Shown here: one piece after another, positions 1 to 64,000 of the stretch
Layout of the letters: each line of letters begins with the position of its first letter
Position numbering within the stretch: position 1 is the first letter of the stretch
Origin: Ruegeria sp. EL01
GTDB taxonomy: Bacteria > Pseudomonadota > Alphaproteobacteria > Rhodobacterales > Rhodobacteraceae
Length of the DNA stretch: 64,000 bases
Reading direction: 5' to 3'
Assembly: GCF_900313035.1 (NCBI RefSeq)
Contig: NZ_OMPS01000021.1
Coordinates: 1 to 64,000 of the forward strand
Made by a program: the position numbers and the translations under genes
The notes under the pieces: model-generated
Databases searched by the model: none
What the model saw: only the letters and a program-made list of their open reading frames with translations
Told to the model about the DNA's origin: nothing

Positions 1-163
1 CCCTGAGCTCTTCCGGTGTCGCTGTGTCCGGCGAGTGCCCGAGAAACCGCGTGAAGTCGCGCATCGCCCGCAGGTACATCGTCTGCGTCTTGGGCTGCAG
101 CCCCTTGATCCGCATGTCTTCGAGAAAACGCTGGCGCAGCGCAGGCACATACTGGTCCGTCAT
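1..163 (-). CDS. tyrosine recombinase / site-specific integrase, N-terminal fragment (cut by window edge)
   Basis: The 54 visible residues begin MTDQYVPALRQRF and continue with KGLQPKTQTMYLRAMRDF, followed by a phenylalanine- and glycine-containing turn. This is the pattern of the SAM-like core-binding domain at the N-terminus of tyrosine recombinases; the catalytic domain lies outside the window. The start at 163 is well supported: a perfect AGGAGG (CCTCCT on + at 169-174) precedes the ATG by five bases. In Rhodobacteraceae, integrases with this type of N-terminus often travel with IS91-type transposases; that is family knowledge, since no transposase is visible here. An edge of a mobile element is therefore inferred near position 1-250. 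Confidence 0.75.
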   Translation of the reverse strand, partial: MTDQYVPALRQRFLEDMRIKGLQPKTQTMYLRAMRDFTRFLGHSPDTATPEELR

Positions 164-522
164 CGGAACCTCCTGTCATCAGATTGAGAAGGTCCCAATC
201 GTCAGACAGGCGCGCCCATCTACAAAATCGTAGCGTCCATTTAGTGTGCATCACTCGCCACAAGCGCCAATACCGCGAGAGCGGTTTCGTCCTTGTCCGC
301 AAAGCAGAAATCAATCCACTTCAGGCGAATGTCTTTATTGGACATTAACGGGTAGTCTCTCGATGAATTCTTCGAGATGATCTTTTCCGAGGATACCCAT
401 TTTCATCCTCCCAGTTACTGAAACTACGGAGTACTGGCCTGCCAATACATGGTGCGGAACAGCATTTTTTCGACATTTGTCGCATGGGCTGGCGGGTTTT
501 CCGGCCCTTTCTTGTTTGCCAT
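164..522. other. 359-bp gap between integrase and DUF2147 gene; only minor ORFs
   Basis: This stretch has lower GC than its neighbours and no convincing gene. On the minus strand there is a 34-codon ORF at 241-345 beginning MSNKDIRLKWIDFCFADK. It follows, and overlaps at its start, another short ORF (MKMGILGKDHLEEF) that ends near 342. They could be remnants of a larger decayed gene or a small coupled pair. Neither has a recognisable family. No terminal inverted repeat or target-site duplication was found by eye. Confidence 0.35.
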
Positions 523-921
523 CTATAGGCGGGTCCAAGTCTGATGAGCACACACCAAATGCTCGCACCCTTTGACCAGCAGTTGATCCCCCTGCAAGGT
601 CATCTGAGGGACAGCATCGACATCGATCAAAGGGACCCAGAATTCCCCTCCGCCGTATTTGCCATCGCCTTCGCTAGCTACATCCCAGAACAGTTTCTTA
701 CCGATGTTCGGTGTTTGAACTTCTTTTCCAGCGGCGTCATAGGCGGACTGGATGTTTCCGCAAAAATTCTCTCCGCAAGCCGTGATCTTGATATGAGAGA
801 TCAAGTTCTTGCGATCGGGTTCTGTCTTCCAAACCCCAACAATCGGATCAGCCATAGCCATAGCGGGAAACAGCAAAACCGCCATGGCAGGTCCGAGGGC
901 CTTCAACAAAGTGCTACGCAT
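523..921 (-). CDS. DUF2147 domain-containing secreted protein
   Basis: A 132-residue protein with a clear Sec signal peptide: the N-terminal stretch RSTLLKALGPAMAVLLFPAMA is basic then hydrophobic and ends in AMA-DP. The mature part starts DPIVGVWKTEP and carries the GVW and CGENFCG signatures typical of DUF2147, a small beta-rich periplasmic family. Cysteines near residues 49 and 54 and a second pair near the C-terminus (GCEHLVCAH) could form disulfides. Family members have no firmly established function; several are annotated as possible lipocalin-like proteins. The gene lies just downstream of the Atm1-type exporter on the same strand (44 bp gap) and may be co-transcribed. Confidence 0.85.
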   Translation of the reverse strand: MRSTLLKALGPAMAVLLFPAMAMADPIVGVWKTEPDRKNLISHIKITACGENFCGNIQSAYDAAGKEVQTPNIGKKLFWDVASEGDGKYGGGEFWVPLIDVDAVPQMTLQGDQLLVKGCEHLVCAHQTWTRL

Positions 922-965
922 TCAAATGCCTCCACATATCGGTGTTTTGTCTTAGAAAATTGCGA

Positions 966-2765
966 TCAGGCCGCCTGAGTATCCGATTGCTGCCGGTTCC
1001 ACAGCTGAGCATAACGGCCTTCGCGCATGAGCAGTTCATCATGGGTGCCTTGTTCGATAATCTCACCGCTTTCCAGCACCACGATCCGGTCCGCCTCGGC
1101 AATGGTGCTAAGGCGATGGGCAATGGTGATCACGGTTCGCCCCACGCCCGCGCGCGCCAGGGCATCTTTGATGTCCTGTTCCGTATCGGTATCTAGGGCC
1201 GAGGTCGCCTCATCCAACAGCAGGATTGGCGGGTTTTTGAGAAGTGTCCGCGCAATGCCCACGCGCTGCTTTTCGCCACCCGACAGTTTCAGACCACGTT
1301 CGCCCACTTTAGTGTCATAGCCCTCTGGCAACGTCGCGATGAAATCATGGATCTGGGCCGCCCTGGCCGCGTCTTCGACATCGTCTTGCGTCGCGCCATC
1401 CCGTCCATAGGCGATATTGTAGCGGATCGTGTCATTGAACAGCACCGTGTCCTGCGGCACGACACCAATCGCCGCGTGTAAGCTGTTTTGCGTCACGTCC
1501 CGCACGTCCTGTCCGTCGATCTTCAAAGCACCGCCAGTGACGTCATAGAACCGAAACAACAACCGCCCAATTGTGGATTTTCCCGATCCGGTGGCACCAA
1601 CAATGGCCACGGTTTGACCAGCCGGAACGGACAGCGATACCCCTTTGAGAATCTCCCTATCCGGGTCGTAGCCGAAATGAACATTGTCCAGCGTAACCTC
1701 ACCGCCATTGACCTGCAGACGCGTTGCATCCCGCTTGTCGGTCACCTCGGCGGGTTGCCCCAGCAGATCAAACATCTGGCCCATATCGACCAGCGATTGA
1801 CGGATCTCGCGATACACCGTGCCCAGAAAGTTCAGCGGTACGGTGATCTGAATCATGTAGGCGTTGACCATTACGAAATCGCCAACGGTGAGTGACCCGC
1901 TTTGCACTCCCATTGCTGCCAGAACCATCACACCGATCAGACCACAGGTGATCAGGAAGGACTGGCCGAAATTCAAGAAGGCCAATGAATACGCTGTTTT
2001 CAACGCCGCGCCAGCGTAGGCTTTCATCGATACGTCATATCGTTCAGCTTCGCGCGCTTCGGCGTTGAAATACTTGACGGTTTCGAAATTCAGAAGACTG
2101 TCAATGGCACGTTGATTGGCCTCGGTGTCCTGGTCGTTCATCTCGCGCCGCAGCTTCACGCGCCATTCGGTCACCGCAAATGTAAACCAGATGTAGAATG
2201 CGATCGTGACGGCCACGACGACCAGATACCAGACGTCGAACAGCCACATCAGGATAATACCGACCAACAGCAGCTCCAGGATCAGTGGTCCAATCGAGAA
2301 CAGCAAGAACCGCAGCAAAAACTCTACGCCTTTGACGCCGCGCTCGATGATACGGCTCAGACCACCTGTGCGCCGCGTGACGTGATAGCGCATCGACAGT
2401 TGATGAATATGTCCGAATGTCTCAAGCGCCAGCGCCCGCAAAGCACGCTGACCCACTGGGGCAAAAGCGGCATCCCGCAACTGTTGAAAGCCAACGGTCA
2501 TCAGCCGGGCCACACCATAGGCGACAGTCAACCCGACTGCGCCCAGTGCCAGGGGCGGAACACCTTCACCCGCAAGCCCGTCAACCGCGCCTTTGTAAAG
2601 AATCGGAGTGTAAACCGCGATCAGCTTGGCCAAGACCAGCATAGCCATCGCGATCATCACCCGGCGCTTCACCCAGGGCTCATCATCGGGCCACAGATAC
2701 GGCGCAACCTTTCGGATTGTACGCCAGCCAGACTGGCGTTCGTCGGTATCGTCATCCGATTGCAT
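966..2765 (-). CDS. atm1: Atm1/HMT1-type ABC exporter (fused permease-ATPase)
   Basis: A 599-residue half-transporter with an N-terminal membrane domain (about residues 40-330, six predicted helices) and a C-terminal ATPase domain (about 355-590). The ATPase has Walker A GATGSGKST, signature LSGGEKQR, Walker B ILLLDEATSALD and the switch histidine in TIAHRLST. The segment TEWRVKLRREMNDQDTEAN, followed by SLLNFETVKYFNAEAREAERY, is characteristic of the Atm1/ABCB7/HMT1 subfamily rather than of lipid A flippases. Family members act as homodimers in the inner membrane and export glutathione-linked sulfur or metal compounds; the substrate here is inferred from family only. It is the upstream gene of a short minus-strand group with the DUF2147 gene. 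Confidence 0.88.
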   Translation of the reverse strand: MQSDDDTDERQSGWRTIRKVAPYLWPDDEPWVKRRVMIAMAMLVLAKLIAVYTPILYKGAVDGLAGEGVPPLALGAVGLTVAYGVARLMTVGFQQLRDAAFAPVGQRALRALALETFGHIHQLSMRYHVTRRTGGLSRIIERGVKGVEFLLRFLLFSIGPLILELLLVGIILMWLFDVWYLVVVAVTIAFYIWFTFAVTEWRVKLRREMNDQDTEANQRAIDSLLNFETVKYFNAEAREAERYDVSMKAYAGAALKTAYSLAFLNFGQSFLITCGLIGVMVLAAMGVQSGSLTVGDFVMVNAYMIQITVPLNFLGTVYREIRQSLVDMGQMFDLLGQPAEVTDKRDATRLQVNGGEVTLDNVHFGYDPDREILKGVSLSVPAGQTVAIVGATGSGKSTIGRLLFRFYDVTGGALKIDGQDVRDVTQNSLHAAIGVVPQDTVLFNDTIRYNIAYGRDGATQDDVEDAARAAQIHDFIATLPEGYDTKVGERGLKLSGGEKQRVGIARTLLKNPPILLLDEATSALDTDTEQDIKDALARAGVGRTVITIAHRLSTIAEADRIVVLESGEIIEQGTHDELLMREGRYAQLWNRQQSDTQAA

Positions 2766-2841
2766 AGGTGTTCCGTCTCATCACGTGCCTTGTCCACGGT
2801 CAGAGATAGACCCCGGGCCCGCTATAGGCCAGAGGCAATTC

Positions 2842-4197
2842 TTACTGGGGGATGGTAAAGACCTGCCCGGGATAGATCAGATCCGGGTCACGGATCAACT
2901 CGCGGTTGGCATCAAACAGCTTCACGTACAAAACGCCATCCCCAAACCGATCACGCGAGATGGCCCAAAGCGTGTCACCCTTTTGCACGGTCACTGATCG
3001 GATCGACGGTGTTTCGTCGGAGGCCTGCGGTTGATCTTCGGCCTCGGCGGACTGCAACACCTCAACCGGTTCGCGCTTGAACGGGGTTTCAACGCGGCTG
3101 AGCACAGTGCCGTCTGATGACACCTCATCCACCCGCAACGTATAGACACCCGGGTCAATGCCTTCGAGTTCGCCGCGCCAATTGCCGTCTTCTTCAGGCG
3201 CCAGATCGGCCACAAGTTCGTTGTTCAGATAGAGCCGCACGGCAGACCCATCCTGTACGCGACCGGTCAGTTGAACGTCGCCCGTGTCGGAATACCCGAT
3301 TGTGTCCAACGCCACTTGCTCAGGATCTGTGTCTTGCCTTGAAGGTGATTGCACCAGTTCGACCCCCTCCTCGCCCGAGCGCAGGACGGCAACCTGCTGG
3401 TCCTTGCTGGTATCTTCCCCAGGCTCTGCAGATGGCGCTTCGGTGCTCGCGGTCTCAGTGACGTCTTCGGATTGATCTGTGGTTTCTGCAGCACCGGCGG
3501 TCGTTGGCTGTTCAGGCGTTTCAGTCGGCCCCACCTCGGGCTGAGCGGAGGTTTCTGCGCTGGCGACCTGTTCCTCGGCAGGTTCAGGCAGCGCTGCGAT
3601 CAGATAGTCATCCGATCGCGCCGTCTGATCGCCTTGGGTTGTTTGCAACACCAAACCCTGAGCGTCATCGCTAAACGGGATTGAGACAAACTCAGCAAAC
3701 TTCCCGCTGCTGTCTGCGGTGAACTCATGAACCGGTTCTCCGTTCAACAGAACCTGTATTTCGCTGCCGGGTTCCGCCGAGCCGGACAACAGCGCATTGC
3801 CATCCGTTTCAACGAAGATCTGGTCCAAAACCGGTGGCGTCGTAGTCGGTGCGGTCGCCCCCTCCTCAGTGCCGTCGGCTGACGCAGTTTCGGACCCGGT
3901 GTCGGTGACCTCTTCTCCGCGTTCAACTGCTGGCTGTCCGGCCGGTGTTTCTGCAGTCTGTTCCGCCGTTTCCGACGCACCCTCGCCACCCTCAGTGGGG
4001 GCAGAGCTCTGTTCCAGCTGTTCGGTTTCCGGCGCAGGTGCGGACGCGGTTTGTTCCTGCGGTGCGTCTTTCGGCTCTGGCGCGCTGGTAAAAGCACCCG
4101 ACAGATACAACCCACCCGCGCCCAGAATCGCGATGAGACCGGCAATGACACCCCAGATGAAGTTGCCCGAGTTTCCGTTTCCCGATTTGGCGTCCAT
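2842..4197 (-). CDS. membrane-anchored Ig-like / LysM domain protein
   Basis: About 451 residues. It begins MDAKSGNGNSGNFIWG, followed by one transmembrane segment (VIAGLIAILGAGGLYLSGAF). A long Glu/Thr/Ala-rich, low-complexity linker follows, with two Ig-like repeats (one near IFVETDGNALLSGSAEPGSE, one near DVQLTGRVQDGSAVRLYLN). A C-terminal LysM domain ends the protein (VQKGDTLWAISRDRFGDG to DLIYPGQVFTIPQ). This layout is common in alphaproteobacteria, where the linker spans the periplasm and LysM binds peptidoglycan. The start at 4197 is preferred over an upstream in-frame ATG at 4227 because a purine-rich AAAGGGAA lies just ahead of it. The acidic linker (for example SAEPGEDTSKDQQ) is probably disordered. 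Confidence 0.85.
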   Translation of the reverse strand: MDAKSGNGNSGNFIWGVIAGLIAILGAGGLYLSGAFTSAPEPKDAPQEQTASAPAPETEQLEQSSAPTEGGEGASETAEQTAETPAGQPAVERGEEVTDTGSETASADGTEEGATAPTTTPPVLDQIFVETDGNALLSGSAEPGSEIQVLLNGEPVHEFTADSSGKFAEFVSIPFSDDAQGLVLQTTQGDQTARSDDYLIAALPEPAEEQVASAETSAQPEVGPTETPEQPTTAGAAETTDQSEDVTETASTEAPSAEPGEDTSKDQQVAVLRSGEEGVELVQSPSRQDTDPEQVALDTIGYSDTGDVQLTGRVQDGSAVRLYLNNELVADLAPEEDGNWRGELEGIDPGVYTLRVDEVSSDGTVLSRVETPFKREPVEVLQSAEAEDQPQASDETPSIRSVTVQKGDTLWAISRDRFGDGVLYVKLFDANRELIRDPDLIYPGQVFTIPQ

Positions 4198-4324
4198 TCT
4201 TTCCCTTTCGCTCCGCGCTGCGAACATCTTGAGTTACAAAGCGTTCCGGCGGACAGTTGAGCCAATCTATCAATCCCGCTATCACGGGTCAAAACTTCTG
4301 ACACAACCCCGGAGAGCCCCTTTG

Positions 4325-4876
4325 ATGTCTCAGAAATCCGTCTGTGTGTATTGCGGGTCACGCAATGGCGCGAATAACGCCTATTCCGAAGCCGCCCAGC
4401 AATTCGGAACGCTTTTGGCCCACGAAGGCTGGAGGCTGGTCTACGGTGCCGGAGATGTTGGCTTGATGGGCGAAGTTGCCCGTGCGGCGCAATCTGCTGG
4501 CGGTGAAACATTTGGCGTCATTCCCGTTCACCTGGTCCGACGGGAAGTCGGTAAAACAGACCTGACACACTTCGTGATCACCGAGACGATGCACGAGCGC
4601 AAAAAAGTCATGATCATGAATGCCGATGCTGTTGTTGTCCTGCCCGGTGGCACCGGCTCGTTGGACGAGCTGTTCGAGGCGCTGACATGGCGGCAGTTGG
4701 GTCTGCACGACAAACCCATTCTGATTGTGAACGTGGGTGGATATTGGAACGCGCTGCATGCGCTTCTGGATCAAGTGATTGGCCAGGGATTTGCGGATGC
4801 CTCACTGGCCGACTTCGTATCCTGGGTCGATGACGCTGAAGCGGCGATGTCGGTCTTACGGGAAAAGCTGGGCTGA
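4325..4876 (+). CDS. LOG family protein (TIGR00730), cytokinin riboside 5'-monophosphate phosphoribohydrolase-like
   Basis: 183 residues starting MSQKSVCVYCGSRNG. The Rossmann-like fold has the family signature PGGTGSLDEL near residue 103 (consensus PGGxGTxxE) and the upstream ETMHERKK motif that completes the nucleotide site. LOG enzymes remove ribose-5-phosphate from nucleoside 5'-monophosphates; in bacteria the physiological substrate is often unclear. The start at 4325 matches the usual N-terminus (VCVYCGS); the longer upstream reading frame is antisense to the LysM gene and is not coding. It is divergent from the LysM gene and convergent with the host-attachment-family gene, with a hairpin between the two stops. 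Confidence 0.9.
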   Translation: MSQKSVCVYCGSRNGANNAYSEAAQQFGTLLAHEGWRLVYGAGDVGLMGEVARAAQSAGGETFGVIPVHLVRREVGKTDLTHFVITETMHERKKVMIMNADAVVVLPGGTGSLDELFEALTWRQLGLHDKPILIVNVGGYWNALHALLDQVIGQGFADASLADFVSWVDDAEAAMSVLREKLG

Positions 4877-4888
4877 TACTGCGATGAA

Positions 4889-4912
4889 AACGGGCGGCCC
4901 GAACCGCCCGTT
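4889..4912. terminator. bidirectional terminator-like hairpin
   Basis: A 9-bp stem AACGGGCGG / CCGCCCGTT with a 6-base loop lies between two convergent stop codons (LOG gene ending 4876 and host-attachment-family gene ending 4920). There is no strong T-run on either side, so it may be a weak or Rho-assisted terminator. Confidence 0.55.
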
Positions 4913-4919
4913 CGAAAGA

Positions 4920-5381
4920 TCAGACTGGTCGTCTAGCCGGTTGCAGACTGTTCCTAAGAACTTGTTCGACTTTGTGAAGCGGGTGATTGGTCAGGGTCTT
5001 GTCCACTTCAGCCACAACTTTGGTCAGGACTTCGCTGTGCAGGCGGCGTCTGAGCAGACCCAAAACCTGAGGACTGGCCACGAGAACTAAGCGTTTATAC
5101 GCGCCCTTCAACCCTTTGCGGTTCAACAGATCGGCCAGATCCTGCACGAACAAGGATTTGGCATGGTCTTTCCAGGTCGCTTCTTCAATCGCTGACTTCT
5201 GTTTTGGCCCACCATCGTTGCGTCGACCTGCACGGTCTGATGGTCTGGATATCGGTTTGTCCTGTTCTTCAACTGAAACAACAACCAGATTGGGATCTTC
5301 GGCATCCGTTATGTTTTCCATAAACAGCGCCTTTTCTCCGTCTGCAATGATAACCCATGTTCCCTGTGCAAGTGCGACCAT
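4920..5381 (-). CDS. host attachment family protein
   Basis: 153 residues beginning MVALAQGTWVIIADGEKALFMEN. The N-terminal WVIIADGEKALF pattern, a charged variable middle (RPSDRAGRRNDGGPKQKS) and the C-terminal LVLVASPQVLGLLRRRL match the family annotated as host attachment protein in Rhizobiales and Rhodobacterales. The fold resembles archaeal release factor eRF1 domain 2/3 and the Bacillus baeRF group. The name comes from an Agrobacterium plant-attachment locus and does not define a biochemical role. The start at 5381 is preferred because AGGAG sits seven bases upstream; a longer frame would begin at 5414. It probably functions in the cytoplasm, as no signal peptide is visible. Confidence 0.8.
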   Translation of the reverse strand: MVALAQGTWVIIADGEKALFMENITDAEDPNLVVVSVEEQDKPISRPSDRAGRRNDGGPKQKSAIEEATWKDHAKSLFVQDLADLLNRKGLKGAYKRLVLVASPQVLGLLRRRLHSEVLTKVVAEVDKTLTNHPLHKVEQVLRNSLQPARRPV

Positions 5382-5602
5382 ATTGATCTCCTGATATGGC
5401 TGATATGTGGGCATCCCTCGACTGCCAAGCGCAGTTAATCCGTCGCGCGCCTATGGTTTTTGGCGCGCTGCTCGACTGTTTTATGTGATTGGCGGTTCTC
5501 TCCTCCCACACAATATAGCTATGTAATGTGGGCGTTCTTACAATGGGTCCGCAGGCCGATTCTTGACAGGTCGGCAGCTTTCCACCGACGAAAAGCACCG
5601 AT

Positions 5603-6484
5603 CTATGCAGACACGTCAATCACCGTGATTTCCGGAACAACGCCGAAGCGGACCGGCAGAATTGAACATCCTATTCCGCCAGAGATCACCAGATCGCGCC
5701 CACCTTCGCGAACATGGCCATAGGCATACCGATTACCGAACCGCGAAGGCACAACAGGCGACCAGCCAAACAAACGAACCTGACCGCCATGTGTGTGCCC
5801 TGACAGCGTCAGCGCCACGCGATCGGGCACCGTAGGAAAGATATCCGGTTCGTGTGCCATCATCACAATCGGTGCCTCATCGGTGACATGCGCAAGCGTT
5901 GTGGGAAGATCATCCAATCCCTGAAACTGCCCACCACCCCGTTTCAGGGCAAGCTGATCCTCCAGCCCGGCCAACCAGATTCCCAACGTTTCCAACTTGA
6001 TTGCCGCGTTGGACAGCACCGGTATTCCGTTCTGTTCTAACGCCTGTGCATAGATGTTAGGGCCGCCACCGCGCCTTTGTGCGCTTTGGTCGTCCCACCA
6101 ATCGTGGTTACCCAACACGGCATAGACACCATGTTTCGCTTGCAGTCCGGCCAGGACTGGGGCCAGATCGGCAATTGGCACCGCATGGGACACCATCTTA
6201 TGACCCGCGGCATAGTCCCCCAACAACAATACGAGGTCGGGTGACAACGCATTGGTGCGCCGCACAATTTGCTGGATTCTCCGCAACCCGACATGGGGCT
6301 CGCCCACATGCAAATCGGCCAGAACCGCGATACGCACAGGTGCTGCGGCCCAGTCCGAGCGCTTCACCCGCCATTTTCGCACGCGCAACCGCAAGGCTGG
6401 TTCAATGAAAAACCCATAAAGGGACGCAAAAAGGCCTGCCAGCGTCACCGCCAGCAGGCCCTTGATAAACCCTCGTCGGGTCAA
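5603..6484 (-). CDS. metallophosphoesterase with N-terminal membrane anchor / Tat-like signal
   Basis: 293 residues. It starts MTRRGFIKGLLAVTLAGLFASLYGF, a twin-arginine-like hydrophobic segment that may export or anchor the protein. The calcineurin-like motifs are complete: DLHVG near residue 57, LLLGDYA near 86, GNHDWW near 124, a histidine in MMAHEPD, and SGHTHGGQVRLFGW near 229. This order matches the YkuE/YaeI-type subfamily, some of which hydrolyse UDP-2,3-diacylglucosamine or other phosphoesters. The substrate cannot be told from sequence. It starts four bases after the sodB stop on the same strand, so the two are probably one transcript. Confidence 0.88.
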   Translation of the reverse strand: MTRRGFIKGLLAVTLAGLFASLYGFFIEPALRLRVRKWRVKRSDWAAAPVRIAVLADLHVGEPHVGLRRIQQIVRRTNALSPDLVLLLGDYAAGHKMVSHAVPIADLAPVLAGLQAKHGVYAVLGNHDWWDDQSAQRRGGGPNIYAQALEQNGIPVLSNAAIKLETLGIWLAGLEDQLALKRGGGQFQGLDDLPTTLAHVTDEAPIVMMAHEPDIFPTVPDRVALTLSGHTHGGQVRLFGWSPVVPSRFGNRYAYGHVREGGRDLVISGGIGCSILPVRFGVVPEITVIDVSA

Positions 6485-6488
6485 TGGA

Positions 6489-7088
6489 TCACATCCGCGA
6501 GGCGACGTTTTCCCAGTTCACCAGTTTGTCGAGGAAGTTCGACAGGTAAACCGGACGCTTGTTGCGGAAATCGATGTAGTAAGAGTGCTCCCACACGTCA
6601 CAGCCAAGCAGCGCGGTCTGGCCAAAGCACAGCGGGTTCACGCCGTTCTCGGTTTTGGTCACAGCCAGAGAGCCGTCGGCGTTCTTGACCAACCATGCCC
6701 AGCCAGATCCGAACTGACCGGCGCCAGCCGCACTGAACTGCGACTTGAATTCGTCAACCGAACCGAAGCTTTCGGTGAGAGCCTTTTCCAGTTCACCGGG
6801 CATGGCGTAGCCGTCGGGGCCCATCATTTCCCAGAACTGGTTGTGGTTCCACAGTTGGCTGATGTTGTTGAAGATGCCATTTTGCGCCACGGCGGACTTG
6901 TCGTAGGTGCCGACAATGATGTCTTCCAGCGATTTACCGTCCCACTCGGTGCCTGCGATCAGCTTGTTGCCGTTGTCGACATAGGCCTTGTGGTGCAGAT
7001 CGTGGTGATATTCCAGCGTTTCCGCGGACATACCCTTGGCTGCCAGCGCGTCATGTGCATAAGGAAGATCAGGAAGTTCAAAAGCCAT
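6489..7088 (-). CDS. sodB: superoxide dismutase [Fe]
   Basis: 199 residues, the usual size for bacterial Fe/Mn-SOD. Metal ligands are visible as the histidine of EYHHDLHHKAY (about residue 28), the histidine of WNHNQFW (about 82), and the Asp and His of CDVWEHSYY. The GQFGSGWAWLV motif and the NNISQLWNHNQFW context favour the iron form. The protein has no signal peptide, so it acts in the cytoplasm on superoxide. It lies upstream of, and is nearly fused to, the metallophosphoesterase gene, and is divergent from the FkbM methyltransferase gene. Confidence 0.95.
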   Translation of the reverse strand: MAFELPDLPYAHDALAAKGMSAETLEYHHDLHHKAYVDNGNKLIAGTEWDGKSLEDIIVGTYDKSAVAQNGIFNNISQLWNHNQFWEMMGPDGYAMPGELEKALTESFGSVDEFKSQFSAAGAGQFGSGWAWLVKNADGSLAVTKTENGVNPLCFGQTALLGCDVWEHSYYIDFRNKRPVYLSNFLDKLVNWENVASRM

Positions 7089-7185
7089 GTCGGCCCCCTG
7101 TAAATGTAAGTTGCGGTTCCAAAGGTTAAATGCTTTGGCAACCGCCGCAGGTCAAGGGCTGAGACAAGAAAACCCGGAGGCGGCA

Positions 7186-7947
7186 ATGCTTACACAGGCG
7201 CGCAAGATGTTCTACCGCGCTCGCGGATATTATGCGGGCACCCTGAACGGCGAACCGTTTCGTCTGGATCCGTATCATTCGAAATTCTGGCGCAAGGCGG
7301 CCGCTGGCGATTGGGAACCAGAGACCTTTTCCCTGCTGGACAGGTATCTGTCCCCGACCAGCGACTATCTAGACATAGGTGCATGGATCGGCCCAACGGT
7401 GCTGTATGGAGCCCGCAAAGCCCGGCACGTCTGGTGTTTCGAACCCGACCCGACAGCATTCCGGCATTTGGCGTGGAATCTGGACCTGAACGACATCCAC
7501 AACGTCTCGGCCTTTGGTGTCGCCTTGTCAGATAAGTTCGGGGTGGCACGCATGGCTTCGGTCCGTGGGGAGCCGGGGGATTCGACCAGTTCACTGCTCC
7601 ATGACGGCGCTCACGGCAGCGATGCGTTGACAATTGCATGGGACCAATTCGAAGCAGCTAATGATCTGTCCGCTGTTTCGCTGGTTAAGATGGATATCGA
7701 AGGGGCTGAGTTCTTTGTGCTGCCAACACTTTTGCCATGGCTGCAGCGGCAACGCCCGACCCTTTATCTGTCTTTGCACTCGCCCCTGTTGGATGAACAA
7801 GACCGGCTGGAACGCACCGAAACTCTGCTGGAACAACTGAGTTTCTACCCCAACATCAGCACGGAAAAGCTGCTACCCATTCAGATCGAAACCCTGTTTG
7901 ATCCAGAGGCTCTGACTCGATACCGGACGATTGTGTTGCACGGGTGA
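7186..7947 (+). CDS. FkbM family methyltransferase
   Basis: 253 residues from the ATG at 7186, chosen because GGAGG ends five bases upstream; a longer frame overlapping the sodB start is less likely. The SAM-binding motif I is YLDIGAWIGPTVLYGA (near residue 63), with FEPDPTAF as motif II and a VKMDIEGAEFFVL motif near residue 166, all typical of FkbM methyltransferases. These enzymes O-methylate sugars or small molecules. No biosynthetic cluster surrounds it, so the substrate is unknown. It has no signal peptide. Confidence 0.85.
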   Translation: MLTQARKMFYRARGYYAGTLNGEPFRLDPYHSKFWRKAAAGDWEPETFSLLDRYLSPTSDYLDIGAWIGPTVLYGARKARHVWCFEPDPTAFRHLAWNLDLNDIHNVSAFGVALSDKFGVARMASVRGEPGDSTSSLLHDGAHGSDALTIAWDQFEAANDLSAVSLVKMDIEGAEFFVLPTLLPWLQRQRPTLYLSLHSPLLDEQDRLERTETLLEQLSFYPNISTEKLLPIQIETLFDPEALTRYRTIVLHG

Positions 7948-8047
7948 CTAGGCGTCGAACATTTTATCGCAGAGCGGGTTTTTGCTGTTGCAATTACGCG
8001 GCTGGATTGATCAACTTCGTGCGCCAAGTCAATGAATAACGGAACAA

Positions 8048-8437
8048 ATGAAACATCTTACCTTAGCTTTCTTAGCCACCGTGTTTGCTCAAAGTGCTTT
8101 CGCTGAAACAAAGACTTACGTTTGTACAATGACCAAACAGGACAGCCGCGGCTGGATTGCGCCAGAGTACGCATTTCGCGTGGATGCAGAAAACAAAGCC
8201 GCGCAGGTTGCAATCAATCCCGAGTGGCTTGCCACACGGTTCAAAGATCGCGGAGCCAAAGGCTATCGCCTGTCCTGGAACCGAACAATGACAGCCTCTG
8301 CGGGCGGTAACCTGCGTGTTCGATACCAAGCCAATCTCAACCCCACCAAGAACAGTGTGACCGTCAGAATGGCGTTTGTCAGCACAAACGCCTCAAACAA
8401 ACCTTATGGCGTTGGCACTTGTCGCGTCGAAAAGTAA
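8048..8437 (+). CDS. small secreted protein of unknown function, local family member 1
   Basis: 129 residues with a signal peptide (MKHLTLAFLATVFAQSAFA, cleavage before ETKTY). The mature chain has only two cysteines, one in TYVCTMTK near its N-terminus and one in GVGTCRVEK at the very end, which suggests one disulfide closing a beta-rich fold. It resembles the product at 8507-8932: both share TY-x-C, GWI, the stretch VDAENK, a Trp-containing strand, GG and LNP. I do not recognise a named domain. The two genes are convergent across a strong hairpin, and two further secreted proteins with the same layout lie downstream. Confidence 0.72.
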   Translation: MKHLTLAFLATVFAQSAFAETKTYVCTMTKQDSRGWIAPEYAFRVDAENKAAQVAINPEWLATRFKDRGAKGYRLSWNRTMTASAGGNLRVRYQANLNPTKNSVTVRMAFVSTNASNKPYGVGTCRVEK

Positions 8438-8466
8438 ATTGAGCTCCGGTAGTACCGGAGCTCAAT
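8438..8466. terminator. perfect inverted repeat between convergent paralogs
   Basis: A 14-bp perfect stem (arm ATTGAGCTCCGGTA and its exact reverse complement) around a single central base directly follows the stop of the gene ending at 8437 and precedes the convergent gene ending at 8507. It should act as a bidirectional terminator. The T-rich tail is weak. Confidence 0.65.
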
Positions 8467-8506
8467 AGCTGCAATAGGCAGCACGAGAGGCTAAATCGCG
8501 CAAACC

Positions 8507-8932
8507 TTAAGAGCCGTAGAGCGACTCCCCCTGCTGCACTTTACAAGGCCCGCTTCCCCGTGGACGGTTGGTGGCATTCACCTGCGGGAACCGTGCCAGT
8601 AAGTTCAGCTTTTGCGTTTTCGGATTCAATGTCGCTGTATAGCTGACATAGGCAGTCCCGCCTGTGCTCATAGGAATGTTCATTTTCCACGTCATTCTAT
8701 ACTCACCCTTGCGGGTCGTTTTCAATTTGACGTCCTTCGGCTGCCCATCCAGTTCGTGGATATAGACATCGTACGCTCGGGCGCGCTTGTTTTCAGCATC
8801 CACGCTTAGGAGGACCCGTTCAGAAATCCAACCCTGCTCAAGGTTATGCAAGCTACAATCGTAGGTTACGACTTCGGCATGGGAAGCCCCGGCAAACAAC
8901 CCTGCTGCCAGTGCTATGGTAGTAAACTTCAT
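8507..8932 (-). CDS. small secreted protein of unknown function, local family member 2
   Basis: 141 residues with a signal peptide (MKFTTIALAAGLFAGASHA). The mature protein starts EVVTYDCSLHNLEQGWIS. It shares the VDAENK stretch, an STGG turn, LNPKTQK and a C-terminal GSGPCKV with the product at 8048-8437, so the two are clear paralogs. As there, one N-terminal and one C-terminal cysteine are present. It differs by a charged insertion (DGQPKDVKLKTTRKGEY) and a short C-terminal tail, QQGESLYGS. No known domain is recognised. It probably resides in the periplasm or outside the cell. Confidence 0.72.
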   Translation of the reverse strand: MKFTTIALAAGLFAGASHAEVVTYDCSLHNLEQGWISERVLLSVDAENKRARAYDVYIHELDGQPKDVKLKTTRKGEYRMTWKMNIPMSTGGTAYVSYTATLNPKTQKLNLLARFPQVNATNRPRGSGPCKVQQGESLYGS

Positions 8933-8963
8933 GATTTAATACCCCTCAAAATGCTTATGAATT

Positions 8964-9437
8964 TTACTTTGGTGTTGCGACCGCTACGCATTTTCCGGTG
9001 GCGTACCCGTCCCGCGGTAAATAGGCACTGGGTGATGACGACCGAGCTGTAGCTTTCATTGTTTTACGGTCCAAAAAGACTGAGAATTCCTGAGTTTTCA
9101 GGTCAATGGCATCAATAACAGACTCGTTCGACGCAATGCTGCGTCCGCTTGCAGAATAAACGTAGTTCTCACCGACCCATCCAATCGAAAGACGCCGGAT
9201 ACTGTCACGCTTGACCCGGCCGGGTCCGGAGTGAGTGTTGATGTCGGGAATATCCACCTCATGGATGAGTGCCGAGCGGCCAAATTCATCTACCGAAAAA
9301 ACCAGGTGGCTTGGTGTCGGGCGATTTGCGAGCCCACGTCCAAAATGACACTCGAAACTTTCTTTAAAGGTTTCGGCAATTCCGGCTGTGGGCGTGACCA
9401 AAAGGCTCAACGCCAAGGTGATTATCTTAGTTTTCAA
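8964..9437 (-). CDS. small secreted protein of unknown function, local family member 3
   Basis: 157 residues from a TTG start at 9437, chosen because GGAG lies eight bases upstream and the predicted N-terminus (KTKIITLALSLLVTPTAGIA) is then a good signal peptide. It also equals the length of its neighbour at 9457-9930. The mature part begins ETFKESFECHFGRGLANRP and has FSVDEFGRSALIH, RRLSIGW, SASGRS and a C-terminal ATGKCVAVATPK. It is a close paralog of the next gene and shares the two-cysteine layout with the pair at 8048-8932. Function is unknown. Confidence 0.7.
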   Translation of the reverse strand: MKTKIITLALSLLVTPTAGIAETFKESFECHFGRGLANRPTPSHLVFSVDEFGRSALIHEVDIPDINTHSGPGRVKRDSIRRLSIGWVGENYVYSASGRSIASNESVIDAIDLKTQEFSVFLDRKTMKATARSSSPSAYLPRDGYATGKCVAVATPK

Positions 9438-9456
9438 ATTTGAAGCTCCGTTTAGT

Positions 9457-9930
9457 TTACTTTGGCGCGGTGACAAGCAGGCATTTGCCTTTGGCATGGC
9501 CATCCCGCGAAACATTTAACCTAAGCGCGTTGGACCGCACGCTGGCCTTCATTGTGCGGCGGTCGAGAAAAATCGTGAACTCGACATCTCGCAGATCTAC
9601 AGCTCGCGGCCGGGTTTCGTTGGATGCAACACTTCTTCCACTTGCAGAAAAGATGTACTCTCTCCCGCTCCAAGCGATCGACAACCGGCGAATGCTATTC
9701 CGTGTTATCTGACCCGACCCCTTCACGGTGTCGATCTTTGGAATTTCAACGTTGTGCAATAAAGCCGAACGACCAAATTCGTCGATCGAAAACAGAACAC
9801 GCGTTGGCGTTGGGCGGTTTCGGACCCCTTTGCCAAACGTACATTCAAATGTCTCTGTGTAAGTCTCTGCAACCAAAGGTGAAGTTTGAGCATACAGGGC
9901 TATCAAGCAAGCAAGTAGTATTCTGGTCAT
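9457..9930 (-). CDS. small secreted protein of unknown function, local family member 4
   Basis: 157 residues from the ATG at 9930 (MTRILLACLIALYAQTSPLVA signal peptide); an in-frame TTG at 9960 is less likely since this start matches the paralog length exactly. The mature chain (TFECTFGKGVRNRPTPTRV) aligns along its whole length with the product of 8964-9437: FSIDEFGRSALLH, SIRRLSIAW, SASGRSVASNE, FLDRRTMKAS and a final GKCLLVTAPK. The gap between the two genes is short and both face the same way, so they look like a recent tandem duplication in one transcript. No domain is recognised. Confidence 0.7.
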   Translation of the reverse strand: MTRILLACLIALYAQTSPLVAETYTETFECTFGKGVRNRPTPTRVLFSIDEFGRSALLHNVEIPKIDTVKGSGQITRNSIRRLSIAWSGREYIFSASGRSVASNETRPRAVDLRDVEFTIFLDRRTMKASVRSNALRLNVSRDGHAKGKCLLVTAPK

Positions 9931-10205
9931 TTTTCTTTGAAATTGTTGTGAGAAAGTCAATCAGGTTAGCAGAAAAGTCTCATTCTTCTTTGCAAAAAGA
10001 ATATCTTAACAATAGGTTAATCCATATTCTTTGGTTAGTTGTTCGCTTTACGTTGGGGCGAGAGCCTTAGGTACTAAAACCTGTCCCGATGTCGATGTGC
10101 TAAACTTCTAGGTGTTTTCTTGGCGAAGCCGCAACACCAAAAGAAAATGGCCGCCCTAGTGTAGTAAGGCGACCACAATTCGATCAGTGAATGTTTCTGG
10201 AGTGC

Positions 10206-10772
10206 CTAGTAAACCCCAACCTCACTGCCTGGCTGTGCCGCGATCTTGAGCAGGTTAAACACATAATCCGCAGTTGAGCGAAAACAGACCACGCGGAACG
10301 TTTCGGCATCGTCCATCCAGAAGGCACCGGCAACTTGTGCAAGGCGCGAGCGGCGGATTTGACCGGGCTGGAAGGCCTCAGCCGACAATTCGACCGGAGC
10401 CAGTTTCCCCAGAACCTCGCGCCCGCTTGCGCCCGATATCCGGAAGACCGCGCGCGCATCCGAGACGTTGACCGCCAAAGCGTGAACGCCGCTGAGGGCG
10501 TTGTTCATTGCCGCCAATTTGGCCTCGACCTCCGCATAAGGAATAAGGACAAGCAGTTCATCCGATGACATCCAGCAGACGCCGGTATCTCCGTCGACAT
10601 TGGCCCCCCGCTGGTCCGGCATTTTCTGACCGGTTGCGTCCTTCACGGCCTTGATTAGAACCTTGTCGGACAGGTTGCCACGCAATGTAATCATACCCTG
10701 CAGGCCACATTCCTCGACCCGGGCGATGCCGTCATAACTGACGTGGTTCAGTGCACTGATGGGTTCAGACAT
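10206..10772 (-). CDS. soxG: sarcosine oxidase subunit gamma
   Basis: 188 residues starting MSEPISALNHVSYDGIARVEECG. It overlaps the 3' end of soxA by eight bases, as expected for the last gene of a sox operon. The fold is that of the GCV_T/YgfZ-like family: ARAVFRISGASGREVLGKLAPVEL and FRSTADYVFNLL match SoxG. The heterotetrameric enzyme oxidatively demethylates sarcosine to glycine with tetrahydrofolate as one-carbon acceptor; gamma is a structural subunit without flavin. It probably assembles in the cytoplasm. Confidence 0.92.
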   Translation of the reverse strand: MSEPISALNHVSYDGIARVEECGLQGMITLRGNLSDKVLIKAVKDATGQKMPDQRGANVDGDTGVCWMSSDELLVLIPYAEVEAKLAAMNNALSGVHALAVNVSDARAVFRISGASGREVLGKLAPVELSAEAFQPGQIRRSRLAQVAGAFWMDDAETFRVVCFRSTADYVFNLLKIAAQPGSEVGVY

Positions 10773-13700
10773 TCTGCTTCTCCCCGTCCTTGTCGAAGAA
10801 GATCGGATCTACGATCTTTGCCTTATAGGTTATGCCGTCCGTGCCCGGGAACTCGACAATCTCGCCCATGCGATCGGGCCCGTGCTTGATCAGCCCCATG
10901 GCGATGCCTTTGCCCAGATTGGCCGAGTAATAGGTCGACGTCACACGCCCGATCATGTTGCGCTGACCGTTGGCGTTGACGCCCTCGCCCACCGCATATG
11001 CACCATCTGGGATGACAGAACCATCCACAGTCTCAAGTCCGACCAGTTTCCAGCGTTCGGGATCGGCCATGTGGCTACGCGAATGGGCGCGTTTGCCAAG
11101 GTAGTCTTCTTTCTTTTTCGACAACGCCCAGTGCAGCCCCAGATCCTGTGGGATCACGGTGCCGTCAGTCTCATCGCCAATCATGATAAAGCCCTTCTCG
11201 GCCCGCAGGATGTGCAGACATTCGGTGCCGTAAGGCATTGCACCGAACTCTTTGCCTGCCTCCATCAGAGCATCCCAGAAGGCTTGCCCCTGAGACGCCG
11301 GTACTGCGATCTCATATGACAATTCGCCCGAGAACGAGATGCGATAGGCACGGCAATCGAACGCGCCGATCTTGCCATCGCGCCACTCCATGAACGGCAG
11401 CGCTTCTTTGCTGACATCCATGCCGCCCAGCTTTTCCAGCACTTTGCGGGCATTCGGGCCGACCACGGCGACCTGCGCGTATTGCTCGGTCACGTTGGCG
11501 ACATAGACTTTCCAGTCCCACCATTCGGTCTGCAGCCATTCTTCCATGTGACCATGGATGCGTTCCGCGCCGCCGGTGGTGGTGTGGCACAGCCATGTGT
11601 CTTCATCGATCCGGGCGACAACGCCATCATCGATCAGGAAGCCGTTTTCGGAACACATCAGGCCATAGCGACATTTTCCGACCTTCAGCGTGGACATCAT
11701 GTTGGTGTACATCATGTCCAGGAACTTGCCTGCATCGGGGCCTTTGACGATCAGTTTTCCCAGTGTCGATGCATCCAGAAGGCCGAGATTTTCTCGGGTG
11801 TTCTTGACCTCGCGATTGACCGCGTCATGCACGGACTCACCGGGGCGAACATAAGCATATGTGCGGCGCCAATGACCGACCGGTTCCCAATCCGCACCGT
11901 TCTGGTCGTGCCAGTTGTGCATCGGTGTTTGGCGGATGGGTTGGAACGTATCACCGCGTGCCTCACCGCCGATTGAACCCATCGAAATGGGGGTATAGGG
12001 CGGACGGAAGGTGGTGGTCCCCACCTTCGGGATTTCCGAATTCAGCGAGTCAGCAAGGATAGCCAAACCGTTGATGTTGCTCAACTTACCTTGATCAGTC
12101 GCCATTCCCAGCGTGGTGTACCGTTTGGTGTGCTCAACGCTTTCGTATCCTTCGCGTGCCGCCAGTTGAACGTCAGACACTTTGACGTCGTTCTGAAAGT
12201 CCAGCCAGGACTTCATGCGCAGTTGGATTTCAGCATTCGCGGGCATCAACCAGACCGCTTCCATCGGCGCTTCGTTCGTCGACTCGCCAACGGGCGCCTT
12301 GGTATTCTTGGGCTTAAAGCCCGCAGCTTTAGCGGCTGCCTTACCTGCCGCATGCGCGTCAGTCAGCACTTCACCCAGCGCCAGCGGTCCGTTCGACGCG
12401 CCAGCGGCGACAACAAATCCTTCGCCATCCGCGCCCAACGGCGGGCGTTTGGGGTCAGGACGGAAATGAGCGTTTGCGTCATCCCAAATCAGCTTGCCGC
12501 CGCAGTGGGACCACATGTGCACGACCGGAGACCAACCGCCCGACATAGCAACGGCATCGCATTCCACCTCTTCACGGGCGCCGCCAACACCTTCCTGATT
12601 GCAAATCGCGACTTTCTTGACGCGTTTACCGCCTTTGACTTTGGCGATCGCTTTGCCCGGATCTACTCGGATGCCAAGCTGACGCGCTTCCTCGGCCAGC
12701 GGACCCGCCGCAGCTCGCGCGTCAACAACCCGCAGAACATCAACACCTGCCTGCTTCAGGATGATCGCGGTGCGATAAGCGTCGTCATTGTTTGTCGCCA
12801 CAATCACCCGCTCGCCCGGCGCCACACCCCAGTTCACCGCGTAATCCCGCATGGCTGATGCCAGCATCACCCCCGGAACATCGTTGCCAGCAAATGACAA
12901 CGGACGTTCAATCGCACCTGTCGCTGTCACAACTTGCTTGGCCCGGATGCGCCATAGGCGGTGACGGGGGCCTTGGATGCCCGGTTTGTGGTCGTTCAGA
13001 CGCTCATAACCCAGCACGTAGCCGTGGTCATAGACGCCTGCCCCCATGCAGCGCGCGCGCATTGTAACGTTGTTCATTGTTTCCAATTCGGAAACCAATT
13101 GTTCCACGAACTTATCCACAGGCTCATCATTGATCGCGCCGCCATCAACCGGAGCGCGACCGCCCCAATGAGCGCTCTGCTCGATCAACAGGACCTTGGC
13201 GCCGGATAGCGCCGCTGCTTTGGCGGCCTGCAGCCCTGCAACACCGCCGCCGATTACCAGAACATCGGTGAAGGCGTAGAAGTGTTCATAGGTGTCGGCG
13301 TCTTTGGTTTCCTTGTCCGGAGCTTTGCCAAGACCGGCCGATTGCCGAATGAAGGGTTCGTACACATGCTTCCAGAACGGCTTGGGATGGATGAACATCT
13401 TGTAGTAGAAACCCGCCGGCAGGAACCGGGACAGATAGGTATTCACAGAACCGATGTCGAACTCCAGGTTCGGCCAGTGGTTCTGCGACACGGAAGTCAG
13501 ACCATTGAACAGTTCGGTCGTTGTGGCACGTTGGTTCGGCTCGAACCGGCTGCCCTGCCCCAGACCGACAAGCGCGTTTGGCTCTTCCGCACCGCTGGCG
13601 ACCACGCCACGCGGGCGGTGGTATTTGAAAGACCGGCCCATCATCATCTGGTCATTGGCCAGCAAGGCCGAGGCAAGCGTGTCACCCTCGTACCCCTGCA

Positions 13701-13779
13701 TAGAGGTGCCGTTGAAGGTAAAGGTGACCTTTTTGGACCGGTCGATCAACCGGCCTTGATTTGCGAGACGGGTGCTCAT
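10765..13779 (-). CDS. soxA: sarcosine oxidase subunit alpha
   Basis: 1004 residues from the ATG at 13779 (MSTRLANQGRLIDRS), the normal size of SoxA; AAAGG precedes it by about eight bases. The order of domains is typical: an N-terminal 2Fe-2S-like fold (about 15-105, including SFKYHRPRGVVASG), an NAD-binding segment (LVIGGGVAGLQAAKAAALSGA, near 170), a middle linker domain, then a C-terminal folate-binding GCV_T-like half (from about 600, with NLGLLDASTLGKLIVKGPDA and SFSGELSYEIAVPA). It binds NAD+ and tetrahydrofolate and channels iminium to folate. It is translationally coupled to soxG. Confidence 0.95.
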   Translation of the reverse strand: MSTRLANQGRLIDRSKKVTFTFNGTSMQGYEGDTLASALLANDQMMMGRSFKYHRPRGVVASGAEEPNALVGLGQGSRFEPNQRATTTELFNGLTSVSQNHWPNLEFDIGSVNTYLSRFLPAGFYYKMFIHPKPFWKHVYEPFIRQSAGLGKAPDKETKDADTYEHFYAFTDVLVIGGGVAGLQAAKAAALSGAKVLLIEQSAHWGGRAPVDGGAINDEPVDKFVEQLVSELETMNNVTMRARCMGAGVYDHGYVLGYERLNDHKPGIQGPRHRLWRIRAKQVVTATGAIERPLSFAGNDVPGVMLASAMRDYAVNWGVAPGERVIVATNNDDAYRTAIILKQAGVDVLRVVDARAAAGPLAEEARQLGIRVDPGKAIAKVKGGKRVKKVAICNQEGVGGAREEVECDAVAMSGGWSPVVHMWSHCGGKLIWDDANAHFRPDPKRPPLGADGEGFVVAAGASNGPLALGEVLTDAHAAGKAAAKAAGFKPKNTKAPVGESTNEAPMEAVWLMPANAEIQLRMKSWLDFQNDVKVSDVQLAAREGYESVEHTKRYTTLGMATDQGKLSNINGLAILADSLNSEIPKVGTTTFRPPYTPISMGSIGGEARGDTFQPIRQTPMHNWHDQNGADWEPVGHWRRTYAYVRPGESVHDAVNREVKNTRENLGLLDASTLGKLIVKGPDAGKFLDMMYTNMMSTLKVGKCRYGLMCSENGFLIDDGVVARIDEDTWLCHTTTGGAERIHGHMEEWLQTEWWDWKVYVANVTEQYAQVAVVGPNARKVLEKLGGMDVSKEALPFMEWRDGKIGAFDCRAYRISFSGELSYEIAVPASQGQAFWDALMEAGKEFGAMPYGTECLHILRAEKGFIMIGDETDGTVIPQDLGLHWALSKKKEDYLGKRAHSRSHMADPERWKLVGLETVDGSVIPDGAYAVGEGVNANGQRNMIGRVTSTYYSANLGKGIAMGLIKHGPDRMGEIVEFPGTDGITYKAKIVDPIFFDKDGEKQNV

Positions 13780-13799
13780 GATGCGGACCTTTCGCAGAT

Positions 13800-13843
13800 G
13801 GAGGCTTCGGAGCCTCCGGCGGGAGTATTTTTGAAAAGATGAA
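13800..13843. repeat. REP-like hairpin element between soxD and soxA
   Basis: A 7-bp stem GGAGGCT / AGCCTCC with loop TCGG (13800-13817) is followed on the + strand by GGCGGGAGTATTTTTGAAAA and GATGAAG. I recognise this GCGGGAGTATTT-type tail as a sequence often seen in intergenic regions of roseobacters; that is recollection, not a search. A shorter relative (GCCGGGAGTAT) lies at 47604-47614. It could stabilise or partly terminate the soxB-D transcript before soxA. Confidence 0.5.
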
Positions 13844-13846
13844 GCA

Positions 13847-14176
13847 TCAGGTGAGCCCTCTCCACGCCCAGCCCGGGCGCTTGGCTGTGATGGCATCCTT
13901 GATCTCTTGAGGCGGCTCGGTGGTCTGGGCGGAATAGGTGCCGAACACTTCGAGAGTCTGCGTGCAACGTGCGGCATGGAACCACTTGCCGCAGCCATTT
14001 GCGTGACGCCAGCGTTCGAAATGAACGCCTTTGGGGTTTTCGCGCATGAAAAGATAGTCGTGGAACTCGTCTTCCGACGAGCCCGGGCCAAAGCGCTTCA
14101 GATGCGCCTCGCCACCCGCGGCCAGTTCAGTTTCTTCGGCATCGACGCCGCAACAGGGGCAATTCAGGATCAGCAT
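13847..14176 (-). CDS. soxD: sarcosine oxidase subunit delta
   Basis: 109 residues from the ATG at 14176, supported by GAGGAG seven bases upstream; an upstream extension to 14209 is not needed. The N-terminus MLILNCPCCGVDAEETEL carries the CPCCG zinc-binding site, and further cysteine and histidine ligands are present (RHANGCGKWFHAARC). SoxD binds zinc and is a structural subunit of the heterotetrameric sarcosine oxidase. It lies between soxB and soxA in the usual gene order. Confidence 0.93.
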   Translation of the reverse strand: MLILNCPCCGVDAEETELAAGGEAHLKRFGPGSSEDEFHDYLFMRENPKGVHFERWRHANGCGKWFHAARCTQTLEVFGTYSAQTTEPPQEIKDAITAKRPGWAWRGLT

Positions 14177-14226
14177 GACGCCACTCCTCGCTTGTAAATT
14201 AGAGACCACACGCCCAGATTGCGGGC

Positions 14227-14421
14227 ATGGGTAGGGGACCTTTGATAACGCTTTTGGCCGGAATCGGTGCGTTGGTTGGTGTGGTTTGGCTGCTGGTCAG
14301 AAGCCGCTCTCGCGGGCGACAATCTCAAAAACTGCAACAGACACACCGCCCCCACGCTCCGAACGTCGGCTATGATCACAGCAAGGCGATCAACAAGGGC
14401 GACTACCCGCGAGACTCTTAG
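14227..14421 (+). CDS. possible small single-pass membrane protein, antisense to sox operon
   Basis: A 64-residue frame (MGRGPLITLLAGIGALVGVV then WLLVRSRSRGRQ) in the 289-bp gap between soxD and soxB but on the opposite strand. It has one convincing transmembrane helix followed by basic residues, and a polar tail ending AINKGDYPRDS. Codon third positions look reasonable for this genome. Against it: there is no clear ribosome-binding site ahead of the ATG, and the length is short. It may be a real small protein or a chance frame. Confidence 0.4.
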   Translation: MGRGPLITLLAGIGALVGVVWLLVRSRSRGRQSQKLQQTHRPHAPNVGYDHSKAINKGDYPRDS

Positions 14422-14465
14422 TGAGGCAGCTGGGTTCTTAGTGCGCTCGACAGAATACGCGTCCA

Positions 14466-15710
14466 TCAGTGCGCCACCCCAGCGGCAACGCTTTCGTCGA
14501 TAAAGCGGCCCTCTTTGAACCGGTCGAGCGTAAACGCTTCGGTCAGCGGCGAATGGCCCGTGGCCATCAGTTGCGCCATGCCCCAGCCGGAACCCGGGAT
14601 GGCCTTGAAGCCACCAGTGCCCCAGCCGCAGTTGATAAAGCACCCGCCCAAAGGTGTTTTCGACAGGATCGGGGACCGGTCGCCGGTCATATCCACGATC
14701 CCGCCCCACTGGCGCAGCATCTTCAGGCGCGAGACCATCGGGAATGTCTCGACCAGTGCGCGCACGGTTTCTTCGATGTGATGGAAAGATCCGCGTTGGG
14801 TATAGTTGTTGTACCCGTCAGTCCCTCCGCCGATCACTATCTCGCCCTTGTCGGATTGCGACATGTAGCCGTGCACAGTGTTGGCCATCACGACGACATC
14901 CATGCAGGGCTTAATCGGCTCGGACACGAGCGCTTGCAGCGAAATCGCTTCGAGCGGCAGACGGAAGCCTGCCATTTCAGCCAGTTGACCGGAATGACCT
15001 GCGACGATCATGCCCAGTTTGTCACAATCGATGGCGCCTTTTGTGGTGTCGACGCCAACAACACGGCCATTTTCGGACCGAACGCCGGTCACTTCGCATT
15101 GCTGGATAATGTCCATACCCATGGCTGAACACGCACGGGCATAGCCCCAAGCCACGGCGTCGTGCCGGGCGGTGCCACCGCGGTCCTGCCACAACGCACC
15201 CAGAACGGGATAGCGTGGACCGTCAAGGTTGATGATCGGCACCAGTTCCTTGACACGCTCGGGTGTGATCCACTCAGTCTTGACGCCTTGTAGTGCGTTG
15301 GCATGCGCGGTGCGCTGATAGCCACGAATCTCGTGCTGGGTCTGGGCCAGCATCATGACGCCACGTGGGCTGAACATGACGTTGTAATTCAGGTCCTGGC
15401 TTAAGTCTTCGTACAGGCCGCGCGCTTTTTCATACAATGCCGCCGATGGGTCCTGCAGATAGTTCGACCGGATGATGGTGGTGTTACGCCCGGTGTTGCC
15501 ACCACCCAGCCAGCCTTTTTCGATCACCGCAATGTTTTGGATTCCGTAGTTCTTACCCAGGTAATACGCAGTCGCAAGACCATGTCCGCCAGCACCGACG
15601 ATGATGACGTCATAACGCTTCTTTGGCTCGGGCGAACGCCAGGCGCGCTCCCATCCGGTGTGATAGCGCAGAGCTTCCCGCGCCACAGCAAAGGCTGAAT
15701 AGTGTTTCAT
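14466..15710 (-). CDS. soxB: sarcosine oxidase subunit beta
   Basis: 414 residues from MKHYSAFAVAREALRYHTGW at 15710, the standard SoxB beginning and length; an in-frame ATG at 15722 would add four residues. The FAD-binding motif YDVIIVGAGGHGLATAYYLG is near residue 37 and GGGNTGRNTTIIRSNYL follows near 70, the region that contacts flavin. SoxB binds FAD and a covalent FMN and carries out the oxidation of sarcosine. First gene of the operon soxB-D-A-G, with an unusually wide gap before soxD. Confidence 0.95.
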   Translation of the reverse strand: MKHYSAFAVAREALRYHTGWERAWRSPEPKKRYDVIIVGAGGHGLATAYYLGKNYGIQNIAVIEKGWLGGGNTGRNTTIIRSNYLQDPSAALYEKARGLYEDLSQDLNYNVMFSPRGVMMLAQTQHEIRGYQRTAHANALQGVKTEWITPERVKELVPIINLDGPRYPVLGALWQDRGGTARHDAVAWGYARACSAMGMDIIQQCEVTGVRSENGRVVGVDTTKGAIDCDKLGMIVAGHSGQLAEMAGFRLPLEAISLQALVSEPIKPCMDVVVMANTVHGYMSQSDKGEIVIGGGTDGYNNYTQRGSFHHIEETVRALVETFPMVSRLKMLRQWGGIVDMTGDRSPILSKTPLGGCFINCGWGTGGFKAIPGSGWGMAQLMATGHSPLTEAFTLDRFKEGRFIDESVAAGVAH

Positions 15711-15886
15711 ATGCGAATCCATCCGGTTCGGTGATTGGGCGCAGATATGCCGCGTACCGACAGTTTACCCCTGCCGTGCAACGCCGCAATATCGCACTAT
15801 TGCGACATGTGCACTATTCGCGGCCATTTGTCCCTTTTGTCGGACGGCCTGCGGGTCTAAGTCAGAGCAGCCACTTCGGAGGGGCC

Positions 15887-17116
15887 ATGACGTTCTGGGT
15901 TCTGATATTTCTTGTCGCACTGCTGATCGCAGCATTCCTAAGCTACACACTGTTGCGCAACCGTCGCAGCGATGAGCCTGCGGCCGCCTACGACCTGCGG
16001 GTTTATCGTGAGCAGCTTGCGAGCGTTGATCGCGACCTGACCCGCGGCGTGATTGGTGAGGCGGATGCTGATCGAGTGCGTACCGAAATCTCGCGTCGCA
16101 TTCTGGCTGCTGACGCGCAGATGAAACAGGAAGGTAGAAGCGGCGGACCTGCGCGATCGGTATCGGTCGTTGCAATTGCGTGTCTTGCGCTGGTTCTGAT
16201 CGGTGGCGCCACGGCGATGTACCATCGGATGGGCGCTGTTGGCCTTCCGGACATGCCTCTGGCTGCCCGGGTCGAAATGGCCAAAGAAGTCCGTGCCAAT
16301 CGTCCGTCTCAAGCTGCGGCTGAGGAATTGGTGACTCCGCCCGTGCCGCGCCAGTTGGAAGACAGCTACGCCAATCTTCTCAAACAATTGCGCGAAACGG
16401 TTGCTGCACGCCCTGACGATCTGCAGGGCCATATGCTGCTGGCTCAGCACGAAACCAACGCAGGTAATTTCATGGCCGGATACACGGCCCAGAAAAACGT
16501 GGTGGAGTTATCCGGCGAGGCGGTCACAGCGGACGCTTACTCGGACCTTGCCGAAATGATGATCCTGGCGGCAGGCGGATATGTTTCGCCCGAGGCCGAA
16601 CAGGCCCTGGATCAAGCGCTTAAACGTGATCCCCGGCATGGTCCGGCCCGGTATTATTGGGGACAGATGTTGGCGCAAGTTGGGCGACCGGATATTGCTT
16701 ACCGCGTTTGGGTAGAAACCGTACAGGATGCTCCACCTGGCGCGCCATGGGCGGACGCCATTCGCCGACAGATTGACGAGCTGGCTTTCCGTGCCGGTGT
16801 CTTCAACGCACCAAACCTGAGTGGTGCGACAGGCCAACCTGGCCCAAGTCAGGGCGAAGTCGCGGCGGCAGCCGAGTTGACCCCGGAAGAGCGGCAAGAG
16901 ATGATTCAAGGTATGGTGAACCAACTGTCAGACCGGCTGGCTACCGAAGGTGGATCACCCGAGGAATGGGCTCGACTGATTGCGGCTCTTGGTGTGATGG
17001 GTCAGGCCCAACGCGCCATCGACATCCGCGACGAAGCCATGACCGTCTTTGCTGGCGACGACGCCGCGCTTGAGATGATCGATGCAGCAGCACTTCAGGC
17101 TGGGATTGCGCAATGA
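15887..17116 (+). CDS. ccmI: c-type cytochrome biogenesis protein CcmI
   Basis: 409 residues from the ATG at 15887, with GGAGGGG directly upstream. Two N-terminal transmembrane segments (VLIFLVALLIAAFLSYTLL and SVSVVAIACLALVLIGGAT) flank a conserved cytoplasmic loop (YDLRVYREQLASVDRDLTRG). A periplasmic TPR-like half follows (from about residue 160, for example QGHMLLAQHETNAGNFMAGY). This is the CcmI layout; the protein chaperones apocytochrome c to the heme ligation complex CcmFH. The next gene overlaps its stop by four bases. No other ccm gene is in the window. Confidence 0.9.
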   Translation: MTFWVLIFLVALLIAAFLSYTLLRNRRSDEPAAAYDLRVYREQLASVDRDLTRGVIGEADADRVRTEISRRILAADAQMKQEGRSGGPARSVSVVAIACLALVLIGGATAMYHRMGAVGLPDMPLAARVEMAKEVRANRPSQAAAEELVTPPVPRQLEDSYANLLKQLRETVAARPDDLQGHMLLAQHETNAGNFMAGYTAQKNVVELSGEAVTADAYSDLAEMMILAAGGYVSPEAEQALDQALKRDPRHGPARYYWGQMLAQVGRPDIAYRVWVETVQDAPPGAPWADAIRRQIDELAFRAGVFNAPNLSGATGQPGPSQGEVAAAAELTPEERQEMIQGMVNQLSDRLATEGGSPEEWARLIAALGVMGQAQRAIDIRDEAMTVFAGDDAALEMIDAAALQAGIAQ

Positions 17117-17577
17117 TTCACGACGAATTTGAAGCCTTTGCTGCGGCCCTTTCCCCGATGTCTGCACTGATGGGTCTGGACTTGGGGGAAAAGACCATCG
17201 GTGTCGCAGTCTCGGACCGAATGCGTACGGTGGCCAGTCCTTTGGAAACGGTGAGGCGCAAGAAGTTCACGCTGGATTCCGCCCGTTTGCTGGAACTTGT
17301 CGAGAACCGTGAAATTGGCGGCGTCCTGTTGGGTCTTCCCAAGAATATGGATGGTACCGAAGGGCCGCGCTGCCAGTCCACCCGTGCTTTTGCCCGTAAT
17401 CTATCCCGGCTGACTGCGCTGCCCATAGGGTTCTGGGACGAAAGGCTCAGCACGGTTGCGGCAGAAAAGGCACTGCTTGAGGCGGATACGACACGAAAAC
17501 GTCGCGGACAGGTTATCGACCACGTCGCTGCTGGTTATATCTTGCAGGGGGCGCTCGACAGGATGCGCTTTTTGTAA
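17113..17577 (+). CDS. ruvX: YqgF/RuvX family pre-16S rRNA nuclease / Holliday junction resolvase-like
   Basis: 154 residues. The ATG overlaps the ccmI stop as ATGA. The RNase H-like fold shows MGLDLGEKTIGVAVSD (first catalytic Asp), GGVLLGLPKNMDGTEG, and FWDERLSTVAAEKAL with the conserved D-E-R, then VIDHVAAGYILQGAL. YqgF/RuvX trims the 5' end of 16S rRNA in E. coli and was earlier named as a Holliday junction resolvase. The N-terminus is about 20 residues longer than in many homologs. Confidence 0.93.
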   Translation: MIHDEFEAFAAALSPMSALMGLDLGEKTIGVAVSDRMRTVASPLETVRRKKFTLDSARLLELVENREIGGVLLGLPKNMDGTEGPRCQSTRAFARNLSRLTALPIGFWDERLSTVAAEKALLEADTTRKRRGQVIDHVAAGYILQGALDRMRFL

Positions 17578-17593
17578 CGGTCGGAGACCACGA

Positions 17594-17827
17594 ATGACGA
17601 ATATGGTTTGGAAACGGAACGAGGTCGAAAGCCCTTGCATCCAGATCTGCGTCGTCCATCCGACCGAGAAGATATGCACAGGCTGCTATCGGACCATCGA
17701 CGAAATCTCCAGATGGTCCAAAATGGACAGCACCGAGCGAGCCGAGGTGATGGCGGACCTACCAGAGCGCAAACCGCGGCTGAGCAAGCGGCGCGGCGGA
17801 CGCGCGGCGAGGTTGAGCAAGTCGTAA
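17594..17827 (+). CDS. DUF1289 domain-containing small protein
   Basis: 77 residues. The motif SPCIQICVVHPTEKICTGCY, followed by RTIDEISRW, is the DUF1289 signature, with four cysteines that probably bind a metal or Fe-S cluster. The C-terminus is strongly basic (KRRGGRAARLSKS). The gene starts 16 bases after ruvX and has GGAG upstream. Function of the family is not established; it is frequent in alphaproteobacteria and may be co-transcribed with ccmI-ruvX. Confidence 0.85.
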   Translation: MTNMVWKRNEVESPCIQICVVHPTEKICTGCYRTIDEISRWSKMDSTERAEVMADLPERKPRLSKRRGGRAARLSKS

Positions 17828-17845
17828 GACCTTTGCCCTGATCGG

Positions 17846-18064
17846 CTATTTTGGGGAATTTTTCGCCGCTTGAACTTGGCAAACATCCGTGTTGGACACA
17901 AATTGCTTGCCCCTCAACTCGGACCGAAACAGCTCGATAATCTCGGACTGATTTGTGGTTGGCGTCTGAACATGCGCCTCGGGCCCAGAACGTAGGTCAC
18001 CGGGTATGGACAAGGTCAAACTGCGCCCCTGGAACATGTTCTTTACAAACGACTTAACCTGCAT
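17846..18064 (-). CDS. hypothetical small protein
   Basis: A 72-residue frame starting MQVKSFVKNMFQGRSLTLSI at 18064, with AAGGTG about eight bases upstream. It contains PTTNQSEIIELFRSELRGKQF, a plausible amphipathic helix, but no recognisable domain. A longer frame to 18169 is possible without a good ribosome-binding site. It is convergent with the DUF1289 gene. It could be a real orphan gene or a chance frame. Confidence 0.4.
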   Translation of the reverse strand: MQVKSFVKNMFQGRSLTLSIPGDLRSGPEAHVQTPTTNQSEIIELFRSELRGKQFVSNTDVCQVQAAKNSPK

Positions 18065-18423
18065 TTCAGCACCTTGGCTTGGTTTGTCCTGCGTCGCTGT
18101 AGATCTGGTCTGAACTCTGAGGGGGGAGAAAAGAGCCCGAGAACAACGGTTGAGTGAGTGGCGACCCACAGCGACGCAATGCGAGTTGTTAGAATTCCCG
18201 TTGGTTTTGAGGGAATGTTTTTGTTATTTTACTTCCTTGACTAGTCAATCAAGAAAAAAACTCAAAAACCCACACCTTCCGTAGCGTCAGCAACAAAAAA
18301 TTCGCCGTGAAGTCCCAGAGTGATTTACAAGACATCCATGCATCGAAGGTTTGGTGTCAAAAATCGCGCGATTCGATTCGCGTTCCAGAAAAACACTCGA
18401 CCAGCTTTGACCCCGACAAAAGG
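18065..18423. other. AT-rich intergenic region, no gene seen
   Basis: Around 359 bp with low GC, especially 18200-18310, and no credible frame on either strand. It holds a 12-bp perfect palindrome TTGACTAGTCAA at 18237-18248, which could be a regulatory site, flanked by poly-T and poly-A tracts. It lies upstream of the small minus-strand frame ending 17846 and downstream of the SpoIIAA-like gene. No tRNA or strong terminator was found. Confidence 0.5.
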
Positions 18424-19152
18424 TTACCCGGTAGCCAACCAACTTTTGGCGTTTTCATAGTCTTCAGACGCAAAAAACTGCGTCCGGGTTCCCAACACAT
18501 GACTGGCCACTCTTTGCGCCATGTGTTGCCAGGATTTGTCTCCGACAATGGCTGCGCGGTCCAGCATCCCGATATGCCGGCTGGCCAACCTGAAATGAGC
18601 CGCAAGAGCCGAAAGCCCCTGCCAGCCGTCAAATTCTCTCAGATCAATCAACAGGCGAAAGCCCTGCCGGTCCTGCAACAGGGCATCCAAATCCTTTTCG
18701 GTTTGTTTGTAGTCCTCGGGATCAAGCTTGCCCAACAGGCTCACCTGAACACAGGGGCCACCCAGATCGGTAACGTGAATTGACCCGAGTGACTCGCGCA
18801 TCCAGCGGCGGGCGGCTTCCAGTTCTGCCATTTCGAATACCTGAACCGGACAAGGCAGGATCGGAGCGGCAAGACGAATACTCGTCTGCACCCACCCCTG
18901 ATCCGCCACAACAGCAATCCGTTCGAATCCACGCCAATGGCTTAGGCCCAGCTTGGTATCCGACCACGCCGCACCCAGATCGTAGCCTTTGAATTCTGGC
19001 TGGACGATTGCCAGCAAACGCACCGCATCATGTTCCGCCAAGGCCGCCTCGATCGCAGGAACCAGAGTGTTGGTGTAGTCCGCGCTGGTGACTTCTCCGG
19101 ACAGTTCAACTTCGATCAGTGCGCCATCAGAATTTGTGTGAACCGTAATCAT
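18424..19152 (-). CDS. tandem SpoIIAA-like (STAS/Sec14-type) domain protein
   Basis: 242 residues. Two similar domains follow one another: the first about 1-120 (IEVELSGEVTSADYTNTLVP ... FERIAVVADQGWVQ ... VFEMAELEAARRWM), the second about 125-242 (VQVSLLGKLDPEDYKQ ... LDRAAIVGDKSWQHM ... FFASEDYENAKSWL). Each matches the SpoIIAA-like family (DUF3478), whose single-domain members bind non-polar ligands in a STAS-like fold. The N-terminal half alone has FKGYDLGAAWSD; the second has FDGWQGLSALAAHF at the same place. The ribosome-binding site GAGGG precedes the ATG. No partner gene is evident. Confidence 0.78.
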   Translation of the reverse strand: MITVHTNSDGALIEVELSGEVTSADYTNTLVPAIEAALAEHDAVRLLAIVQPEFKGYDLGAAWSDTKLGLSHWRGFERIAVVADQGWVQTSIRLAAPILPCPVQVFEMAELEAARRWMRESLGSIHVTDLGGPCVQVSLLGKLDPEDYKQTEKDLDALLQDRQGFRLLIDLREFDGWQGLSALAAHFRLASRHIGMLDRAAIVGDKSWQHMAQRVASHVLGTRTQFFASEDYENAKSWLATG

Positions 19153-19188
19153 GGGTCAAATCCCTCAATATCTATGAATGACAAAACG

Positions 19189-19974
19189 TTAGGGGAGTTT
19201 GATCCATTCGGCTACACCCCCGGTAAACTCCGGGCGGAAATAGGCGATCATCCGTCCATCAGGGCCCGCAGCTGCGTCCGCCCCCCATGGTGCCACCCCG
19301 TGCAGGCAGTGGCGATGCAACAGATATGCCTCGCCGGGTTTGGCGGGCAATTCGATCCGGCGACAGGTTTCAAATACTTCACGCCGTGCAACCTGATAGA
19401 TATCGGTGATGTCTACCTCGTGCAGGGTGTCGTGCGGGTGATCTGAAAGAGCACGTTCAAACGCGTCGCGGATGAGGATATGGCTCCCCTCCCACAAGAC
19501 CATCGGCGCGGCGTCCTCGCTTGTTTCGGTTAGCGGAATACCCAGAATCCAGGCATGGGGTTCGTCGACCCTGCGACGCCGATCCGGCCCCATCGGGCGC
19601 AATCCGTCCACATGCGCCGCATCGCGGTTTCGGCGATACCGACCCGCCGCTTCGCTTTCGCCCCTGCGCGGACGCGGGTAGCCGGGATAGATGACCGAGA
19701 CCTGCCCTTTGTGCAAAGGCAAACCGCCATATTGATCAGTTAGGAAGTCCATGGCCAGGCCAGACAATGGCTGGGACCGCGCCACCTTGCCCTCGGCATC
19801 GTTGGGCAGGGCGTCCACCCCTACAAACCAGGTGCCTTCACAATCCATCCATTCGGCAAATGCTGGATCAGTGACGGATGCGCGGGCCACAGGCAGAGCA
19901 TGGCCGACCCACTCTGCCACTGCTGGATCATAGGGAAATTTCAGCCAGCCCTTGGACCAGAAATCTCTCACCAC
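19189..19974 (-). CDS. phytanoyl-CoA dioxygenase family protein
   Basis: 261 residues from a GTG start that overlaps the end of the TauE/SafE gene by seven bases. The iron-binding HxD motif is in DAAHVDGLRP, and the second histidine is in LLHRHCLHGVAPW; an arginine downstream (YFRPEFTGG) fits 2-oxoglutarate binding. Members of this family hydroxylate varied small molecules using Fe(II) and 2-oxoglutarate. The substrate is not indicated by context. Translational coupling to the exporter gene suggests a shared compound, but this is inference. Confidence 0.8.
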   Translation of the reverse strand: MVRDFWSKGWLKFPYDPAVAEWVGHALPVARASVTDPAFAEWMDCEGTWFVGVDALPNDAEGKVARSQPLSGLAMDFLTDQYGGLPLHKGQVSVIYPGYPRPRRGESEAAGRYRRNRDAAHVDGLRPMGPDRRRRVDEPHAWILGIPLTETSEDAAPMVLWEGSHILIRDAFERALSDHPHDTLHEVDITDIYQVARREVFETCRRIELPAKPGEAYLLHRHCLHGVAPWGADAAAGPDGRMIAYFRPEFTGGVAEWIKLP

Positions 19975-20795
19975 CCCAATGCCTTGCGTAACATGTTTAA
20001 TGCTACCAGAGTCAGGAACACCGCGAATACACGTTTCAACGGTTTTGGGTCCATCGCATGGGCCAGTTTGACCCCCCAGGGCGCTGTGATCATTGTCATC
20101 GCCACGACGATTCCAAAGGCGACAAGGTTAACTGCTCCGATGGTCCAGGGTGGTCGATGGTCCGCGTTGATGTCCAGAAACAGAAAACCGAAAACAGACG
20201 GCACCGCGATGATCACACCAAACCCGGCCGCCGTCGCCACCGCCCTGTGAATGGGGGTGTTGTATAGGCTCATCAACGGGACGCCAAAACTGCCACCCCC
20301 GATCCCCATCAGGACGGATAGAAACCCAACCGATGGCGACAGCGCAGCGCGCCTGAACCCTTTTGGCATAGCATCGCCCAGCCGCCATTTCGAGCGGCCA
20401 AGCCCCAGATAAGCACCAATCACCATACCCAAAACACCAAACAACGCCTGCAGCGCTTCGGTTCGCAGCGCAGAGGCAGCCAAAACGCCAAAGATGGCTC
20501 CAATTGCAATACCGGGCCCCCAGCCACGCAGGATATCCCAATCCACGGCGCCCTTTTTGTTATGGGCCAGTACGGATCGGATCGATGTGACGATAATGGT
20601 GGCAAGTGAGGTGGCCAGGCACAATTGCATCAGTTGCGGGCCGCCGTATCCAAGCGTCTGAAACGTATAAAAAAAGGCGGGCACCAGAACGATACCGCCG
20701 CCGACCCCCAAAAGTCCGGCCAGCACGCCGGCCAGCGCCCCGATCACAAGCAAAAGGCCCAACATCTGGGCCAGCAACATCGTCTCGGGCATCAT
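19968..20795 (-). CDS. TauE/SafE family sulfite/anion exporter
   Basis: 275 residues with about eight hydrophobic segments. The hallmark glycine-rich repeats of the family are visible: AGLLGVGGGIVLVPAFFY near residue 25 and GIGGGSFGVPLMSLY near 165. Members export sulfite, sulfoacetate or similar anions across the inner membrane. It lies 36 bp downstream of dusA and overlaps the dioxygenase gene, making a probable three-gene transcript. Confidence 0.88.
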   Translation of the reverse strand: MMPETMLLAQMLGLLLVIGALAGVLAGLLGVGGGIVLVPAFFYTFQTLGYGGPQLMQLCLATSLATIIVTSIRSVLAHNKKGAVDWDILRGWGPGIAIGAIFGVLAASALRTEALQALFGVLGMVIGAYLGLGRSKWRLGDAMPKGFRRAALSPSVGFLSVLMGIGGGSFGVPLMSLYNTPIHRAVATAAGFGVIIAVPSVFGFLFLDINADHRPPWTIGAVNLVAFGIVVAMTMITAPWGVKLAHAMDPKPLKRVFAVFLTLVALNMLRKALGW

Positions 20796-20831
20796 TCCCC
20801 CAGTCCGGCATTGAACCGGAGTTTCCGTCGA

Positions 20832-21827
20832 TCAAACCTCAGCCAAAGGTGCCACACGGTCCAGCGCCTGCAACATAACCTCGGGCCCCGCCCCGTCATG
20901 CACCGCCCCTTCAGACAAGGCCCGCCGCCAAGCCCGCGCGCCGGGCCGTCCAGCAAACAGCCCAAGCATGTGACGTGTGATTTGGTGCAGTCGCCCGCCA
21001 TTGGCAATATGCCGTTCGACATAAGGAACCATTTGTCGAACAATGGCAATCGGATCACGGGCAGTTCCGGTCTGGAAAATGCGTGTGTCCGCCTCGGACA
21101 AGATATCTGTTGGCTGATGATACGCCGCTCGTCCGATCATCACGCCATCTAGACCCGCATCCAAATGCGCCTGTGCCTCATCCAATGACGTGACGCCCCC
21201 ATTTAGGGAAATGTGCAGATCTGGAAAATCAGTTTTCATCTGGTGGACCAGATCGTAGTCCAAAGGCGGAATGTCCCGGTTTTCCTTCGGGCTGAGGCCC
21301 TTAAGCCAAGCCTTGCGCGCATGAATCGTGACGCGCTGACACCCAGCTGCGCGGATTTGTTCTAGAAACACGGGTAAAATGTCCTTCGGTTCCTGCTCGT
21401 CAACACCAATCCGGCACTTTACGGTCACGTCCACGTCCACCGCTTCGCACATCGTCGCGACACATTCCGCGACCCGTGCCGGGTCTTTCATCAACACGGC
21501 ACCAAATGTACCCGACTGAACCCGGTCCGACGGGCAGCCACAATTCAGATTGATCTCATCATATCCCGCATCCGCCCCAAGCTGTGCCGCTTGCGCAAGT
21601 TCTTCCGGATCCGATCCCCCAAGCTGCAAGGCAACCGGGTGCTCAGCATCATTGTACTCCAACAAATGCAAGGCCCCGCCACGGACCAAGGCCGGAGCAG
21701 TTACCATCTCGGTATACAGCAGCGCTTCCGAGCTCAGCAGCCGATGCAGGTACCGGCAGTGGTGATCCGTCCAATCCATCATGGGTGCCACGCTTAAACG
21801 CGCTGCTTTGTTCGCCTTGCCAGTCAC
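20832..21827 (-). CDS. dusA: tRNA dihydrouridine(20/20a) synthase DusA
   Basis: 331 residues from a GTG start. The FMN-dependent TIM barrel begins LSVAPMMDWTDHHCRYLHRL; the catalytic cysteine lies in INLNCGCPSDRVQSG, and the subfamily markers VTVKCRIGVDEQ, HARKAWLKGLSPKENR and GVMIGRAAYHQP are all typical of DusA. The enzyme reduces U20/U20a in the tRNA D-loop with NADPH. First gene of a group with tauE/safE and phyH. Confidence 0.94.
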   Translation of the reverse strand: MTGKANKAARLSVAPMMDWTDHHCRYLHRLLSSEALLYTEMVTAPALVRGGALHLLEYNDAEHPVALQLGGSDPEELAQAAQLGADAGYDEINLNCGCPSDRVQSGTFGAVLMKDPARVAECVATMCEAVDVDVTVKCRIGVDEQEPKDILPVFLEQIRAAGCQRVTIHARKAWLKGLSPKENRDIPPLDYDLVHQMKTDFPDLHISLNGGVTSLDEAQAHLDAGLDGVMIGRAAYHQPTDILSEADTRIFQTGTARDPIAIVRQMVPYVERHIANGGRLHQITRHMLGLFAGRPGARAWRRALSEGAVHDGAGPEVMLQALDRVAPLAEV

Positions 21828-21953
21828 AAAAACGACTCCGTCGCACAGGGGTTTGCGGTCCTATTTGCCTGTCTCGAAAGATCGGTGATCCGAATCGGGC
21901 CGGAGAGGACTAACATAATCTAACCCGCCCTTCCCACTGGTGACCCGACGAAT

Positions 21954-22577
21954 TCACACGCCAGCTTTCTCGGTTTTGGCATCATATCGGCTGATCATCA
22001 TCTCGACGCTGTTTTCAATCGTCTCTGCCATTTCTGATCGGCTGAGAACTTGGCCCGTGAACAGCATGGGCCAGAACGCGCGGGCCTTGATCAAACCAAT
22101 GAATTCACGCCCGGCCTGTTCGGGGTTTCCGATCTGCAATTGACCATCTTCAGACGCATCGCGCAGCATGTCGATAAAAGTGGCGGTCTTGTCCAACTTG
22201 CCCTGTGCCTCGGCCGCTAACACGGGATTGCGCAGGGTCTCGCTTATGACCATACGCGACATCGCAATGACATCGGGCAGCATGAGAATACGACCCTCGG
22301 CCCAGGCCAGCTCTGTCAATTGCTCGCGAACGCAACGTCCTTTTTCGTATCGGATCTCCAAAACTTCGGCAAACCGACTCGACAGTTCGATCACAATCGA
22401 GCGGAAGAGGTTTTCTTTACTTTCGAAGTACTTATACAGCGTACGCTTGGACACCTCGGCCCGCGCCGAGATGCGATCCATACTGGATGCGGCAAAGCCC
22501 TTTTCCTGAAACTCGGCCACCGCAGCTTCGATGATCTGTGCGCGCTTGGACGCGTTTGGTACACTGCATTCGTTCAT
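21954..22577 (-). CDS. TetR/AcrR family transcriptional regulator
   Basis: 207 residues. The N-terminal helix-turn-helix is typical: RAQIIEAAVAEFQEKGFAAS then MDRISARAEVSKRTLYKYFE (residues about 12-55). The C-terminal half (AEGRILMLPDVIAMSRMVIS, EAQGKLDKTATFIDML) resembles the AefR-like TetR_C_7 group. It is divergent from the molybdenum hydroxylase genes, and the 139-bp gap holds two near-identical palindromes, so local control of both directions is the simplest reading. The ligand is unknown; the target enzymes suggest an aromatic N-heterocycle or an aldehyde. Confidence 0.9.
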   Translation of the reverse strand: MNECSVPNASKRAQIIEAAVAEFQEKGFAASSMDRISARAEVSKRTLYKYFESKENLFRSIVIELSSRFAEVLEIRYEKGRCVREQLTELAWAEGRILMLPDVIAMSRMVISETLRNPVLAAEAQGKLDKTATFIDMLRDASEDGQLQIGNPEQAGREFIGLIKARAFWPMLFTGQVLSRSEMAETIENSVEMMISRYDAKTEKAGV

Positions 22578-22620
22578 GTCAGAGCTATAGACCTATTGAC
22601 GCGCCTGGGTCAAACACCAC

Positions 22621-22638
22621 GTAAACTCGGCAGTTTAC
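22621..22638. promoter_or_regulatory. operator-like palindrome 1 (GTAAAC-N6-GTTTAC)
   Basis: GTAAACTCGGCAGTTTAC, an 18-bp site with perfect GTAAAC/GTTTAC half-sites. It lies 44 bp upstream of the TetR start and 79 bp upstream of the 2Fe-2S subunit start. A second copy with the same half-sites and six-base spacing starts 41 bp further on. TetR-type dimers bind palindromes of about this size, so this is the likely operator of the adjacent regulator. Confidence 0.7.
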
Positions 22639-22661
22639 ACCCTTGAAGATCTGTGCGACTT

Positions 22662-22679
22662 GTAAACCCGCCAGTTTAC
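22662..22679. promoter_or_regulatory. operator-like palindrome 2 (GTAAAC-N6-GTTTAC)
   Basis: GTAAACCCGCCAGTTTAC repeats the architecture of the site at 22621-22638: identical half-sites, six-base spacer, centre-to-centre distance 41 bp (about four helical turns). It lies 38 bp before the ATG of the 2Fe-2S subunit. Two same-face sites suggest cooperative binding of two dimers by the divergent TetR protein. Confidence 0.7.
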
Positions 22680-22716
22680 CGATTCAGGAAACCAGCGCGA
22701 ACAGGAGAGTCCCCCT

Positions 22717-23181
22717 ATGGCTTTGACTTTGAAATTGAACGGCGAAACCCACACGGTCGATGCCGAACCCGGCACGCCCTTGTTGTGGGTGATCCGGGAT
22801 GAACTTAAGCTGACCGGAACCAAATTCGGCTGCGGCGTCGCCTCATGCGGCGCCTGCACCGTGCATGTGAACGGCGAGCCGACACGCTCGTGCCAGACCT
22901 ACATCGAAGACGTTGAAGATGCCGAAATCACCACAATCGAAGCCATCGGCGATGACAAGATCGGTGCTGCAGTTCAGCAGGCCTGGGTAGAGCTGGATGT
23001 GGTTCAGTGCGGCTATTGCCAGTCGGGTCAGGTGATGTCGGCCGTTGGGTTGCTGTCCGAGAACCCAAAACCATCCGCCGATGAAATCGACGCATACATG
23101 CATGGTAATGCCTGCAGATGCGCCACCTATCAACGCATCCGCGCCGGCATTCAACGCGCATCTGACATTCTGGAGGCCTGA
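22717..23181 (+). CDS. (2Fe-2S)-binding subunit of a xanthine dehydrogenase-family molybdenum hydroxylase (IorA-like)
   Basis: 154 residues. The plant-ferredoxin-type cluster is in GCGVASCGACTVHVNGEPTRSC (about residues 40-62), and the second cluster in QCGYCQSGQVMSAVGLL plus GNACRCATYQRI (about 100-140). This is the small subunit of isoquinoline 1-oxidoreductase-like and related aldehyde dehydrogenases that lack a separate FAD subunit. It passes electrons from the Mo centre of the large subunit to an external acceptor, probably cytochrome c. AGGAG precedes the ATG, and the large subunit gene follows after three bases. Confidence 0.92.
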   Translation: MALTLKLNGETHTVDAEPGTPLLWVIRDELKLTGTKFGCGVASCGACTVHVNGEPTRSCQTYIEDVEDAEITTIEAIGDDKIGAAVQQAWVELDVVQCGYCQSGQVMSAVGLLSENPKPSADEIDAYMHGNACRCATYQRIRAGIQRASDILEA

Positions 23182-23184
23182 TCC

Positions 23185-25371
23185 ATGACCATCAACACCT
23201 CCCGCCGTGGATTTTTGAAAAGCGCCGCAGCTGCTGGTGCCGTCTTGCTGGTCGGCGCACGCACCGATGGCGCGCTGGCGGCAGCTACAACGGAATCCGC
23301 GCAGTTCAACCCGTTCGTGAAAATTGACGCGGATGGCACAGTCACCGCCATCGTCAAGCATTTTGAAAAGGGCCAAGGTCCTGCGACCGGCCTGCCAACG
23401 TTGATCGCAGAAGAAATCGGTCTGCGCATGGACCAGATCGAATACGAATTCGCCCCGTCCAACCCGCAGATCTACAACAATCTCCTGTTTGGTCCGTTTC
23501 AGGGCACCGGCGGATCAACCGCAATGGCGAACTCGTGGATGCAATACCGCCAAGCTGGTGCCGCCGCCCGCGAAATGCTGGTCACCGCCGCCGCACAAAG
23601 CTGGGGTGTGGACGCGTCCACCGTTACGATCGAAGAAGGTATCGTCAAAGCTGGCGACAAATCTGCCCCGATCAGCAAATTCGTTGCTGCAGCCTCTCAG
23701 CTGGAAGCCCCAGTTGAACCACTCCTGAAAGATCCATCAGAATTCCGCTTGATCGGCAACGAGGCCGTGCGACGCAAGGATTCGGCCATCAAAGGGAACG
23801 GGCAAGCGATGTATGCGATGGACGTCCATCTGCCCAACCAGATGATCGCCATGATCAAGCGTCCTGAATCGAAAGGCGGGCTTGCCGTCAGCTTTGATGA
23901 CAGCGGGTCGAAAGAAGTGAAAGGCTATTTCAATGCGGCGGTCCTGCCGAACCAGGCCGGCGTTGCGGTGTATGCTGAAAACACATGGGCCGCGATTCAG
24001 GCGCGTGATGCGTTGGAGGTCGAATGGGACATGTCCGCAGCGGAAACGCGCGACTCGGATCAGATCAAGGCCGAGATCATTGCGGCCCTGGACGCCGAAC
24101 CAACCTACAATGTGAACAACGCCGATGCGGCGGCAATTGCTGCGGCGATTGGTGGCGCAGACAAGGTGGTGGAAAAAACCTTTTATTTCCCCTTGCTGGC
24201 CCATGCAGCAATGGAGCCGCTGAACTGCACCATCGAGCAAACCGCCGAAGGCAACATTGTTCTGCATGATGGCAGCCAGATGCCCACAGGTCCGCATATG
24301 GCCTACCAGCAAATCTTTGAACTGCCAGCCGAAAAGATCCAGATCAACACGATGCTGGCAGGTGGATCCTTCGGACGACGTGCCACGCCGGATGCGGATT
24401 ATCAGGTTGAGGCGGGTCTGGCTTTTGTGGTCACCGACCGGACACGCCCGGTCAAGTTGGTCTGGACGCGGGAAGACGACATGCGCAGCGGATACTACCG
24501 CCCTGCGTTTGGCCACAAGGTCCGCGTTGGGCTGGATGCTGACGGCAACATCGTTGGGTGGCATCATCAGGTAGCTGGACAATCGATCATGAAAGGCACA
24601 GCATTTGAATCCTTCGCGGTTCATGACGGTGTCGATCACAGCTCGATCGAGGGTATCGCGGACAGCCCCTACAATATCCCAGGCATGGCCTTGGGTTTGA
24701 CCGACACGCCAAAGGCAACATCAGTTTTGTGGTGGCGCTCGGTCGGCCATACTCACACAGCCTACACGATGGAAACGATGATGGATCTCGCGGCGCAAGC
24801 CGCAGGGCGGGATCCTGTCGAATTCCGACTGGCGCACCTGGCGGATGATGCCGATGCCGACCAGAAACGAAAGGCGGGCGTGCTGAAACTGGTCGCTGAG
24901 AAAGCCGGATGGGGCAAAGCGCCAGCTGGTCGGACGCAGGGCATCGCGGTGCATAAGTCCTTCGGGTCTTACGCCGCTCAGGTTGTCGAAGTATCGGGCG
25001 ACCCTGAAAACGGTGTTCGGATCGAAAAGGTCACCTGTGCCGTTGACTGCGGCATTGCAGTGAACCCCGATGTGGTGCGTGCCCAGATGGAAGGCGGGAT
25101 CGGCTATGGCATCGGTCATGTGATGCGCGATCAGATTACGCTGACAAATGGCGCTGTGGATCAGTTCAACTTCCCCGACTATGAACCGCTGCGGATCGGG
25201 GACATCGCCGCAATTGATGTGCATATCGTACCGTCAGCAGAGGCTCCGACAGGCGTAGGCGAACCCGGCACGCCGCCGTCGGCCCCTGCCCTGGCAAACG
25301 CGATCAGCGCGCTGTCAGGTGTCCACGTCGCGGAATTGCCGATGGTCGAAAATGGGGTCAACTTCTTCTGA
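23185..25371 (+). CDS. Tat-exported molybdopterin-binding subunit of a xanthine dehydrogenase-family hydroxylase (IorB-like)
   Basis: 728 residues. The N-terminus TINTSRRGFLKSAAAAGAVL is a twin-arginine signal (SRRGFLK), so the enzyme complex is likely periplasmic. Mo-cofactor signatures include GPFQGTGGSTAMANSW, MLAGGSFGRRATPDADYQ, WWRSVGHTHTAYTMET and the C-terminal GVGEPGTPPSAPALANA, whose glutamate would be the catalytic base. The size and the partner with two 2Fe-2S clusters match IorB-type enzymes that hydroxylate N-heteroaromatics or oxidise aldehydes. No maturation factor such as XdhC is next to it. Confidence 0.9.
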   Translation: MTINTSRRGFLKSAAAAGAVLLVGARTDGALAAATTESAQFNPFVKIDADGTVTAIVKHFEKGQGPATGLPTLIAEEIGLRMDQIEYEFAPSNPQIYNNLLFGPFQGTGGSTAMANSWMQYRQAGAAAREMLVTAAAQSWGVDASTVTIEEGIVKAGDKSAPISKFVAAASQLEAPVEPLLKDPSEFRLIGNEAVRRKDSAIKGNGQAMYAMDVHLPNQMIAMIKRPESKGGLAVSFDDSGSKEVKGYFNAAVLPNQAGVAVYAENTWAAIQARDALEVEWDMSAAETRDSDQIKAEIIAALDAEPTYNVNNADAAAIAAAIGGADKVVEKTFYFPLLAHAAMEPLNCTIEQTAEGNIVLHDGSQMPTGPHMAYQQIFELPAEKIQINTMLAGGSFGRRATPDADYQVEAGLAFVVTDRTRPVKLVWTREDDMRSGYYRPAFGHKVRVGLDADGNIVGWHHQVAGQSIMKGTAFESFAVHDGVDHSSIEGIADSPYNIPGMALGLTDTPKATSVLWWRSVGHTHTAYTMETMMDLAAQAAGRDPVEFRLAHLADDADADQKRKAGVLKLVAEKAGWGKAPAGRTQGIAVHKSFGSYAAQVVEVSGDPENGVRIEKVTCAVDCGIAVNPDVVRAQMEGGIGYGIGHVMRDQITLTNGAVDQFNFPDYEPLRIGDIAAIDVHIVPSAEAPTGVGEPGTPPSAPALANAISALSGVHVAELPMVENGVNFF

Positions 25372-25438
25372 CCTATATATCCCCGCGCCGGTCCCCTCGT
25401 GGACTGGCGCGGGGAGTCTCTATTTTCCGATCAGAAAT

Positions 25439-25452
25439 AATTTGATCAAATT
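25439..25452. promoter_or_regulatory. 14-bp operator-like palindrome (AATTTGATCAAATT), copy 1
   Basis: A perfect 14-bp palindrome 60 bp upstream of the first glutamine synthetase-like gene. The identical sequence occurs at 26868-26881 before the amidotransferase-puuA-puuB group. Both are followed by a similar downstream context (TTCGTGAC and TCGGTGAC). A regulator of the gamma-glutamyl polyamine pathway is the natural candidate, but no regulator gene is present in the window. Confidence 0.7.
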
Positions 25453-25511
25453 TCGTGACAAGTTGGAACACCTCCAGTACATCTCGGGTAATGAGAGGAA
25501 CGGAGGCCCCA

Positions 25512-26831
25512 ATGGACCTGAGCGCCCTGAATAATATTCGCGTCACCGCCTGTGATCTGAACGGACAGATGCGCGGCAAACGCGTGCCGCCTGAATATGC
25601 CAGCAAGCTGGACAAAGGGGCGGTTCGCATGCCGTTTTCCGCCCTGAATGTGGATTTGTGGGGGGCCGACATTGCGGGCAGCCCATTGGTGTTTGAAACT
25701 GGTGACGCCGACGGGATTTTGCTGCCGACAGGGCGCGGCCCTGTGCCAATGCCCTGGCTCAACTCTGAAACGGCTTTGGTACCGATGTGCCTTTACGATG
25801 ACGATGGCACGCCGTTTGCAGGTGACCCCCGCCATGCGCTTTCTGCTGTGTTGTCGCGGTATGCTGAGCGCGATTGGTCAATTGTTGCAGCGACGGAGCT
25901 GGAGTTCACACTGATCGACGCATCTGGCCCGCACCCGCAACCTCCGATCAACCCAATTACCGGCCGTCGTCTGTCGGAGGAAGCCGTTTTGTCGGTTGTC
26001 GAAATGGATGCGTTCGAGGCTTTCTTCACCGACCTATATGATGGTTGCGCGGCTATGGGCATTCCTGCGCAAACCGCGATTTCCGAAAGTGGAATTGGCC
26101 AGTTTGAAATCAACCTGAACCACCAGGACGCCATGCGTTGCGCAGATGATACATGGCTTTTCAAAGTGTTGACGCGCGGTTTAGCCAGAAAACACGGTTT
26201 TGCAGCCACCTTTATGTCCAAGCCTTATGCAGGCGACGCAGGCAACGGCATGCACGTTCATTTCTCTGTCATCGACAGCCAAGGTCGCAATGTGTTCAAC
26301 AATGGCGGTCCAGAGGGGACTGACATCTTGCGCTCGGCTGTCGCCGGATGCCTTCACGCCATGCCCGGCAGCACGTTGATCTTTGCACCACACGGCAATT
26401 CCTACACCCGTCTGGTGCCCGGCGCGCACGCCCCGACCGGCGCAAGCTGGGCCTATGAAAACCGTACCGCCGCCCTTCGCATTCCGGGCGGTGCGCCGGA
26501 ATCGCGACGCGTTGAACACCGCGTGGCCGGGGGTGACATTAACCCCTACTTGATGCTGACAGCCGTATTGGGCGCTGCCCTGGTCGGGATCGAAGACGGT
26601 CTGCAACCGCCGGACCCGATTTCGGGAAACGCATACGAAATCGCAGACCTGCCGCAATTGGCGTCCGACTGGGTATCTGCAGTTGACGCCTTCGAAACTG
26701 ACCAGATGGTCGCACGCATTTTTCCAACCGATCTGATCCGATACATGGCGATGACAAAACGCCAGGAAATTGCGCGCTTCGCAGACCGCCCCGAAGACCA
26801 GCACTGGCTGAGTTACCTCGAGGCGGTTTGA
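25512..26831 (+). CDS. glutamine synthetase family protein (gamma-glutamylpolyamine synthetase-like)
   Basis: 439 residues from the ATG at 25512, with CGGAGG five bases upstream. The N-terminal beta-grasp portion includes VTACDLNGQMRGKRVP; the catalytic part has AATELEFTLID, GIGQFEINLNHQD, FMSKPYAGDAGNGMHVHFSV and NRTAALRIPGG with the metal-binding Glu and His residues of the GS-III/PuuA-like group. The RGKR motif and lack of the adenylylation loop separate it from GlnA. It likely ligates glutamate to a polyamine or related amine. A second paralog lies 2 kb downstream. Confidence 0.85.
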   Translation: MDLSALNNIRVTACDLNGQMRGKRVPPEYASKLDKGAVRMPFSALNVDLWGADIAGSPLVFETGDADGILLPTGRGPVPMPWLNSETALVPMCLYDDDGTPFAGDPRHALSAVLSRYAERDWSIVAATELEFTLIDASGPHPQPPINPITGRRLSEEAVLSVVEMDAFEAFFTDLYDGCAAMGIPAQTAISESGIGQFEINLNHQDAMRCADDTWLFKVLTRGLARKHGFAATFMSKPYAGDAGNGMHVHFSVIDSQGRNVFNNGGPEGTDILRSAVAGCLHAMPGSTLIFAPHGNSYTRLVPGAHAPTGASWAYENRTAALRIPGGAPESRRVEHRVAGGDINPYLMLTAVLGAALVGIEDGLQPPDPISGNAYEIADLPQLASDWVSAVDAFETDQMVARIFPTDLIRYMAMTKRQEIARFADRPEDQHWLSYLEAV

Positions 26832-26867
26832 CCCCTCTTGCCCAGCGCTTCCGAGTCCGCTAGATTT

Positions 26868-26881
26868 AATTTGATCAAATT
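26868..26881. promoter_or_regulatory. 14-bp operator-like palindrome (AATTTGATCAAATT), copy 2
   Basis: Identical to the site at 25439-25452 and located only 10 bp before the ATG of the amidotransferase gene. Binding here would block transcription or translation initiation of the downstream operon. The shared site implies co-regulation of the two transcription units. Confidence 0.7.
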
Positions 26882-26890
26882 CGGTGACCC

Positions 26891-27571
26891 ATGAAAATCG
26901 GTATTCTACAAACCGGCCATACCCCTGACGTATTGAAGAGTGAGTTCGGGGACTACGATTCCCTGTTTCCGGCCCTGTTGGACGGAAACGGGTTTGCGTT
27001 CGAGACCTTTGCCGTCGTAGACGGGATCTTTCCAACAGGCGCGCAGGATGCGGATGGCTGGCTAATCACGGGCTCGCGCCACGGGGCCTATGAAGATTTG
27101 CCGTGGATCCCCAAACTTGAAGACCTGGTTCATGACATTCACGATAGTGGCAAACCTCTGATTGGTGTGTGCTTTGGCCACCAGATCATTGCGCAGGCCC
27201 TTGGGGGCGCTGTCGAAAAGTTTTCCGGCGGATGGGCTGTTGGGCGCACGGACTATGATCTAGGTGGCAAAAACGTGTGTTTGAACGCCTGGCACCAGGA
27301 TCAGGTGACTGTCTTGCCCGAAGGTGCGCAGGTTCAGGGGCAAAACGAGTTTTGCCAGTACGCAATGTTGTCCTACGGCGACCAGATATGGACTGTGCAG
27401 GCACATCCTGAATTTTCCGACGAATTCGTCGAAGGTCTGATGCGCACACGCGGCAAAGGTGTTGTCCCGGACAACCTGATGCAGGACGCCGCAAACCGAC
27501 AAACCGCCCCGGACGACAATGCTGAAATCGCACGATACATGGCGGATTTCCTAAAGAAAGCGAGGGCCTGA
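26891..27571 (+). CDS. class I glutamine amidotransferase-like hydrolase
   Basis: 226 residues. The nucleophile Cys94 is in PLIGVCFGHQIIAQALGG, and the other two members of the triad are His172 and Glu174 in VQAHPEFSDEF, so it should be active. The overall sequence is closest to the GMP synthase-like GATase domain. Since the gene overlaps a PuuA-like gene by one base and precedes puuB, it may hydrolyse a gamma-glutamyl intermediate, the step done by PuuD in E. coli; that is inference. It has no synthetase domain. Confidence 0.87.
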   Translation: MKIGILQTGHTPDVLKSEFGDYDSLFPALLDGNGFAFETFAVVDGIFPTGAQDADGWLITGSRHGAYEDLPWIPKLEDLVHDIHDSGKPLIGVCFGHQIIAQALGGAVEKFSGGWAVGRTDYDLGGKNVCLNAWHQDQVTVLPEGAQVQGQNEFCQYAMLSYGDQIWTVQAHPEFSDEFVEGLMRTRGKGVVPDNLMQDAANRQTAPDDNAEIARYMADFLKKARA

Positions 27572-28929
27572 TGGCCGATTGGACAAACGAACTGCCTCAG
27601 GCGGCGAAGCATTACCTCGAAGGCCGCCGGCTGGACGAGGTCGAGTGTATCATTTCTGATTTGCCGGGCATTGCGCGCGGCAAGGCGGTGCCCGCGTCCA
27701 AATTTGCGCGGCAATCCTACTTTTACCTGCCCGACAGTATTTTTTATCAGACGATCACCGGCGACTGGGGCGAAGCCGCAGGCGAAGACGGGTTTATCGA
27801 GCGGGATATGATCCTGAAACCGGATTTCTCGACAGCCACCGCCGCTCCTTGGACTGGTGATTGGACGTTGCAGGTCATTCATGACGCCTATGACCGAGAG
27901 GGTGAGCCGGTTCCTTTCAGCCCGCGCAACGTGTTGAAACGCGTTGTGCAACTTTATCACGATCGAGGATGGGACCCGATTGTCGCGCCCGAGATGGAGT
28001 TCTTTCTGGTCGCCCCAAACGTCGATCCGGCACAGGGGATCAAACCGATGATGGGCCGATCAGGGCGTCCCGCAGCGGCGCGACAGGCCTATTCGATGAC
28101 GGCCGTGGACGAGTTCGGTCCGGTGATCGACGACATCTATGACTTTGCAGAACATCAGGGGTTCGAGATTGATGGCATCACGCAGGAAGGCGGCGCCGGT
28201 CAGTTAGAGATCAACCTGCGCCACGGTGATCCGGTCAAGTTGGCCGATGAGGTGTTTTTCTTCAAACGCCTGATCCGCGAAGCGGCCCTGCGCCACAATT
28301 GCTTTGCCACCTTCATGGCAAAACCGATCGAGGATGAGCCTGGCTCGGCCATGCACATCCATCACTCGATCATCGATATGGAAAACGGTCAGAACATCTT
28401 CTCCGGCCCTCAGGGGGGTGAGACAGACGCGTTTTACCACTTTATTGCCGGACTGCAGAACCACCTGCCCGCCGGTCTGGCGGTAATGGCACCCTATGTG
28501 AATTCCTATCGCAGATACGTCAAAGATCACGCGGCCCCAATCAATCTGGAATGGGCGCGCGACAACCGCACCACGGGAATCCGTATTCCACTGTCAGGCC
28601 CCGAGGCACGACGGGTTGAAAACCGCATCGCCGGGATGGATTGCAACCCGTATCTGGGTATCGCGCTGTCGCTTGCCTGCGGCTATCTGGGCCTGACCCA
28701 GCAGGAACGCCCCCGCCGCCAGTTCCATGGCGATGCCTATGAAGGCGAAGGGGACATTCCGCAGGTGATGGGCAATGCGCTTGATCTGTTTGATGAGGCC
28801 ACCGCCTTGCACGACGTTCTTGGCCCAGAATTCGCACGTGTTTATGGCATCGTGAAACGGGCAGAATACGAAGAGTTCTTGCAAGTCATCTCTCCGTGGG
28901 AGCGCGAGCATCTTCTTATGAACGTCTGA
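27571..28929 (+). CDS. puuA: gamma-glutamylputrescine synthetase-like glutamine synthetase family protein
   Basis: 452 residues, starting inside the stop of the amidotransferase gene (TGATG). Features are those of PuuA: IARGKAVPASKFAR near residue 32, PEMEFFLVAPN, GGAGQLEINLRHGD, FMAKPIEDEPGSAMHIHHSI, then VNSYRRY and NRTTGIRIPLSGPEARRVENR. PuuA ligates glutamate to putrescine using ATP as the first step of the gamma-glutamylated putrescine pathway. Here PuuB follows directly; PuuC and PuuE equivalents are not in the window. Confidence 0.86.
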   Translation: MADWTNELPQAAKHYLEGRRLDEVECIISDLPGIARGKAVPASKFARQSYFYLPDSIFYQTITGDWGEAAGEDGFIERDMILKPDFSTATAAPWTGDWTLQVIHDAYDREGEPVPFSPRNVLKRVVQLYHDRGWDPIVAPEMEFFLVAPNVDPAQGIKPMMGRSGRPAAARQAYSMTAVDEFGPVIDDIYDFAEHQGFEIDGITQEGGAGQLEINLRHGDPVKLADEVFFFKRLIREAALRHNCFATFMAKPIEDEPGSAMHIHHSIIDMENGQNIFSGPQGGETDAFYHFIAGLQNHLPAGLAVMAPYVNSYRRYVKDHAAPINLEWARDNRTTGIRIPLSGPEARRVENRIAGMDCNPYLGIALSLACGYLGLTQQERPRRQFHGDAYEGEGDIPQVMGNALDLFDEATALHDVLGPEFARVYGIVKRAEYEEFLQVISPWEREHLLMNV

Positions 28930-28938
28930 GGCGACGCA

Positions 28939-30243
28939 ATGAACCTGCTCTATTCCAACGACCGCAAGGCCGAGTATCCGCCAAGCTGGTATGCATCAAC
29001 TGCGCATCCGATGGACCGTTTTCCTGAGTTGGAAAGCGATACCAAGGCGGATGTCTGCATTGTTGGCGGTGGATACACCGGTCTTTCAGCGGCTCTGCAT
29101 CTAGCTGGCGCCGGGTTTCACGTGGTGCTGCTTGAGGCGCATCGCGTGGGCTTTGGCGCGTCAGGCCGCAATGGCGGTCAATTGGGCAGCGCGCAGCGGA
29201 TGGCGCAAGAAGATCTGGAGCGCCTGGTCGGCGACGAAGATGCCGCCAAGCTTTGGGATCTGGCCGAAGACGCCAAGGATTTGGTCAAATCGCTGATCTT
29301 GAAGCACCAGATCGACTGCGATCTGAAGCCCGGGGTGGCCGAGATGGCGCTAAGCAGCTCTGAACGGCACGAATTGCACGACCATGCTGCGCATCTTTCG
29401 GGCAAATACGGCTATGATCAGATCGAGGTTCTGGATGCTGAGGCCGGGCACGCGCTGTGCCCCTCTCCGACTTATAAGGGCGGCTTTTTGGATATGGGGG
29501 CGGCTCATCTGCACCCGCTCAACTACGCTTTGGGTCTCGCCACTGCTGCTGCAAAGGCAGGCGCTTGCATTCACGAAAGCACCGAGGTGTTGAACATCGA
29601 ACAAGACCCGCGCGTTTGCGTTCAGACCGCGCAGGGGCGGGTTACAGCCGATCATGTCATTCTGGCCTGCAATGGATATCTGGGCGATCTGAACCGGCAG
29701 GTGGCCTCTCGCGTTATGCCGATCAACAATTTCATTGCCGCAACCGAGCCACTGGGCGCGGACACCGCACGGGTTCTGACCCGGGACGTGGCGATTGCCG
29801 ATACAAAGTTTGTCGTGAACTACTTTCGCCTCAGCGCCGATGGTCGCCTGCTGTTTGGCGGAGGTGAAAGCTATGGGTATCAGTTTCCGTCAGATATCAC
29901 CGCCACAGTTCGCAAACCGATGGCGCAGATTTTCCCTCATCTTCAAAATGTTAAGATCGAATACGCCTGGGGCGGAACCTTGGGCATCACGATGCGGCGG
30001 ATGCCCTATCTGACGCGGATTGCACCGAACATTATGTCCGCGTCAGGCTATTCCGGCCACGGTGTCGGCACGGCCACCCATGCCGGTCAATTGATGGCGC
30101 TGGCGGTACAGGGTCAAGCCGAAGGGTTCGACACTATGTCTCGCGTGCCTGCTTTGCCCTTCCCCGGGGGCTCCGCCCTGCGCAGCCCGCTTCTGGTGCT
30201 GGCGATGACCTGGTACGCGTTGCGGGACCGATTGGGAATCTGA
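28939..30243 (+). CDS. puuB: FAD-dependent gamma-glutamylputrescine oxidase
   Basis: 434 residues. The FAD-binding motif is VCIVGGGYTGLSAALHLAGA near residue 36, followed by GFGASGRNGGQLG. Later motifs AAHLHPLNYALGL, LLFGGGESYGYQF, and the C-terminal YSGHGVGTATHAGQLMALAV and PFPGGSALRSPLL match PuuB along the entire length, including an ending like YALRDRLGI. The enzyme oxidises gamma-glutamylputrescine to the aldehyde, releasing ammonia and hydrogen peroxide. The start at 28939 follows puuA by nine bases with GAGGCG upstream. Confidence 0.9.
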   Translation: MNLLYSNDRKAEYPPSWYASTAHPMDRFPELESDTKADVCIVGGGYTGLSAALHLAGAGFHVVLLEAHRVGFGASGRNGGQLGSAQRMAQEDLERLVGDEDAAKLWDLAEDAKDLVKSLILKHQIDCDLKPGVAEMALSSSERHELHDHAAHLSGKYGYDQIEVLDAEAGHALCPSPTYKGGFLDMGAAHLHPLNYALGLATAAAKAGACIHESTEVLNIEQDPRVCVQTAQGRVTADHVILACNGYLGDLNRQVASRVMPINNFIAATEPLGADTARVLTRDVAIADTKFVVNYFRLSADGRLLFGGGESYGYQFPSDITATVRKPMAQIFPHLQNVKIEYAWGGTLGITMRRMPYLTRIAPNIMSASGYSGHGVGTATHAGQLMALAVQGQAEGFDTMSRVPALPFPGGSALRSPLLVLAMTWYALRDRLGI

Positions 30244-30273
30244 CCCTCCTTTCATTGCGACAGTTTGGTGAAA

Positions 30274-30292
30274 TTTCGCCGAAGCGGCGAAA
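30274..30292. terminator. hairpin downstream of puuB
   Basis: A 7-bp stem TTTCGCC / GGCGAAA with loop GAAGC, 31 bp after the puuB stop. No T-run follows, so its role as terminator is uncertain. Confidence 0.4.
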
Positions 30293-30358
30293 GGGGTCTT
30301 GGCATTGGCAGGTCATTCAATTTAAATAAACGAAAGTTAGAATTCGGGAAAACCAAAT

Positions 30359-31573
30359 ATGACGCTGCCACCCAACGTCCATGACGCCGAACCCATCCCC
30401 GCAGCTGCGCGGGACGCCATTGATGTCCTGCTGCAATCGGGGGACCTGTTCCGCTATACCGCACCGCAGGACGCGCCAGTTGCCCTGCTCGAAGCAGAAT
30501 TCGCCGAACTGCTGGGAACGAAATATGCGCTGGCGGTGTCTTCCTGCTCGGCCGCGCTGTTCCTGTCGCTGAAGACATTGGATCTGCCACGTGACGCGCG
30601 GGTTCTGATCCCGGGCTTTACCTTCGCTGCGGTTCCCTCTTCGATTGTGCACGCTGACTGCATCCCCGTTCTGTGCGAAGTGGGCGAAAACTATCGCATC
30701 AACATGGCCGATTTTGCAGCCAAGCTTGAGGGTGTTCAGGCGGTGATCATCAGCCACATGCGCGGCCATACCTCGGATATGGACGCCATCATGGAGCTGT
30801 GTGATGCGCACGACATTCCGGTGATCGAGGACGCAGCCCACTCGTTGGGCACCACATGGCATGGGCGCAATATCGGCACCATCGGCAAAATCGGGTGCTT
30901 TTCATTCCAGTCCTACAAGATGATCAATGCGGGCGAAGGTGGCATCCTGATCACCGACGATGCTGATCTGGTGGCGCGGGCCGTGATCATGTCTGGCGCG
31001 TATGAGCACAACTGGAAAAAACACAAAGGCCCGCATGGCGACAATACACCTGAATTGGAACAGGCCTTTGCCAGGTGGCAGAACCAGTTGCCGCTTTATA
31101 ATCTGCGGATGAGCAACCTCAGCGCGGCTGTGATCCGCCCTCAGATCCCGGAACTGGCGCGACGGGTACATGACGGTTTGGAAAACCACGACTACGTGGC
31201 GACGCGCCTGAACACATCGCCCCATATCGACGTCCCTGCCCCGTTGGCACCCGAACGTCGTGCACCAGATTCGATCCAGTTCAATCTGGTCGGAATGGAT
31301 GACAGTGACATCCGCGCCTTTGCTGCAGCGTCCGAGGCGCGCGGCGTCAAGGTTCAGGTTTTTGGACTGAGTGAGGACAATGCGCGGGCATTCTGGAACT
31401 GGCAGTTCCTGCCTGAGGAATTCGACCTGCCCCAAACCCGCGACATGTTGATGAAAGCCTGCGACGTGCGCCTGCCAGTGCGCCTGACCCGAGATGAGCT
31501 GGACATAATTGCCGATATCCTGTTGGCGTCGGTTGGTGAAGTGACAGGCCCGGTCCCTGTTTATGGAACCTGA
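30359..31573 (+). CDS. DegT/DnrJ/EryC1/StrS family PLP-dependent aminotransferase
   Basis: 404 residues. The fold-type I PLP signatures are clear: YALAVSSCSAALFLSLKTLD, PGFTFAAVPSSI, IPVIEDAAHSLGTTWHGRNI with the PLP-contacting Asp, and the lysine in FSFQSYKMINAGEGGILITDD. Family members usually make amino sugars for surface glycans or antibiotics. No sugar-nucleotide genes are nearby, so the substrate is unknown. The N-terminus (MTLPPNVHDAEPIPAA) is typical of a soluble cytoplasmic enzyme. Confidence 0.87.
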   Translation: MTLPPNVHDAEPIPAAARDAIDVLLQSGDLFRYTAPQDAPVALLEAEFAELLGTKYALAVSSCSAALFLSLKTLDLPRDARVLIPGFTFAAVPSSIVHADCIPVLCEVGENYRINMADFAAKLEGVQAVIISHMRGHTSDMDAIMELCDAHDIPVIEDAAHSLGTTWHGRNIGTIGKIGCFSFQSYKMINAGEGGILITDDADLVARAVIMSGAYEHNWKKHKGPHGDNTPELEQAFARWQNQLPLYNLRMSNLSAAVIRPQIPELARRVHDGLENHDYVATRLNTSPHIDVPAPLAPERRAPDSIQFNLVGMDDSDIRAFAAASEARGVKVQVFGLSEDNARAFWNWQFLPEEFDLPQTRDMLMKACDVRLPVRLTRDELDIIADILLASVGEVTGPVPVYGT

Positions 31574-31580
31574 AGGTAAG

Positions 31581-31617
31581 AAACGAAAAGGCCCGCACTA
31601 TGCGGGCCTTTTCGTTT
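31581..31617. terminator. strong bidirectional terminator between DegT gene and phaR
   Basis: A perfect 17-bp stem (left arm AAACGAAAAGGCCCGCA) with a CTA loop. Read in either direction the stem ends in a T-rich strand (CCTTTTCGTTT), so it serves both the aminotransferase gene (ending 31573) and the convergent phaR (ending 31630). Confidence 0.85.
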
Positions 31618-31629
31618 ATTGATCCAAAA

Positions 31630-32181
31630 TCAATTCAGTTTTGACAGCTTCTGCTGAAGTTCAGCCAGCTGCTGTTTGATCTCATCGAGATCTTCCTTGG
31701 ATTTCGGTTGTTCTTCTTCCTTATCGGGCCCGGACCACTTACCGGACAGGCCCCCTGTCATCGCCTTTAAGAAAGCTTGTTGCTGCGCCTGCAATGCGTC
31801 GAAACCCGGCATCTGCGACATCGGGTTCATTGCGCTCATGTTCTCCATCATCTTGCTTTGGCTTTCGCGCAACATCTCGAAAGAGCTTTGTAGGAACTGC
31901 GGCATCACGCCCCCGCCTGGCACCATGTAGCTGCGCACAAGATCGTTCAGAACATTGACCGGCAGCACGTTCTCGCCACGACTCTCGTGCTCTGCGATGA
32001 TCTGAAGCAGGTATTGACGCGTCAGGTCGTCGCCGGTTTTCAGATCGATGATCTGTACTTCCCGGCCATTACGTATGAAACCCGCAATGTCTTCGAGCGT
32101 GACGTAGTCGCTGGTCTCGGTGTTATACAGCCGACGGCTCGCGTAGCGCTTGATCAGCAGTGGTTTTTCTTGATCCGACAC
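31630..32181 (-). CDS. phaR: polyhydroxyalkanoate synthesis repressor PhaR
   Basis: 183 residues. The N-terminal DNA-binding PHB/PHA accumulation domain is unmistakable: LLIKRYASRRLYNTETSDYV followed by TLEDIAGFIRNGREVQIIDLKTGDDLTR. A second accumulation-regulator segment follows (LPVNVLNDLVRSYMVPGGG) and the C-terminus is a coiled coil rich in Glu, Lys and Gln (KSKEDLDEIKQQLAELQQKL). PhaR binds both DNA and PHA granules and represses phasin and itself until polymer appears. Two TGCAGCACA motifs lie just upstream of its start. Confidence 0.94.
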   Translation of the reverse strand: MSDQEKPLLIKRYASRRLYNTETSDYVTLEDIAGFIRNGREVQIIDLKTGDDLTRQYLLQIIAEHESRGENVLPVNVLNDLVRSYMVPGGGVMPQFLQSSFEMLRESQSKMMENMSAMNPMSQMPGFDALQAQQQAFLKAMTGGLSGKWSGPDKEEEQPKSKEDLDEIKQQLAELQQKLSKLN

Positions 32182-32207
32182 CGTTTACCCTCCCCAAGGA
32201 TGATGCG

Positions 32208-32237
32208 TTGCAGCACAGGTTATGCGAGTGCAGCACA
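32208..32237. promoter_or_regulatory. TGC-rich repeats upstream of phaR (probable autoregulatory site)
   Basis: Two direct copies of TGCAGCACA, at 32209-32217 and 32229-32237, 20 bp apart (two helical turns), lie 27-56 bp upstream of the phaR start. PhaR of Paracoccus denitrificans is known to bind TGC-rich sequence and to repress its own gene. The match fits that pattern, though the half-site layout differs from the palindromes near phaP and phaZ. Confidence 0.55.
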
Positions 32238-32239
32238 AA

Positions 32240-32267
32240 AAGAAAGGGCAGGTCAATCGACCTGCCC
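32240..32267 (-). terminator. intrinsic terminator of phaP
   Basis: On the minus strand, stem GGGCAGGTC / GACCTGCCC with loop GATT is followed by TTTCTTTTT. It lies 49 bp downstream of the phasin stop and upstream of phaR, separating the two transcripts. Confidence 0.8.
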
Positions 32268-32315
32268 AGCGCGATAACACCAAATGGGAGGAATGGGTGC
32301 GTCTCGCGGACGTTC

Positions 32316-32762
32316 TTACTTGGCAGCAGTTGCTTTCTTGGCAGCGGCTGTCACATCGTTGGTGGCTTTTTTAACAGCAGCGGTTGCATCTTCTGCAACG
32401 TCTTTGCCTGCCGCCATCAGCAGCTCAACAGTTTCGGTCTGAACTTTTTTCGCGATTTCAGCGAAAGCAGCCAGGTTTTCAGCTGCAACTTCAGCCGACG
32501 CGCTTGCGAAATCGGTCGCTGCCTTTGCGTAATCCGCAGGGTCTGCCTTGGCTTTCGACATTTCAGTCATCTTTGCCAGGGTTTCCTTGGTCCACTTGCT
32601 GGAGATCTCAGCCGATTTCTCAGCAGCTTCCAGAGCAACACCCGACAGCTTTTCGTTCAGAGAAGCGGTCGATTTGAATGCGTCTTCCATTGCGGAGGTG
32701 TCCACAGGGAACGCGCCCATCATGTCTTTCATGATCGCGCTAAAGTCTTGAGTCTTTGCCAT
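32316..32762 (-). CDS. phaP: phasin (PHA granule-associated protein)
   Basis: 148 residues from the ATG at 32762, preceded by AAAGGA. The protein is mostly helical and Ala-, Lys- and Glu-rich: MAKTQDFSAIMKDMMGAFPV, SGVALEAAEKSAEISSKW, ETLAKMTEMSKAKADPADYA, and a Lys/Ala repeat tail (AVKKATNDVTAAAKKATAAK). This matches Rhodobacteraceae phasins, which coat PHA granules and control their number and size. A longer frame upstream is not coding. It sits between phaR and phaC; CTGC-N3-GCAG sites lie just before it. Confidence 0.88.
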   Translation of the reverse strand: MAKTQDFSAIMKDMMGAFPVDTSAMEDAFKSTASLNEKLSGVALEAAEKSAEISSKWTKETLAKMTEMSKAKADPADYAKAATDFASASAEVAAENLAAFAEIAKKVQTETVELLMAAGKDVAEDATAAVKKATNDVTAAAKKATAAK

Positions 32763-32825
32763 CGTACTAATCCTTTTTGCTGCGCCGGGCCCACCCCGGT
32801 TTTCCTCAGCTTGAAAACAATATGA

Positions 32826-32869
32826 TTGCTGCATTGCAGCATTGCAAGTTTTTTCTTGCTGCACTGCAG
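32826..32869. promoter_or_regulatory. probable PhaR operators upstream of phaP (two CTGC-N3-GCAG palindromes)
   Basis: CTGCATTGCAG at 32829-32839 and CTGCACTGCAG at 32859-32869 are two palindromes of form CTGC-N3-GCAG, 30 bp apart, 67-107 bp upstream of the phasin start. The first is embedded in further TGC repeats. PhaR from Paracoccus binds this class of site, so they likely mediate PHA-responsive control of phaP. They also lie just beyond the phaC stop. Confidence 0.7.
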
Positions 32870-32892
32870 AAAAAAGATGTTTCAAAATGAAA

Positions 32893-34695
32893 TCAGGCGT
32901 TTGGATTGGCGACAACATAAGTGCCGGGTGCCGGAGCCAGCCGAGGGTGGTTCGAATCACCTGTGTCGCGGGCCGGAACTTGCTTGCCGGATCGCTTCTT
33001 CAACCAGGCATCCCACATCGGCCACCAGGACCCTTTGTGGAAATCGGCCTGCTTCATCCAGCTGTCCGAATCCGTTGTCATGTCTGTGTTGGTGTAGTGG
33101 CCGTATTTCTTCTTGCTCGGTGGGTTAACGATGCCGGCGATATGACCCGATTCCGAAACCACAAAGGTCTTCGATCGCGACCCCATTTGCTGCACCCCCC
33201 GGTAGCAATCCTTCCAGGCGGCGATGTGATCCGTCTCACATGTGATGGCCATCAACGGTACATCCACATCTCTGACATGCAGTTTGTGACCCATCAATTC
33301 GATGCCGTCCGATACGAATTCGTTGCGTTGGCACAGACCGCGCAAATAATCGACTGACATCTTGGCCGGTAGATTAGCCCCATCGCCATTCCAGAATAAC
33401 AAATCAAACGCAGGAGGTGTTTCCCCCATCATGTAGCTGCGGATTGCGGGCCCATAGACCAGATCGCGCGAACGCAGAAATGACATTGTGCGCCCCATGA
33501 TCCAGGACCGTAATACGCCTTCCCTGTTCACCTCTTCCTCGATGCCGTCGATGAAGTCATTTTGCAGGAAAGGTGTGAACTCACCCTGCTCTGAAAAGTC
33601 GGTCAGGGCAGTGAACAAGGTTGCAGATTTGACCGATTTGTCACCGCGTTGTTTCAACAACGATAAGGTCAGGCTGAGTGTGGTGCCCGCGATGCAATAA
33701 CCGATAGCATTGACCTGCTTGACTTTGCAGATCTTCTTGACCTCATCAATCGCCGCCAGAAAACCGTCCTGAATGTAGTCTTCCATCCCGGTTTCTGCAT
33801 AACTTTCGTCCGGATTAACCCAGCTGACAACAAACAGAGTGTAGCCCTGTTCCGTGATCCATTTGATCAGGCTGCTCTGGGATTTCAGATCCAGAATGTA
33901 GAACTTGTTGATCCAGGGCGGGAACAAAACGATGGGCGTTTCGAATACCGTTTCTGTTGCGGGCTTGTACTGAATCAGCTCCATCATCCGGTTGCGATAG
34001 ACCACATCCCCCGGCGTAGTGGCCAGGTTTCCGCCGACTTCAAAGGCACTTTCATCAGCAAGTTTGACAACCAACTCGCCATCATTGGCTTCCAGGTCCG
34101 AGATCAGATTCTCCAACCCTTGAAGAAGGGATTGCCCGTCAGTCTCGACCGCTTTTTGAAGTGCGTCCGGATTTGTCGGCAGGAAATTCGTTGGCGACAT
34201 CATGTCGATGATCTGCTGCGAGAAATACCTCAGGCGCCGACGGTCTTTTGAATCCAAATCATCCACCGACGCCACAGCCTGGGCGATCGCCTCGGCATTG
34301 GTCTGGTATTGTTGGCGAACCAGGCGGAAATACGGGTTGGATTCCCACAAGGGGTTAGCGAATCGTTTGTCGGCAGGCTTAGCGTCCTCGTCTTCGACAT
34401 CACCGGTCGTCAGGGCTTGCTGCGCCTCAGCGAAGTTCAGAACCGATTTTCCCCAAAATTCTATCTGCTGTTCCAACAGCTTGGCGGGATTTTGCCAAGC
34501 CTCGGCCCAATAGGCCGTTGCTGCTCGTGCGAAAAGCTCTTGATTCGGGCCGTCGAGCGCAGGGGTATGGGTCTTTTTTCCCGCCATAACATCGATCAGA
34601 CGTTTGGAGAGTTTCTCGACCTTTTCCATATTTTCTTTAAGGCGTTCAATGTGTTCGTCGGTTGCTTCGGGCATTTGGTCTTCACTTGTTGTCAT
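32893..34695 (-). CDS. phaC: class I poly(3-hydroxyalkanoate) synthase
   Basis: 600 residues, typical of class I synthases. The lipase-like box GYCIAG holds the nucleophile Cys334; Asp489 (in ITCETDHIAAW) and His518 (in VVSESGHIAGIVNPP) complete the triad. The central FPPWINKFYILDL and TLFVVSWVNPDESYA motifs are strongly conserved. The N-terminus (MTTSEDQMPEATDEHI) is a variable helix. It polymerises 3-hydroxyacyl-CoA on granules in the cytoplasm. It is divergent from phaZ with a PhaR-like site in the gap. Confidence 0.96.
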   Translation of the reverse strand: MTTSEDQMPEATDEHIERLKENMEKVEKLSKRLIDVMAGKKTHTPALDGPNQELFARAATAYWAEAWQNPAKLLEQQIEFWGKSVLNFAEAQQALTTGDVEDEDAKPADKRFANPLWESNPYFRLVRQQYQTNAEAIAQAVASVDDLDSKDRRRLRYFSQQIIDMMSPTNFLPTNPDALQKAVETDGQSLLQGLENLISDLEANDGELVVKLADESAFEVGGNLATTPGDVVYRNRMMELIQYKPATETVFETPIVLFPPWINKFYILDLKSQSSLIKWITEQGYTLFVVSWVNPDESYAETGMEDYIQDGFLAAIDEVKKICKVKQVNAIGYCIAGTTLSLTLSLLKQRGDKSVKSATLFTALTDFSEQGEFTPFLQNDFIDGIEEEVNREGVLRSWIMGRTMSFLRSRDLVYGPAIRSYMMGETPPAFDLLFWNGDGANLPAKMSVDYLRGLCQRNEFVSDGIELMGHKLHVRDVDVPLMAITCETDHIAAWKDCYRGVQQMGSRSKTFVVSESGHIAGIVNPPSKKKYGHYTNTDMTTDSDSWMKQADFHKGSWWPMWDAWLKKRSGKQVPARDTGDSNHPRLAPAPGTYVVANPNA

Positions 34696-34719
34696 TTTAA
34701 CGATTCCCCCCTAACCTCG

Positions 34720-34730
34720 CTGCTATGCAG
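34720..34730. promoter_or_regulatory. CTGC-N3-GCAG site between phaC and phaZ
   Basis: CTGCTATGCAG has the same layout as the two sites upstream of phaP. It lies 24 bp before the phaC start and 76 bp before the phaZ start, so PhaR could affect both divergent genes. Confidence 0.6.
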
Positions 34731-34806
34731 AATAACGTCGTGGGTGCCGGGGGGCAAAGCGGCGAATGGTCCGAACTCTTAGGCTCACACTCCGGAGATC
34801 CGTTCG

Positions 34807-36078
34807 ATGCGTTACATGATGACCTACGACATGATGGAAGCCACGCGCAATACCAACCAGTGGCTTGGTGCAACAGCCAGCGCGATGGCGTCTTATCCAT
34901 TGTTTTCTATGGTTCCGAATCCCGCGTTCAGCTTGATGGCCGCTTGGGGCGAAGTGACCGAGCGCACGTTTCAGCGCATGGTCGTGAAACCCGATTGGGG
35001 CATCCGAACCTTTACCTGTGAAGATGGCAAAGACCACCTGGTCGAAGTTACCACAGTGTTGGAGCGTCCGTTCGGCGATCTGGTTCATTTCCGGGTCAAC
35101 GGCCGCAAAGAACAAGCCCGCAAGGTGCTGTTGGTTGCGCCCATGTCCGGGCACTACTCCACGCTGCTGCGCTCGACAGTTAAGAGCCTGCTGGTCAATT
35201 GTGAAGTCTACATCACCGATTGGCATAATGCGCGCGATATTCCCGTGTCTGCCGGTAAGTTCGATGTCGAGGATTATACCCTATATCTTGTAGATTTTAT
35301 GAAAGAGCTTGGACCAGACACGCATGTTGTCGCCGTTTGCCAGCCGGCGCCTCTGACATTGGCGGCGACGGCATACCTGGCCGAGGTTGAGCCCAAAGCA
35401 CAACCCAGCACGCTGACCCTGATCGGTGGCCCTGTTGACCCGGATGCAACGCCGACCGATGTGACTGACTTTGGTCGGCGCGTCACCATGGGGCAGTTAG
35501 AAGAAACCATGATCCAGCGGGTCGGTTTCAAGTACAAAGGCGTCGGACGTATGGTGTATCCTGGCCTGCTGCAACTGGCATCATTCATGTCAATGAATTC
35601 TGATCGCCATTCCAAGGCATTCACAGATCAGATTCAGCGGGTTGCGCGGGACGAAGCATCGGATCAGGACGCGCACAACCGGTTCTATGATGAATACCTG
35701 GCTGTGATGGATATGACGGCTGAATTCTATCTGTCGACGGTCGAACGTGTCTTCAAAAACCGCGAGATCGCCCGCAACGAATTTGTCGTCGCCGGACACA
35801 AAGTGGATATCGGAAAGATCACCAATGTCGCCGTGAAGTCCGTCGAAGGCGCGAATGACGACATCTCGGCACCCGGCCAGTGTATTGCCGCGCTGGATCT
35901 TTGCACCGGCCTGCCGGACAGCAAAAAAGCCAGCCATGTGGAACCCGGTGCAGGCCACTATGGCATTTTTGCCGGACGCAGTTGGCGTGACAACATTCGA
36001 CCCCTGGTGATTGATTTCATGAACCAGAACAGCCGCAAACCGCGTCGGCGCGCAGCGAACAGCAACAAGGTGGCCTAA
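34807..36078 (+). CDS. phaZ: intracellular polyhydroxyalkanoate depolymerase
   Basis: 423 residues with the domain pattern of the PhaZ1 family: N-terminal MRYMMTYDMMEATRNTNQW, central LLVAPMSGHYSTLLRSTVKS, then the nucleophile cysteine in HVVAVCQPAPLTLAA and C-terminal KASHVEPGAGHYGIFAGRSW holding the catalytic His. These enzymes use Cys in place of the serine of extracellular depolymerases and mobilise stored PHA. It is divergent from phaC. GGAG lies just upstream of the start. Confidence 0.93.
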   Translation: MRYMMTYDMMEATRNTNQWLGATASAMASYPLFSMVPNPAFSLMAAWGEVTERTFQRMVVKPDWGIRTFTCEDGKDHLVEVTTVLERPFGDLVHFRVNGRKEQARKVLLVAPMSGHYSTLLRSTVKSLLVNCEVYITDWHNARDIPVSAGKFDVEDYTLYLVDFMKELGPDTHVVAVCQPAPLTLAATAYLAEVEPKAQPSTLTLIGGPVDPDATPTDVTDFGRRVTMGQLEETMIQRVGFKYKGVGRMVYPGLLQLASFMSMNSDRHSKAFTDQIQRVARDEASDQDAHNRFYDEYLAVMDMTAEFYLSTVERVFKNREIARNEFVVAGHKVDIGKITNVAVKSVEGANDDISAPGQCIAALDLCTGLPDSKKASHVEPGAGHYGIFAGRSWRDNIRPLVIDFMNQNSRKPRRRAANSNKVA

Positions 36079-36083
36079 GACCG

Positions 36084-36668
36084 ATGGGCAAAAGCGAAAA
36101 ATCCGGTCTCGCCTTTGCCTGCAGCTGTGGTTCCGTGCAAGGCCACATCAAGCCAGACGGGATAAAATCGGGCACACATGCTGAATGCTTTTGTTCCGAT
36201 TGTCGCGCTGCTCAGCTGTATTTTGACCAACCCGACCCAGCTCCGGGCCCCGTGGAGATCTTGCAGATTTCGCCCGAAGCGATCGAATTCCATCAAGGCA
36301 CCGAAAATCTTGCTGCAATGCAGCTTAGCCCCAAGGGGATGTACCGCTGGTACGTAACATGCTGCAACGCACCGGTGGCAAACACCTTCAAAACGCCGAA
36401 ATTTCCTTTTGTCGGCGTGATTGTCGATCGCATCGCAGACCCAGCGGCGCTTGGCCCGGTGACATCGCGTGGCTCGGTGCCCCAGCCGGATGGAACACAA
36501 AAGCACGAAAAGATCGGGTCAGCCATCTTCAAGCTTTTCAAGCGCGCCGCCAAATCACGGTTGACCGGGGGCTGGAAAAGCACACCGTTCTTCAATACCG
36601 AGACAGGTGACCCAATTGTAACGCCCGCCGTCATCAGCAAATGCGAACGCGACGCGCTTTATCCATAG
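36084..36668 (+). CDS. DUF6151 family, GFA-like zinc-binding protein
   Basis: 194 residues. Cysteine motifs ACSCGSVQG, ECFCSDCRAAQ and VTCCNAPVANTF resemble the zinc sites of the glutathione-dependent formaldehyde-activating enzyme (GFA/CENP-V) fold. The family is annotated as DUF6151 and has no proven function. It starts five bases after phaZ and may be co-transcribed. Its 3' end overlaps the convergent hydrolase gene by about 10 bp. Confidence 0.75.
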   Translation: MGKSEKSGLAFACSCGSVQGHIKPDGIKSGTHAECFCSDCRAAQLYFDQPDPAPGPVEILQISPEAIEFHQGTENLAAMQLSPKGMYRWYVTCCNAPVANTFKTPKFPFVGVIVDRIADPAALGPVTSRGSVPQPDGTQKHEKIGSAIFKLFKRAAKSRLTGGWKSTPFFNTETGDPIVTPAVISKCERDALYP

Positions 36669-37375
36669 TCCGGCTGGTAGGGAACACTCAGCCAGATTCG
36701 CAATGCGTCGATCACAATATTCGGTGTTTCAAGCGTCGGCAGATGCCCAGCATTCTCTATGGTTTGTAAGACAGCACCCGGAATCAGGTCAGCCATAAAC
36801 GTATGCTTGCGAACCGGTGTCAGCGTATCATGCGAACCGCATAGTAACAGCGTGGGAACTTTGATCCGTCGCAGGGTTCCCTGCTGATCCGGACGCCGTT
36901 GCAAGGCACGCATCTGGCGAACGAACAATTCCGGCCCCAGATCCATCGCCATTGAAAGAAGGCTGTTCAGGATCGGGATCCTTTGCGGACCCGGCGCCAG
37001 TGCATCTGACCCCACAACGCGCCGCATAACCTCCTCAAGTCGACCGGCCTGTGCGGCGACGATCAGATCCTCGCGCCCGGCGGCGATTTGCGGCGTATCG
37101 GCCTGCGCGTCCGTCGCCATAAGACACAAACGAGACACACGCTCGGGCGCGCGGCGGATAAGCTCCAGCGCCACAACTCCGCCCATGCTTAACCCGGCCA
37201 ATGCAAACCGATGCGGTAATTGATCCAGTAAGCCAGAGGCGATTTCTTCGATACGCTCACCCGAAGATGTCGGCGCCACCGTCACAGCGCGGTCGCGCGA
37301 CATCACATCGATCTGGGTCCGAAACAGTCGCGCATCACACATTAAACCAGGCAAAAACACCAACGGCTCGATCAC
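36659..37375 (-). CDS. alpha/beta hydrolase
   Basis: 238 residues. It begins MIEPLVFLPGLMCDARLFRT; the nucleophile elbow is FALAGLSMGGVVALELI, and later residues LLLCGSHDTLTPVRKH (acid) and IENAGHLPTLETP (base His) complete the triad. This is a typical carboxylesterase or lactonase-like member. Substrate unknown. No signal peptide. Confidence 0.85.
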   Translation of the reverse strand: MIEPLVFLPGLMCDARLFRTQIDVMSRDRAVTVAPTSSGERIEEIASGLLDQLPHRFALAGLSMGGVVALELIRRAPERVSRLCLMATDAQADTPQIAAGREDLIVAAQAGRLEEVMRRVVGSDALAPGPQRIPILNSLLSMAMDLGPELFVRQMRALQRRPDQQGTLRRIKVPTLLLCGSHDTLTPVRKHTFMADLIPGAVLQTIENAGHLPTLETPNIVIDALRIWLSVPYQPDYG

Positions 37376-37459
37376 GCGGGGCCTCCATCAGCTCGGTTTT
37401 CCGGGTCCATTCGTTTCCCCCAAGGATGAAAGTTTTGCCACGGGCGGGCAAGGGAAACT

Positions 37460-38092
37460 TCACGGATAAGCGATGGCTCGCAAGGCCGGAAAATCACCAT
37501 AACGCGCTTGCCTGGTTGGCAGGTCTTCATCCGGATCTGCGCCTGGCCGCAACAAACTGCCGCGGGGTGCGATGTAACTATCGATCCTGCGGATCGGATT
37601 GGGTCGCCAAACCAGATTAAACGCGCAAAGCTTGGGAAAGAACCAAATCTCGGAATAGTTCAGATGGTCGTGCATCCACCACGCCAGATCCCGCCAATCC
37701 CGCCCATCTGCATATTGGTCGGCAAACCACGGGATCACTACAGACGCGCCTGCAATCCGTGCGTCCCTCTCGCCACGGTCCCATATGTGGCATTCCAGCG
37801 GGTTGTCGTTGCGGGCACAGTTCAACTTGTTCTCATTGCCAAACTGGTTCAACGAAGGAGAGCGATAGCCCGAGCGCACTGCAACCCGGCCAAATGTTTC
37901 CTCAAGCGGATCAAGAAGGGTCTCGCAAAAGGCACGGCCTGTTGCGATGGCCAGATCTGGGTTGTCCGGGATGTTCTGTTTCTGATGAAAGCTTCCGATC
38001 TCGGAATACAGGAAATCGCGCATGAAGAAGTGCCGGGACAGCCGCACACGACCTAAGGTCTCAAGGCTCCACATGCTGCCCGGCTTGCGCAT
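37460..38092 (-). CDS. peptidase M15A-like / hypothetical protein
   Basis: 210 residues starting MRKPGSMWSLETLGRVRLSRH at 38092, two bases after the stop of the VOC gene. The middle part (FFMRDFLYSEIGSFHQKQN, FGRVAVRSGYRSPSLNQFGN, CHIWDR) resembles the zinc peptidase M15A / D-Ala-D-Ala carboxypeptidase fold: RSGYRS and a histidine typical of the first metal site. The downstream metal ligands are not obvious, so activity is uncertain. Translational coupling to the VOC gene is likely. Confidence 0.6.
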   Translation of the reverse strand: MRKPGSMWSLETLGRVRLSRHFFMRDFLYSEIGSFHQKQNIPDNPDLAIATGRAFCETLLDPLEETFGRVAVRSGYRSPSLNQFGNENKLNCARNDNPLECHIWDRGERDARIAGASVVIPWFADQYADGRDWRDLAWWMHDHLNYSEIWFFPKLCAFNLVWRPNPIRRIDSYIAPRGSLLRPGADPDEDLPTRQARYGDFPALRAIAYP

Positions 38093-38094
38093 GC

Positions 38095-38520
38095 TCAATA
38101 CCCGTTCCAGCGAAACGCGCCGCCCGGTCCCAGAGCCGAGAATGGGTTGTATGCCACCTCCCAGATCGTGCCGCACGGAGCCCGAAAATACCCGTGATGC
38201 CCGCCCCAAAACACGTCAGAAGCCGGTTTCAGAACCTCCGCCCCAGCTGCCTGTGCGCGGGTCAACATCTGTGCAACGTCTTCTTTGGATCGACAGTTGT
38301 AGCTGAGCGTCAATGCACCTTGCCCCAGGGTTTCGACCTCAACACCGATCTCATCTGCCAAGGCCGAAATCGGGTACAGCCCCAAGGTCTGACCGATCAG
38401 GTCATAGGCGATGACCCCGTCCGGGCTATCAACCCGTTTCCAGCCCAGTGCTTCATAGAATTGAGCAGCGGTTTCGGGGTCTTCTACGCCGACAGTAACA
38501 AGGCTGACACGTTGTTCCAT
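38095..38520 (-). CDS. VOC (glyoxalase/bleomycin resistance-like) family protein
   Basis: 141 residues with one vicinal-oxygen-chelate module: VSLVTVGVEDPETAAQFYEA and LGWKRVD at the N-terminus and VFWGGHHGYFRAPCGTIWEV at the C-terminus. Metal ligands are only partly visible, so the reaction is not defined. It is close to the subgroup annotated simply as VOC family protein. The stop is two bases before the start of the M15A-like gene. Confidence 0.83.
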   Translation of the reverse strand: MEQRVSLVTVGVEDPETAAQFYEALGWKRVDSPDGVIAYDLIGQTLGLYPISALADEIGVEVETLGQGALTLSYNCRSKEDVAQMLTRAQAAGAEVLKPASDVFWGGHHGYFRAPCGTIWEVAYNPFSALGPGGAFRWNGY

Positions 38521-38569
38521 GGCTTGGTCTCCCTATTCTTTGTGCGAGTTTCGATATTGTTGAGGCCCG

Positions 38570-39571
38570 TTACTGAGACGGCCCAACACCCAACCTTTGA
38601 AGCCAGTCCAAAACACCGGCAACAACGATATCCGTCTGGCTAGGTGACATTAGCCGACCCGCTATCACATGCGAATGCGGGTCATCCTCCGGCCCCATTG
38701 TCACCAGTTCGACCGTCGCGGGGGCGCCCCAGTTTTCGGCGATCTGATGCGTGCGCTTAGGCCGCACGACCTGATCATCGTCCGAAAACCAGAACAGCGC
38801 CGGAACCGAAGCGCCTGAGAAATCAAGCGCGTAGACGGTCTGTACCAAAGCAGTCATGGGAACGACGGAGATCCAGGGATAAACAGACGACCAATATTTG
38901 TTTTTCTCGGGGTTGGGCCCGGACACATCCCGCGTTTGCCCCATAACGATCGGTAACCAGCTTCTGGCCCATGGCAAGCCCGGTATCCATGACCCTGGCG
39001 TATTGACCCCGAAATTGGGGGAAACAAAGACCATCGCGACAACATCCTTGCTCAGGTCTGGGTCAAGGGCGGCAGCCGCCGCCAATGTACCGCCAGTCGA
39101 GGTCGACATGACGATGACTTTCTCGCCTACGGCCCGTGCTGCGGCCAGACCTTCCGCTGTGTCCCGCATCCAGCCCGAGGCCGTCGCCTGCCCCATCGCG
39201 TCGCCATTGCGCCCGTGGCCTTGTAGGCGAGTGTAGATCAGATTGGCACCCAGCGCGTCGGCGACCATGTCCGGAACCGGGCGGATTTCTTCCGAACTTG
39301 CTGAAAACCCGTGAATATACAGAACGGAGTATGGCGTACGCTGTTCCTTGAACCCATCCTGCCAGATAACCCGCTTTTCGACGCCCGGCACGATATCGTC
39401 ATAGCCGGATTCCGAGCTTTCGAAATAGACCTGAACACCTTCGCCAAACCTACCCGCGTCAAAATTCGGGCGAAGGTTCACCTCTTCTCGCGGGCCAAAC
39501 CAATAAACCAGCCCACCGACAACAATCAGCGCCGGCAGAAAGCGCCCCAGAAACCAACCTACACGCTGCAT
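38570..39571 (-). CDS. membrane-anchored alpha/beta hydrolase
   Basis: 333 residues with an N-terminal hydrophobic anchor (FLGRFLPALIVVGGLVYWF), so the catalytic part is probably periplasmic. The oxyanion-hole region is SVLYIHGFSASSEEI, the nucleophile elbow VIVMSTSTGGTLAAA, and acid and base residues are in FWFSDDDQVVRP and GPEDDPHSHVIAG. Related to serine lipase/esterase-like proteins of unknown substrate. The start overlaps the next upstream gene by 13 bases. Confidence 0.82.
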   Translation of the reverse strand: MQRVGWFLGRFLPALIVVGGLVYWFGPREEVNLRPNFDAGRFGEGVQVYFESSESGYDDIVPGVEKRVIWQDGFKEQRTPYSVLYIHGFSASSEEIRPVPDMVADALGANLIYTRLQGHGRNGDAMGQATASGWMRDTAEGLAAARAVGEKVIVMSTSTGGTLAAAAALDPDLSKDVVAMVFVSPNFGVNTPGSWIPGLPWARSWLPIVMGQTRDVSGPNPEKNKYWSSVYPWISVVPMTALVQTVYALDFSGASVPALFWFSDDDQVVRPKRTHQIAENWGAPATVELVTMGPEDDPHSHVIAGRLMSPSQTDIVVAGVLDWLQRLGVGPSQ

Positions 39572-40317
39572 CCGCGTTCTCCTATAACGTCCAGTATCGC
39601 GTCTTCAATCAGCCCCAAGCACGGTACGTCCGAGAAGCGGTGGTCCGCGTCTTTCATCAATAACAGCCGCATGTCCGGACCTCTCGCGTGATCCAAAAGG
39701 CGCACAGCGGTTTCCGTGGACACGGCCGTATCTGCTGTGCCCTGCAGCATGCGAACCGGAAATGGCAGGCTGAGCGGGGATCGCAGGACAAGGTTCTGTC
39801 GCCCGTCCTCGATCATCCGTTTGGTGATGACGTAAGGTTCCATGTAGTCCGACGGCAGTTCCACATGACCGACCGCCTCCAACGCGGCCTTTTGTTTGTC
39901 GTTGAAAGACGCCCAATACCCATCTTCGGTGAAATCCGGCGCGGCAGCGATTGTGACCATGCCCGCGATCCTGTCGGGCATGGTGCGCGCCAGCAACAAT
40001 GCCTGCCACCCGCCCATGGAAGACCCAACCACGATCAGCGGGCCTTGTGTCAGGGAAGAAATTGCAGCGACGGTGTCCTGATGCCAATCGCCGATACAGC
40101 CATCCGTAAATTCACCTGAACTTTTGCCGTGACCCGAATAGTCAAACCGCAAATAAGCCCGACCGCGCGCCTTCGCCCAAGCCTCAAGATGTACGGCTTT
40201 TGTACCTTCCTTGTCGGATTTGAGCCCGGAGAGGAAAACGATTGTCGGCCCCTGCCCCTCGGTGATGTCATAGGCAATCTGTCGCCCTTGATCGGTTGTC
40301 AGAAATCGGCTCATCAT
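39559..40317 (-). CDS. alpha/beta hydrolase (ABHD10-like)
   Basis: 252 residues. The signature LRFDYSGHGKSSGEFTDG and the nucleophile elbow LIVVGSSMGGWQALLLA are typical of the ABHD10/palmitoyl-thioesterase-like group. Asp and His are in MLQGTADTAVSTETA and MKDADHRFSDV. No signal peptide. It overlaps the anchored hydrolase gene and is divergent from the ArsR-SRPBCC gene. Confidence 0.83.
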   Translation of the reverse strand: MMSRFLTTDQGRQIAYDITEGQGPTIVFLSGLKSDKEGTKAVHLEAWAKARGRAYLRFDYSGHGKSSGEFTDGCIGDWHQDTVAAISSLTQGPLIVVGSSMGGWQALLLARTMPDRIAGMVTIAAAPDFTEDGYWASFNDKQKAALEAVGHVELPSDYMEPYVITKRMIEDGRQNLVLRSPLSLPFPVRMLQGTADTAVSTETAVRLLDHARGPDMRLLLMKDADHRFSDVPCLGLIEDAILDVIGERGCSV

Positions 40318-40394
40318 TCCGGCCTTTGTTGTTGATTTTTGCCAGCCTAGCCCGCCCGACAGACGAGTGGAAACCGGAATTCAACAATTTTTAG

Positions 40395-40426
40395 GTGACC
40401 ATATTGTCACGTGACTATAGAATCAC
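40395..40426. promoter_or_regulatory. tandem ArsR-type operators (GTGAC-N6-GTCAC twice)
   Basis: Two abutting 16-bp sites: 40395-40410 (GTGAC-CATATT-GTCAC, perfect) and 40411-40426 (GTGAC-TATAGA-ATCAC, one mismatch). They end 13 bp before the ATG of the ArsR-SRPBCC gene at 40440. An in-frame GTG at 40395 lies within the first site and so is unlikely to be the true start. Dimeric winged-helix repressors bind such sites; autoregulation is probable. Confidence 0.65.
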
Positions 40427-40439
40427 GTATAAGGCCTTC

Positions 40440-41183
40440 ATGGACATTTTATTCAAAGCCCTCAATGACCCGGCGCGCCGCGAAATCCTTGATCGGTTGC
40501 GACAGAAGGACGGACAATCCCTGTCCCAGCTCGAAGAGCATTTCGACATGACCCGTTTTGGCGTCATGAAGCACCTTAAACTGCTGGAAGAAGCAGGTCT
40601 TGTCCTGACCCGCAGGCAGGGCCGGTTCAAGCATCATTACCTCAACCCCCTGCCCCTGCAGGAGATGGTGGATCGCTGGGTTGCACCTTTCCTTCAACCT
40701 CAGGCCCGTGCGGTCAGCGCACTGAAACTCAAATTGGAAATGGAGACACGAATGGGAAAACCGGATTTCACGATGCAGACTTTTATTCGCTGCACGCAGG
40801 ATGCCCTTTGGGACGCTCTGACCACGCCAGAACAAATGGCTGCCTACCACTTTTTGTGCAACGAAGTACGAGGCCAGGTTTCACCCGGTGAAACCGTGCA
40901 TTTCATCACGCCGGACGGAAATGAAATGCTGCGGCAGGTGACCCAAAAGCTGGATCCGAAATCCCGGATTGAAATGGGGTTTGAGCCGATGTTCATGGGC
41001 CCGGACGCTCCGTCTTCGCAAATGGTCTATCTGATCGAACCACAAGGCGACGTCTGCAAACTGACCATCGAGCACTATAATCTTGCCGAAGGGCAGGAAG
41101 GTTTTGCCGAAGGCTGGGCGCGACTGGCTGCCTCTCTCAAAACCTGGTTGGAAACGGGCTCGGCCCTGAAGGAGGCTGTGTGA
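40440..41183 (+). CDS. ArsR-family winged-helix regulator fused to an SRPBCC (AHSA1-like) domain
   Basis: 247 residues from the ATG at 40440. Residues 1-95 are an ArsR-type winged helix (MDILFKALNDPARREILDRL, then LSQLEEHFDMTRFGVMKHLKLLEEAGLV). Residues about 105-240 form an SRPBCC/AHSA1 ligand-binding fold (FTMQTFIRCTQDALWDALTT, GFEPMFMGPDAPSSQMVYL). Many alphaproteobacteria carry these two modules as a pair or a fusion; the second domain may sense a hydrophobic ligand. It overlaps the MAPEG gene start by one base (TGATG). Confidence 0.85.
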   Translation: MDILFKALNDPARREILDRLRQKDGQSLSQLEEHFDMTRFGVMKHLKLLEEAGLVLTRRQGRFKHHYLNPLPLQEMVDRWVAPFLQPQARAVSALKLKLEMETRMGKPDFTMQTFIRCTQDALWDALTTPEQMAAYHFLCNEVRGQVSPGETVHFITPDGNEMLRQVTQKLDPKSRIEMGFEPMFMGPDAPSSQMVYLIEPQGDVCKLTIEHYNLAEGQEGFAEGWARLAASLKTWLETGSALKEAV

Positions 41184-41593
41184 TGACCGATTTTCCCACT
41201 GAATTGGGTGTTCTCACCTGTCTCATGTTATTGGCGGTCTCGATGTGGATACCCTACGTCGTTGGCATTTCTTCGGACCCCTCGGAAGAAGAGGCTTTTG
41301 CCCGGCCTGCGCAGATCTCGAACCTGCGCCCTTGGGTGCAGCGAGCACATCGGGCCCAGCTGAACCTGCTGGAACAGGCCATGCCGTTCGCTGTTTTGGT
41401 GTTGATCGTCAACGCATTGGACGGGTTTTCCACGCTGACCTACTGGACCGCGATCCTGTTTTTCTGGATTCGCGTCCTGCACGCGGCCGGCATGATTACC
41501 GGAATCGCCCGGATGCCCATCCGGCCGATGTTGTTCACGGTTGGCTGGGTCTGCTGCCTGATCATGGGCTACGCCGTTTTTGCGGCAGCCTGA
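41183..41593 (+). CDS. MAPEG family membrane protein
   Basis: 136 residues from the ATG at 41183, with GGAGG seven bases upstream. It has four hydrophobic segments (for example LGVLTCLMLLAVSMWIPYVV, MPFAVLVLIVNALDG and PMLFTVGWVCCLIMGYAVFA) and the MAPEG-like stretch ISNLRPWVQRAHRAQLNLLE. MAPEG proteins act in eicosanoid or glutathione metabolism in eukaryotes; bacterial members are poorly characterised. It is translationally coupled to the ArsR-SRPBCC gene, so it may be one of its targets. Confidence 0.82.
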   Translation: MTDFPTELGVLTCLMLLAVSMWIPYVVGISSDPSEEEAFARPAQISNLRPWVQRAHRAQLNLLEQAMPFAVLVLIVNALDGFSTLTYWTAILFFWIRVLHAAGMITGIARMPIRPMLFTVGWVCCLIMGYAVFAAA

Positions 41594-41751
41594 CAATTTT
41601 TGGAAAACGCCACGCGATCACGAATTGAGTGACGTTTTCTGACCGACCCCCCTTACCAGTTGACATCATGCCCATCGGGCGGCAAATAGCCCGGACACAT
41701 ATACCCGCAACCGGGCGTTCAGTGGGCGCCAAACCGACGAGGAGAGCCGAT

Positions 41752-43710
41752 ATGGCCCTGGACTCACAGTCAGTCTCCCTTACTTTTCCCGATGGCAATT
41801 CCCGATCCTATGACGCAGGTGTCACGCCAGCGCAGGTCGCTGCCGATATCTCAACCTCGCTGGCCAAAAAGGCCATCTCGGCCACGGTAAATGGCCAGCA
41901 CTGGGACCTGCAATGGCCCATCGAGTCTGATGCGCAGATCGCCCTTCACACCATGAAAGACGAAGAGCAGGCGAACGAGCTGGTGCGCCATGACCTTGCG
42001 CATATCATGGCCCGCGCCGTGCAGGAAATCTGGCCCGACACCAAGGTCACCATCGGCCCGGTTATCGAAAACGGCTGGTACTATGACTTTGATCGCGCCG
42101 AACCGTTTACACCGGAAGATCTAGGCCTCATCGAGAAGAAGATGAAAGAGATCATCAACAAGCGCGACGCTGTGCGAACCGAAGTCTGGGACCGCGACCG
42201 CGCGATCCAGTTCTACACGGAGAATGATGAGCCCTATAAGGTCGAATTGATCGAAGCCATCCCAGGCGACGAGCCGCTGCGCATGTATTGGCATGGCGAC
42301 TGGCAGGATTTGTGCCGTGGCCCGCATCTGCAACATACCGGTCAGGTCCCGGGTGATGCGTTCAAGCTGATGTCCATCGCCGGAGCCTACTGGCGCGGCG
42401 ACAGCGACCGCGCGATGTTGCAGCGTATCTATGGTGTGGCCTTTACCGGCAAAGAAAAGCTTAAGGCCCACCTGCATATGCTGGAAGAGGCCGCCAAGCG
42501 TGATCACCGCAAGCTGGGCAAGGAAATGGACCTGTTCCACATGCAGGAAGAGGCCCCCGGTCAGGTGTTCTGGCACCCCAATGGCTGGACCGTCTATACC
42601 GAGTTGCAGGATTACATGCGCCGCAAACAACGCGCGGGTGGCTATCGTGAGATCAACACGCCTCAGGTCGTGGACCGCAAGCTGTGGGAAGCCTCTGGTC
42701 ACTGGGACAAATATCAAGAGCACATGTTCATCGTCGAAGTCGAAGAGGAACATGCCAAGGAAAAAGCCGTCAACGCACTTAAGCCGATGAACTGTCCGTG
42801 TCATGTGCAGATATTCAATCAGGGCCTTAAATCCTATCGCGACCTGCCCCTGCGGTTGGCCGAGTTCGGATCATGCTCGCGCTACGAACCCTCTGGCGCG
42901 TTGCATGGCATCATGCGCGTCCGCGGATTCACTCAGGATGACGGGCATATCTTCTGCACCGAAGATCAGATTCAGGACGAATGCGCCAAGTTCATCAACT
43001 ACCTTGCGGATGTCTATTCCGATTTGGGCTTTGACAAGTTCGAGATCAAATTCGCCACTCGTCCGGAAAAGCGCGTTGGCAGCGACGAGAGCTGGGACCA
43101 TGTCGAGCGCGCACTTGAATCTGCCATCAAGGCAACCGGGCGAGAGTTCACACTGGAACCCGGGGATGGCGCGTTCTACGGGCCCAAACTGGACTTCTAC
43201 CTGACCGACGCCATTGGCCGGGTCTGGCAGTGCGGCACCTTCCAGGTTGACCCGAACTTGCCCGAACGGCTGGGCGCGACCTACATCGCCGCAGATGGCA
43301 GCAGACAGCGCCCTTATATGTTGCACCGGGCCTGCCTGGGCTCATTCGAACGCTTCGTCGGCATCATGATCGAAGAACATGCGGGTAAGCTGCCCTTCTG
43401 GCTGGCCCCACGTCAGGTCGTGGTGACTTCGATCACGTCTGACGCAGACGATTACGTGAACGAGGTCGTTGCCCAACTGCAAGCTGCAGGCGTGCGCGCC
43501 GAAGCGGATATCCGCAACGAAAAGATCAACTACAAAGTCCGGGAACATTCTGTTGGCAAAGTCCCGGTCATACTGGCCATCGGCCACCGCGAAGTCGACG
43601 AGCGCACCGTCAGCGTCCGTCGTCTTGGTGAAAAACAAACGCAGGTTCAACCGCTTGAGGCTGTAACAAAAGAGCTGGCACAGGCGGCAACCCCGCCGGA
43701 TCAGTTGTAA
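41752..43710 (+). CDS. thrS: threonine--tRNA ligase
   Basis: 652 residues from the ATG at 41752, with GAGGAGAG upstream; the in-frame extension to 41629 is not typical. The order of domains is canonical: TGS (about 1-65), a second additional domain with [18 protein letters not shown] and the VDxG-like region, the class II core (from about 245, including [20 protein letters not shown] and [10 protein letters not shown] with the zinc-binding Cys), motif 3 ([20 protein letters not shown]), then the anticodon-binding domain ([20 protein letters not shown]). Cytoplasmic. Confidence 0.96.
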
Positions 43711-43732
43711 CATTCGGCAGCAAATCGCCAAA

Positions 43733-43760
43733 AATCCGGCCCCGGCTTAGGGGCCGGATT
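43733..43760 (+). terminator. hairpin downstream of thrS
   Basis: An 11-bp stem AATCCGGCCCC / GGGGCCGGATT with a 6-base loop, 22 bp after the thrS stop. It is followed by an A/T-rich stretch rather than a plain T-run. It likely separates thrS from the bufferin operon. Confidence 0.6.
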
Positions 43761-43931
43761 GAAACAATTAACAATTTTCAATTCAAAAACAATTTGTTAA
43801 CCTGCAAGAGCGCATGACGTTCTTTGACGGGCTTGTGAGACACGGGCTCGTGAATTTAACTGTGCCGTACATGCCATTACCTTTGTCACTGTCACAAGCA
43901 GACATACGCAGTCATTAAGAGGATTACCGAG

Positions 43932-44234
43932 ATGTCGAACACCGCAAAAACCCTGGTTATCGCAAGCGCCGTCGCCGCAGCCGTTTCGGGCGCCGCCACC
44001 ACAGCATCTGCACAAGCCAAAGAGAAATGCTATGGCGTTTCGCTGGCCGGTCAGAACGACTGTGCAGCAGGCCCCGGCACAACCTGCGCCGGCACCTCGA
44101 CCGTTGATTATCAGGGCAACGCATGGACTTTGGTTGATGCTGGCACCTGCGCAGATATCGAACTGCCTGCCGAAGCAAATGGCACCGCGCGCAAGGGTTC
44201 GCTGGAAGCACTGGACCGCGATCTGCCGGCATAA
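43932..44234 (+). CDS. bufA1: bufferin-type RiPP precursor (DUF2282, BufA1)
   Basis: 100 residues. The N-terminal 27 residues are a Sec signal peptide ([21 protein letters not shown]), as in all DUF2282 precursors. The core begins [15 protein letters not shown], then [14 protein letters not shown] and DAGTCADI; it holds four cysteines (residues 33, 44, 52, 73), the positions modified in bufferins to thiooxazole-type copper-binding groups. A short Asp/Glu-rich tail follows. The partner enzyme genes lie directly downstream after a hairpin. In characterised systems copper induces the operon and the product buffers copper. Confidence 0.88.
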
Positions 44235-44255
44235 GTTTCGGCCAGACATGTTTGG

Positions 44256-44286
44256 GGGGCGGGCCGTATCGCCCGCCCCTTTATTT
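44256..44286 (+). terminator. terminator-like hairpin inside the bufferin operon
   Basis: A 9-bp GC-rich stem GGGGCGGGC / GCCCGCCCC with loop CGTATC, followed by TTTTATTT. It lies 22 bp after the precursor stop and 27 bp before the start of the MNIO gene. Its position suggests partial termination that leaves precursor mRNA in excess over enzyme mRNA. Confidence 0.75.
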
Positions 44287-44305
44287 GTGATCAAGGAACT
44301 GACAA

Positions 44306-45163
44306 ATGCTGGACAATGCACTCAGGTCAAACCGTCTGCCCGCAGCACCGGGCGTTGGATACAAGCCGCAGCACTTTGCTCAGATTCTTGAACAGTCCAA
44401 GCCAGTCGAATGGCTTGAGATTCACGCAGAAAACTACATGGGTGATGGCGGTCGGCCCTTGGCGCAACTGCGCCATTTGTCAGAGCAATTCCCAATTTCA
44501 GTGCACGGTGTTGGCCTTTCCATCGGCAGCGAAGGACCGCTGGATGCCGATCATCTTGCCCGGTTGAAGCATCTGGTGGGTTGGCTGAACCCAGCCAGCT
44601 TTTCCGAACATCTGGCATGGTCCACGCATGACAGCCATTTTCTGAACGACCTTCTGCCCTTGCCCTACACGGACGCAACTTTGGCCAACATCTGCCACCA
44701 CATTGATCAGGTGCAGGAAACTGTCGGGCGGCAGATGCTGCTTGAAAACCCTTCAAGCTATCTGGCCTTTGAAGAAAGCACCTGGTCCGAGCCCGATTTC
44801 CTTCGAGAAATTGCGCGGCGCACCGGCTGCGGTCTGTTGCTGGACGTAAACAACGTATTTGTGTCGGCCACTAATCTGGATTTCTCACCGCAAGGCTATA
44901 TCGACGCCTACCCACTGGAAAAGGTCGGCGAAATCCACCTTGGTGGGCATGACGAAGATGAAGACGACCAAGGACACCCTCTGCTGATTGACAGCCATGG
45001 GCGCGAAGTTGTGGACCCGGTCTGGGCACTGCTGGACTATGTCCTTGACCGCTCGGGCCCGAAACCGGTTTTGGTCGAATGGGATACGGATGTCCCCGAT
45101 TGGCCCGTTCTACGGGACGAGGCTGTGCGCGCTCAAACAGCGTTGGAGCGGATACCGGCATGA
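44306..45163 (+). CDS. bufB: multinuclear non-heme iron oxidative enzyme (MNIO, DUF692), BufB
   Basis: 285 residues. The TIM-barrel metal-binding residues are all visible: LEIHAENYMGDGG (39-50), HGVGLSIGS (67-75), FSEHLAWS (99-106), ENPSSYL (147-153), LLDVNNVF (178-185), EIHLGGHDED (209-218), DSHG (229-232) and VEWD (257-260). MNIO enzymes hold two or three iron ions and modify cysteines in RiPP precursors; with the DUF2282 partner, heterocycle formation is expected. The next gene overlaps as ATGA. Confidence 0.93.
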   Translation: MLDNALRSNRLPAAPGVGYKPQHFAQILEQSKPVEWLEIHAENYMGDGGRPLAQLRHLSEQFPISVHGVGLSIGSEGPLDADHLARLKHLVGWLNPASFSEHLAWSTHDSHFLNDLLPLPYTDATLANICHHIDQVQETVGRQMLLENPSSYLAFEESTWSEPDFLREIARRTGCGLLLDVNNVFVSATNLDFSPQGYIDAYPLEKVGEIHLGGHDEDEDDQGHPLLIDSHGREVVDPVWALLDYVLDRSGPKPVLVEWDTDVPDWPVLRDEAVRAQTALERIPA

Positions 45164-45921
45164 GCGTATCCCAGGCAGAATTTCAGGCGGCCTTACTGGA
45201 CGCACAGGTCCCTGTCCCAAATGGCCTGACAGACGCCATGGCACAACCTGCTGGTCGCCGCTTTAGCGTATACCGCAACAATGTGGCTGTATCTTTGACC
45301 GAAGCGATGCATCAAGCCTTTCCTGTCATCACCAAGTTGCTTGGTACGCAGAATATGGATGGCCTTTCAGGGATCTTCCTGCGTCAGCACCCGCCGTCGT
45401 CGCCCCTGATGATGTTCTACGGCGAAGAATTTCCGAATTTTCTGGCCGACATGCCCCAGCTGTCACATCTGGGATACCTGCCCGACGTCGCCCGGTTAGA
45501 GCTGGCATTGCGGCACTCTTACCATGCCGCCGACAGTCAGGCCGCACCAGAGGATGCACTGGCCGTGTCGCCCGAGGCGGTCATGCAAGCCCGGCTGACC
45601 TTCGCACCGTCGATGCAGATTGTTCGCTCGGACTGGCCGATTTTCGCGATCTGGCGGCTCAACACCGAAGCAGACGCGCCAAAACCCGAGGCCCAGGCCC
45701 AGGATGTTCTGATTACGCGGCCCGAATACGACCCAATCCCGCAGGCCCTGCCATCAGGCGGAGCGGCTTGGATTGAACGCCTTCAAAATGGCGAAACTAT
45801 TGGCGGCGCGTTTGAAAAAACCGCTGCAGAAACACCCGAATTTGACCTTGGCACCACTTTGGCACTGCTTTTGCAGGGCGGTGCGCTAACTTCTGTGACT
45901 ATCGAAAGGCTGGAGATATGA
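45160..45921 (+). CDS. bufC: DUF2063 (HvfC/BufC family) recognition partner of MNIO
   Basis: 253 residues from the ATG at 45160, overlapping the MNIO stop. The N-terminal DUF2063 part carries FSVYRNNVAVSLTEAMHQAF and LRQHPPSSPLMMFYGEEF; LGYLPDVARLELALRHSYHA follows, all typical of BufC/HvfC. This partner is thought to present the precursor to the MNIO enzyme. The C-terminal half is more variable. It overlaps the DoxX gene start by four bases (ATGA), so the last three genes are translationally coupled. Confidence 0.9.
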   Translation: MSVSQAEFQAALLDAQVPVPNGLTDAMAQPAGRRFSVYRNNVAVSLTEAMHQAFPVITKLLGTQNMDGLSGIFLRQHPPSSPLMMFYGEEFPNFLADMPQLSHLGYLPDVARLELALRHSYHAADSQAAPEDALAVSPEAVMQARLTFAPSMQIVRSDWPIFAIWRLNTEADAPKPEAQAQDVLITRPEYDPIPQALPSGGAAWIERLQNGETIGGAFEKTAAETPEFDLGTTLALLLQGGALTSVTIERLEI

Positions 45922-46436
45922 CTGCCCTGATCTCACTTCACAACAACGTTCTGGGAAAGGTGGACCACACGTCCAGCTGGCTAACCCCCACGCTTGCACG
46001 GCTGGTGTTTGTCGCCGTCTTGCTGATCTATTACTGGAATTCGGCCATGCTAAAGATCGACGGTTCGATCTTTTCGCCTTCTGCCGGTGCATTTGGCCAG
46101 ATCTTTCCAAAAGCGGCCGAGGCGGTGCTGTACGATGTTACGCAGATGACCCTGTTCCAGCGTGTCGTCATCTTCTTTGGCACCGTTGCGGAATTTGTTC
46201 TGCCCGCCCTACTGCTGGTGGGCTTGTTCACTCGATTGGCAGCCCTCGGGTTGATCGTGTTTGTCTGGGTACAAACATTTGTCGACGTCACCGGCCATGG
46301 CGTGAAGCTGGGCGGTCTGTTTGATGCAGCGCCGTCGATTATGGACCAACGAACTTTGTGGACGTTCTTGTTGCTGATCATCGTGATCAATGGCGCAGGC
46401 CCACTGTCGCTGGACCGGATCCTGCGCCTTAAGTAA
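45918..46436 (+). CDS. DoxX family membrane protein of the bufferin operon
   Basis: 172 residues with four predicted transmembrane helices (LARLVFVAVLLIYYWNSAM, VVIFFGTVAEFVLPALLLVG, LAALGLIVFVWVQTFVDVTG, LWTFLLLIIVINGAGPL). The family is DoxX/SURF4-like. Such genes often close bufferin operons; a role in export or redox support is suspected, not proven. Overlap with bufC as ATGA supports co-expression. Confidence 0.85.
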   Translation: MTALISLHNNVLGKVDHTSSWLTPTLARLVFVAVLLIYYWNSAMLKIDGSIFSPSAGAFGQIFPKAAEAVLYDVTQMTLFQRVVIFFGTVAEFVLPALLLVGLFTRLAALGLIVFVWVQTFVDVTGHGVKLGGLFDAAPSIMDQRTLWTFLLLIIVINGAGPLSLDRILRLK

Positions 46437-46437
46437 T

Positions 46438-46806
46438 TTAGAAATGCGCCTTGGGCTCGTCCGGTTTTCCCGCGGCCAGCCCAAGGACACCGGCGACGCC
46501 GGCAAAGGCAATTGGGAACATCGTGAAGACACCAAAACCAAACGCGTAGTACATCCCTGCTGCGGACAACAACAACAAGATGCCCGCGATCAAAGCGCGG
46601 GCATGGGCCATAGCGCCACCCACAATTGCCAAAAGCGGTGCAATGATCGAAGCGGCCTGGATTAAATCCGGATTTTCGACCTGCTCCGCGACCCCCTCGA
46701 TATCGCCGAAATGGTTGATCACTTCGACATACCCATATCCAAAGAAGCCGACGATCATGCCGATCAAACCGGAAATGACGCCCAAAATCATGGCAGCGTT
46801 ACGCAT
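46438..46806 (-). CDS. small multipass membrane protein, hypothetical
   Basis: 122 residues with about four hydrophobic segments (MILGVISGLIGMIVGFFGYG, IIAPLLAIVGGAMAHARALI, AGILLLLSAAGMYYAFGFG, FPIAFAGVAGVLGLAAG). GAGGA lies seven bases before the ATG at 46806. I do not recognise a characterised family, though similar small proteins are common in bacteria. It is convergent with the DoxX gene with one base between stops. Confidence 0.7.
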   Translation of the reverse strand: MRNAAMILGVISGLIGMIVGFFGYGYVEVINHFGDIEGVAEQVENPDLIQAASIIAPLLAIVGGAMAHARALIAGILLLLSAAGMYYAFGFGVFTMFPIAFAGVAGVLGLAAGKPDEPKAHF

Positions 46807-46847
46807 AAACTATCCTCGCAGTTGCGAATGAGCAGATAAGTACTGGA

Positions 46848-47165
46848 TCAGGAAACACCAAGCTTTGATCGTGTTTCGGCAGTCCAGCCAAGCAAAAACA
46901 CCCCGTCCTTTTCGATCAGGGGGCGCTTCATCAGCGTGGGGTGGTCTTTCAACAACTCCATCGGTGCGCGGGCACGCTGTTCTTCATCCAGCCCGCGCCA
47001 GGTTGTTGACCGTGTATTGAGCAAAGCCTCGCCGAACTCGGCAAAAGCCTGCGACAGCACAATGTCTGGCACTCCGTCGTTTCTGACATCCGAGAATTCA
47101 GCATCTGGCAACATTTTCAGCGCCTTACGGCATGTGTCGCACGTCTTCAGACCATAAAGGCGCAT
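46848..47165 (-). CDS. ArsC/Spx-family thioredoxin-fold protein
   Basis: 105 residues. The N-terminal MRLYGLKTCDTCRKALKML carries a CxxC motif in the ArsC/Spx fold, and the C-terminal PTLMKRPLIEKDGVFLLGW is the family signature (RP-x-hydrophobic). It matches the YffB/ArsC-like group often annotated as arsenate reductase family protein. Whether it reduces arsenate is unknown. Upstream, a TTG codon could add one residue. Confidence 0.86.
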   Translation of the reverse strand: MRLYGLKTCDTCRKALKMLPDAEFSDVRNDGVPDIVLSQAFAEFGEALLNTRSTTWRGLDEEQRARAPMELLKDHPTLMKRPLIEKDGVFLLGWTAETRSKLGVS

Positions 47166-47380
47166 CAATTTCCTGCTCCTGCGTTTGACTCAGTTTTGGG
47201 CATACCCGCCCATTTCTGGCGGTAATTCTTGATTTTTTACTTCACCATGCAATGTTGAAAAAGGTGAAACATGCAATTCGGACTGTATCTTGTTCTGGAA
47301 ACAGTAAAGATTTGCCGTTTCTCCAATCACGGCCCCCACCAATTTGTGGGACAATGCGTAAGTAGAAGGAGACACGGGAC

Positions 47381-47587
47381 ATGCCAACCGGCACCGTGAA
47401 ATGGTTCAATACCACGAAAGGCTATGGGTTTATTGCCCCTGATGAAGGGGGCAAAGATGTGTTTGTTCACATCTCAGCCGTAGAACGGTCCGGCCTGACC
47501 GGACTAGCAGACAATCAGAAAGTCTCATACGAGTTGGAGGACGGACGTGACGGCCGCCAAATGGCTTCTGATCTAAAACCCCTGTAA
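47381..47587 (+). CDS. cold-shock domain protein
   Basis: 68 residues. The nucleic-acid motifs KWFNTTKGYGFI and DVFVHISAVER are RNP1- and RNP2-like and complete the single OB-fold of CspA-type proteins. AAGGAGA precedes the ATG. The 5' region (47169-47380) is about 210 bp and AT-rich and could hold a long leader that responds to temperature; no structure was computed. A GC-rich inverted repeat follows the gene at 47626-47653. Confidence 0.93.
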   Translation: MPTGTVKWFNTTKGYGFIAPDEGGKDVFVHISAVERSGLTGLADNQKVSYELEDGRDGRQMASDLKPL

Positions 47588-47670
47588 TGCCCCCCTGCCC
47601 CGCGCCGGGAGTATCAATTAAGGTTGGCGGCCAATTTCCGGCCGTTAGCCGCCCCCTATCGGCATCTGCC

Positions 47671-47979
47671 TTATCCCCGTGCTGGCGTCTCTGCAGCATG
47701 CGTTAGCCAGTTTTGGCCCATAGCAACGATGCAGGACGTGCCCGTTGCATAGGTCACGACCATCGTCCAGTCGCCCCTCTCACTGCTCCAAACCTCCATG
47801 ACCTGCTCTGGTCCGCGAACCCCGCTCGCCACACGCTCTGATCTGAATTGGCGCTTCAATTTGTCATGAAGCCTTCCGGTCGGCTCACAAATAACCTCGG
47901 CGATGGGAGATTTGGCCAGCGCCGGTGCAGTCAGCCCAAGGGAAAGACATAGAATAGGAATAACTGAGACACGTGTCAT
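47671..47979 (-). CDS. hypothetical secreted protein
   Basis: 102 residues from the ATG at 47979 (MTRVSVIPILCLSLGLTAPALA signal peptide); an upstream extension to 48009 is less likely. The mature part holds two cysteines (EVICEPT and GTSCIVA) and a VMEVWSSERGDWTMVVTY stretch. No known domain is recognised. It probably acts in the periplasm. Confidence 0.65.
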   Translation of the reverse strand: MTRVSVIPILCLSLGLTAPALAKSPIAEVICEPTGRLHDKLKRQFRSERVASGVRGPEQVMEVWSSERGDWTMVVTYATGTSCIVAMGQNWLTHAAETPARG

Positions 47980-48041
47980 GAAACCAACGTAACAGTTCCA
48001 TGACGACACGTATAGACAAACGCTATCTTTCAGAGTCGAAT

Positions 48042-48947
48042 TTAGCGAATGATGGCCTCAAACTCACGCCACTCCCGCGCGGTCATCCCCGAGTTTTCCT
48101 GGGTGACGGTCTCTCCGGCTAGCATACGGCGCAGACTGTCGACCATCTGAGCGGATAGGTTGGCGGCACCAAGGCGGTAATCCTCAAAGGCTTTGTACGC
48201 AAACGGAACCCAATCAGCCACGATCTTGCACATCATATCGGCGTAAATCCGGATCTCGTATTGCGCATGCGGATCTGCGCGCAAACGCAGGAAATGGAAC
48301 AGGTTGTGCAAATCTACCTTCCAATACCACTGCGTATAGATGTTTGCCGGAAGGTTCATCCGCGCCAACTCTCGTGCCAGACCCTGCTGTCCGTCCTGAT
48401 TAATCATGGCTTCGTAATTGTCATAACACCGTGCGCTGTCCGCCTTGAGCATTTCCAATACGCGGGCGGCTTCTTCACCTTCCAGGGCCGCTCCGCGACC
48501 CTGATTGTTGACCTCGGACTGCGCGGCCACGTGTTCGGGCGCAGGAATGTAGAATTCACGATCCAGAATCGAATAGCGCGCAGAATATTCATTAACGTTT
48601 GCCGTGCGATGACGAATCCATTGGCGAGCCACAAAAACCGGCAGTTTGACATGCAGCTTGACCTCGCACATTTCAAACGGAGTCGAATGCCAGTGCCGCA
48701 TCAGATACCGGATCAGCCCTTCGTCATTTTGCACCGACTTTGTGCCCGTGCCGTATGAAACCCGAGCCGCCTGGCAAATCGCAGAATCGTCGCCCATATA
48801 GTCGATCACGCGAACAAACCCGTGATCCAGAACCTGGTGGGCAGTATACAGGTGGTCTTCCATTCCCGCTGCAACGACGCGGCGTGTTGGATGCGACTGC
48901 GCGCGTTGCGCTTCGATCTCGGCCAGTTGGTCGACAGACAGCGGCAT
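48042..48947 (-). CDS. thyX: FAD-dependent thymidylate synthase ThyX
   Basis: 301 residues from the ATG at 48947, with GGAAG just upstream; the in-frame extension to 48995 is unlikely. The ThyX signature [15 protein letters not shown] matches the RHRxxSxNExSxR pattern with Ala in place of the first Ser and Val before Asn. Further conserved parts are [18 protein letters not shown] and [20 protein letters not shown]. The enzyme makes dTMP from dUMP using methylene-THF and FADH2. The absence of a thyA in view does not show whether it is essential. Confidence 0.93.
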
Positions 48948-49123
48948 GAAATCTTCCTTTCCGGTAATGAGTCGCCGACCACTATATCTCGTCATTCCCG
49001 CCGCCGAAACCGCGAGATGTGCCTGTTGGTGTGCATTTTTTAATTTGTGCTTCCCTGCCCCCTCGACTCGCCCCTTCAGCGCGCTAAGCTGACTCCAAGT
49101 TTAATCAAAAAAGGAAAGCCACA

Positions 49124-49552
49124 ATGGGGCTGACATATCTTCACACCATGGTCCGCGTGAAAGATCTGGAGAAATCCATGGCGTTTTATGAACTGCTCGG
49201 ATTGAAGGAGATACGCAGGTATGACAGCGAAGCCGGACGCTTTTCGCTGATTTTCCTGGCGCCTCCGGGTCAGGAAGAAGCACCGATCGAACTGACCTAC
49301 AACTGGGATGGTGACGACGAATTGCCAAGCGATAGCCGTCATTTTGGTCACCTCGCTTATGGCGTCGACAATATCTACGAGGCCTGTCAGCACCTTCAGG
49401 ACAACGGGGTTGAAATCAACCGTCCTCCGCGTGATGGACGAATGGCTTTTGTGCGATCTCCCGACAACATCTCGGTCGAATTGCTGCAAATTGGTGAGGC
49501 GCTGGCCCCAGCTGAACCCTGGAGCAGCATGGAAAACATCGGCCACTGGTGA
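49124..49552 (+). CDS. gloA: lactoylglutathione lyase (glyoxalase I)
   Basis: 142 residues. The first metal-site half TYLHTMVRVKDLEKSMAFYE and the later half FGHLAYGVDNIYEACQHLQD carry the His and Glu ligands of GloA; GMAFVRSP-like DGRMAFVRSPDNISVELLQIG ends the module. The enzyme detoxifies methylglyoxal-glutathione hemithioacetal. AAAGGAAAG precedes the ATG. The GTG start of the next gene overlaps its stop, so the DUF1194 pair is probably co-translated. Confidence 0.92.
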   Translation: MGLTYLHTMVRVKDLEKSMAFYELLGLKEIRRYDSEAGRFSLIFLAPPGQEEAPIELTYNWDGDDELPSDSRHFGHLAYGVDNIYEACQHLQDNGVEINRPPRDGRMAFVRSPDNISVELLQIGEALAPAEPWSSMENIGHW

Positions 49553-50250
49553 TCCGTCAATTGATAGCATTGGGGTTGGCCGCTTTGGCCAATCCGGTTC
49601 AGGCAGAGCCCTGTCGTCTGGCGCTGGCGCTCGCGCTGGATATATCGGTATCGGTCGACGAGTTCGAAGATACCCTGCAAAGACAAGGGCTTGCCGCAGC
49701 CCTGATCGCACCCGAAGTTCAGGAAGCTTTTTTTGCGTCGCCCATGCCTGTTGCGTTAGCGGTTTACGAATGGGGCGGGCGATCGAACCAGCATGTGATT
49801 CTGGATTGGCTGTTGATCGACGATGTAGGCGACCTGCTGGCCGCCTCGTCCCGGATAAGTCAGTCTGCCCGGTCCGATATCGGCTCTGCCACCGCTATGG
49901 GATATGCATTGGCCTTTGGCGCAACACTGATGCAAAAAGCGCCAGAGTGTCTGTTTCAAACTATCGATCTGTCTGGTGACGGCTCGAATAATGATGGGTA
50001 CGGCCCTCAGATCGCCTATCGGCATTTTCCTTTTGAAAACACTGTGGTCAACGGCTTGGTGATCAACGCCGCAGATTTCGAAGGCGAACTGTTTTTGATC
50101 CCGTTCTTTGAAAACAATGTTCTGCACGGCCCCGGCGCGTTTCTGGAAGTGGCGCAAGGGTTCGAAGACTTTGAGCGCGCCATGCGCAAGAAATTGGAGC
50201 GGGAACTGAAAGGACTGCAAATAGGCGCATTGCAAGGCGCTGACCCATGA
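49549..50250 (+). CDS. DUF1194 domain-containing secreted VWA-like protein, copy 1
   Basis: 233 residues from a GTG start that overlaps the gloA stop as GTGA. A signal peptide (IRQLIALGLAALANPVQA) precedes EPCRLALALALDISVSVDEFED, whose DISVSVD matches the DxSxS metal-ion-dependent adhesion site of von Willebrand factor A domains. IDLSGDGSNNDGYG carries the second conserved Asp. DUF1194 proteins are common in alphaproteobacteria with no known role. A second copy follows and overlaps. Confidence 0.85.
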   Translation: MIRQLIALGLAALANPVQAEPCRLALALALDISVSVDEFEDTLQRQGLAAALIAPEVQEAFFASPMPVALAVYEWGGRSNQHVILDWLLIDDVGDLLAASSRISQSARSDIGSATAMGYALAFGATLMQKAPECLFQTIDLSGDGSNNDGYGPQIAYRHFPFENTVVNGLVINAADFEGELFLIPFFENNVLHGPGAFLEVAQGFEDFERAMRKKLERELKGLQIGALQGADP

Positions 50251-50960
50251 CAGCCCGGGTTCTGGCCGTGTTGCTAAGCCTGCTGGCCGGGGCGGCTTCG
50301 GCCCAATGCCGTCAGGCCCTGGCATTGGGGCTGGATGTTTCCGGGTCCGTAGACAGCCGCGAGTATAGATTACAGATAGGTGGCCTGGCTGCGGCGCTGC
50401 GCCGTCCCGAAGTTAGTCAGTTGATCCTGTCGAACAGCGCTGCTTCGATACGGCTTGCGATCTTTGAATGGAGCGAACCCGGCCATCACAGAATGCTGTT
50501 GGATTGGAGAGACATTCGCTCGATCTCCGATCTGGAGCAAGTCAGTGCGAAGCTCCGTGCGGTTGCCCGGAGCTCTGCGCCACAAGGCACAGCCGTTGGA
50601 TCAGCCATGCAGTTCGGCGCGGGGCTGTTGGCGCAACAACAAGTTTGCTGGAAACGTACGTTGGATTTGTCGGGTGATGGGAAGCATAACCTCGGGCCGC
50701 ATCCTCGTGACGTGAAATCTGCCTTGCTTGCGTCTGGCATCACCATCAATGGTCTGGTGATCGGCGCAGATGATCCCAGTCACGGTGACAAGCGGTATGT
50801 TCAGATCGGCGAACTGTCCGCTTACTACAACAGCTGGGTCATCCTGGGGCAAAATGCGTTCGTCGAAGTCGCGCTGGGCTTTGAGGCCTATGAGGACGCC
50901 ATGACCCGCAAACTCATCCGGGAACTGGAAGGGCTGGTACTGTCAGATGCGCGCCCCTGA
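50247..50960 (+). CDS. DUF1194 domain-containing secreted VWA-like protein, copy 2
   Basis: 237 residues starting inside the stop of copy 1 (ATGA). The signal peptide (TARVLAVLLSLLAGAASA) is followed by CRQALALGLDVSGSVDSREY, again a DxSxS motif, and TLDLSGDGKHNLGPHPRDV. The order of motifs is the same as in copy 1, but they differ in sequence, so the duplication is old. The convergent MarR gene ends at the next base. Confidence 0.85.
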   Translation: MTARVLAVLLSLLAGAASAQCRQALALGLDVSGSVDSREYRLQIGGLAAALRRPEVSQLILSNSAASIRLAIFEWSEPGHHRMLLDWRDIRSISDLEQVSAKLRAVARSSAPQGTAVGSAMQFGAGLLAQQQVCWKRTLDLSGDGKHNLGPHPRDVKSALLASGITINGLVIGADDPSHGDKRYVQIGELSAYYNSWVILGQNAFVEVALGFEAYEDAMTRKLIRELEGLVLSDARP

Positions 50961-51458
50961 TCAATAGATATAGCGGATCTGATCCGTCCAATACCGTTCG
51001 ACCCGGCGTAACGACCCCGTGATATCCTCGATCCCTTCCAGACCCAATACGCCCCGGTTTTGCAATCCTTCGGCATGACGGGCGAACAAGTCTGACACGA
51101 CGTCCCGAATTTCCCGCCCGCGAGGTGTCAGTCGAACACGGACCGAGCGCCGGTCAATCTCGCATCTTTGATGGTGCATATACCCCATCTCGACCAGTTT
51201 CTTGAGATTGTAGCTGACATTGCTGCCCTGATAGTAACCGCGGCTTTTCAATTCCCCCGCCGTGACTTCGTGATCACCGATGTTGAACAACAGCAAGGCC
51301 TGGACGGCATTGATCTCAAGCTCGCCGACCCGCTCAAATTCATCCTTGATGACGTCCAGAAGCAACCGATGGAGCCGCTCCACGAGTGCCAACGCCTCAA
51401 GATAGCTGGTCATGAACCCTTTGGTTCCCAACGCGGAGACCTGCAATTCCATACTCAT
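50961..51458 (-). CDS. MarR-family winged-helix regulator (LdtR-like)
   Basis: 165 residues. The winged helix is about residues 40-120 (INAVQALLLFNIGDHEVTAG, ELKSRGYYQGSNVSYNLKKL, VEMGYMHHQRCEIDRRSVRV). The YYQGSNVSYNLKKL recognition region resembles LdtR of Liberibacter and its relatives, which control cell-wall transpeptidase genes. That assignment is by memory of the motif; no such target is next to it. A dimeric cytoplasmic DNA-binding protein is expected. Confidence 0.83.
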   Translation of the reverse strand: MSMELQVSALGTKGFMTSYLEALALVERLHRLLLDVIKDEFERVGELEINAVQALLLFNIGDHEVTAGELKSRGYYQGSNVSYNLKKLVEMGYMHHQRCEIDRRSVRVRLTPRGREIRDVVSDLFARHAEGLQNRGVLGLEGIEDITGSLRRVERYWTDQIRYIY

Positions 51459-51536
51459 CCGACCCTCCGATTCAGTCGTGGTGTTTCCGCCACGATGAAC
51501 CGAAATCCCGAAAAATCGGTTAAGCCGGGTTTTCTG

Positions 51537-51794
51537 TTATTTTTGAAAGGTCTGCGCGATGTCCGCAATCAGGTCTGCATAGGGGGCCGGTGGTTGGACC
51601 TGACCCGTGACCCATTGATACAAATCCTGATCGTTTTCGTGCAGCAACGCATCGTAGGTCTCCAGACCAGCTCTATCCATCGTGGCCAGATTGCGATCTG
51701 CATAGGCAGACAGGATCAAGTCCATTTCCTTGATCCCCCGCCGCATCGAGCGCATTTTCATGCGCTTGATACGGACGTCGCGTGCTTCGGTCAC
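51537..51794 (-). CDS. sdhE: succinate dehydrogenase assembly factor 2 (SdhE)
   Basis: 85 residues with the hallmark RGIKEMDLIL (consensus RGxxExD) and the preceding RIKRMKMRSMRR. The family helps attach FAD to SdhA. Genes for succinate dehydrogenase are not in view. Its start overlaps the stop of the Xre-type regulator as ATGA, which makes the pair translationally coupled. Confidence 0.92.
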   Translation of the reverse strand: MTEARDVRIKRMKMRSMRRGIKEMDLILSAYADRNLATMDRAGLETYDALLHENDQDLYQWVTGQVQPPAPYADLIADIAQTFQK

Positions 51795-52183
51795 TTCGCT
51801 GGTTCCAACATCAGACGCAGCTTTTTCTCAAGACGTGCCGCGCGTTCCGAACTGGCGCGCATTTCGCCGCGGATTGCCCGCAATTCGGCGACGGCACCGG
51901 CAAGGTCGAGATTGGTGTCTTCGGCATCCAGCGGGGCATCCATGCCTTCGCCTTCCCCAGTCAACAACCAAACGATGGACACGTTCACCATACCCGCCAT
52001 CATCGACAACCGGTTTGCGCGGGGTTCGGATAAATCGTTCTCCCAGGCGGCAATGGTTGCCTTCTTGACCCCCAGACGTCGCGCGATCTGAGACTGGGTC
52101 ATTCCTGCTGCTTCGCGCGCGCCTGCCAAACGATCCCCAAATGTTGCTGCGTCCGGTCCGTACCAGTCGGTCTCGTCATTCAT
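51791..52183 (-). CDS. Xre-family helix-turn-helix regulator
   Basis: 130 residues from the ATG at 52183, with GGAG seven bases upstream. The HTH_3 domain is ATFGDRLAGAREAAGMTQSQ then IARRLGVKKATIAAWENDLS (about 14-65). A coiled-coil-like C-terminus (LRAIRGEMRASSERAARLEK) follows. It overlaps sdhE by four bases. A GTATAC palindrome lies upstream, close to its promoter, a possible self-binding site. Confidence 0.83.
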   Translation of the reverse strand: MNDETDWYGPDAATFGDRLAGAREAAGMTQSQIARRLGVKKATIAAWENDLSEPRANRLSMMAGMVNVSIVWLLTGEGEGMDAPLDAEDTNLDLAGAVAELRAIRGEMRASSERAARLEKKLRLMLEPAK

Positions 52184-52254
52184 TTGGGGCTCCAATTCTA
52201 TTTTTGTATACTGCTTGATCGTCATTCGGGCGCACCCTATGACAGTCAGGTTGA

Positions 52255-53478
<1,224 letters not shown>

Positions 53479-53514
53479 TAGCCCGGTAGCAACGGGTAGA
53501 GTCTCAGCCAACTT

Positions 53515-53541
53515 GCCCTGCCCGCTTGGACAGGGCTTTTT
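53515..53541 (+). terminator. intrinsic terminator of the aspartate aminotransferase gene
   Basis: Stem GCCCTG / CAGGGC with a 10-base loop, followed by TTTTT. It begins 37 bp after the stop of the aminotransferase gene on the same strand. Confidence 0.75.
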
Positions 53542-53673
53542 CTGCAGTCCCAATCGCCTGAATTTCTGTGACTTATGAAAATCATACCGCAAAACGACCC
53601 AGTTCCCGCTATGTTTGCTATAACTGATATCGACGGAAACCTGAGGCGTGTCACAAAAACTAAGTGAGGTGGA

Positions 53674-54075
53674 ATGAGCACCCAGTTACCAGAGTACTAT
53701 TTTCGCGTCCGCGAGAACGGAGCGGTCGTGTTCAAGATCAACACTGAAAACCGGCAACGCCGGATCGAGATGGATCAGATCGCTGTCATCAATATCCGCA
53801 ATGGTGAGGTGAAACCGCACGGGCAACGCACATTGTCCGATGCAGATAAGGCCGAAATCGCGCAGTGGATGGAAGATCGCAAAACGCTGCTGGCACAACG
53901 GGATATTGATGATATTCATCGCGCGGTTGATTACCTGAACCTGACCACCCAATGGGCCCAATCCAAGGCCTCGAACGACCAGCTTGAGGATGTGACTGAT
54001 CGGCTTTTGATGGCGATGCACGATCTGCGGTCGGTCCTGGTGCGCAAAAAAGCAGACCGGCTGAGCAAAGAGTGA
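53674..54075 (+). CDS. conserved hypothetical protein
   Basis: 133 residues, starting MSTQLPEYYFRVRENGAVVF after GAGGTGG. It has a short beta-rich N-terminus (RVRENGAVVFKINTENRQRR), then a helical part (AEIAQWMEDRKTLLAQRD, DRLLMAMHDLRSVLV). No known domain is recognised, but codon use and ribosome-binding site support a real gene. It is convergent with the MATE exporter gene, one base apart. Confidence 0.7.
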   Translation: MSTQLPEYYFRVRENGAVVFKINTENRQRRIEMDQIAVINIRNGEVKPHGQRTLSDADKAEIAQWMEDRKTLLAQRDIDDIHRAVDYLNLTTQWAQSKASNDQLEDVTDRLLMAMHDLRSVLVRKKADRLSKE

Positions 54076-54076
54076 T

Positions 54077-55453
54077 CTATTCGGCTGGCACGCCGACTTC
54101 CCGCACAGACCGCATCCAGAACCGGGCCATCAACAGGACGGCTGCGCAAGCCAGACCCAGAACAAGTCCCAACCAGACGCCAATCCCGTCCATTCCCCGA
54201 ACAAAGCCAAAATAGTAGGACGCGGGAATACCCACGACCCAATAGCTGAGTGCGGCCATGACCATCGGAATCTTGGCGTCCTGCAATCCGCGTAACAGGC
54301 CCAGTGCAATCACCTGCGCCCCATCCACAAGTTGGAACAGGGCGGCCATAGCCAGTAATCCACTACCGATTACAAGGATCTGGGTGCGTTGCGGATCATC
54401 GGCCTCCATGAACAGTGAGATCAACGGCTTGGCGCAGGTCAGGAACAATATCACCGTCAGAACGGACATCACTAGCGACATGCCGGTCACAGCAATCGCG
54501 CCTTTCTCCAGATGCGCACGATCCTTTCGCCCCAGTGCGTTGCCTGCCCGGATGGTTGCCGCGTTCGAAAGACCCAGATGCACCATGAAAGTGGCCGAGG
54601 CCAGGTTCAGTGCGATTCCATGCGCGGCCAGCGGCACCTGACCCAGCCATCCCATCATGATGGCAGAGGTTGCAAACAGGGTAACCTCGGCAAGTGTGGT
54701 CAGCCCAATGGGCACCCCCAGGCGCAGAACGCTAAAGAACATCTCCCAATCCGGGCGCCAGAACCGTTGGAACAGGCTGTGCTCGGGCAATACACGTATG
54801 GCGTAGATAACAACCGCAATCAAAGACACAATCTGCGTCACGATCGACGCAGTGGCGGCCCCCATCACACCAAGCTCGGGCGCACCCCAATTTCCGAAGA
54901 TCAACGCATAGTTGGTCACCCCATTGACCAAGGCGGCCACAACGGTGATCCACAAAACGATCTGTGTTCTCTCCAACGCGGCGAGGTAGGATTTCACCAC
55001 CATCACCAGCAGAGCCGGGAACAATCCCCACCCTGCAATGCGCAGATATTCTGACGCGATTTCAGCGACTTGTGGGTCTTGTTTAAGGGCGATGAAAACT
55101 GGGTAGGACCACCAGAGTAACGGCATCACCAGTGCTGCATAAAGCAATGACAACCACAGCCCCATGCGCGTTGACCGCCGTATACTGGTTTCATCCTCTT
55201 CTGCTGCTGCAGTCGCAACCATCGGCATAACCGCCCAGCCAAAGCCGGCGCCAAACAAAAACAAAACGAAATAGTAGCTGCCAGCCAATGTCACGGCGGC
55301 CAGCGCTTCGACCCCGTACCACCCCAGCATGATTGTATCCGTCAGGCTGATCGCAAACTGCGCCAGATGCCCACCGACCAGCGGCAGGCCCAGAACAGCA
55401 ATGGCGCGGAAATGGCCGGGATATGTCATCACCTTGATCATCATTCCAGCCAT
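54077..55453 (-). CDS. MATE family efflux transporter
   Basis: About 458 residues with 12 hydrophobic segments. It belongs to the NorM-like group: FRAIAVLGLPLVGGHLAQFA near the N-terminus, GADGVEALA-like YGVEALAAVTLAGSYYFVLF, FFSVLRLGVPIGLTTLAEVT at the start of the second half, and NAATIRAGNALGRKDR. Such transporters export cationic drugs with Na+ or H+. The start is uncertain: candidates at 55453 and several Met codons shortly after (MMIKVMTYPGHF); a longer frame reaches 55477. Confidence 0.88.
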   Translation of the reverse strand: MAGMMIKVMTYPGHFRAIAVLGLPLVGGHLAQFAISLTDTIMLGWYGVEALAAVTLAGSYYFVLFLFGAGFGWAVMPMVATAAAEEDETSIRRSTRMGLWLSLLYAALVMPLLWWSYPVFIALKQDPQVAEIASEYLRIAGWGLFPALLVMVVKSYLAALERTQIVLWITVVAALVNGVTNYALIFGNWGAPELGVMGAATASIVTQIVSLIAVVIYAIRVLPEHSLFQRFWRPDWEMFFSVLRLGVPIGLTTLAEVTLFATSAIMMGWLGQVPLAAHGIALNLASATFMVHLGLSNAATIRAGNALGRKDRAHLEKGAIAVTGMSLVMSVLTVILFLTCAKPLISLFMEADDPQRTQILVIGSGLLAMAALFQLVDGAQVIALGLLRGLQDAKIPMVMAALSYWVVGIPASYYFGFVRGMDGIGVWLGLVLGLACAAVLLMARFWMRSVREVGVPAE

Positions 55454-55683
55454 ATGCGCGGCCCGAGTTCGGGACAAGAGCGGATCGTTGAAATTTCAAT
55501 TTGAGATCCGGAATCCGCATATTAACCTGCGCCCCAGCCAAAGACGACTTCTGCGCCAGACTTGTCCAGTGAAGACAGGAATGGGGTATAGCGTTTCTGG
55601 CAATCACCGCTTGGTTGGCATCGGGCGTGTTTCCCTTGCCGGACTGAAAATACTGGCAATACTGAACAGAGAAGGTGGGCATC

Positions 55684-56562
55684 TTGGAAACCAAACTCTT
55701 GGACCTGAACGGGCAACCCTTTTATGTCAGAACTTGGGGCGCACCCGAAAAACCACCTCTGCTAATGCTGCATGGGTTTCCCGAGTACGGCGGTGCGTGG
55801 AGCGATCTTGCCCCCCACTTGACCAACTGGTTCTTTTGCATTGCACCAGATCAACGCGGCTATGGGCAAAGCTGGGCACCGGAGGGTGTTGAAAACTATG
55901 CGCTGTCCCAACTGGTCTCAGATATGGCAGCGCTGATCGAGCAAGCATTTCAACGGGTCATTGTGCTTGGTCACGACTGGGGCGCCTCGGTTGCTTATGG
56001 TCTGGCAATGTTTCGACCAGATTTGGTAGATCGTTTAATCATTGCAAACGGTGTTCACCCGGTCCCGTTTCAACGCGCAATGGCATCGGGCGGACCACAA
56101 TCCAAGGCCTCGCAATACATCAACAGCCTGCGTGCGCCGGACGCGGCCAAACGGTTTTCGGCCAACAACTACTCCAGGCTCGAGCAGTTCTTTCGCCACG
56201 GGATGGGTCTGGATTGGTTGTCGGATAGGAAAATGGACGCCTATCGCACAGAATGGGCGCGCCCCGGACGGCTGGAGGCTATGTTGAACTGGTATCGCGC
56301 CTCGCCGCTGGTCGTGGCTGCCCCAGGCCGGCCTTGCACTGATCTGCCCGAATTGCCTGTAGATCGGCTGCACGTCTCCTGTCCACATCTTTTGCTGTGG
56401 GGTCCTGAGGATAAGGCGCTACTGCCCGAATCCACAGAAGGGTTGGAAGATTTCGCGCCAAACCTGACCCGCGTCACGATCCCCAAAACCGACCACTGGT
56501 TGCACCATCAAAAACCTGAAGCGATGGCACAGGCGATTCTTGATTGGACCTCAACGGACTGA
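55684..56562 (+). CDS. alpha/beta hydrolase (epoxide hydrolase-like)
   Basis: About 292 residues. A TTG start at 55684 is preferred because AAGGTGGG lies eight bases upstream; a GTG at 55675 is the alternative. HGFPEYGGAWSDL is the HGxP oxyanion motif, RVIVLGHDWGASVAYGLAMF holds the nucleophile Asp in the DWG arrangement of epoxide hydrolases and haloalkane dehalogenases, and TKTDHWLHHQKPE-like IPKTDHWLHHQKPE holds the catalytic His. The nucleophile type suggests an epoxide hydrolase or dehalogenase rather than an esterase. Confidence 0.83.
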   Translation: METKLLDLNGQPFYVRTWGAPEKPPLLMLHGFPEYGGAWSDLAPHLTNWFFCIAPDQRGYGQSWAPEGVENYALSQLVSDMAALIEQAFQRVIVLGHDWGASVAYGLAMFRPDLVDRLIIANGVHPVPFQRAMASGGPQSKASQYINSLRAPDAAKRFSANNYSRLEQFFRHGMGLDWLSDRKMDAYRTEWARPGRLEAMLNWYRASPLVVAAPGRPCTDLPELPVDRLHVSCPHLLLWGPEDKALLPESTEGLEDFAPNLTRVTIPKTDHWLHHQKPEAMAQAILDWTSTD

Positions 56563-56605
56563 GCGACGTCCCGCTGACTCAAACGCACCAGCGCTGCGAC
56601 TCGAT

Positions 56606-57214
56606 TCACTTATGGCCCCAGTCTTGAGGGTTGTCCGAGTTGTTCGGCGACAGGCCCAGAACATCTCCGTCGGTAGAGCATCCCAACCCCAGAACAGTCC
56701 GGTTTGCATAGGAAAAATACGCGCAGACCTGATTGATCTCGAGGATTTCTCCATCATCCCATCCAACGTCCCGCAGTTTAACGACATCCCCTTCCACCAG
56801 ATCGGCCGGAGCTTCGGTCAGTTGCCGAGCATACTCCATCGCCGCAACCTGCCGTGCGTCCAATGGCGCGTCTTCTGGTCTGCCCACTTCGATCGCCGCG
56901 CGAATTGCGTTGCCACGCGCTGTGTCGCCGAGAAGTCGCTGCAACCCATTGAAATGATGTTCGACACAATAGCCGCAGCGGTTCAGCGAACTGACCCAAA
57001 CGCCCAGAACTTCAAGAAACCACTTGGGGATCTGATTGCCCGAATGGTGCAGCACATTCTTGTAGATCGCCATATGGCCTTCCATCGAATGCGGTCGCAA
57101 GGAATGCACCATCATGATGTTGTCGACATTATTGTCCGGGCCGGTGACCCGTTCATAGAGTTTCCGCAGCCTGCCGGTCGCCTCATCAAACGGCACGGTC
57201 TTGATCCAACTCAT
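56606..57214 (-). CDS. AhpD-like peroxidase-related protein (carboxymuconolactone decarboxylase fold)
   Basis: 202 residues. The redox motif is VSSLNRCGYCVEHHFNGLQR (CxxC with following His), as in the alkylhydroperoxidase AhpD-like core family annotated as peroxidase-related. Helical context is typical: MMVHSLRPHSMEGHMAIYKN upstream and EILEINQVCAYFSYANRTVL downstream. The protein probably reduces peroxides with an unknown partner. Divergent from the isocitrate lyase-like gene. Confidence 0.86.
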   Translation of the reverse strand: MSWIKTVPFDEATGRLRKLYERVTGPDNNVDNIMMVHSLRPHSMEGHMAIYKNVLHHSGNQIPKWFLEVLGVWVSSLNRCGYCVEHHFNGLQRLLGDTARGNAIRAAIEVGRPEDAPLDARQVAAMEYARQLTEAPADLVEGDVVKLRDVGWDDGEILEINQVCAYFSYANRTVLGLGCSTDGDVLGLSPNNSDNPQDWGHK

Positions 57215-57419
57215 CTCGCCTGTTCTCCTTGTTTTCGATTGCCATCCGAAGGTTAGAAGGTGTTTTCGCCGGTTACGAGGTGAATTCGAAAATCAACCTT
57301 CATGATCTCCGAAGGTGTATCGAACAATTAGGATGTACCCAATGTTGACCTCGCCACGTGTTGCAACGAATGTTGGTTGTCGCGAACTGTTTTGACACCA
57401 ATCGAAAGAGGATCTTGCC

Positions 57420-58220
57420 TTGCACCGCAACGAATTGACCAACCGCTTCCGCGAACTTCACGTTCCAAACAAGCCGGTGGTGATGCCGAACCCCTGGGAC
57501 ATCGGGTCCGCGAAAGTCATGGCGCGCTTAGGTGCGCTGGCGACGACCTCATCAGGGTATGGGTTCACGCAAGGACTGGCTGATGGCGGGCAGATGACGC
57601 GTAACTTGGCCCTGCAGCATGCAACCGAAATATGCGCTGCAGTCGATGTACCGGTGAACGGCGATTTTGAAAACGGATTTGGCGACAGCCCCGAGACAGT
57701 TGCCGAAACAGTGCAGTTGGCGGCAGAGGCAGGTCTAGCCGGCGTTTCGATTGAAGATACTGCCTTCCCAGGGGCAGGTTCCTATCCATTTGAACTTGCT
57801 CTGGCCCGCATAGAGGCGGCAGTCACCGCTGCTCGCGCGGCGGGAATTGTGCTGACGGCCCGGGCAGACGGTTGGCAGTTGCGAAATTATGATCAGGCCG
57901 AGGCATTGAGACGCTGCCAAGCGTTCGCCCAAGCAGGCGCTGATGTGATCTATGCCCCGCTGGTCGATGCGGACACCGCACGCGCTTTGGCCGCCACTGG
58001 AACACTGGTCAACATTCTGGCCGCAGGCGATATGCGTGATCTGACCACGCAACAGATGGGGGCGCTTGGTGCATCCCGCATTTCAATTGGCGGAGGGCTT
58101 GCCAGAGTTACTCAGCAAGTGACCATTGAAGGTACTCGCGCAATGCTGGAGCGGGGCGATTTCACCATCCTGAAAGGCGCAGCGAATATAGCAGAAATCG
58201 AAGCGCTGTTGACCAGATGA
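57420..58220 (+). CDS. isocitrate lyase/PEP mutase superfamily protein
   Basis: 266 residues from a TTG start with GAGGA eight bases upstream. The TIM barrel has VVMPNPWDIGSAKVMARLGA, SSGYGFTQGLADG, VPVNGDFENGFGDSPETVAE and GVSIEDTAFPGAGSYPFELA; the metal-binding Asp and Glu are in NGDFENGFGD and SIEDT. The family cleaves or forms C-C or P-C bonds of 2-oxo or methyl-isocitrate-like substrates, with others acting as oxaloacetate decarboxylases. The lack of the KKCGH motif of isocitrate lyase makes a lyase of small 2-oxoacids the simplest guess. Confidence 0.82.
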   Translation: MHRNELTNRFRELHVPNKPVVMPNPWDIGSAKVMARLGALATTSSGYGFTQGLADGGQMTRNLALQHATEICAAVDVPVNGDFENGFGDSPETVAETVQLAAEAGLAGVSIEDTAFPGAGSYPFELALARIEAAVTAARAAGIVLTARADGWQLRNYDQAEALRRCQAFAQAGADVIYAPLVDADTARALAATGTLVNILAAGDMRDLTTQQMGALGASRISIGGGLARVTQQVTIEGTRAMLERGDFTILKGAANIAEIEALLTR

Positions 58221-58423
58221 GCCAAAAGGCCGATGGCCCTTCTCGCAGGTCATGTAAATGCGGCAATGGTCGCCGAACCGGTTAACGGATTTTTTGCTCA
58301 AGGTGTAAGTTCTACTTCTTGCCGACAATCAAAGGCAAACCATCCACAACACCTCGCGTCCCTCTTCCCCCGGACCACATCACCTGCCATAATGGGGGAA
58401 ACTTTAAAACAAGAGCAGCACAC

Positions 58424-60382
58424 ATGCCTGACGATCTGTTGACGCCCAGCGCGACCTCCACCTATGACGCCTCGTCCATCGAGGTGCTCGAAGGGCTGGA
58501 ACCGGTTCGCAAACGCCCCGGCATGTATATCGGTGGCACGGATGAGCGTGCGCTGCACCATATGGTGGCCGAAATCCTCGACAACTCGATGGACGAGGCC
58601 GTGGCAGGCCACGCCAACCGGATTGAGGTGGAGCTGCACGGCGATTACGCCCTGACAGTCCGCGACAACGGGCGTGGCATCCCCATCGACCCGCACCCCA
58701 AGTTCCCCGACAAATCCGCGCTTGAAGTCATCCTATGTACCTTGCACGCAGGCGGCAAATTCTCGGGCAAAGCCTACCAGACCTCGGGCGGTTTGCACGG
58801 TGTGGGGGCTTCTGTGGTCAACGCGCTGTCGGATTCAATGGTGGTGCAGGTCGCGCGTGACAAGCAACTGTTTGAACAGCGGTTTTCGCGCGGGGTCCCT
58901 TTGGGGCCGGTGGAAAAGATCGGCGCGGCGCCCAACCGGCGCGGCACCACGGTGACCTTCCACGCCGATCCCGACATCTTTGGCCATCACAAGTTCAAAC
59001 CGGCGCGACTGTTTAAATCCATCCGATCCAAGGCTTACCTGTTCTCGGGCGTTGAAATCCGTTGGAAAACCGCGATCGACGATGGCGAAACCCCGACCGA
59101 GGCGAGTTTCCACTTCCCCGGTGGCCTGTCGGATTACCTGAAAGAGACGATGAACGGATCGTCTACCTATGCCGAGCAGCCTTTTGCGGGCACTGTGGAC
59201 TTTACCGAGAAGTTCAACGCCCCCGGCAAGGTCGAGTGGGCGATCAACTGGACGCCTTCGCGCGACGGGTTCATCCAGTCCTACTGTAACACCGTCCCCA
59301 CCCCCGAAGGCGGCACGCATGTGGCCGGGTTCTGGGCGGCTGTGCTCAAGGGGATCAAAGCGTATGGCGAGCTGATCAACAACAAGAAAGCCGCGCAGAT
59401 CACCCGCGACGACCTGATCACCGGTGGCTGCGCGCTGGTGTCGTGCTTTATCAGTGAACCCGAGTTTGTCGGCCAAACCAAAGACCGCCTTGCCACGGTC
59501 GAGGCGCAGCGGCTGGTCGAGAACTCTGTCAGGGATCACTTCGATAACTGGCTCGCCGCGGACACAAAGTCCGCGGGAGCCATTCTTGATTTCCTGATCC
59601 TGCGCTCGGAAGAGCGCCTTCGCAGGCGGGCCGAGAAAGAAACACAACGCAAGTCCGCCACTAAAAAACTTCGTCTTCCCGGCAAGTTGGTGGACTGCAG
59701 TAGTTCAACACGGGACGGCACGGAATTATTCATTGTCGAGGGCGATTCTGCGGGCGGGTCCGCCAAAATGGGCCGCAACCGCAAAACACAGGCCCTGCTG
59801 CCCCTGCGCGGCAAAATCCTGAACGTGCTGGGCGCGGCCAGTTCCAAACTGGGCACTAATGCCGAGATCAATGACCTGACCCAAGCGCTGGGTGTGGGCC
59901 TTGGCACCCGCTTCAACGTCGACGACCTGCGCTATGACAAGATCATCATCATGACCGACGCGGATGTGGACGGGGCGCATATCGCGGCGCTCCTGATGAC
60001 GTTCTTCTTTACCCAGATGCGGCCCATGATTGACGCGGGTCACCTGTACCTCGCCTGCCCGCCTCTGTACCGCCTGACCCAAGGCGCCAAACGCGTCTAT
60101 TGCCTGGACGAGGCCGAGCGCGATGAGTGGATGGAAAAAGGTCTTGGCGGCAAGGGCAAGATCGACGTGTCCCGTTTCAAGGGCCTCGGTGAGATGGACG
60201 CCAAGGACCTGAAAGAGACCACGATGGACCCCGCGTCCCGGAAATTGATCCGCGTCACCATCGACGAGGATGAACCCGGCGAAACCGGCGATCTGGTCGA
60301 GCGCCTGATGGGCAAAAAACCCGAACTGCGGTTCCAATACATTCAGGAAAACGCCCGGTTTGTGGAGGAGTTGGATGTTTGA
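58424..60382 (+). CDS. parE: DNA topoisomerase IV subunit B
   Basis: 652 residues from the ATG at 58424. The GHKL ATPase part has EVLEGLEPVRKRPGMYIGG, DNSMDEAVAGHAN and VRDNGRGIP; the QTK loop and transducer follow, and the TOPRIM domain shows FIVEGDSAGGSAKMGRNRKT (EGDSAGG) and MTDADVDGAHI. The C-terminus ends YIQENARFVEELDV. The length and motifs favour ParE over GyrB (no GyrB-specific insertion). With ParC it decatenates daughter chromosomes. The next gene begins at the base after its stop. Confidence 0.94.
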   Translation: MPDDLLTPSATSTYDASSIEVLEGLEPVRKRPGMYIGGTDERALHHMVAEILDNSMDEAVAGHANRIEVELHGDYALTVRDNGRGIPIDPHPKFPDKSALEVILCTLHAGGKFSGKAYQTSGGLHGVGASVVNALSDSMVVQVARDKQLFEQRFSRGVPLGPVEKIGAAPNRRGTTVTFHADPDIFGHHKFKPARLFKSIRSKAYLFSGVEIRWKTAIDDGETPTEASFHFPGGLSDYLKETMNGSSTYAEQPFAGTVDFTEKFNAPGKVEWAINWTPSRDGFIQSYCNTVPTPEGGTHVAGFWAAVLKGIKAYGELINNKKAAQITRDDLITGGCALVSCFISEPEFVGQTKDRLATVEAQRLVENSVRDHFDNWLAADTKSAGAILDFLILRSEERLRRRAEKETQRKSATKKLRLPGKLVDCSSSTRDGTELFIVEGDSAGGSAKMGRNRKTQALLPLRGKILNVLGAASSKLGTNAEINDLTQALGVGLGTRFNVDDLRYDKIIIMTDADVDGAHIAALLMTFFFTQMRPMIDAGHLYLACPPLYRLTQGAKRVYCLDEAERDEWMEKGLGGKGKIDVSRFKGLGEMDAKDLKETTMDPASRKLIRVTIDEDEPGETGDLVERLMGKKPELRFQYIQENARFVEELDV

Positions 60383-61438
60383 ATGGAACTGACTGAATTT
60401 AAAACTTTTCTCTCATCAAACTACAAAAAGCTAAAGAAGTTAGAAGAGGCAGCGGAACGCATTGCTCGCCACGCATTAGAAGAAGCGGGAATACCAATTT
60501 TGGACGTGACACATCGCCTAAAGGATGTGCCAAGCGCCGAAAACAAGCAGCGAAGCAAAAAGTATGAGAACCCTGAGTCGGAAATGACCGACCTAGTTGG
60601 CCTTAGAGTGATAGTTTATCTCGAAAGTGACGTGGAGCGCACCGAGAAGGCGCTTAGAAGTTGCTTTGAGGTTGATGAAAAAAACTGCGTCGACAAAAGA
60701 AAGAAATCTGTGGATCAAGTCGGCTACAGATCATTGCATTTGGTTTGCAGCCTTGGTGGAAGTCGAAAAGACATTCCAGAGTATAAAGACTTTTTTCAAA
60801 ACAAGTTCGAAATACAGATAAGAACAGCCTTGGAGCATACGTGGGCTGAGATAGAGCACAAGCAGAATTACAAGGGTAGAAACATCTTACCGGAGAACCT
60901 TCAAAGAAGGCTGATGATTTTAGCTGGTGCTTTGGAATTGTTAGATAATGAGTTTTCCAACATCGTAAGCGAAGCGCAAACTTACGGAGAATTGGTTTCC
61001 GAGAGTAACATAAGTGTTCTTGAAGATGAAATTTCCGTGACTTCTGCCGAAGCACTGCTAGCGGACTTTGCGAAGCGGCACGATCGTAGAATTGAGGCAG
61101 TTGTGCCACCAAAAGATCGAATTATAGATGAGTTAAAGAATTTTGGAGTTAACACCAACTCAGAGCTAAAGAGCTTGCTGGAAGAGACTATAGATATCAT
61201 CAGAAACCCTAACGAACACTTCTCGCTATTTGGTACTTACCGAGATGCCATGATGATAAAAGACTTGGATAGGTTCCTCAGAGATGCGTACAAGGGCGGT
61301 TTCACCTTTATGCGTGACGAAGTAGATTTTCTGGAAGGCGTATGCGGCTACAAAAACGTCCCGGAAAAACTCGCTCACTTTGGAGCCGACTTTGATCCGG
61401 TGTATTGGCACGAAGTAACTCAAGTAGACTATCGTTAG
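60383..61438 (+). CDS. RelA/SpoT synthetase-domain protein (small-alarmone-synthetase-like)
   Basis: 351 residues. The RelA/SpoT synthetase motifs are present: SEMTDLVGLRVIVYLESDVE (D-x-x-G-x-R), DQVGYRSLHLVCSL (GYRSLH) and FEIQIRTALEHTWAEIEHKQ (QIRT and HxWAxxEH), all in about residues 60-175. There is no HD hydrolase, TGS or ACT domain; residues 180-351 are a C-terminal part I do not recognise. It could make (p)ppGpp/pppApp or be the toxin half of a phage-defence module. Its GC (about 33-43% in 60-base samples) is far below its neighbours, and it abuts parE exactly. Confidence 0.82.
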   Translation: MELTEFKTFLSSNYKKLKKLEEAAERIARHALEEAGIPILDVTHRLKDVPSAENKQRSKKYENPESEMTDLVGLRVIVYLESDVERTEKALRSCFEVDEKNCVDKRKKSVDQVGYRSLHLVCSLGGSRKDIPEYKDFFQNKFEIQIRTALEHTWAEIEHKQNYKGRNILPENLQRRLMILAGALELLDNEFSNIVSEAQTYGELVSESNISVLEDEISVTSAEALLADFAKRHDRRIEAVVPPKDRIIDELKNFGVNTNSELKSLLEETIDIIRNPNEHFSLFGTYRDAMMIKDLDRFLRDAYKGGFTFMRDEVDFLEGVCGYKNVPEKLAHFGADFDPVYWHEVTQVDYR

Positions 61439-61615
61439 CCAACGACATTCTTATAGTTTACCGGCTTAGGATGTGTAGTTGCACCGATTGTATTCTTAGT
61501 TGTTAGATAGGCCCGAGCACAGGCCTACTTCAAAACGAGCCTCGGGTTGGGCGCGAGCTTTATCCTTTGCATCAAGCATTGGGTGGATCAAGCGGGACAT
61601 CTCCCCACGCCGTAG

Positions 61616-61633
61616 GCCGGGCTTAAGCCCGGC
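61616..61633. repeat. GC-rich perfect palindrome (REP-like)
   Basis: GCCGGGCTTAAGCCCGGC is an 18-bp perfect palindrome, flanked by GTAG and ACC. It lies 7 bp beyond the stop of the minus-strand DMT transporter gene. Without a T-run it is not a clear intrinsic terminator; such GC-rich palindromes recur in Rhodobacteraceae intergenic regions as I recall. Confidence 0.5.
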
Positions 61634-61640
61634 ACCATAC

Positions 61641-62498
61641 TCAAACCGCCAGACCGATCAAAGCGACTCCAACCGCCATCAACACAGCGGCACCCAGACG
61701 TCGCATCCAGTTGCCCTCTTGCAAAAACACAAACCCAATCAGCGCGGCAAAGATCACCGAGGTTTCGCGCAAGGCCGACACGGCGCCCAAAGGCGCAAAG
61801 TTCTTGGCGTAGAGCACCAAACCATAGGCCGTCATCGACACCAACCCGCCCAGAATGCCGATCATCCAGACCTTGGCGGGCAGCGCGGCCAGCGTGTCCC
61901 GTTTCCGTATTCCGACAAACCCTGCGATGAACAGGTGCAAAAACGCGCCCCACGCCCAGTAGCTGAGCGTATTGTCCGATAGCCGCACGCCGATCCCATC
62001 GACCACCGAGTAGATCGAAATGCAGAACCCGGTGCCCAGTGCAAACCCCAGCGCCCAGCGCCCGACGCCGGAGCGCAATGCGCTCCAACTGCTGAGCTGA
62101 ATGCCCAGCGCGATCAGGGCGATGCCACCCCAAGCTTGCGGGGGCAAAACCTCTCCCACCAAGAGCATCGCCCAGAGTGATACCAGCGCGGGAACGATGC
62201 CCCGAGCGATAGGGTAGACGACGCTTAGATCGCCATGCTGGTAGGCTTTGCCCAGCATGAAGTAATAACCGAAATGCACCACGGTCGAGATCAGGATGTA
62301 CGGAAAGCTCTCGGCACTGGGCAGCGGCAGTAGCAGCACCATCACCGCTGCGGGGATGACGTGGCCGAAAGCCACCAGACCCAGCGTGGTGGTCCGGTCG
62401 GCGGCCGTTTTGACAATCGCGTTCCAGACGGCATGCAACATGGCCGCGGTCAGAATAATGGTGATGACAAACAGGGACACAGCGAGACCTTCAATCAA
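61641..62498 (-). CDS. DMT/EamA family transporter
   Basis: 285 residues with ten hydrophobic segments in two EamA repeats. The family features are seen in MLHAVWNAIVKTAADRTTTL near the N-terminus, VYPIARGIVPALVSLWAMLL (first repeat end) and VSALRETSVIFAALIGFVFL then EGNWMRRLGAAVLMAVGVAL (second repeat end). EamA proteins export amino acids or other small solutes; the substrate is unknown. The start is uncertain by a few residues. Confidence 0.83.
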   Translation of the reverse strand: MIEGLAVSLFVITIILTAAMLHAVWNAIVKTAADRTTTLGLVAFGHVIPAAVMVLLLPLPSAESFPYILISTVVHFGYYFMLGKAYQHGDLSVVYPIARGIVPALVSLWAMLLVGEVLPPQAWGGIALIALGIQLSSWSALRSGVGRWALGFALGTGFCISIYSVVDGIGVRLSDNTLSYWAWGAFLHLFIAGFVGIRKRDTLAALPAKVWMIGILGGLVSMTAYGLVLYAKNFAPLGAVSALRETSVIFAALIGFVFLQEGNWMRRLGAAVLMAVGVALIGLAV

Positions 62499-62680
62499 AT
62501 GCTGGCCGGTGATAAGCCAATGTCGTCAATTGCATACCGCAAGGTCAAACTCAACGCCGAACCGCGCGCCCAGAAGATCACCTTGTCTCGGCCCGGACAA
62601 CCAAGCAGGCAGGCAGCAAGCGGCTACAACTGCGCGTGATCCCTGTTGCTTAGCACAGCAGAGCACTTAATGTTGCCAGT

Positions 62681-63568
62681 ATGAGTTTTGTGACCGACAA
62701 CCAGTTGCCTTTGCTGATCATGTTCTTTGTGATCGGCTCTATTGGCACGGCCTTTCTGTTCCGCAAACCAGCGGGGCACCGGGCGTGGAAGCTCGCCGAT
62801 CTGGTTTGGGTCGTATTGGGTGGCATCGGAGCGCTGGTGGCGGTGCTGGCCGGGCTATACACGGCCGACAGCTCTCGGCTGGACCGGCAGATCGACGTGG
62901 CCTATGCGGCGACGCTGGCCTTTGACCGCGATGCCGCGCGGTTCCGGTTGCGGTTCTGCGATCCGGCCTTTGACCCCGATACCGCCGTTCTGTGCGACAA
63001 GGTAGAGTTCCTGTCGGCCTCGACCGCCAGCAACGCCGATCTGCCGCTGTTCATTGCCGTCACGAATGAAGTCGCGCCGCTGCAAGGGTTGCATTTTCTG
63101 TTCGGTGGGCAATCGAAAGACGACATGGACGAGATCCGCGGCATGGCCGCCAAGGCAGACGCCTTTGACATCGACCAGTTCCTTGTCTTCACGTCACTGG
63201 ATGACGCGACACAGGCCGCGATCGACAACATGCGTCGCAAGGTTCCGGCCATCGCCGGGGACTATCTGATACTGGCGCAGAGCTATGATGATCTGATCGA
63301 TCAGGTCGGCAAGCTGAAGGATGAGTGGGAGTATCTGCAGGCCAATGGTCATATCCTTGTCCTGCAGATCGTTGCCCTGTGTCTTGTCAGTTTCGCCGCA
63401 CCGTTCAGGCTAGGCAAATCCATTGTTGAACTGCGGACTGCGCTTATCGCCGATACGCCTGTGCCAACCGCTCGGGATCTGCCCCAAGAAAGTACCGAGT
63501 CAGAGTCCACAGATTCCGCGCGCCCCGCCGAACCCAACCCGACTTCTGGTAGCGTTCCGCACTCGTAA
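62681..63568 (+). CDS. membrane protein of unknown function
   Basis: 295 residues. Two N-terminal transmembrane segments (LPLLIMFFVIGSIGTAFLF and LADLVWVVLGGIGALVAVLA) are followed by a soluble region of about 150 residues (from TADSSRLDRQID), a third hydrophobic stretch (ILVLQIVALCLVSFAAPF) and a Ser/Thr/Pro/Glu-rich tail (PQESTESESTDSARPAEPNP). No domain is recognised. The last 125 bases overlap the 3' end of the opposite-strand glycosyltransferase gene, so the tail is antisense to it. Confidence 0.65.
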   Translation: MSFVTDNQLPLLIMFFVIGSIGTAFLFRKPAGHRAWKLADLVWVVLGGIGALVAVLAGLYTADSSRLDRQIDVAYAATLAFDRDAARFRLRFCDPAFDPDTAVLCDKVEFLSASTASNADLPLFIAVTNEVAPLQGLHFLFGGQSKDDMDEIRGMAAKADAFDIDQFLVFTSLDDATQAAIDNMRRKVPAIAGDYLILAQSYDDLIDQVGKLKDEWEYLQANGHILVLQIVALCLVSFAAPFRLGKSIVELRTALIADTPVPTARDLPQESTESESTDSARPAEPNPTSGSVPHS

Positions 63569-64000
63569 CCGCGTTGGCCTTTAGCAACGTCACTGGCGGC
63601 AGTGCACGCACCAGCGCAACATCCTCCATCAGTGGCTGATCCTGATAGCCACCAGCCGACAGGTAGGAATTGCGTGGTACCAGCAGCCCCTGATCCCCAT
63701 ACGGCAACCCAAATACTCGACTGCGCAGATTGGCCCAGCCAGCCACCCATTTCGGTGCGATCCCTGCTGCTTGAAAAGCCAACCGAAAGGCCGCCGGCGT
63801 ATTGGTTTTCAAATGGTGCTCCACCGTATCGCTCCACCCCGGTAGCAAAGCGGTATCAGAATGCAAAACCAGCAGCCAATCGCCTTTGGCCTGCGCGCAG
63901 CCGTCGCGCAGCTGCCCCCCGCGCGAGGCTGCACCAGTGACCACAGTCGCTCCGGCCTCCTCGGCGATATCGAGTGTCAGATCGGTTGAACCGCCATCGG
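63444..64000 (-). CDS. family 2 glycosyltransferase, C-terminal part (cut by window edge)
   Basis: The visible frame runs from the right edge to a stop at 63444. Reading inward, the first codons give DGGSTDLTLDIAEEAGATVV, the DGGSxD nucleotide-sugar-binding motif of GT2 enzymes; then SRGGQLRDGCAQAKGDWLLV, LHSDTALLPGWSDTVEHHLK, AGIAPKWVAGWANLRSR and QDQPLMEDVALVRAL. This matches the TIGR04283-type glycosyltransferases with a D-x-D-like HSDT site. The N-terminus lies beyond position 64000. The C-terminus GADPERLAQAYRR is typical of the family. Confidence 0.85.
   Translation of the reverse strand, partial: DGGSTDLTLDIAEEAGATVVTGAASRGGQLRDGCAQAKGDWLLVLHSDTALLPGWSDTVEHHLKTNTPAAFRLAFQAAGIAPKWVAGWANLRSRVFGLPYGDQGLLVPRNSYLSAGGYQDQPLMEDVALVRALPPVTLLKANAVTSAERYQKSGWVRRGARNLWTLTRYFLGADPERLAQAYRR

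Follow-up and report, generated by a model that had tools for sequence, protein, structure and literature searches.

Bufferins have been described only recently and make up a very large family; beyond a few models their control is little described in the literature surveyed here. Modification of the precursor, its disulfide and a role in copper handling have been described for bufferin relatives (PMC12452194, PMC13097082). The DUF2282 operons of Caulobacter are reported to depend on the ECF factor SigF, with NrsF holding it in check and GTAACC-N16-CGAA as the associated sequence (PMC3511200), and to be induced by copper (PMC8224329). Sigma factor and NrsF genes have been reported for Buf1 clusters (PMC12452194).

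Here we investigated a locus of this kind in Ruegeria sp. EL01, within a stretch of 64,000 nucleotides that we refer to as the window. Four genes had been proposed to occupy positions 43932-46436, and the ORF calls placed four plus-strand open reading frames, bufA to bufD, there. The ATGA overlaps claimed for the last three genes were likewise seen, between the bufB stop and the bufC start and between the bufC stop and the bufD start. The features of the locus are as follows.

43824..43856, + strand: candidate tandem-dyad operator (conserved in 35 Ruegeria-level upstream regions; one exact match per genome in 54 Ruegeria genomes)
43825-43838, + strand: dyad 1, TGAC-N6-GTGA, inside the candidate operator
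43840-43853, + strand: dyad 2, ACAC-N6-GTGA, inside the candidate operator
43877..43883, + strand: -10-like element TTACCTT (YTANNNT), at a fixed distance from the operator in 68/79 loci
43932..44234, + strand: bufA, DUF2282 bufferin precursor, 100 aa (Pfam PF10048, 86.2 bits, cut-off 22.4; cysteine spacing; conserved tail)
44254..44281, + strand: G+C-rich hairpin followed by T-rich DNA in the bufA-bufB spacer, a terminator-like site
44306..45163, + strand: bufB, MNIO bufferin maturase, 285 aa (NCBIfam NF050167, 378.2 bits, cut-off 310)
45160..45921, + strand: bufC, DUF2063 plus winged-helix (RRE-type) partner protein, 253 aa (Pfam PF09836, 82.8 bits, cut-off 27.2; predicted fold)
45918..46436, + strand: bufD, DoxX-family membrane protein, 172 aa (Pfam PF07681, 26.7 bits, cut-off 23.6)

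All four products score above the Pfam gathering cut-offs, bufB with 348.9 bits for MbnB_TglH_ChrH (cut-off 25). For comparison we used the named roseobacter loci, that is the best 80 matches of the BufB scan, and the order bufA, bufB, bufC, bufD was the same in all 80. The closest BufB among these best 80 belongs to an uncultured Ruegeria (97%), and the next ones are mostly from named Ruegeria. In the window the neighbours of the operon are thrS, a 122-aa ORF with no Pfam match and an ArsC-family ORF. The ORF upstream of bufA was assigned by Pfam as the threonyl-tRNA synthetase gene thrS, which was found in 79 of the best 80 named loci and in 77 ends at most 600 bases upstream of bufA on the same strand; in 72 of the 80 the opposite strand bears an ArsC-family relative no more than 1500 bases past bufD. 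A DUF2282 match was detected in 53 of 54 Ruegeria genomes (EL01 included); beyond Ruegeria, 25 of 37 genera of the same family had one, as did 10 of 21 genomes from other families. In the 54th Ruegeria genome (G049) bufA enters a run of N after 33 residues, with the operator, bufC residues 73-252 and bufD present; loss of bufA was ruled out for this genome, the gene being interrupted by the N run. The EL01 genome itself holds one DUF2282 match and one MNIO match by profile search. The buf operon is a chromosomal, inherited core operon of Ruegeria and not an island.

Alignment of the 35 Ruegeria-level upstream regions revealed a strongly conserved element of 33 bases upstream of bufA, within which the dyads TGAC-N6-GTGA and ACAC-N6-GTGA are set 15 bases apart. 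Searched with one mismatch allowed, the element pattern gave a single match with zero mismatches in each of the 54 Ruegeria genomes, and none in the reversed control of the same genomes. A search of the EL01 genome for a second operator with a stricter tandem pattern (up to 3 mismatches) returned the buf site alone, as one match, while a looser tandem pattern gave 6 matches, among them the buf site once on each strand, against 7 in the reversed control. A matrix built from the operator scored at least 14.1 in 79/79 named roseobacter loci with upstream DNA, against a null maximum of 9.1 over 1400 simulated regions; it was trained on these same 79 loci, which are kin to some of the other loci tested.

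A consensus scan upstream of bufA detected no sigma-70 promoter. A -10-like YTANNNT element begins 19-21 bases past the operator, within the 18-23 bases searched, in 68 of the 79 named loci, as compared with 4.7% of shuffles. With a start about 6 bases past this hexamer, the centre of dyad 2 would lie near -42 and that of dyad 1 near -57, a position suited to an activator in contact with the -35 region; about a third of this promoter argument hangs on the presumed start site. The tandem dyad might instead be bound by a repressor or act as an element of the transcribed RNA. Dimeric repressors also typically use dyads, and the sequence CACG-GGCT-CGTG is able to pair as RNA; we regard this as a possible, though less probable, alternative to an activator site. 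The near-fixed distance to the -10-like element in those 68 of 79 loci speaks against it, since it puts the dyads 5' of the start, and an Rfam search (E up to 0.5), which yielded one match at chance level, found no element at the dyads.

Further we investigated how the candidate activator site relates to SigF-NrsF control. A search for NrsF in the EL01 genome gave no match, with the control search positive in Caulobacter; over 148 genomes NrsF was found in 18 (17 above the cut-off), with no Ruegeria among the 18. Upstream of bufA in the window, the best candidate for GTAACC-N16-CGAA departs from it at 2 positions and is found at -225, where thrS ends. Judged by the absence of NrsF and of a proximal GTAACC-N16-CGAA, SigF-type control was not supported for this genome.

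Outside Ruegeria, 35 loci could be compared, made up of the 25 genera of the family and the 10 genomes of other families with DUF2282, the operator being called where the score was above the null maximum. Fourteen of these have the operator only, nine NrsF only, twelve neither and none both. Fisher's test of operator against NrsF gave p = 0.005 over the 35 loci and 0.009 within the family (14/0/6/5), values which are descriptive only, given the kinship of the genomes and the lack of independence between matrix and test. The twelve loci with neither point to further modes of control besides these two. In the nine NrsF-bearing loci, GTAACC-N16-CGAA was found upstream of bufA in 7 with at most 2 mismatches and in 6 with at most 1, and NrsF lies less than 4 kb from bufA on the same contig in 8, the exception being G128. 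It should be noted that the same sequence, with at most 2 mismatches, was also found in 20 of 79 roseobacter upstream regions as compared with 7 of 79 shuffled ones, which counts against a replaced switch. The positions of these 20 matches are -198 or farther, where thrS ends, for 17 of them, and -135, -92 and -70 for the other three.

On balance we lean slightly towards the view that the bufferin operon of the roseobacters is no longer under SigF-NrsF control and would be served by an undescribed, dedicated regulator at the tandem dyad (TGAC-N6-GTGA, one base, NCAC-N6-GTGA), situated around -42/-57 and present once per genome. If this is true, the operon, together with its clade-specific precursor tail, would represent a bufferin variant that has been re-wired and has a metal sensor of its own. 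In the literature surveyed, which does not include the founding bufferin paper, we found neither a report on a bufferin regulator or a DUF2282/DUF692 operon in roseobacters or Ruegeria nor a description of the tandem-dyad operator, and the available part of PMC10141476 does not treat the present operon. So sharp a footprint, in an operon that is core to common marine bacteria, could serve as direct bait for a new sensor of copper or another metal.

A second conserved feature was detected in the spacer between bufA and bufB, which folds with -32.3 kcal/mol (z -4.32). Stems with 8 or more pairs, 6 or more of them G-C, were present in 77 of 81 loci (not in L099, L134, L138 and L141) against 17 of 800 shuffles, and they vary between genera. 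It is this test on each sequence that carries the claim of conservation, and not covariation, which was weak on the MAFFT alignment with a two-sided change in 1 of 7 pairs. In the window the hairpin is followed by a T-rich stretch, which by eye is missing from some genera. The hairpin is likely a partial terminator or a 3' stabiliser, giving more precursor mRNA than enzyme mRNA.

The precursor BufA has the four cysteines that had been pointed out from the sequence, at positions 33, 44, 52 and 73. Their spacing of 10-7-20 is identical in all of the best 80 named loci, and was found in 63 of a second set of 70 BufA sequences that includes the window and partly shares genomes with the named loci; the deviating sequences have 10-8-20 (3), 10-6-20 (1) or an extra N-terminal cysteine (3). 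At the N terminus there are K6, a stretch of hydrophobic residues and the sequence A-S-A ahead of Q28. K6 and A27 do not vary across 55 sequences, and judged by eye this region looks like a Sec signal with a putative cleavage after A27. The AlphaFold2 model of BufA (mean pLDDT 53.7) was too poor for use, and PDB sequence searches with bufA and with bufC gave no match.

The original prediction also gave this precursor an unusual acidic tail of its own, and in this it did not hold. The 27 residues past the last cysteine are only mildly acidic (6 D/E against 3 K/R), and the tail is a trait of the clade: the motif R-x-G-[SA]-L-x4-R-D-[LIV]-P is present in all of the best 80 named roseobacter loci, in 35/35 Ruegeria-level sequences and in 22 of 25 genera of the family outside Ruegeria (missing from L003, L004 and L057), and in none of the 10 loci of other families searched. 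Across 55 sequences no change was seen at R87, G89, S90, L91, R96, D97 or P99. A tail unique to Ruegeria sp. EL01 was ruled out by this clade-wide motif.

The following course of events may be proposed. From the present analysis, transcription would begin at the -10-like element just 3' of the tandem-dyad operator, replacing the SigF-NrsF control known from Caulobacter, and the hairpin after bufA would favour the precursor over the enzyme. By analogy with the characterised relatives, BufBC would bind the precursor while it is still in the cytoplasm, using the signal peptide as leader, and would oxidise the central cysteines 44 and 52 to 5-thiooxazoles, while cysteines 33 and 73 would form a disulfide. 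Sec would then export the modified peptide, and the thiooxazoles would hold excess copper in the periplasm. Both the copper buffering and the thiooxazoles on the EL01 precursor are here suggested from what is described for the relatives.

Alternatively the operon could be a bufferin operon with its main role in another stress (gold, cadmium, chromate, sulfur or oxidative) and copper as a secondary matter. The Caulobacter DUF2282 operons respond to chromate and cadmium (PMC3511200), a Legionella GIG operon responds to gold besides copper (PMC5413113), other metals have been discussed for bufferins (PMC12452194), and the regulator of the EL01 operon appears to differ from that of Caulobacter, NrsF not having been found in the genome. 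Against this, loss of sigF in Caulobacter impaired growth in copper and left the profile with chromate and cadmium similar to wild type (PMC8224329), and we find a main role other than copper improbable.

The NCBIfam equivalog model MNIO_BufB (NF050167) passes its cut-off on bufB, and the HvfB, ApyH, MbnB and ChrH models all stay under their own. BufB residues H67, H102, E147, D180, N183, H211, D229, H231 and E258 align with the family-conserved positions of 3BWW, TglH and MbnB, the MbnB stretch beginning after H67. These nine and D260 are all invariant in 35 BufB sequences. Intact metal ligands had been predicted, and their loss upon proper alignment, named beforehand as the result that would speak against the operon, was looked for and did not occur. 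The site-3 residues of HvfB are N175, D242 and H244 (PMC13419390). In BufB their counterparts by motif are N183, D229 and H231. The remaining aligned residues we take to be the ligands of metal sites 1 and 2.

For BufC an AlphaFold2 model from 50 sequences reached a mean pLDDT of 93.6. Foldseek against the PDB (E <= 0.001) matched this model to three chains, 8hi7_A (4.7e-07) and 8hci_A, both TglI, and 3dee (3.3e-05), which is NGO1945. TglI and NGO1945 are reference structures for MNIO partner proteins (PMC12452194). TglI is the partner of the MNIO TglH. From the Pfam match and the modelled fold we classify BufC as a PME type 1 partner with a DUF2063 domain and a predicted RRE-type domain. The NCBIfam model HvfC scored 51 on bufC, below its cut-off of 142, and HvfX was likewise below its cut-off on bufD, relatives of which are present in all of the best 80 named loci.

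A methanobactin-like system for copper acquisition would share the enzyme superfamily, and the MbnB model (TIGR04159) does give 53.9 bits on bufB. This score is however far under the cut-off of 325, while the BufB model passes its own; the precursor is a DUF2282 protein, and BufC matches DUF2063 and TglI/NGO1945 better than MbnC, which together make such a system very unlikely. That the operon has decayed, with a precursor no longer modified, is hardly credible, as nothing was found in its favour and conservation extends to the ligands, the cysteines, the gene overlaps, the operator and the hairpin.

The claim of a complete bufferin-type operon was thus borne out by the MNIO_BufB score above the cut-off, the ligand positions, the four-cysteine pattern, the fold of the partner and the gene order. 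We consider it highly probable, on these sequence features, that this is the chromosomal, inherited Buf1-type bufferin operon of Ruegeria, complete and ordinary. As such it would be one more predicted member among thousands.

Several known systems resemble the operon. The mmr cluster of Microbulbifer (bulbicupramide) is likewise an MNIO/DUF2063 copper RiPP system conserved across a marine genus, and its precursor differs in having di-cysteine cassettes (PMC12538549). MmrA-C are reported as not detected in its proteome, with added copper or none (PMC12538549). The captophorins, which are 5-thiooxazole RiPPs, have the MNIO and the PME1 partner in common with the present operon, and of the three groups of precursors in this class one is DUF2282 (PMC13097082). 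Among them fontiphorin, oxazolin and gonophorin bear EGKCG repeats, whereas the EL01 precursor belongs to the DUF2282 group.

The GIG operons of Cupriavidus and Legionella are likewise four-gene DUF2282/MNIO operons, induced by copper and gold (PMC5413113). In Legionella they occur in several copies and are partly mobile (PMC5413113), in contrast to the one MNIO and one DUF2282 gene of the EL01 genome. By description, the bufferin 1 operon CC3254-CC3257 of Caulobacter vibrioides has the same order of DUF2282, DUF692, DUF2063 and DoxX (PMC3511200), and its precursor is of the same family with four cysteines, as is BufA (PMC12452194). The control differs, with SigF-NrsF and GTAACC-N16-CGAA described for Caulobacter as against a tandem dyad in the EL01 genome, in which no NrsF was found. 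Hence the operon itself is an already known kind of system, and its unexpected part might be that the SigF-NrsF switch has been exchanged for an element occurring once per genome.

Two kinds of bufD, the DoxX gene of the operon, were found among the 28 Ruegeria loci compared (L073-L100). The short-loop kind, to which the gene of the window belongs, is carried by 15 of them and is also present in seven named loci beyond this set (best 80 named loci), and the remaining 13 carry a second kind which is just 54-70% identical. As the bufB genes adjoining both kinds keep at least 85% identity, the split suggests that the DoxX gene alone was swapped by allele exchange. Among the features downstream of bufC are:

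45918-46436, + strand, bufD, DoxX gene
46438-46806, - strand, 122-aa ORF, convergent with bufD
49549-50250, first DUF1194 gene
50247-50960, second DUF1194 gene, adjacent to and overlapping the first

The 122-aa ORF gave no match in Pfam or NCBIfam. Relatives were found in 62 of the best 80 named loci, in 51 of the 80 on the opposite strand within 1500 bases past bufD. The two DUF1194 proteins share 41.5% identity across 212 residues, and the pair reads as a tandem duplication within an uncharacterised family.

Between thrS and the operator lies a G+C-rich, perfect-looking inverted repeat (43734-43759). Its position is kept across the Ruegeria-level alignment, and the thrS transcript probably ends there.

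In a single genome (G060), locus L069 holds two DUF2282 matches with 343 bases between, predicted tandem precursors ahead of a single MNIO. This locus, along with L055, L059, L060, L061 and L066, represents six genera of the family in which bufA is present while both NrsF, the anti-sigma partner of SigF known from bufferin control in Caulobacter, and a tandem dyad above the null (matrix maximum in simulated regions) upstream of bufA are absent; hence a third control mode, or a diverged operator, is possible there.
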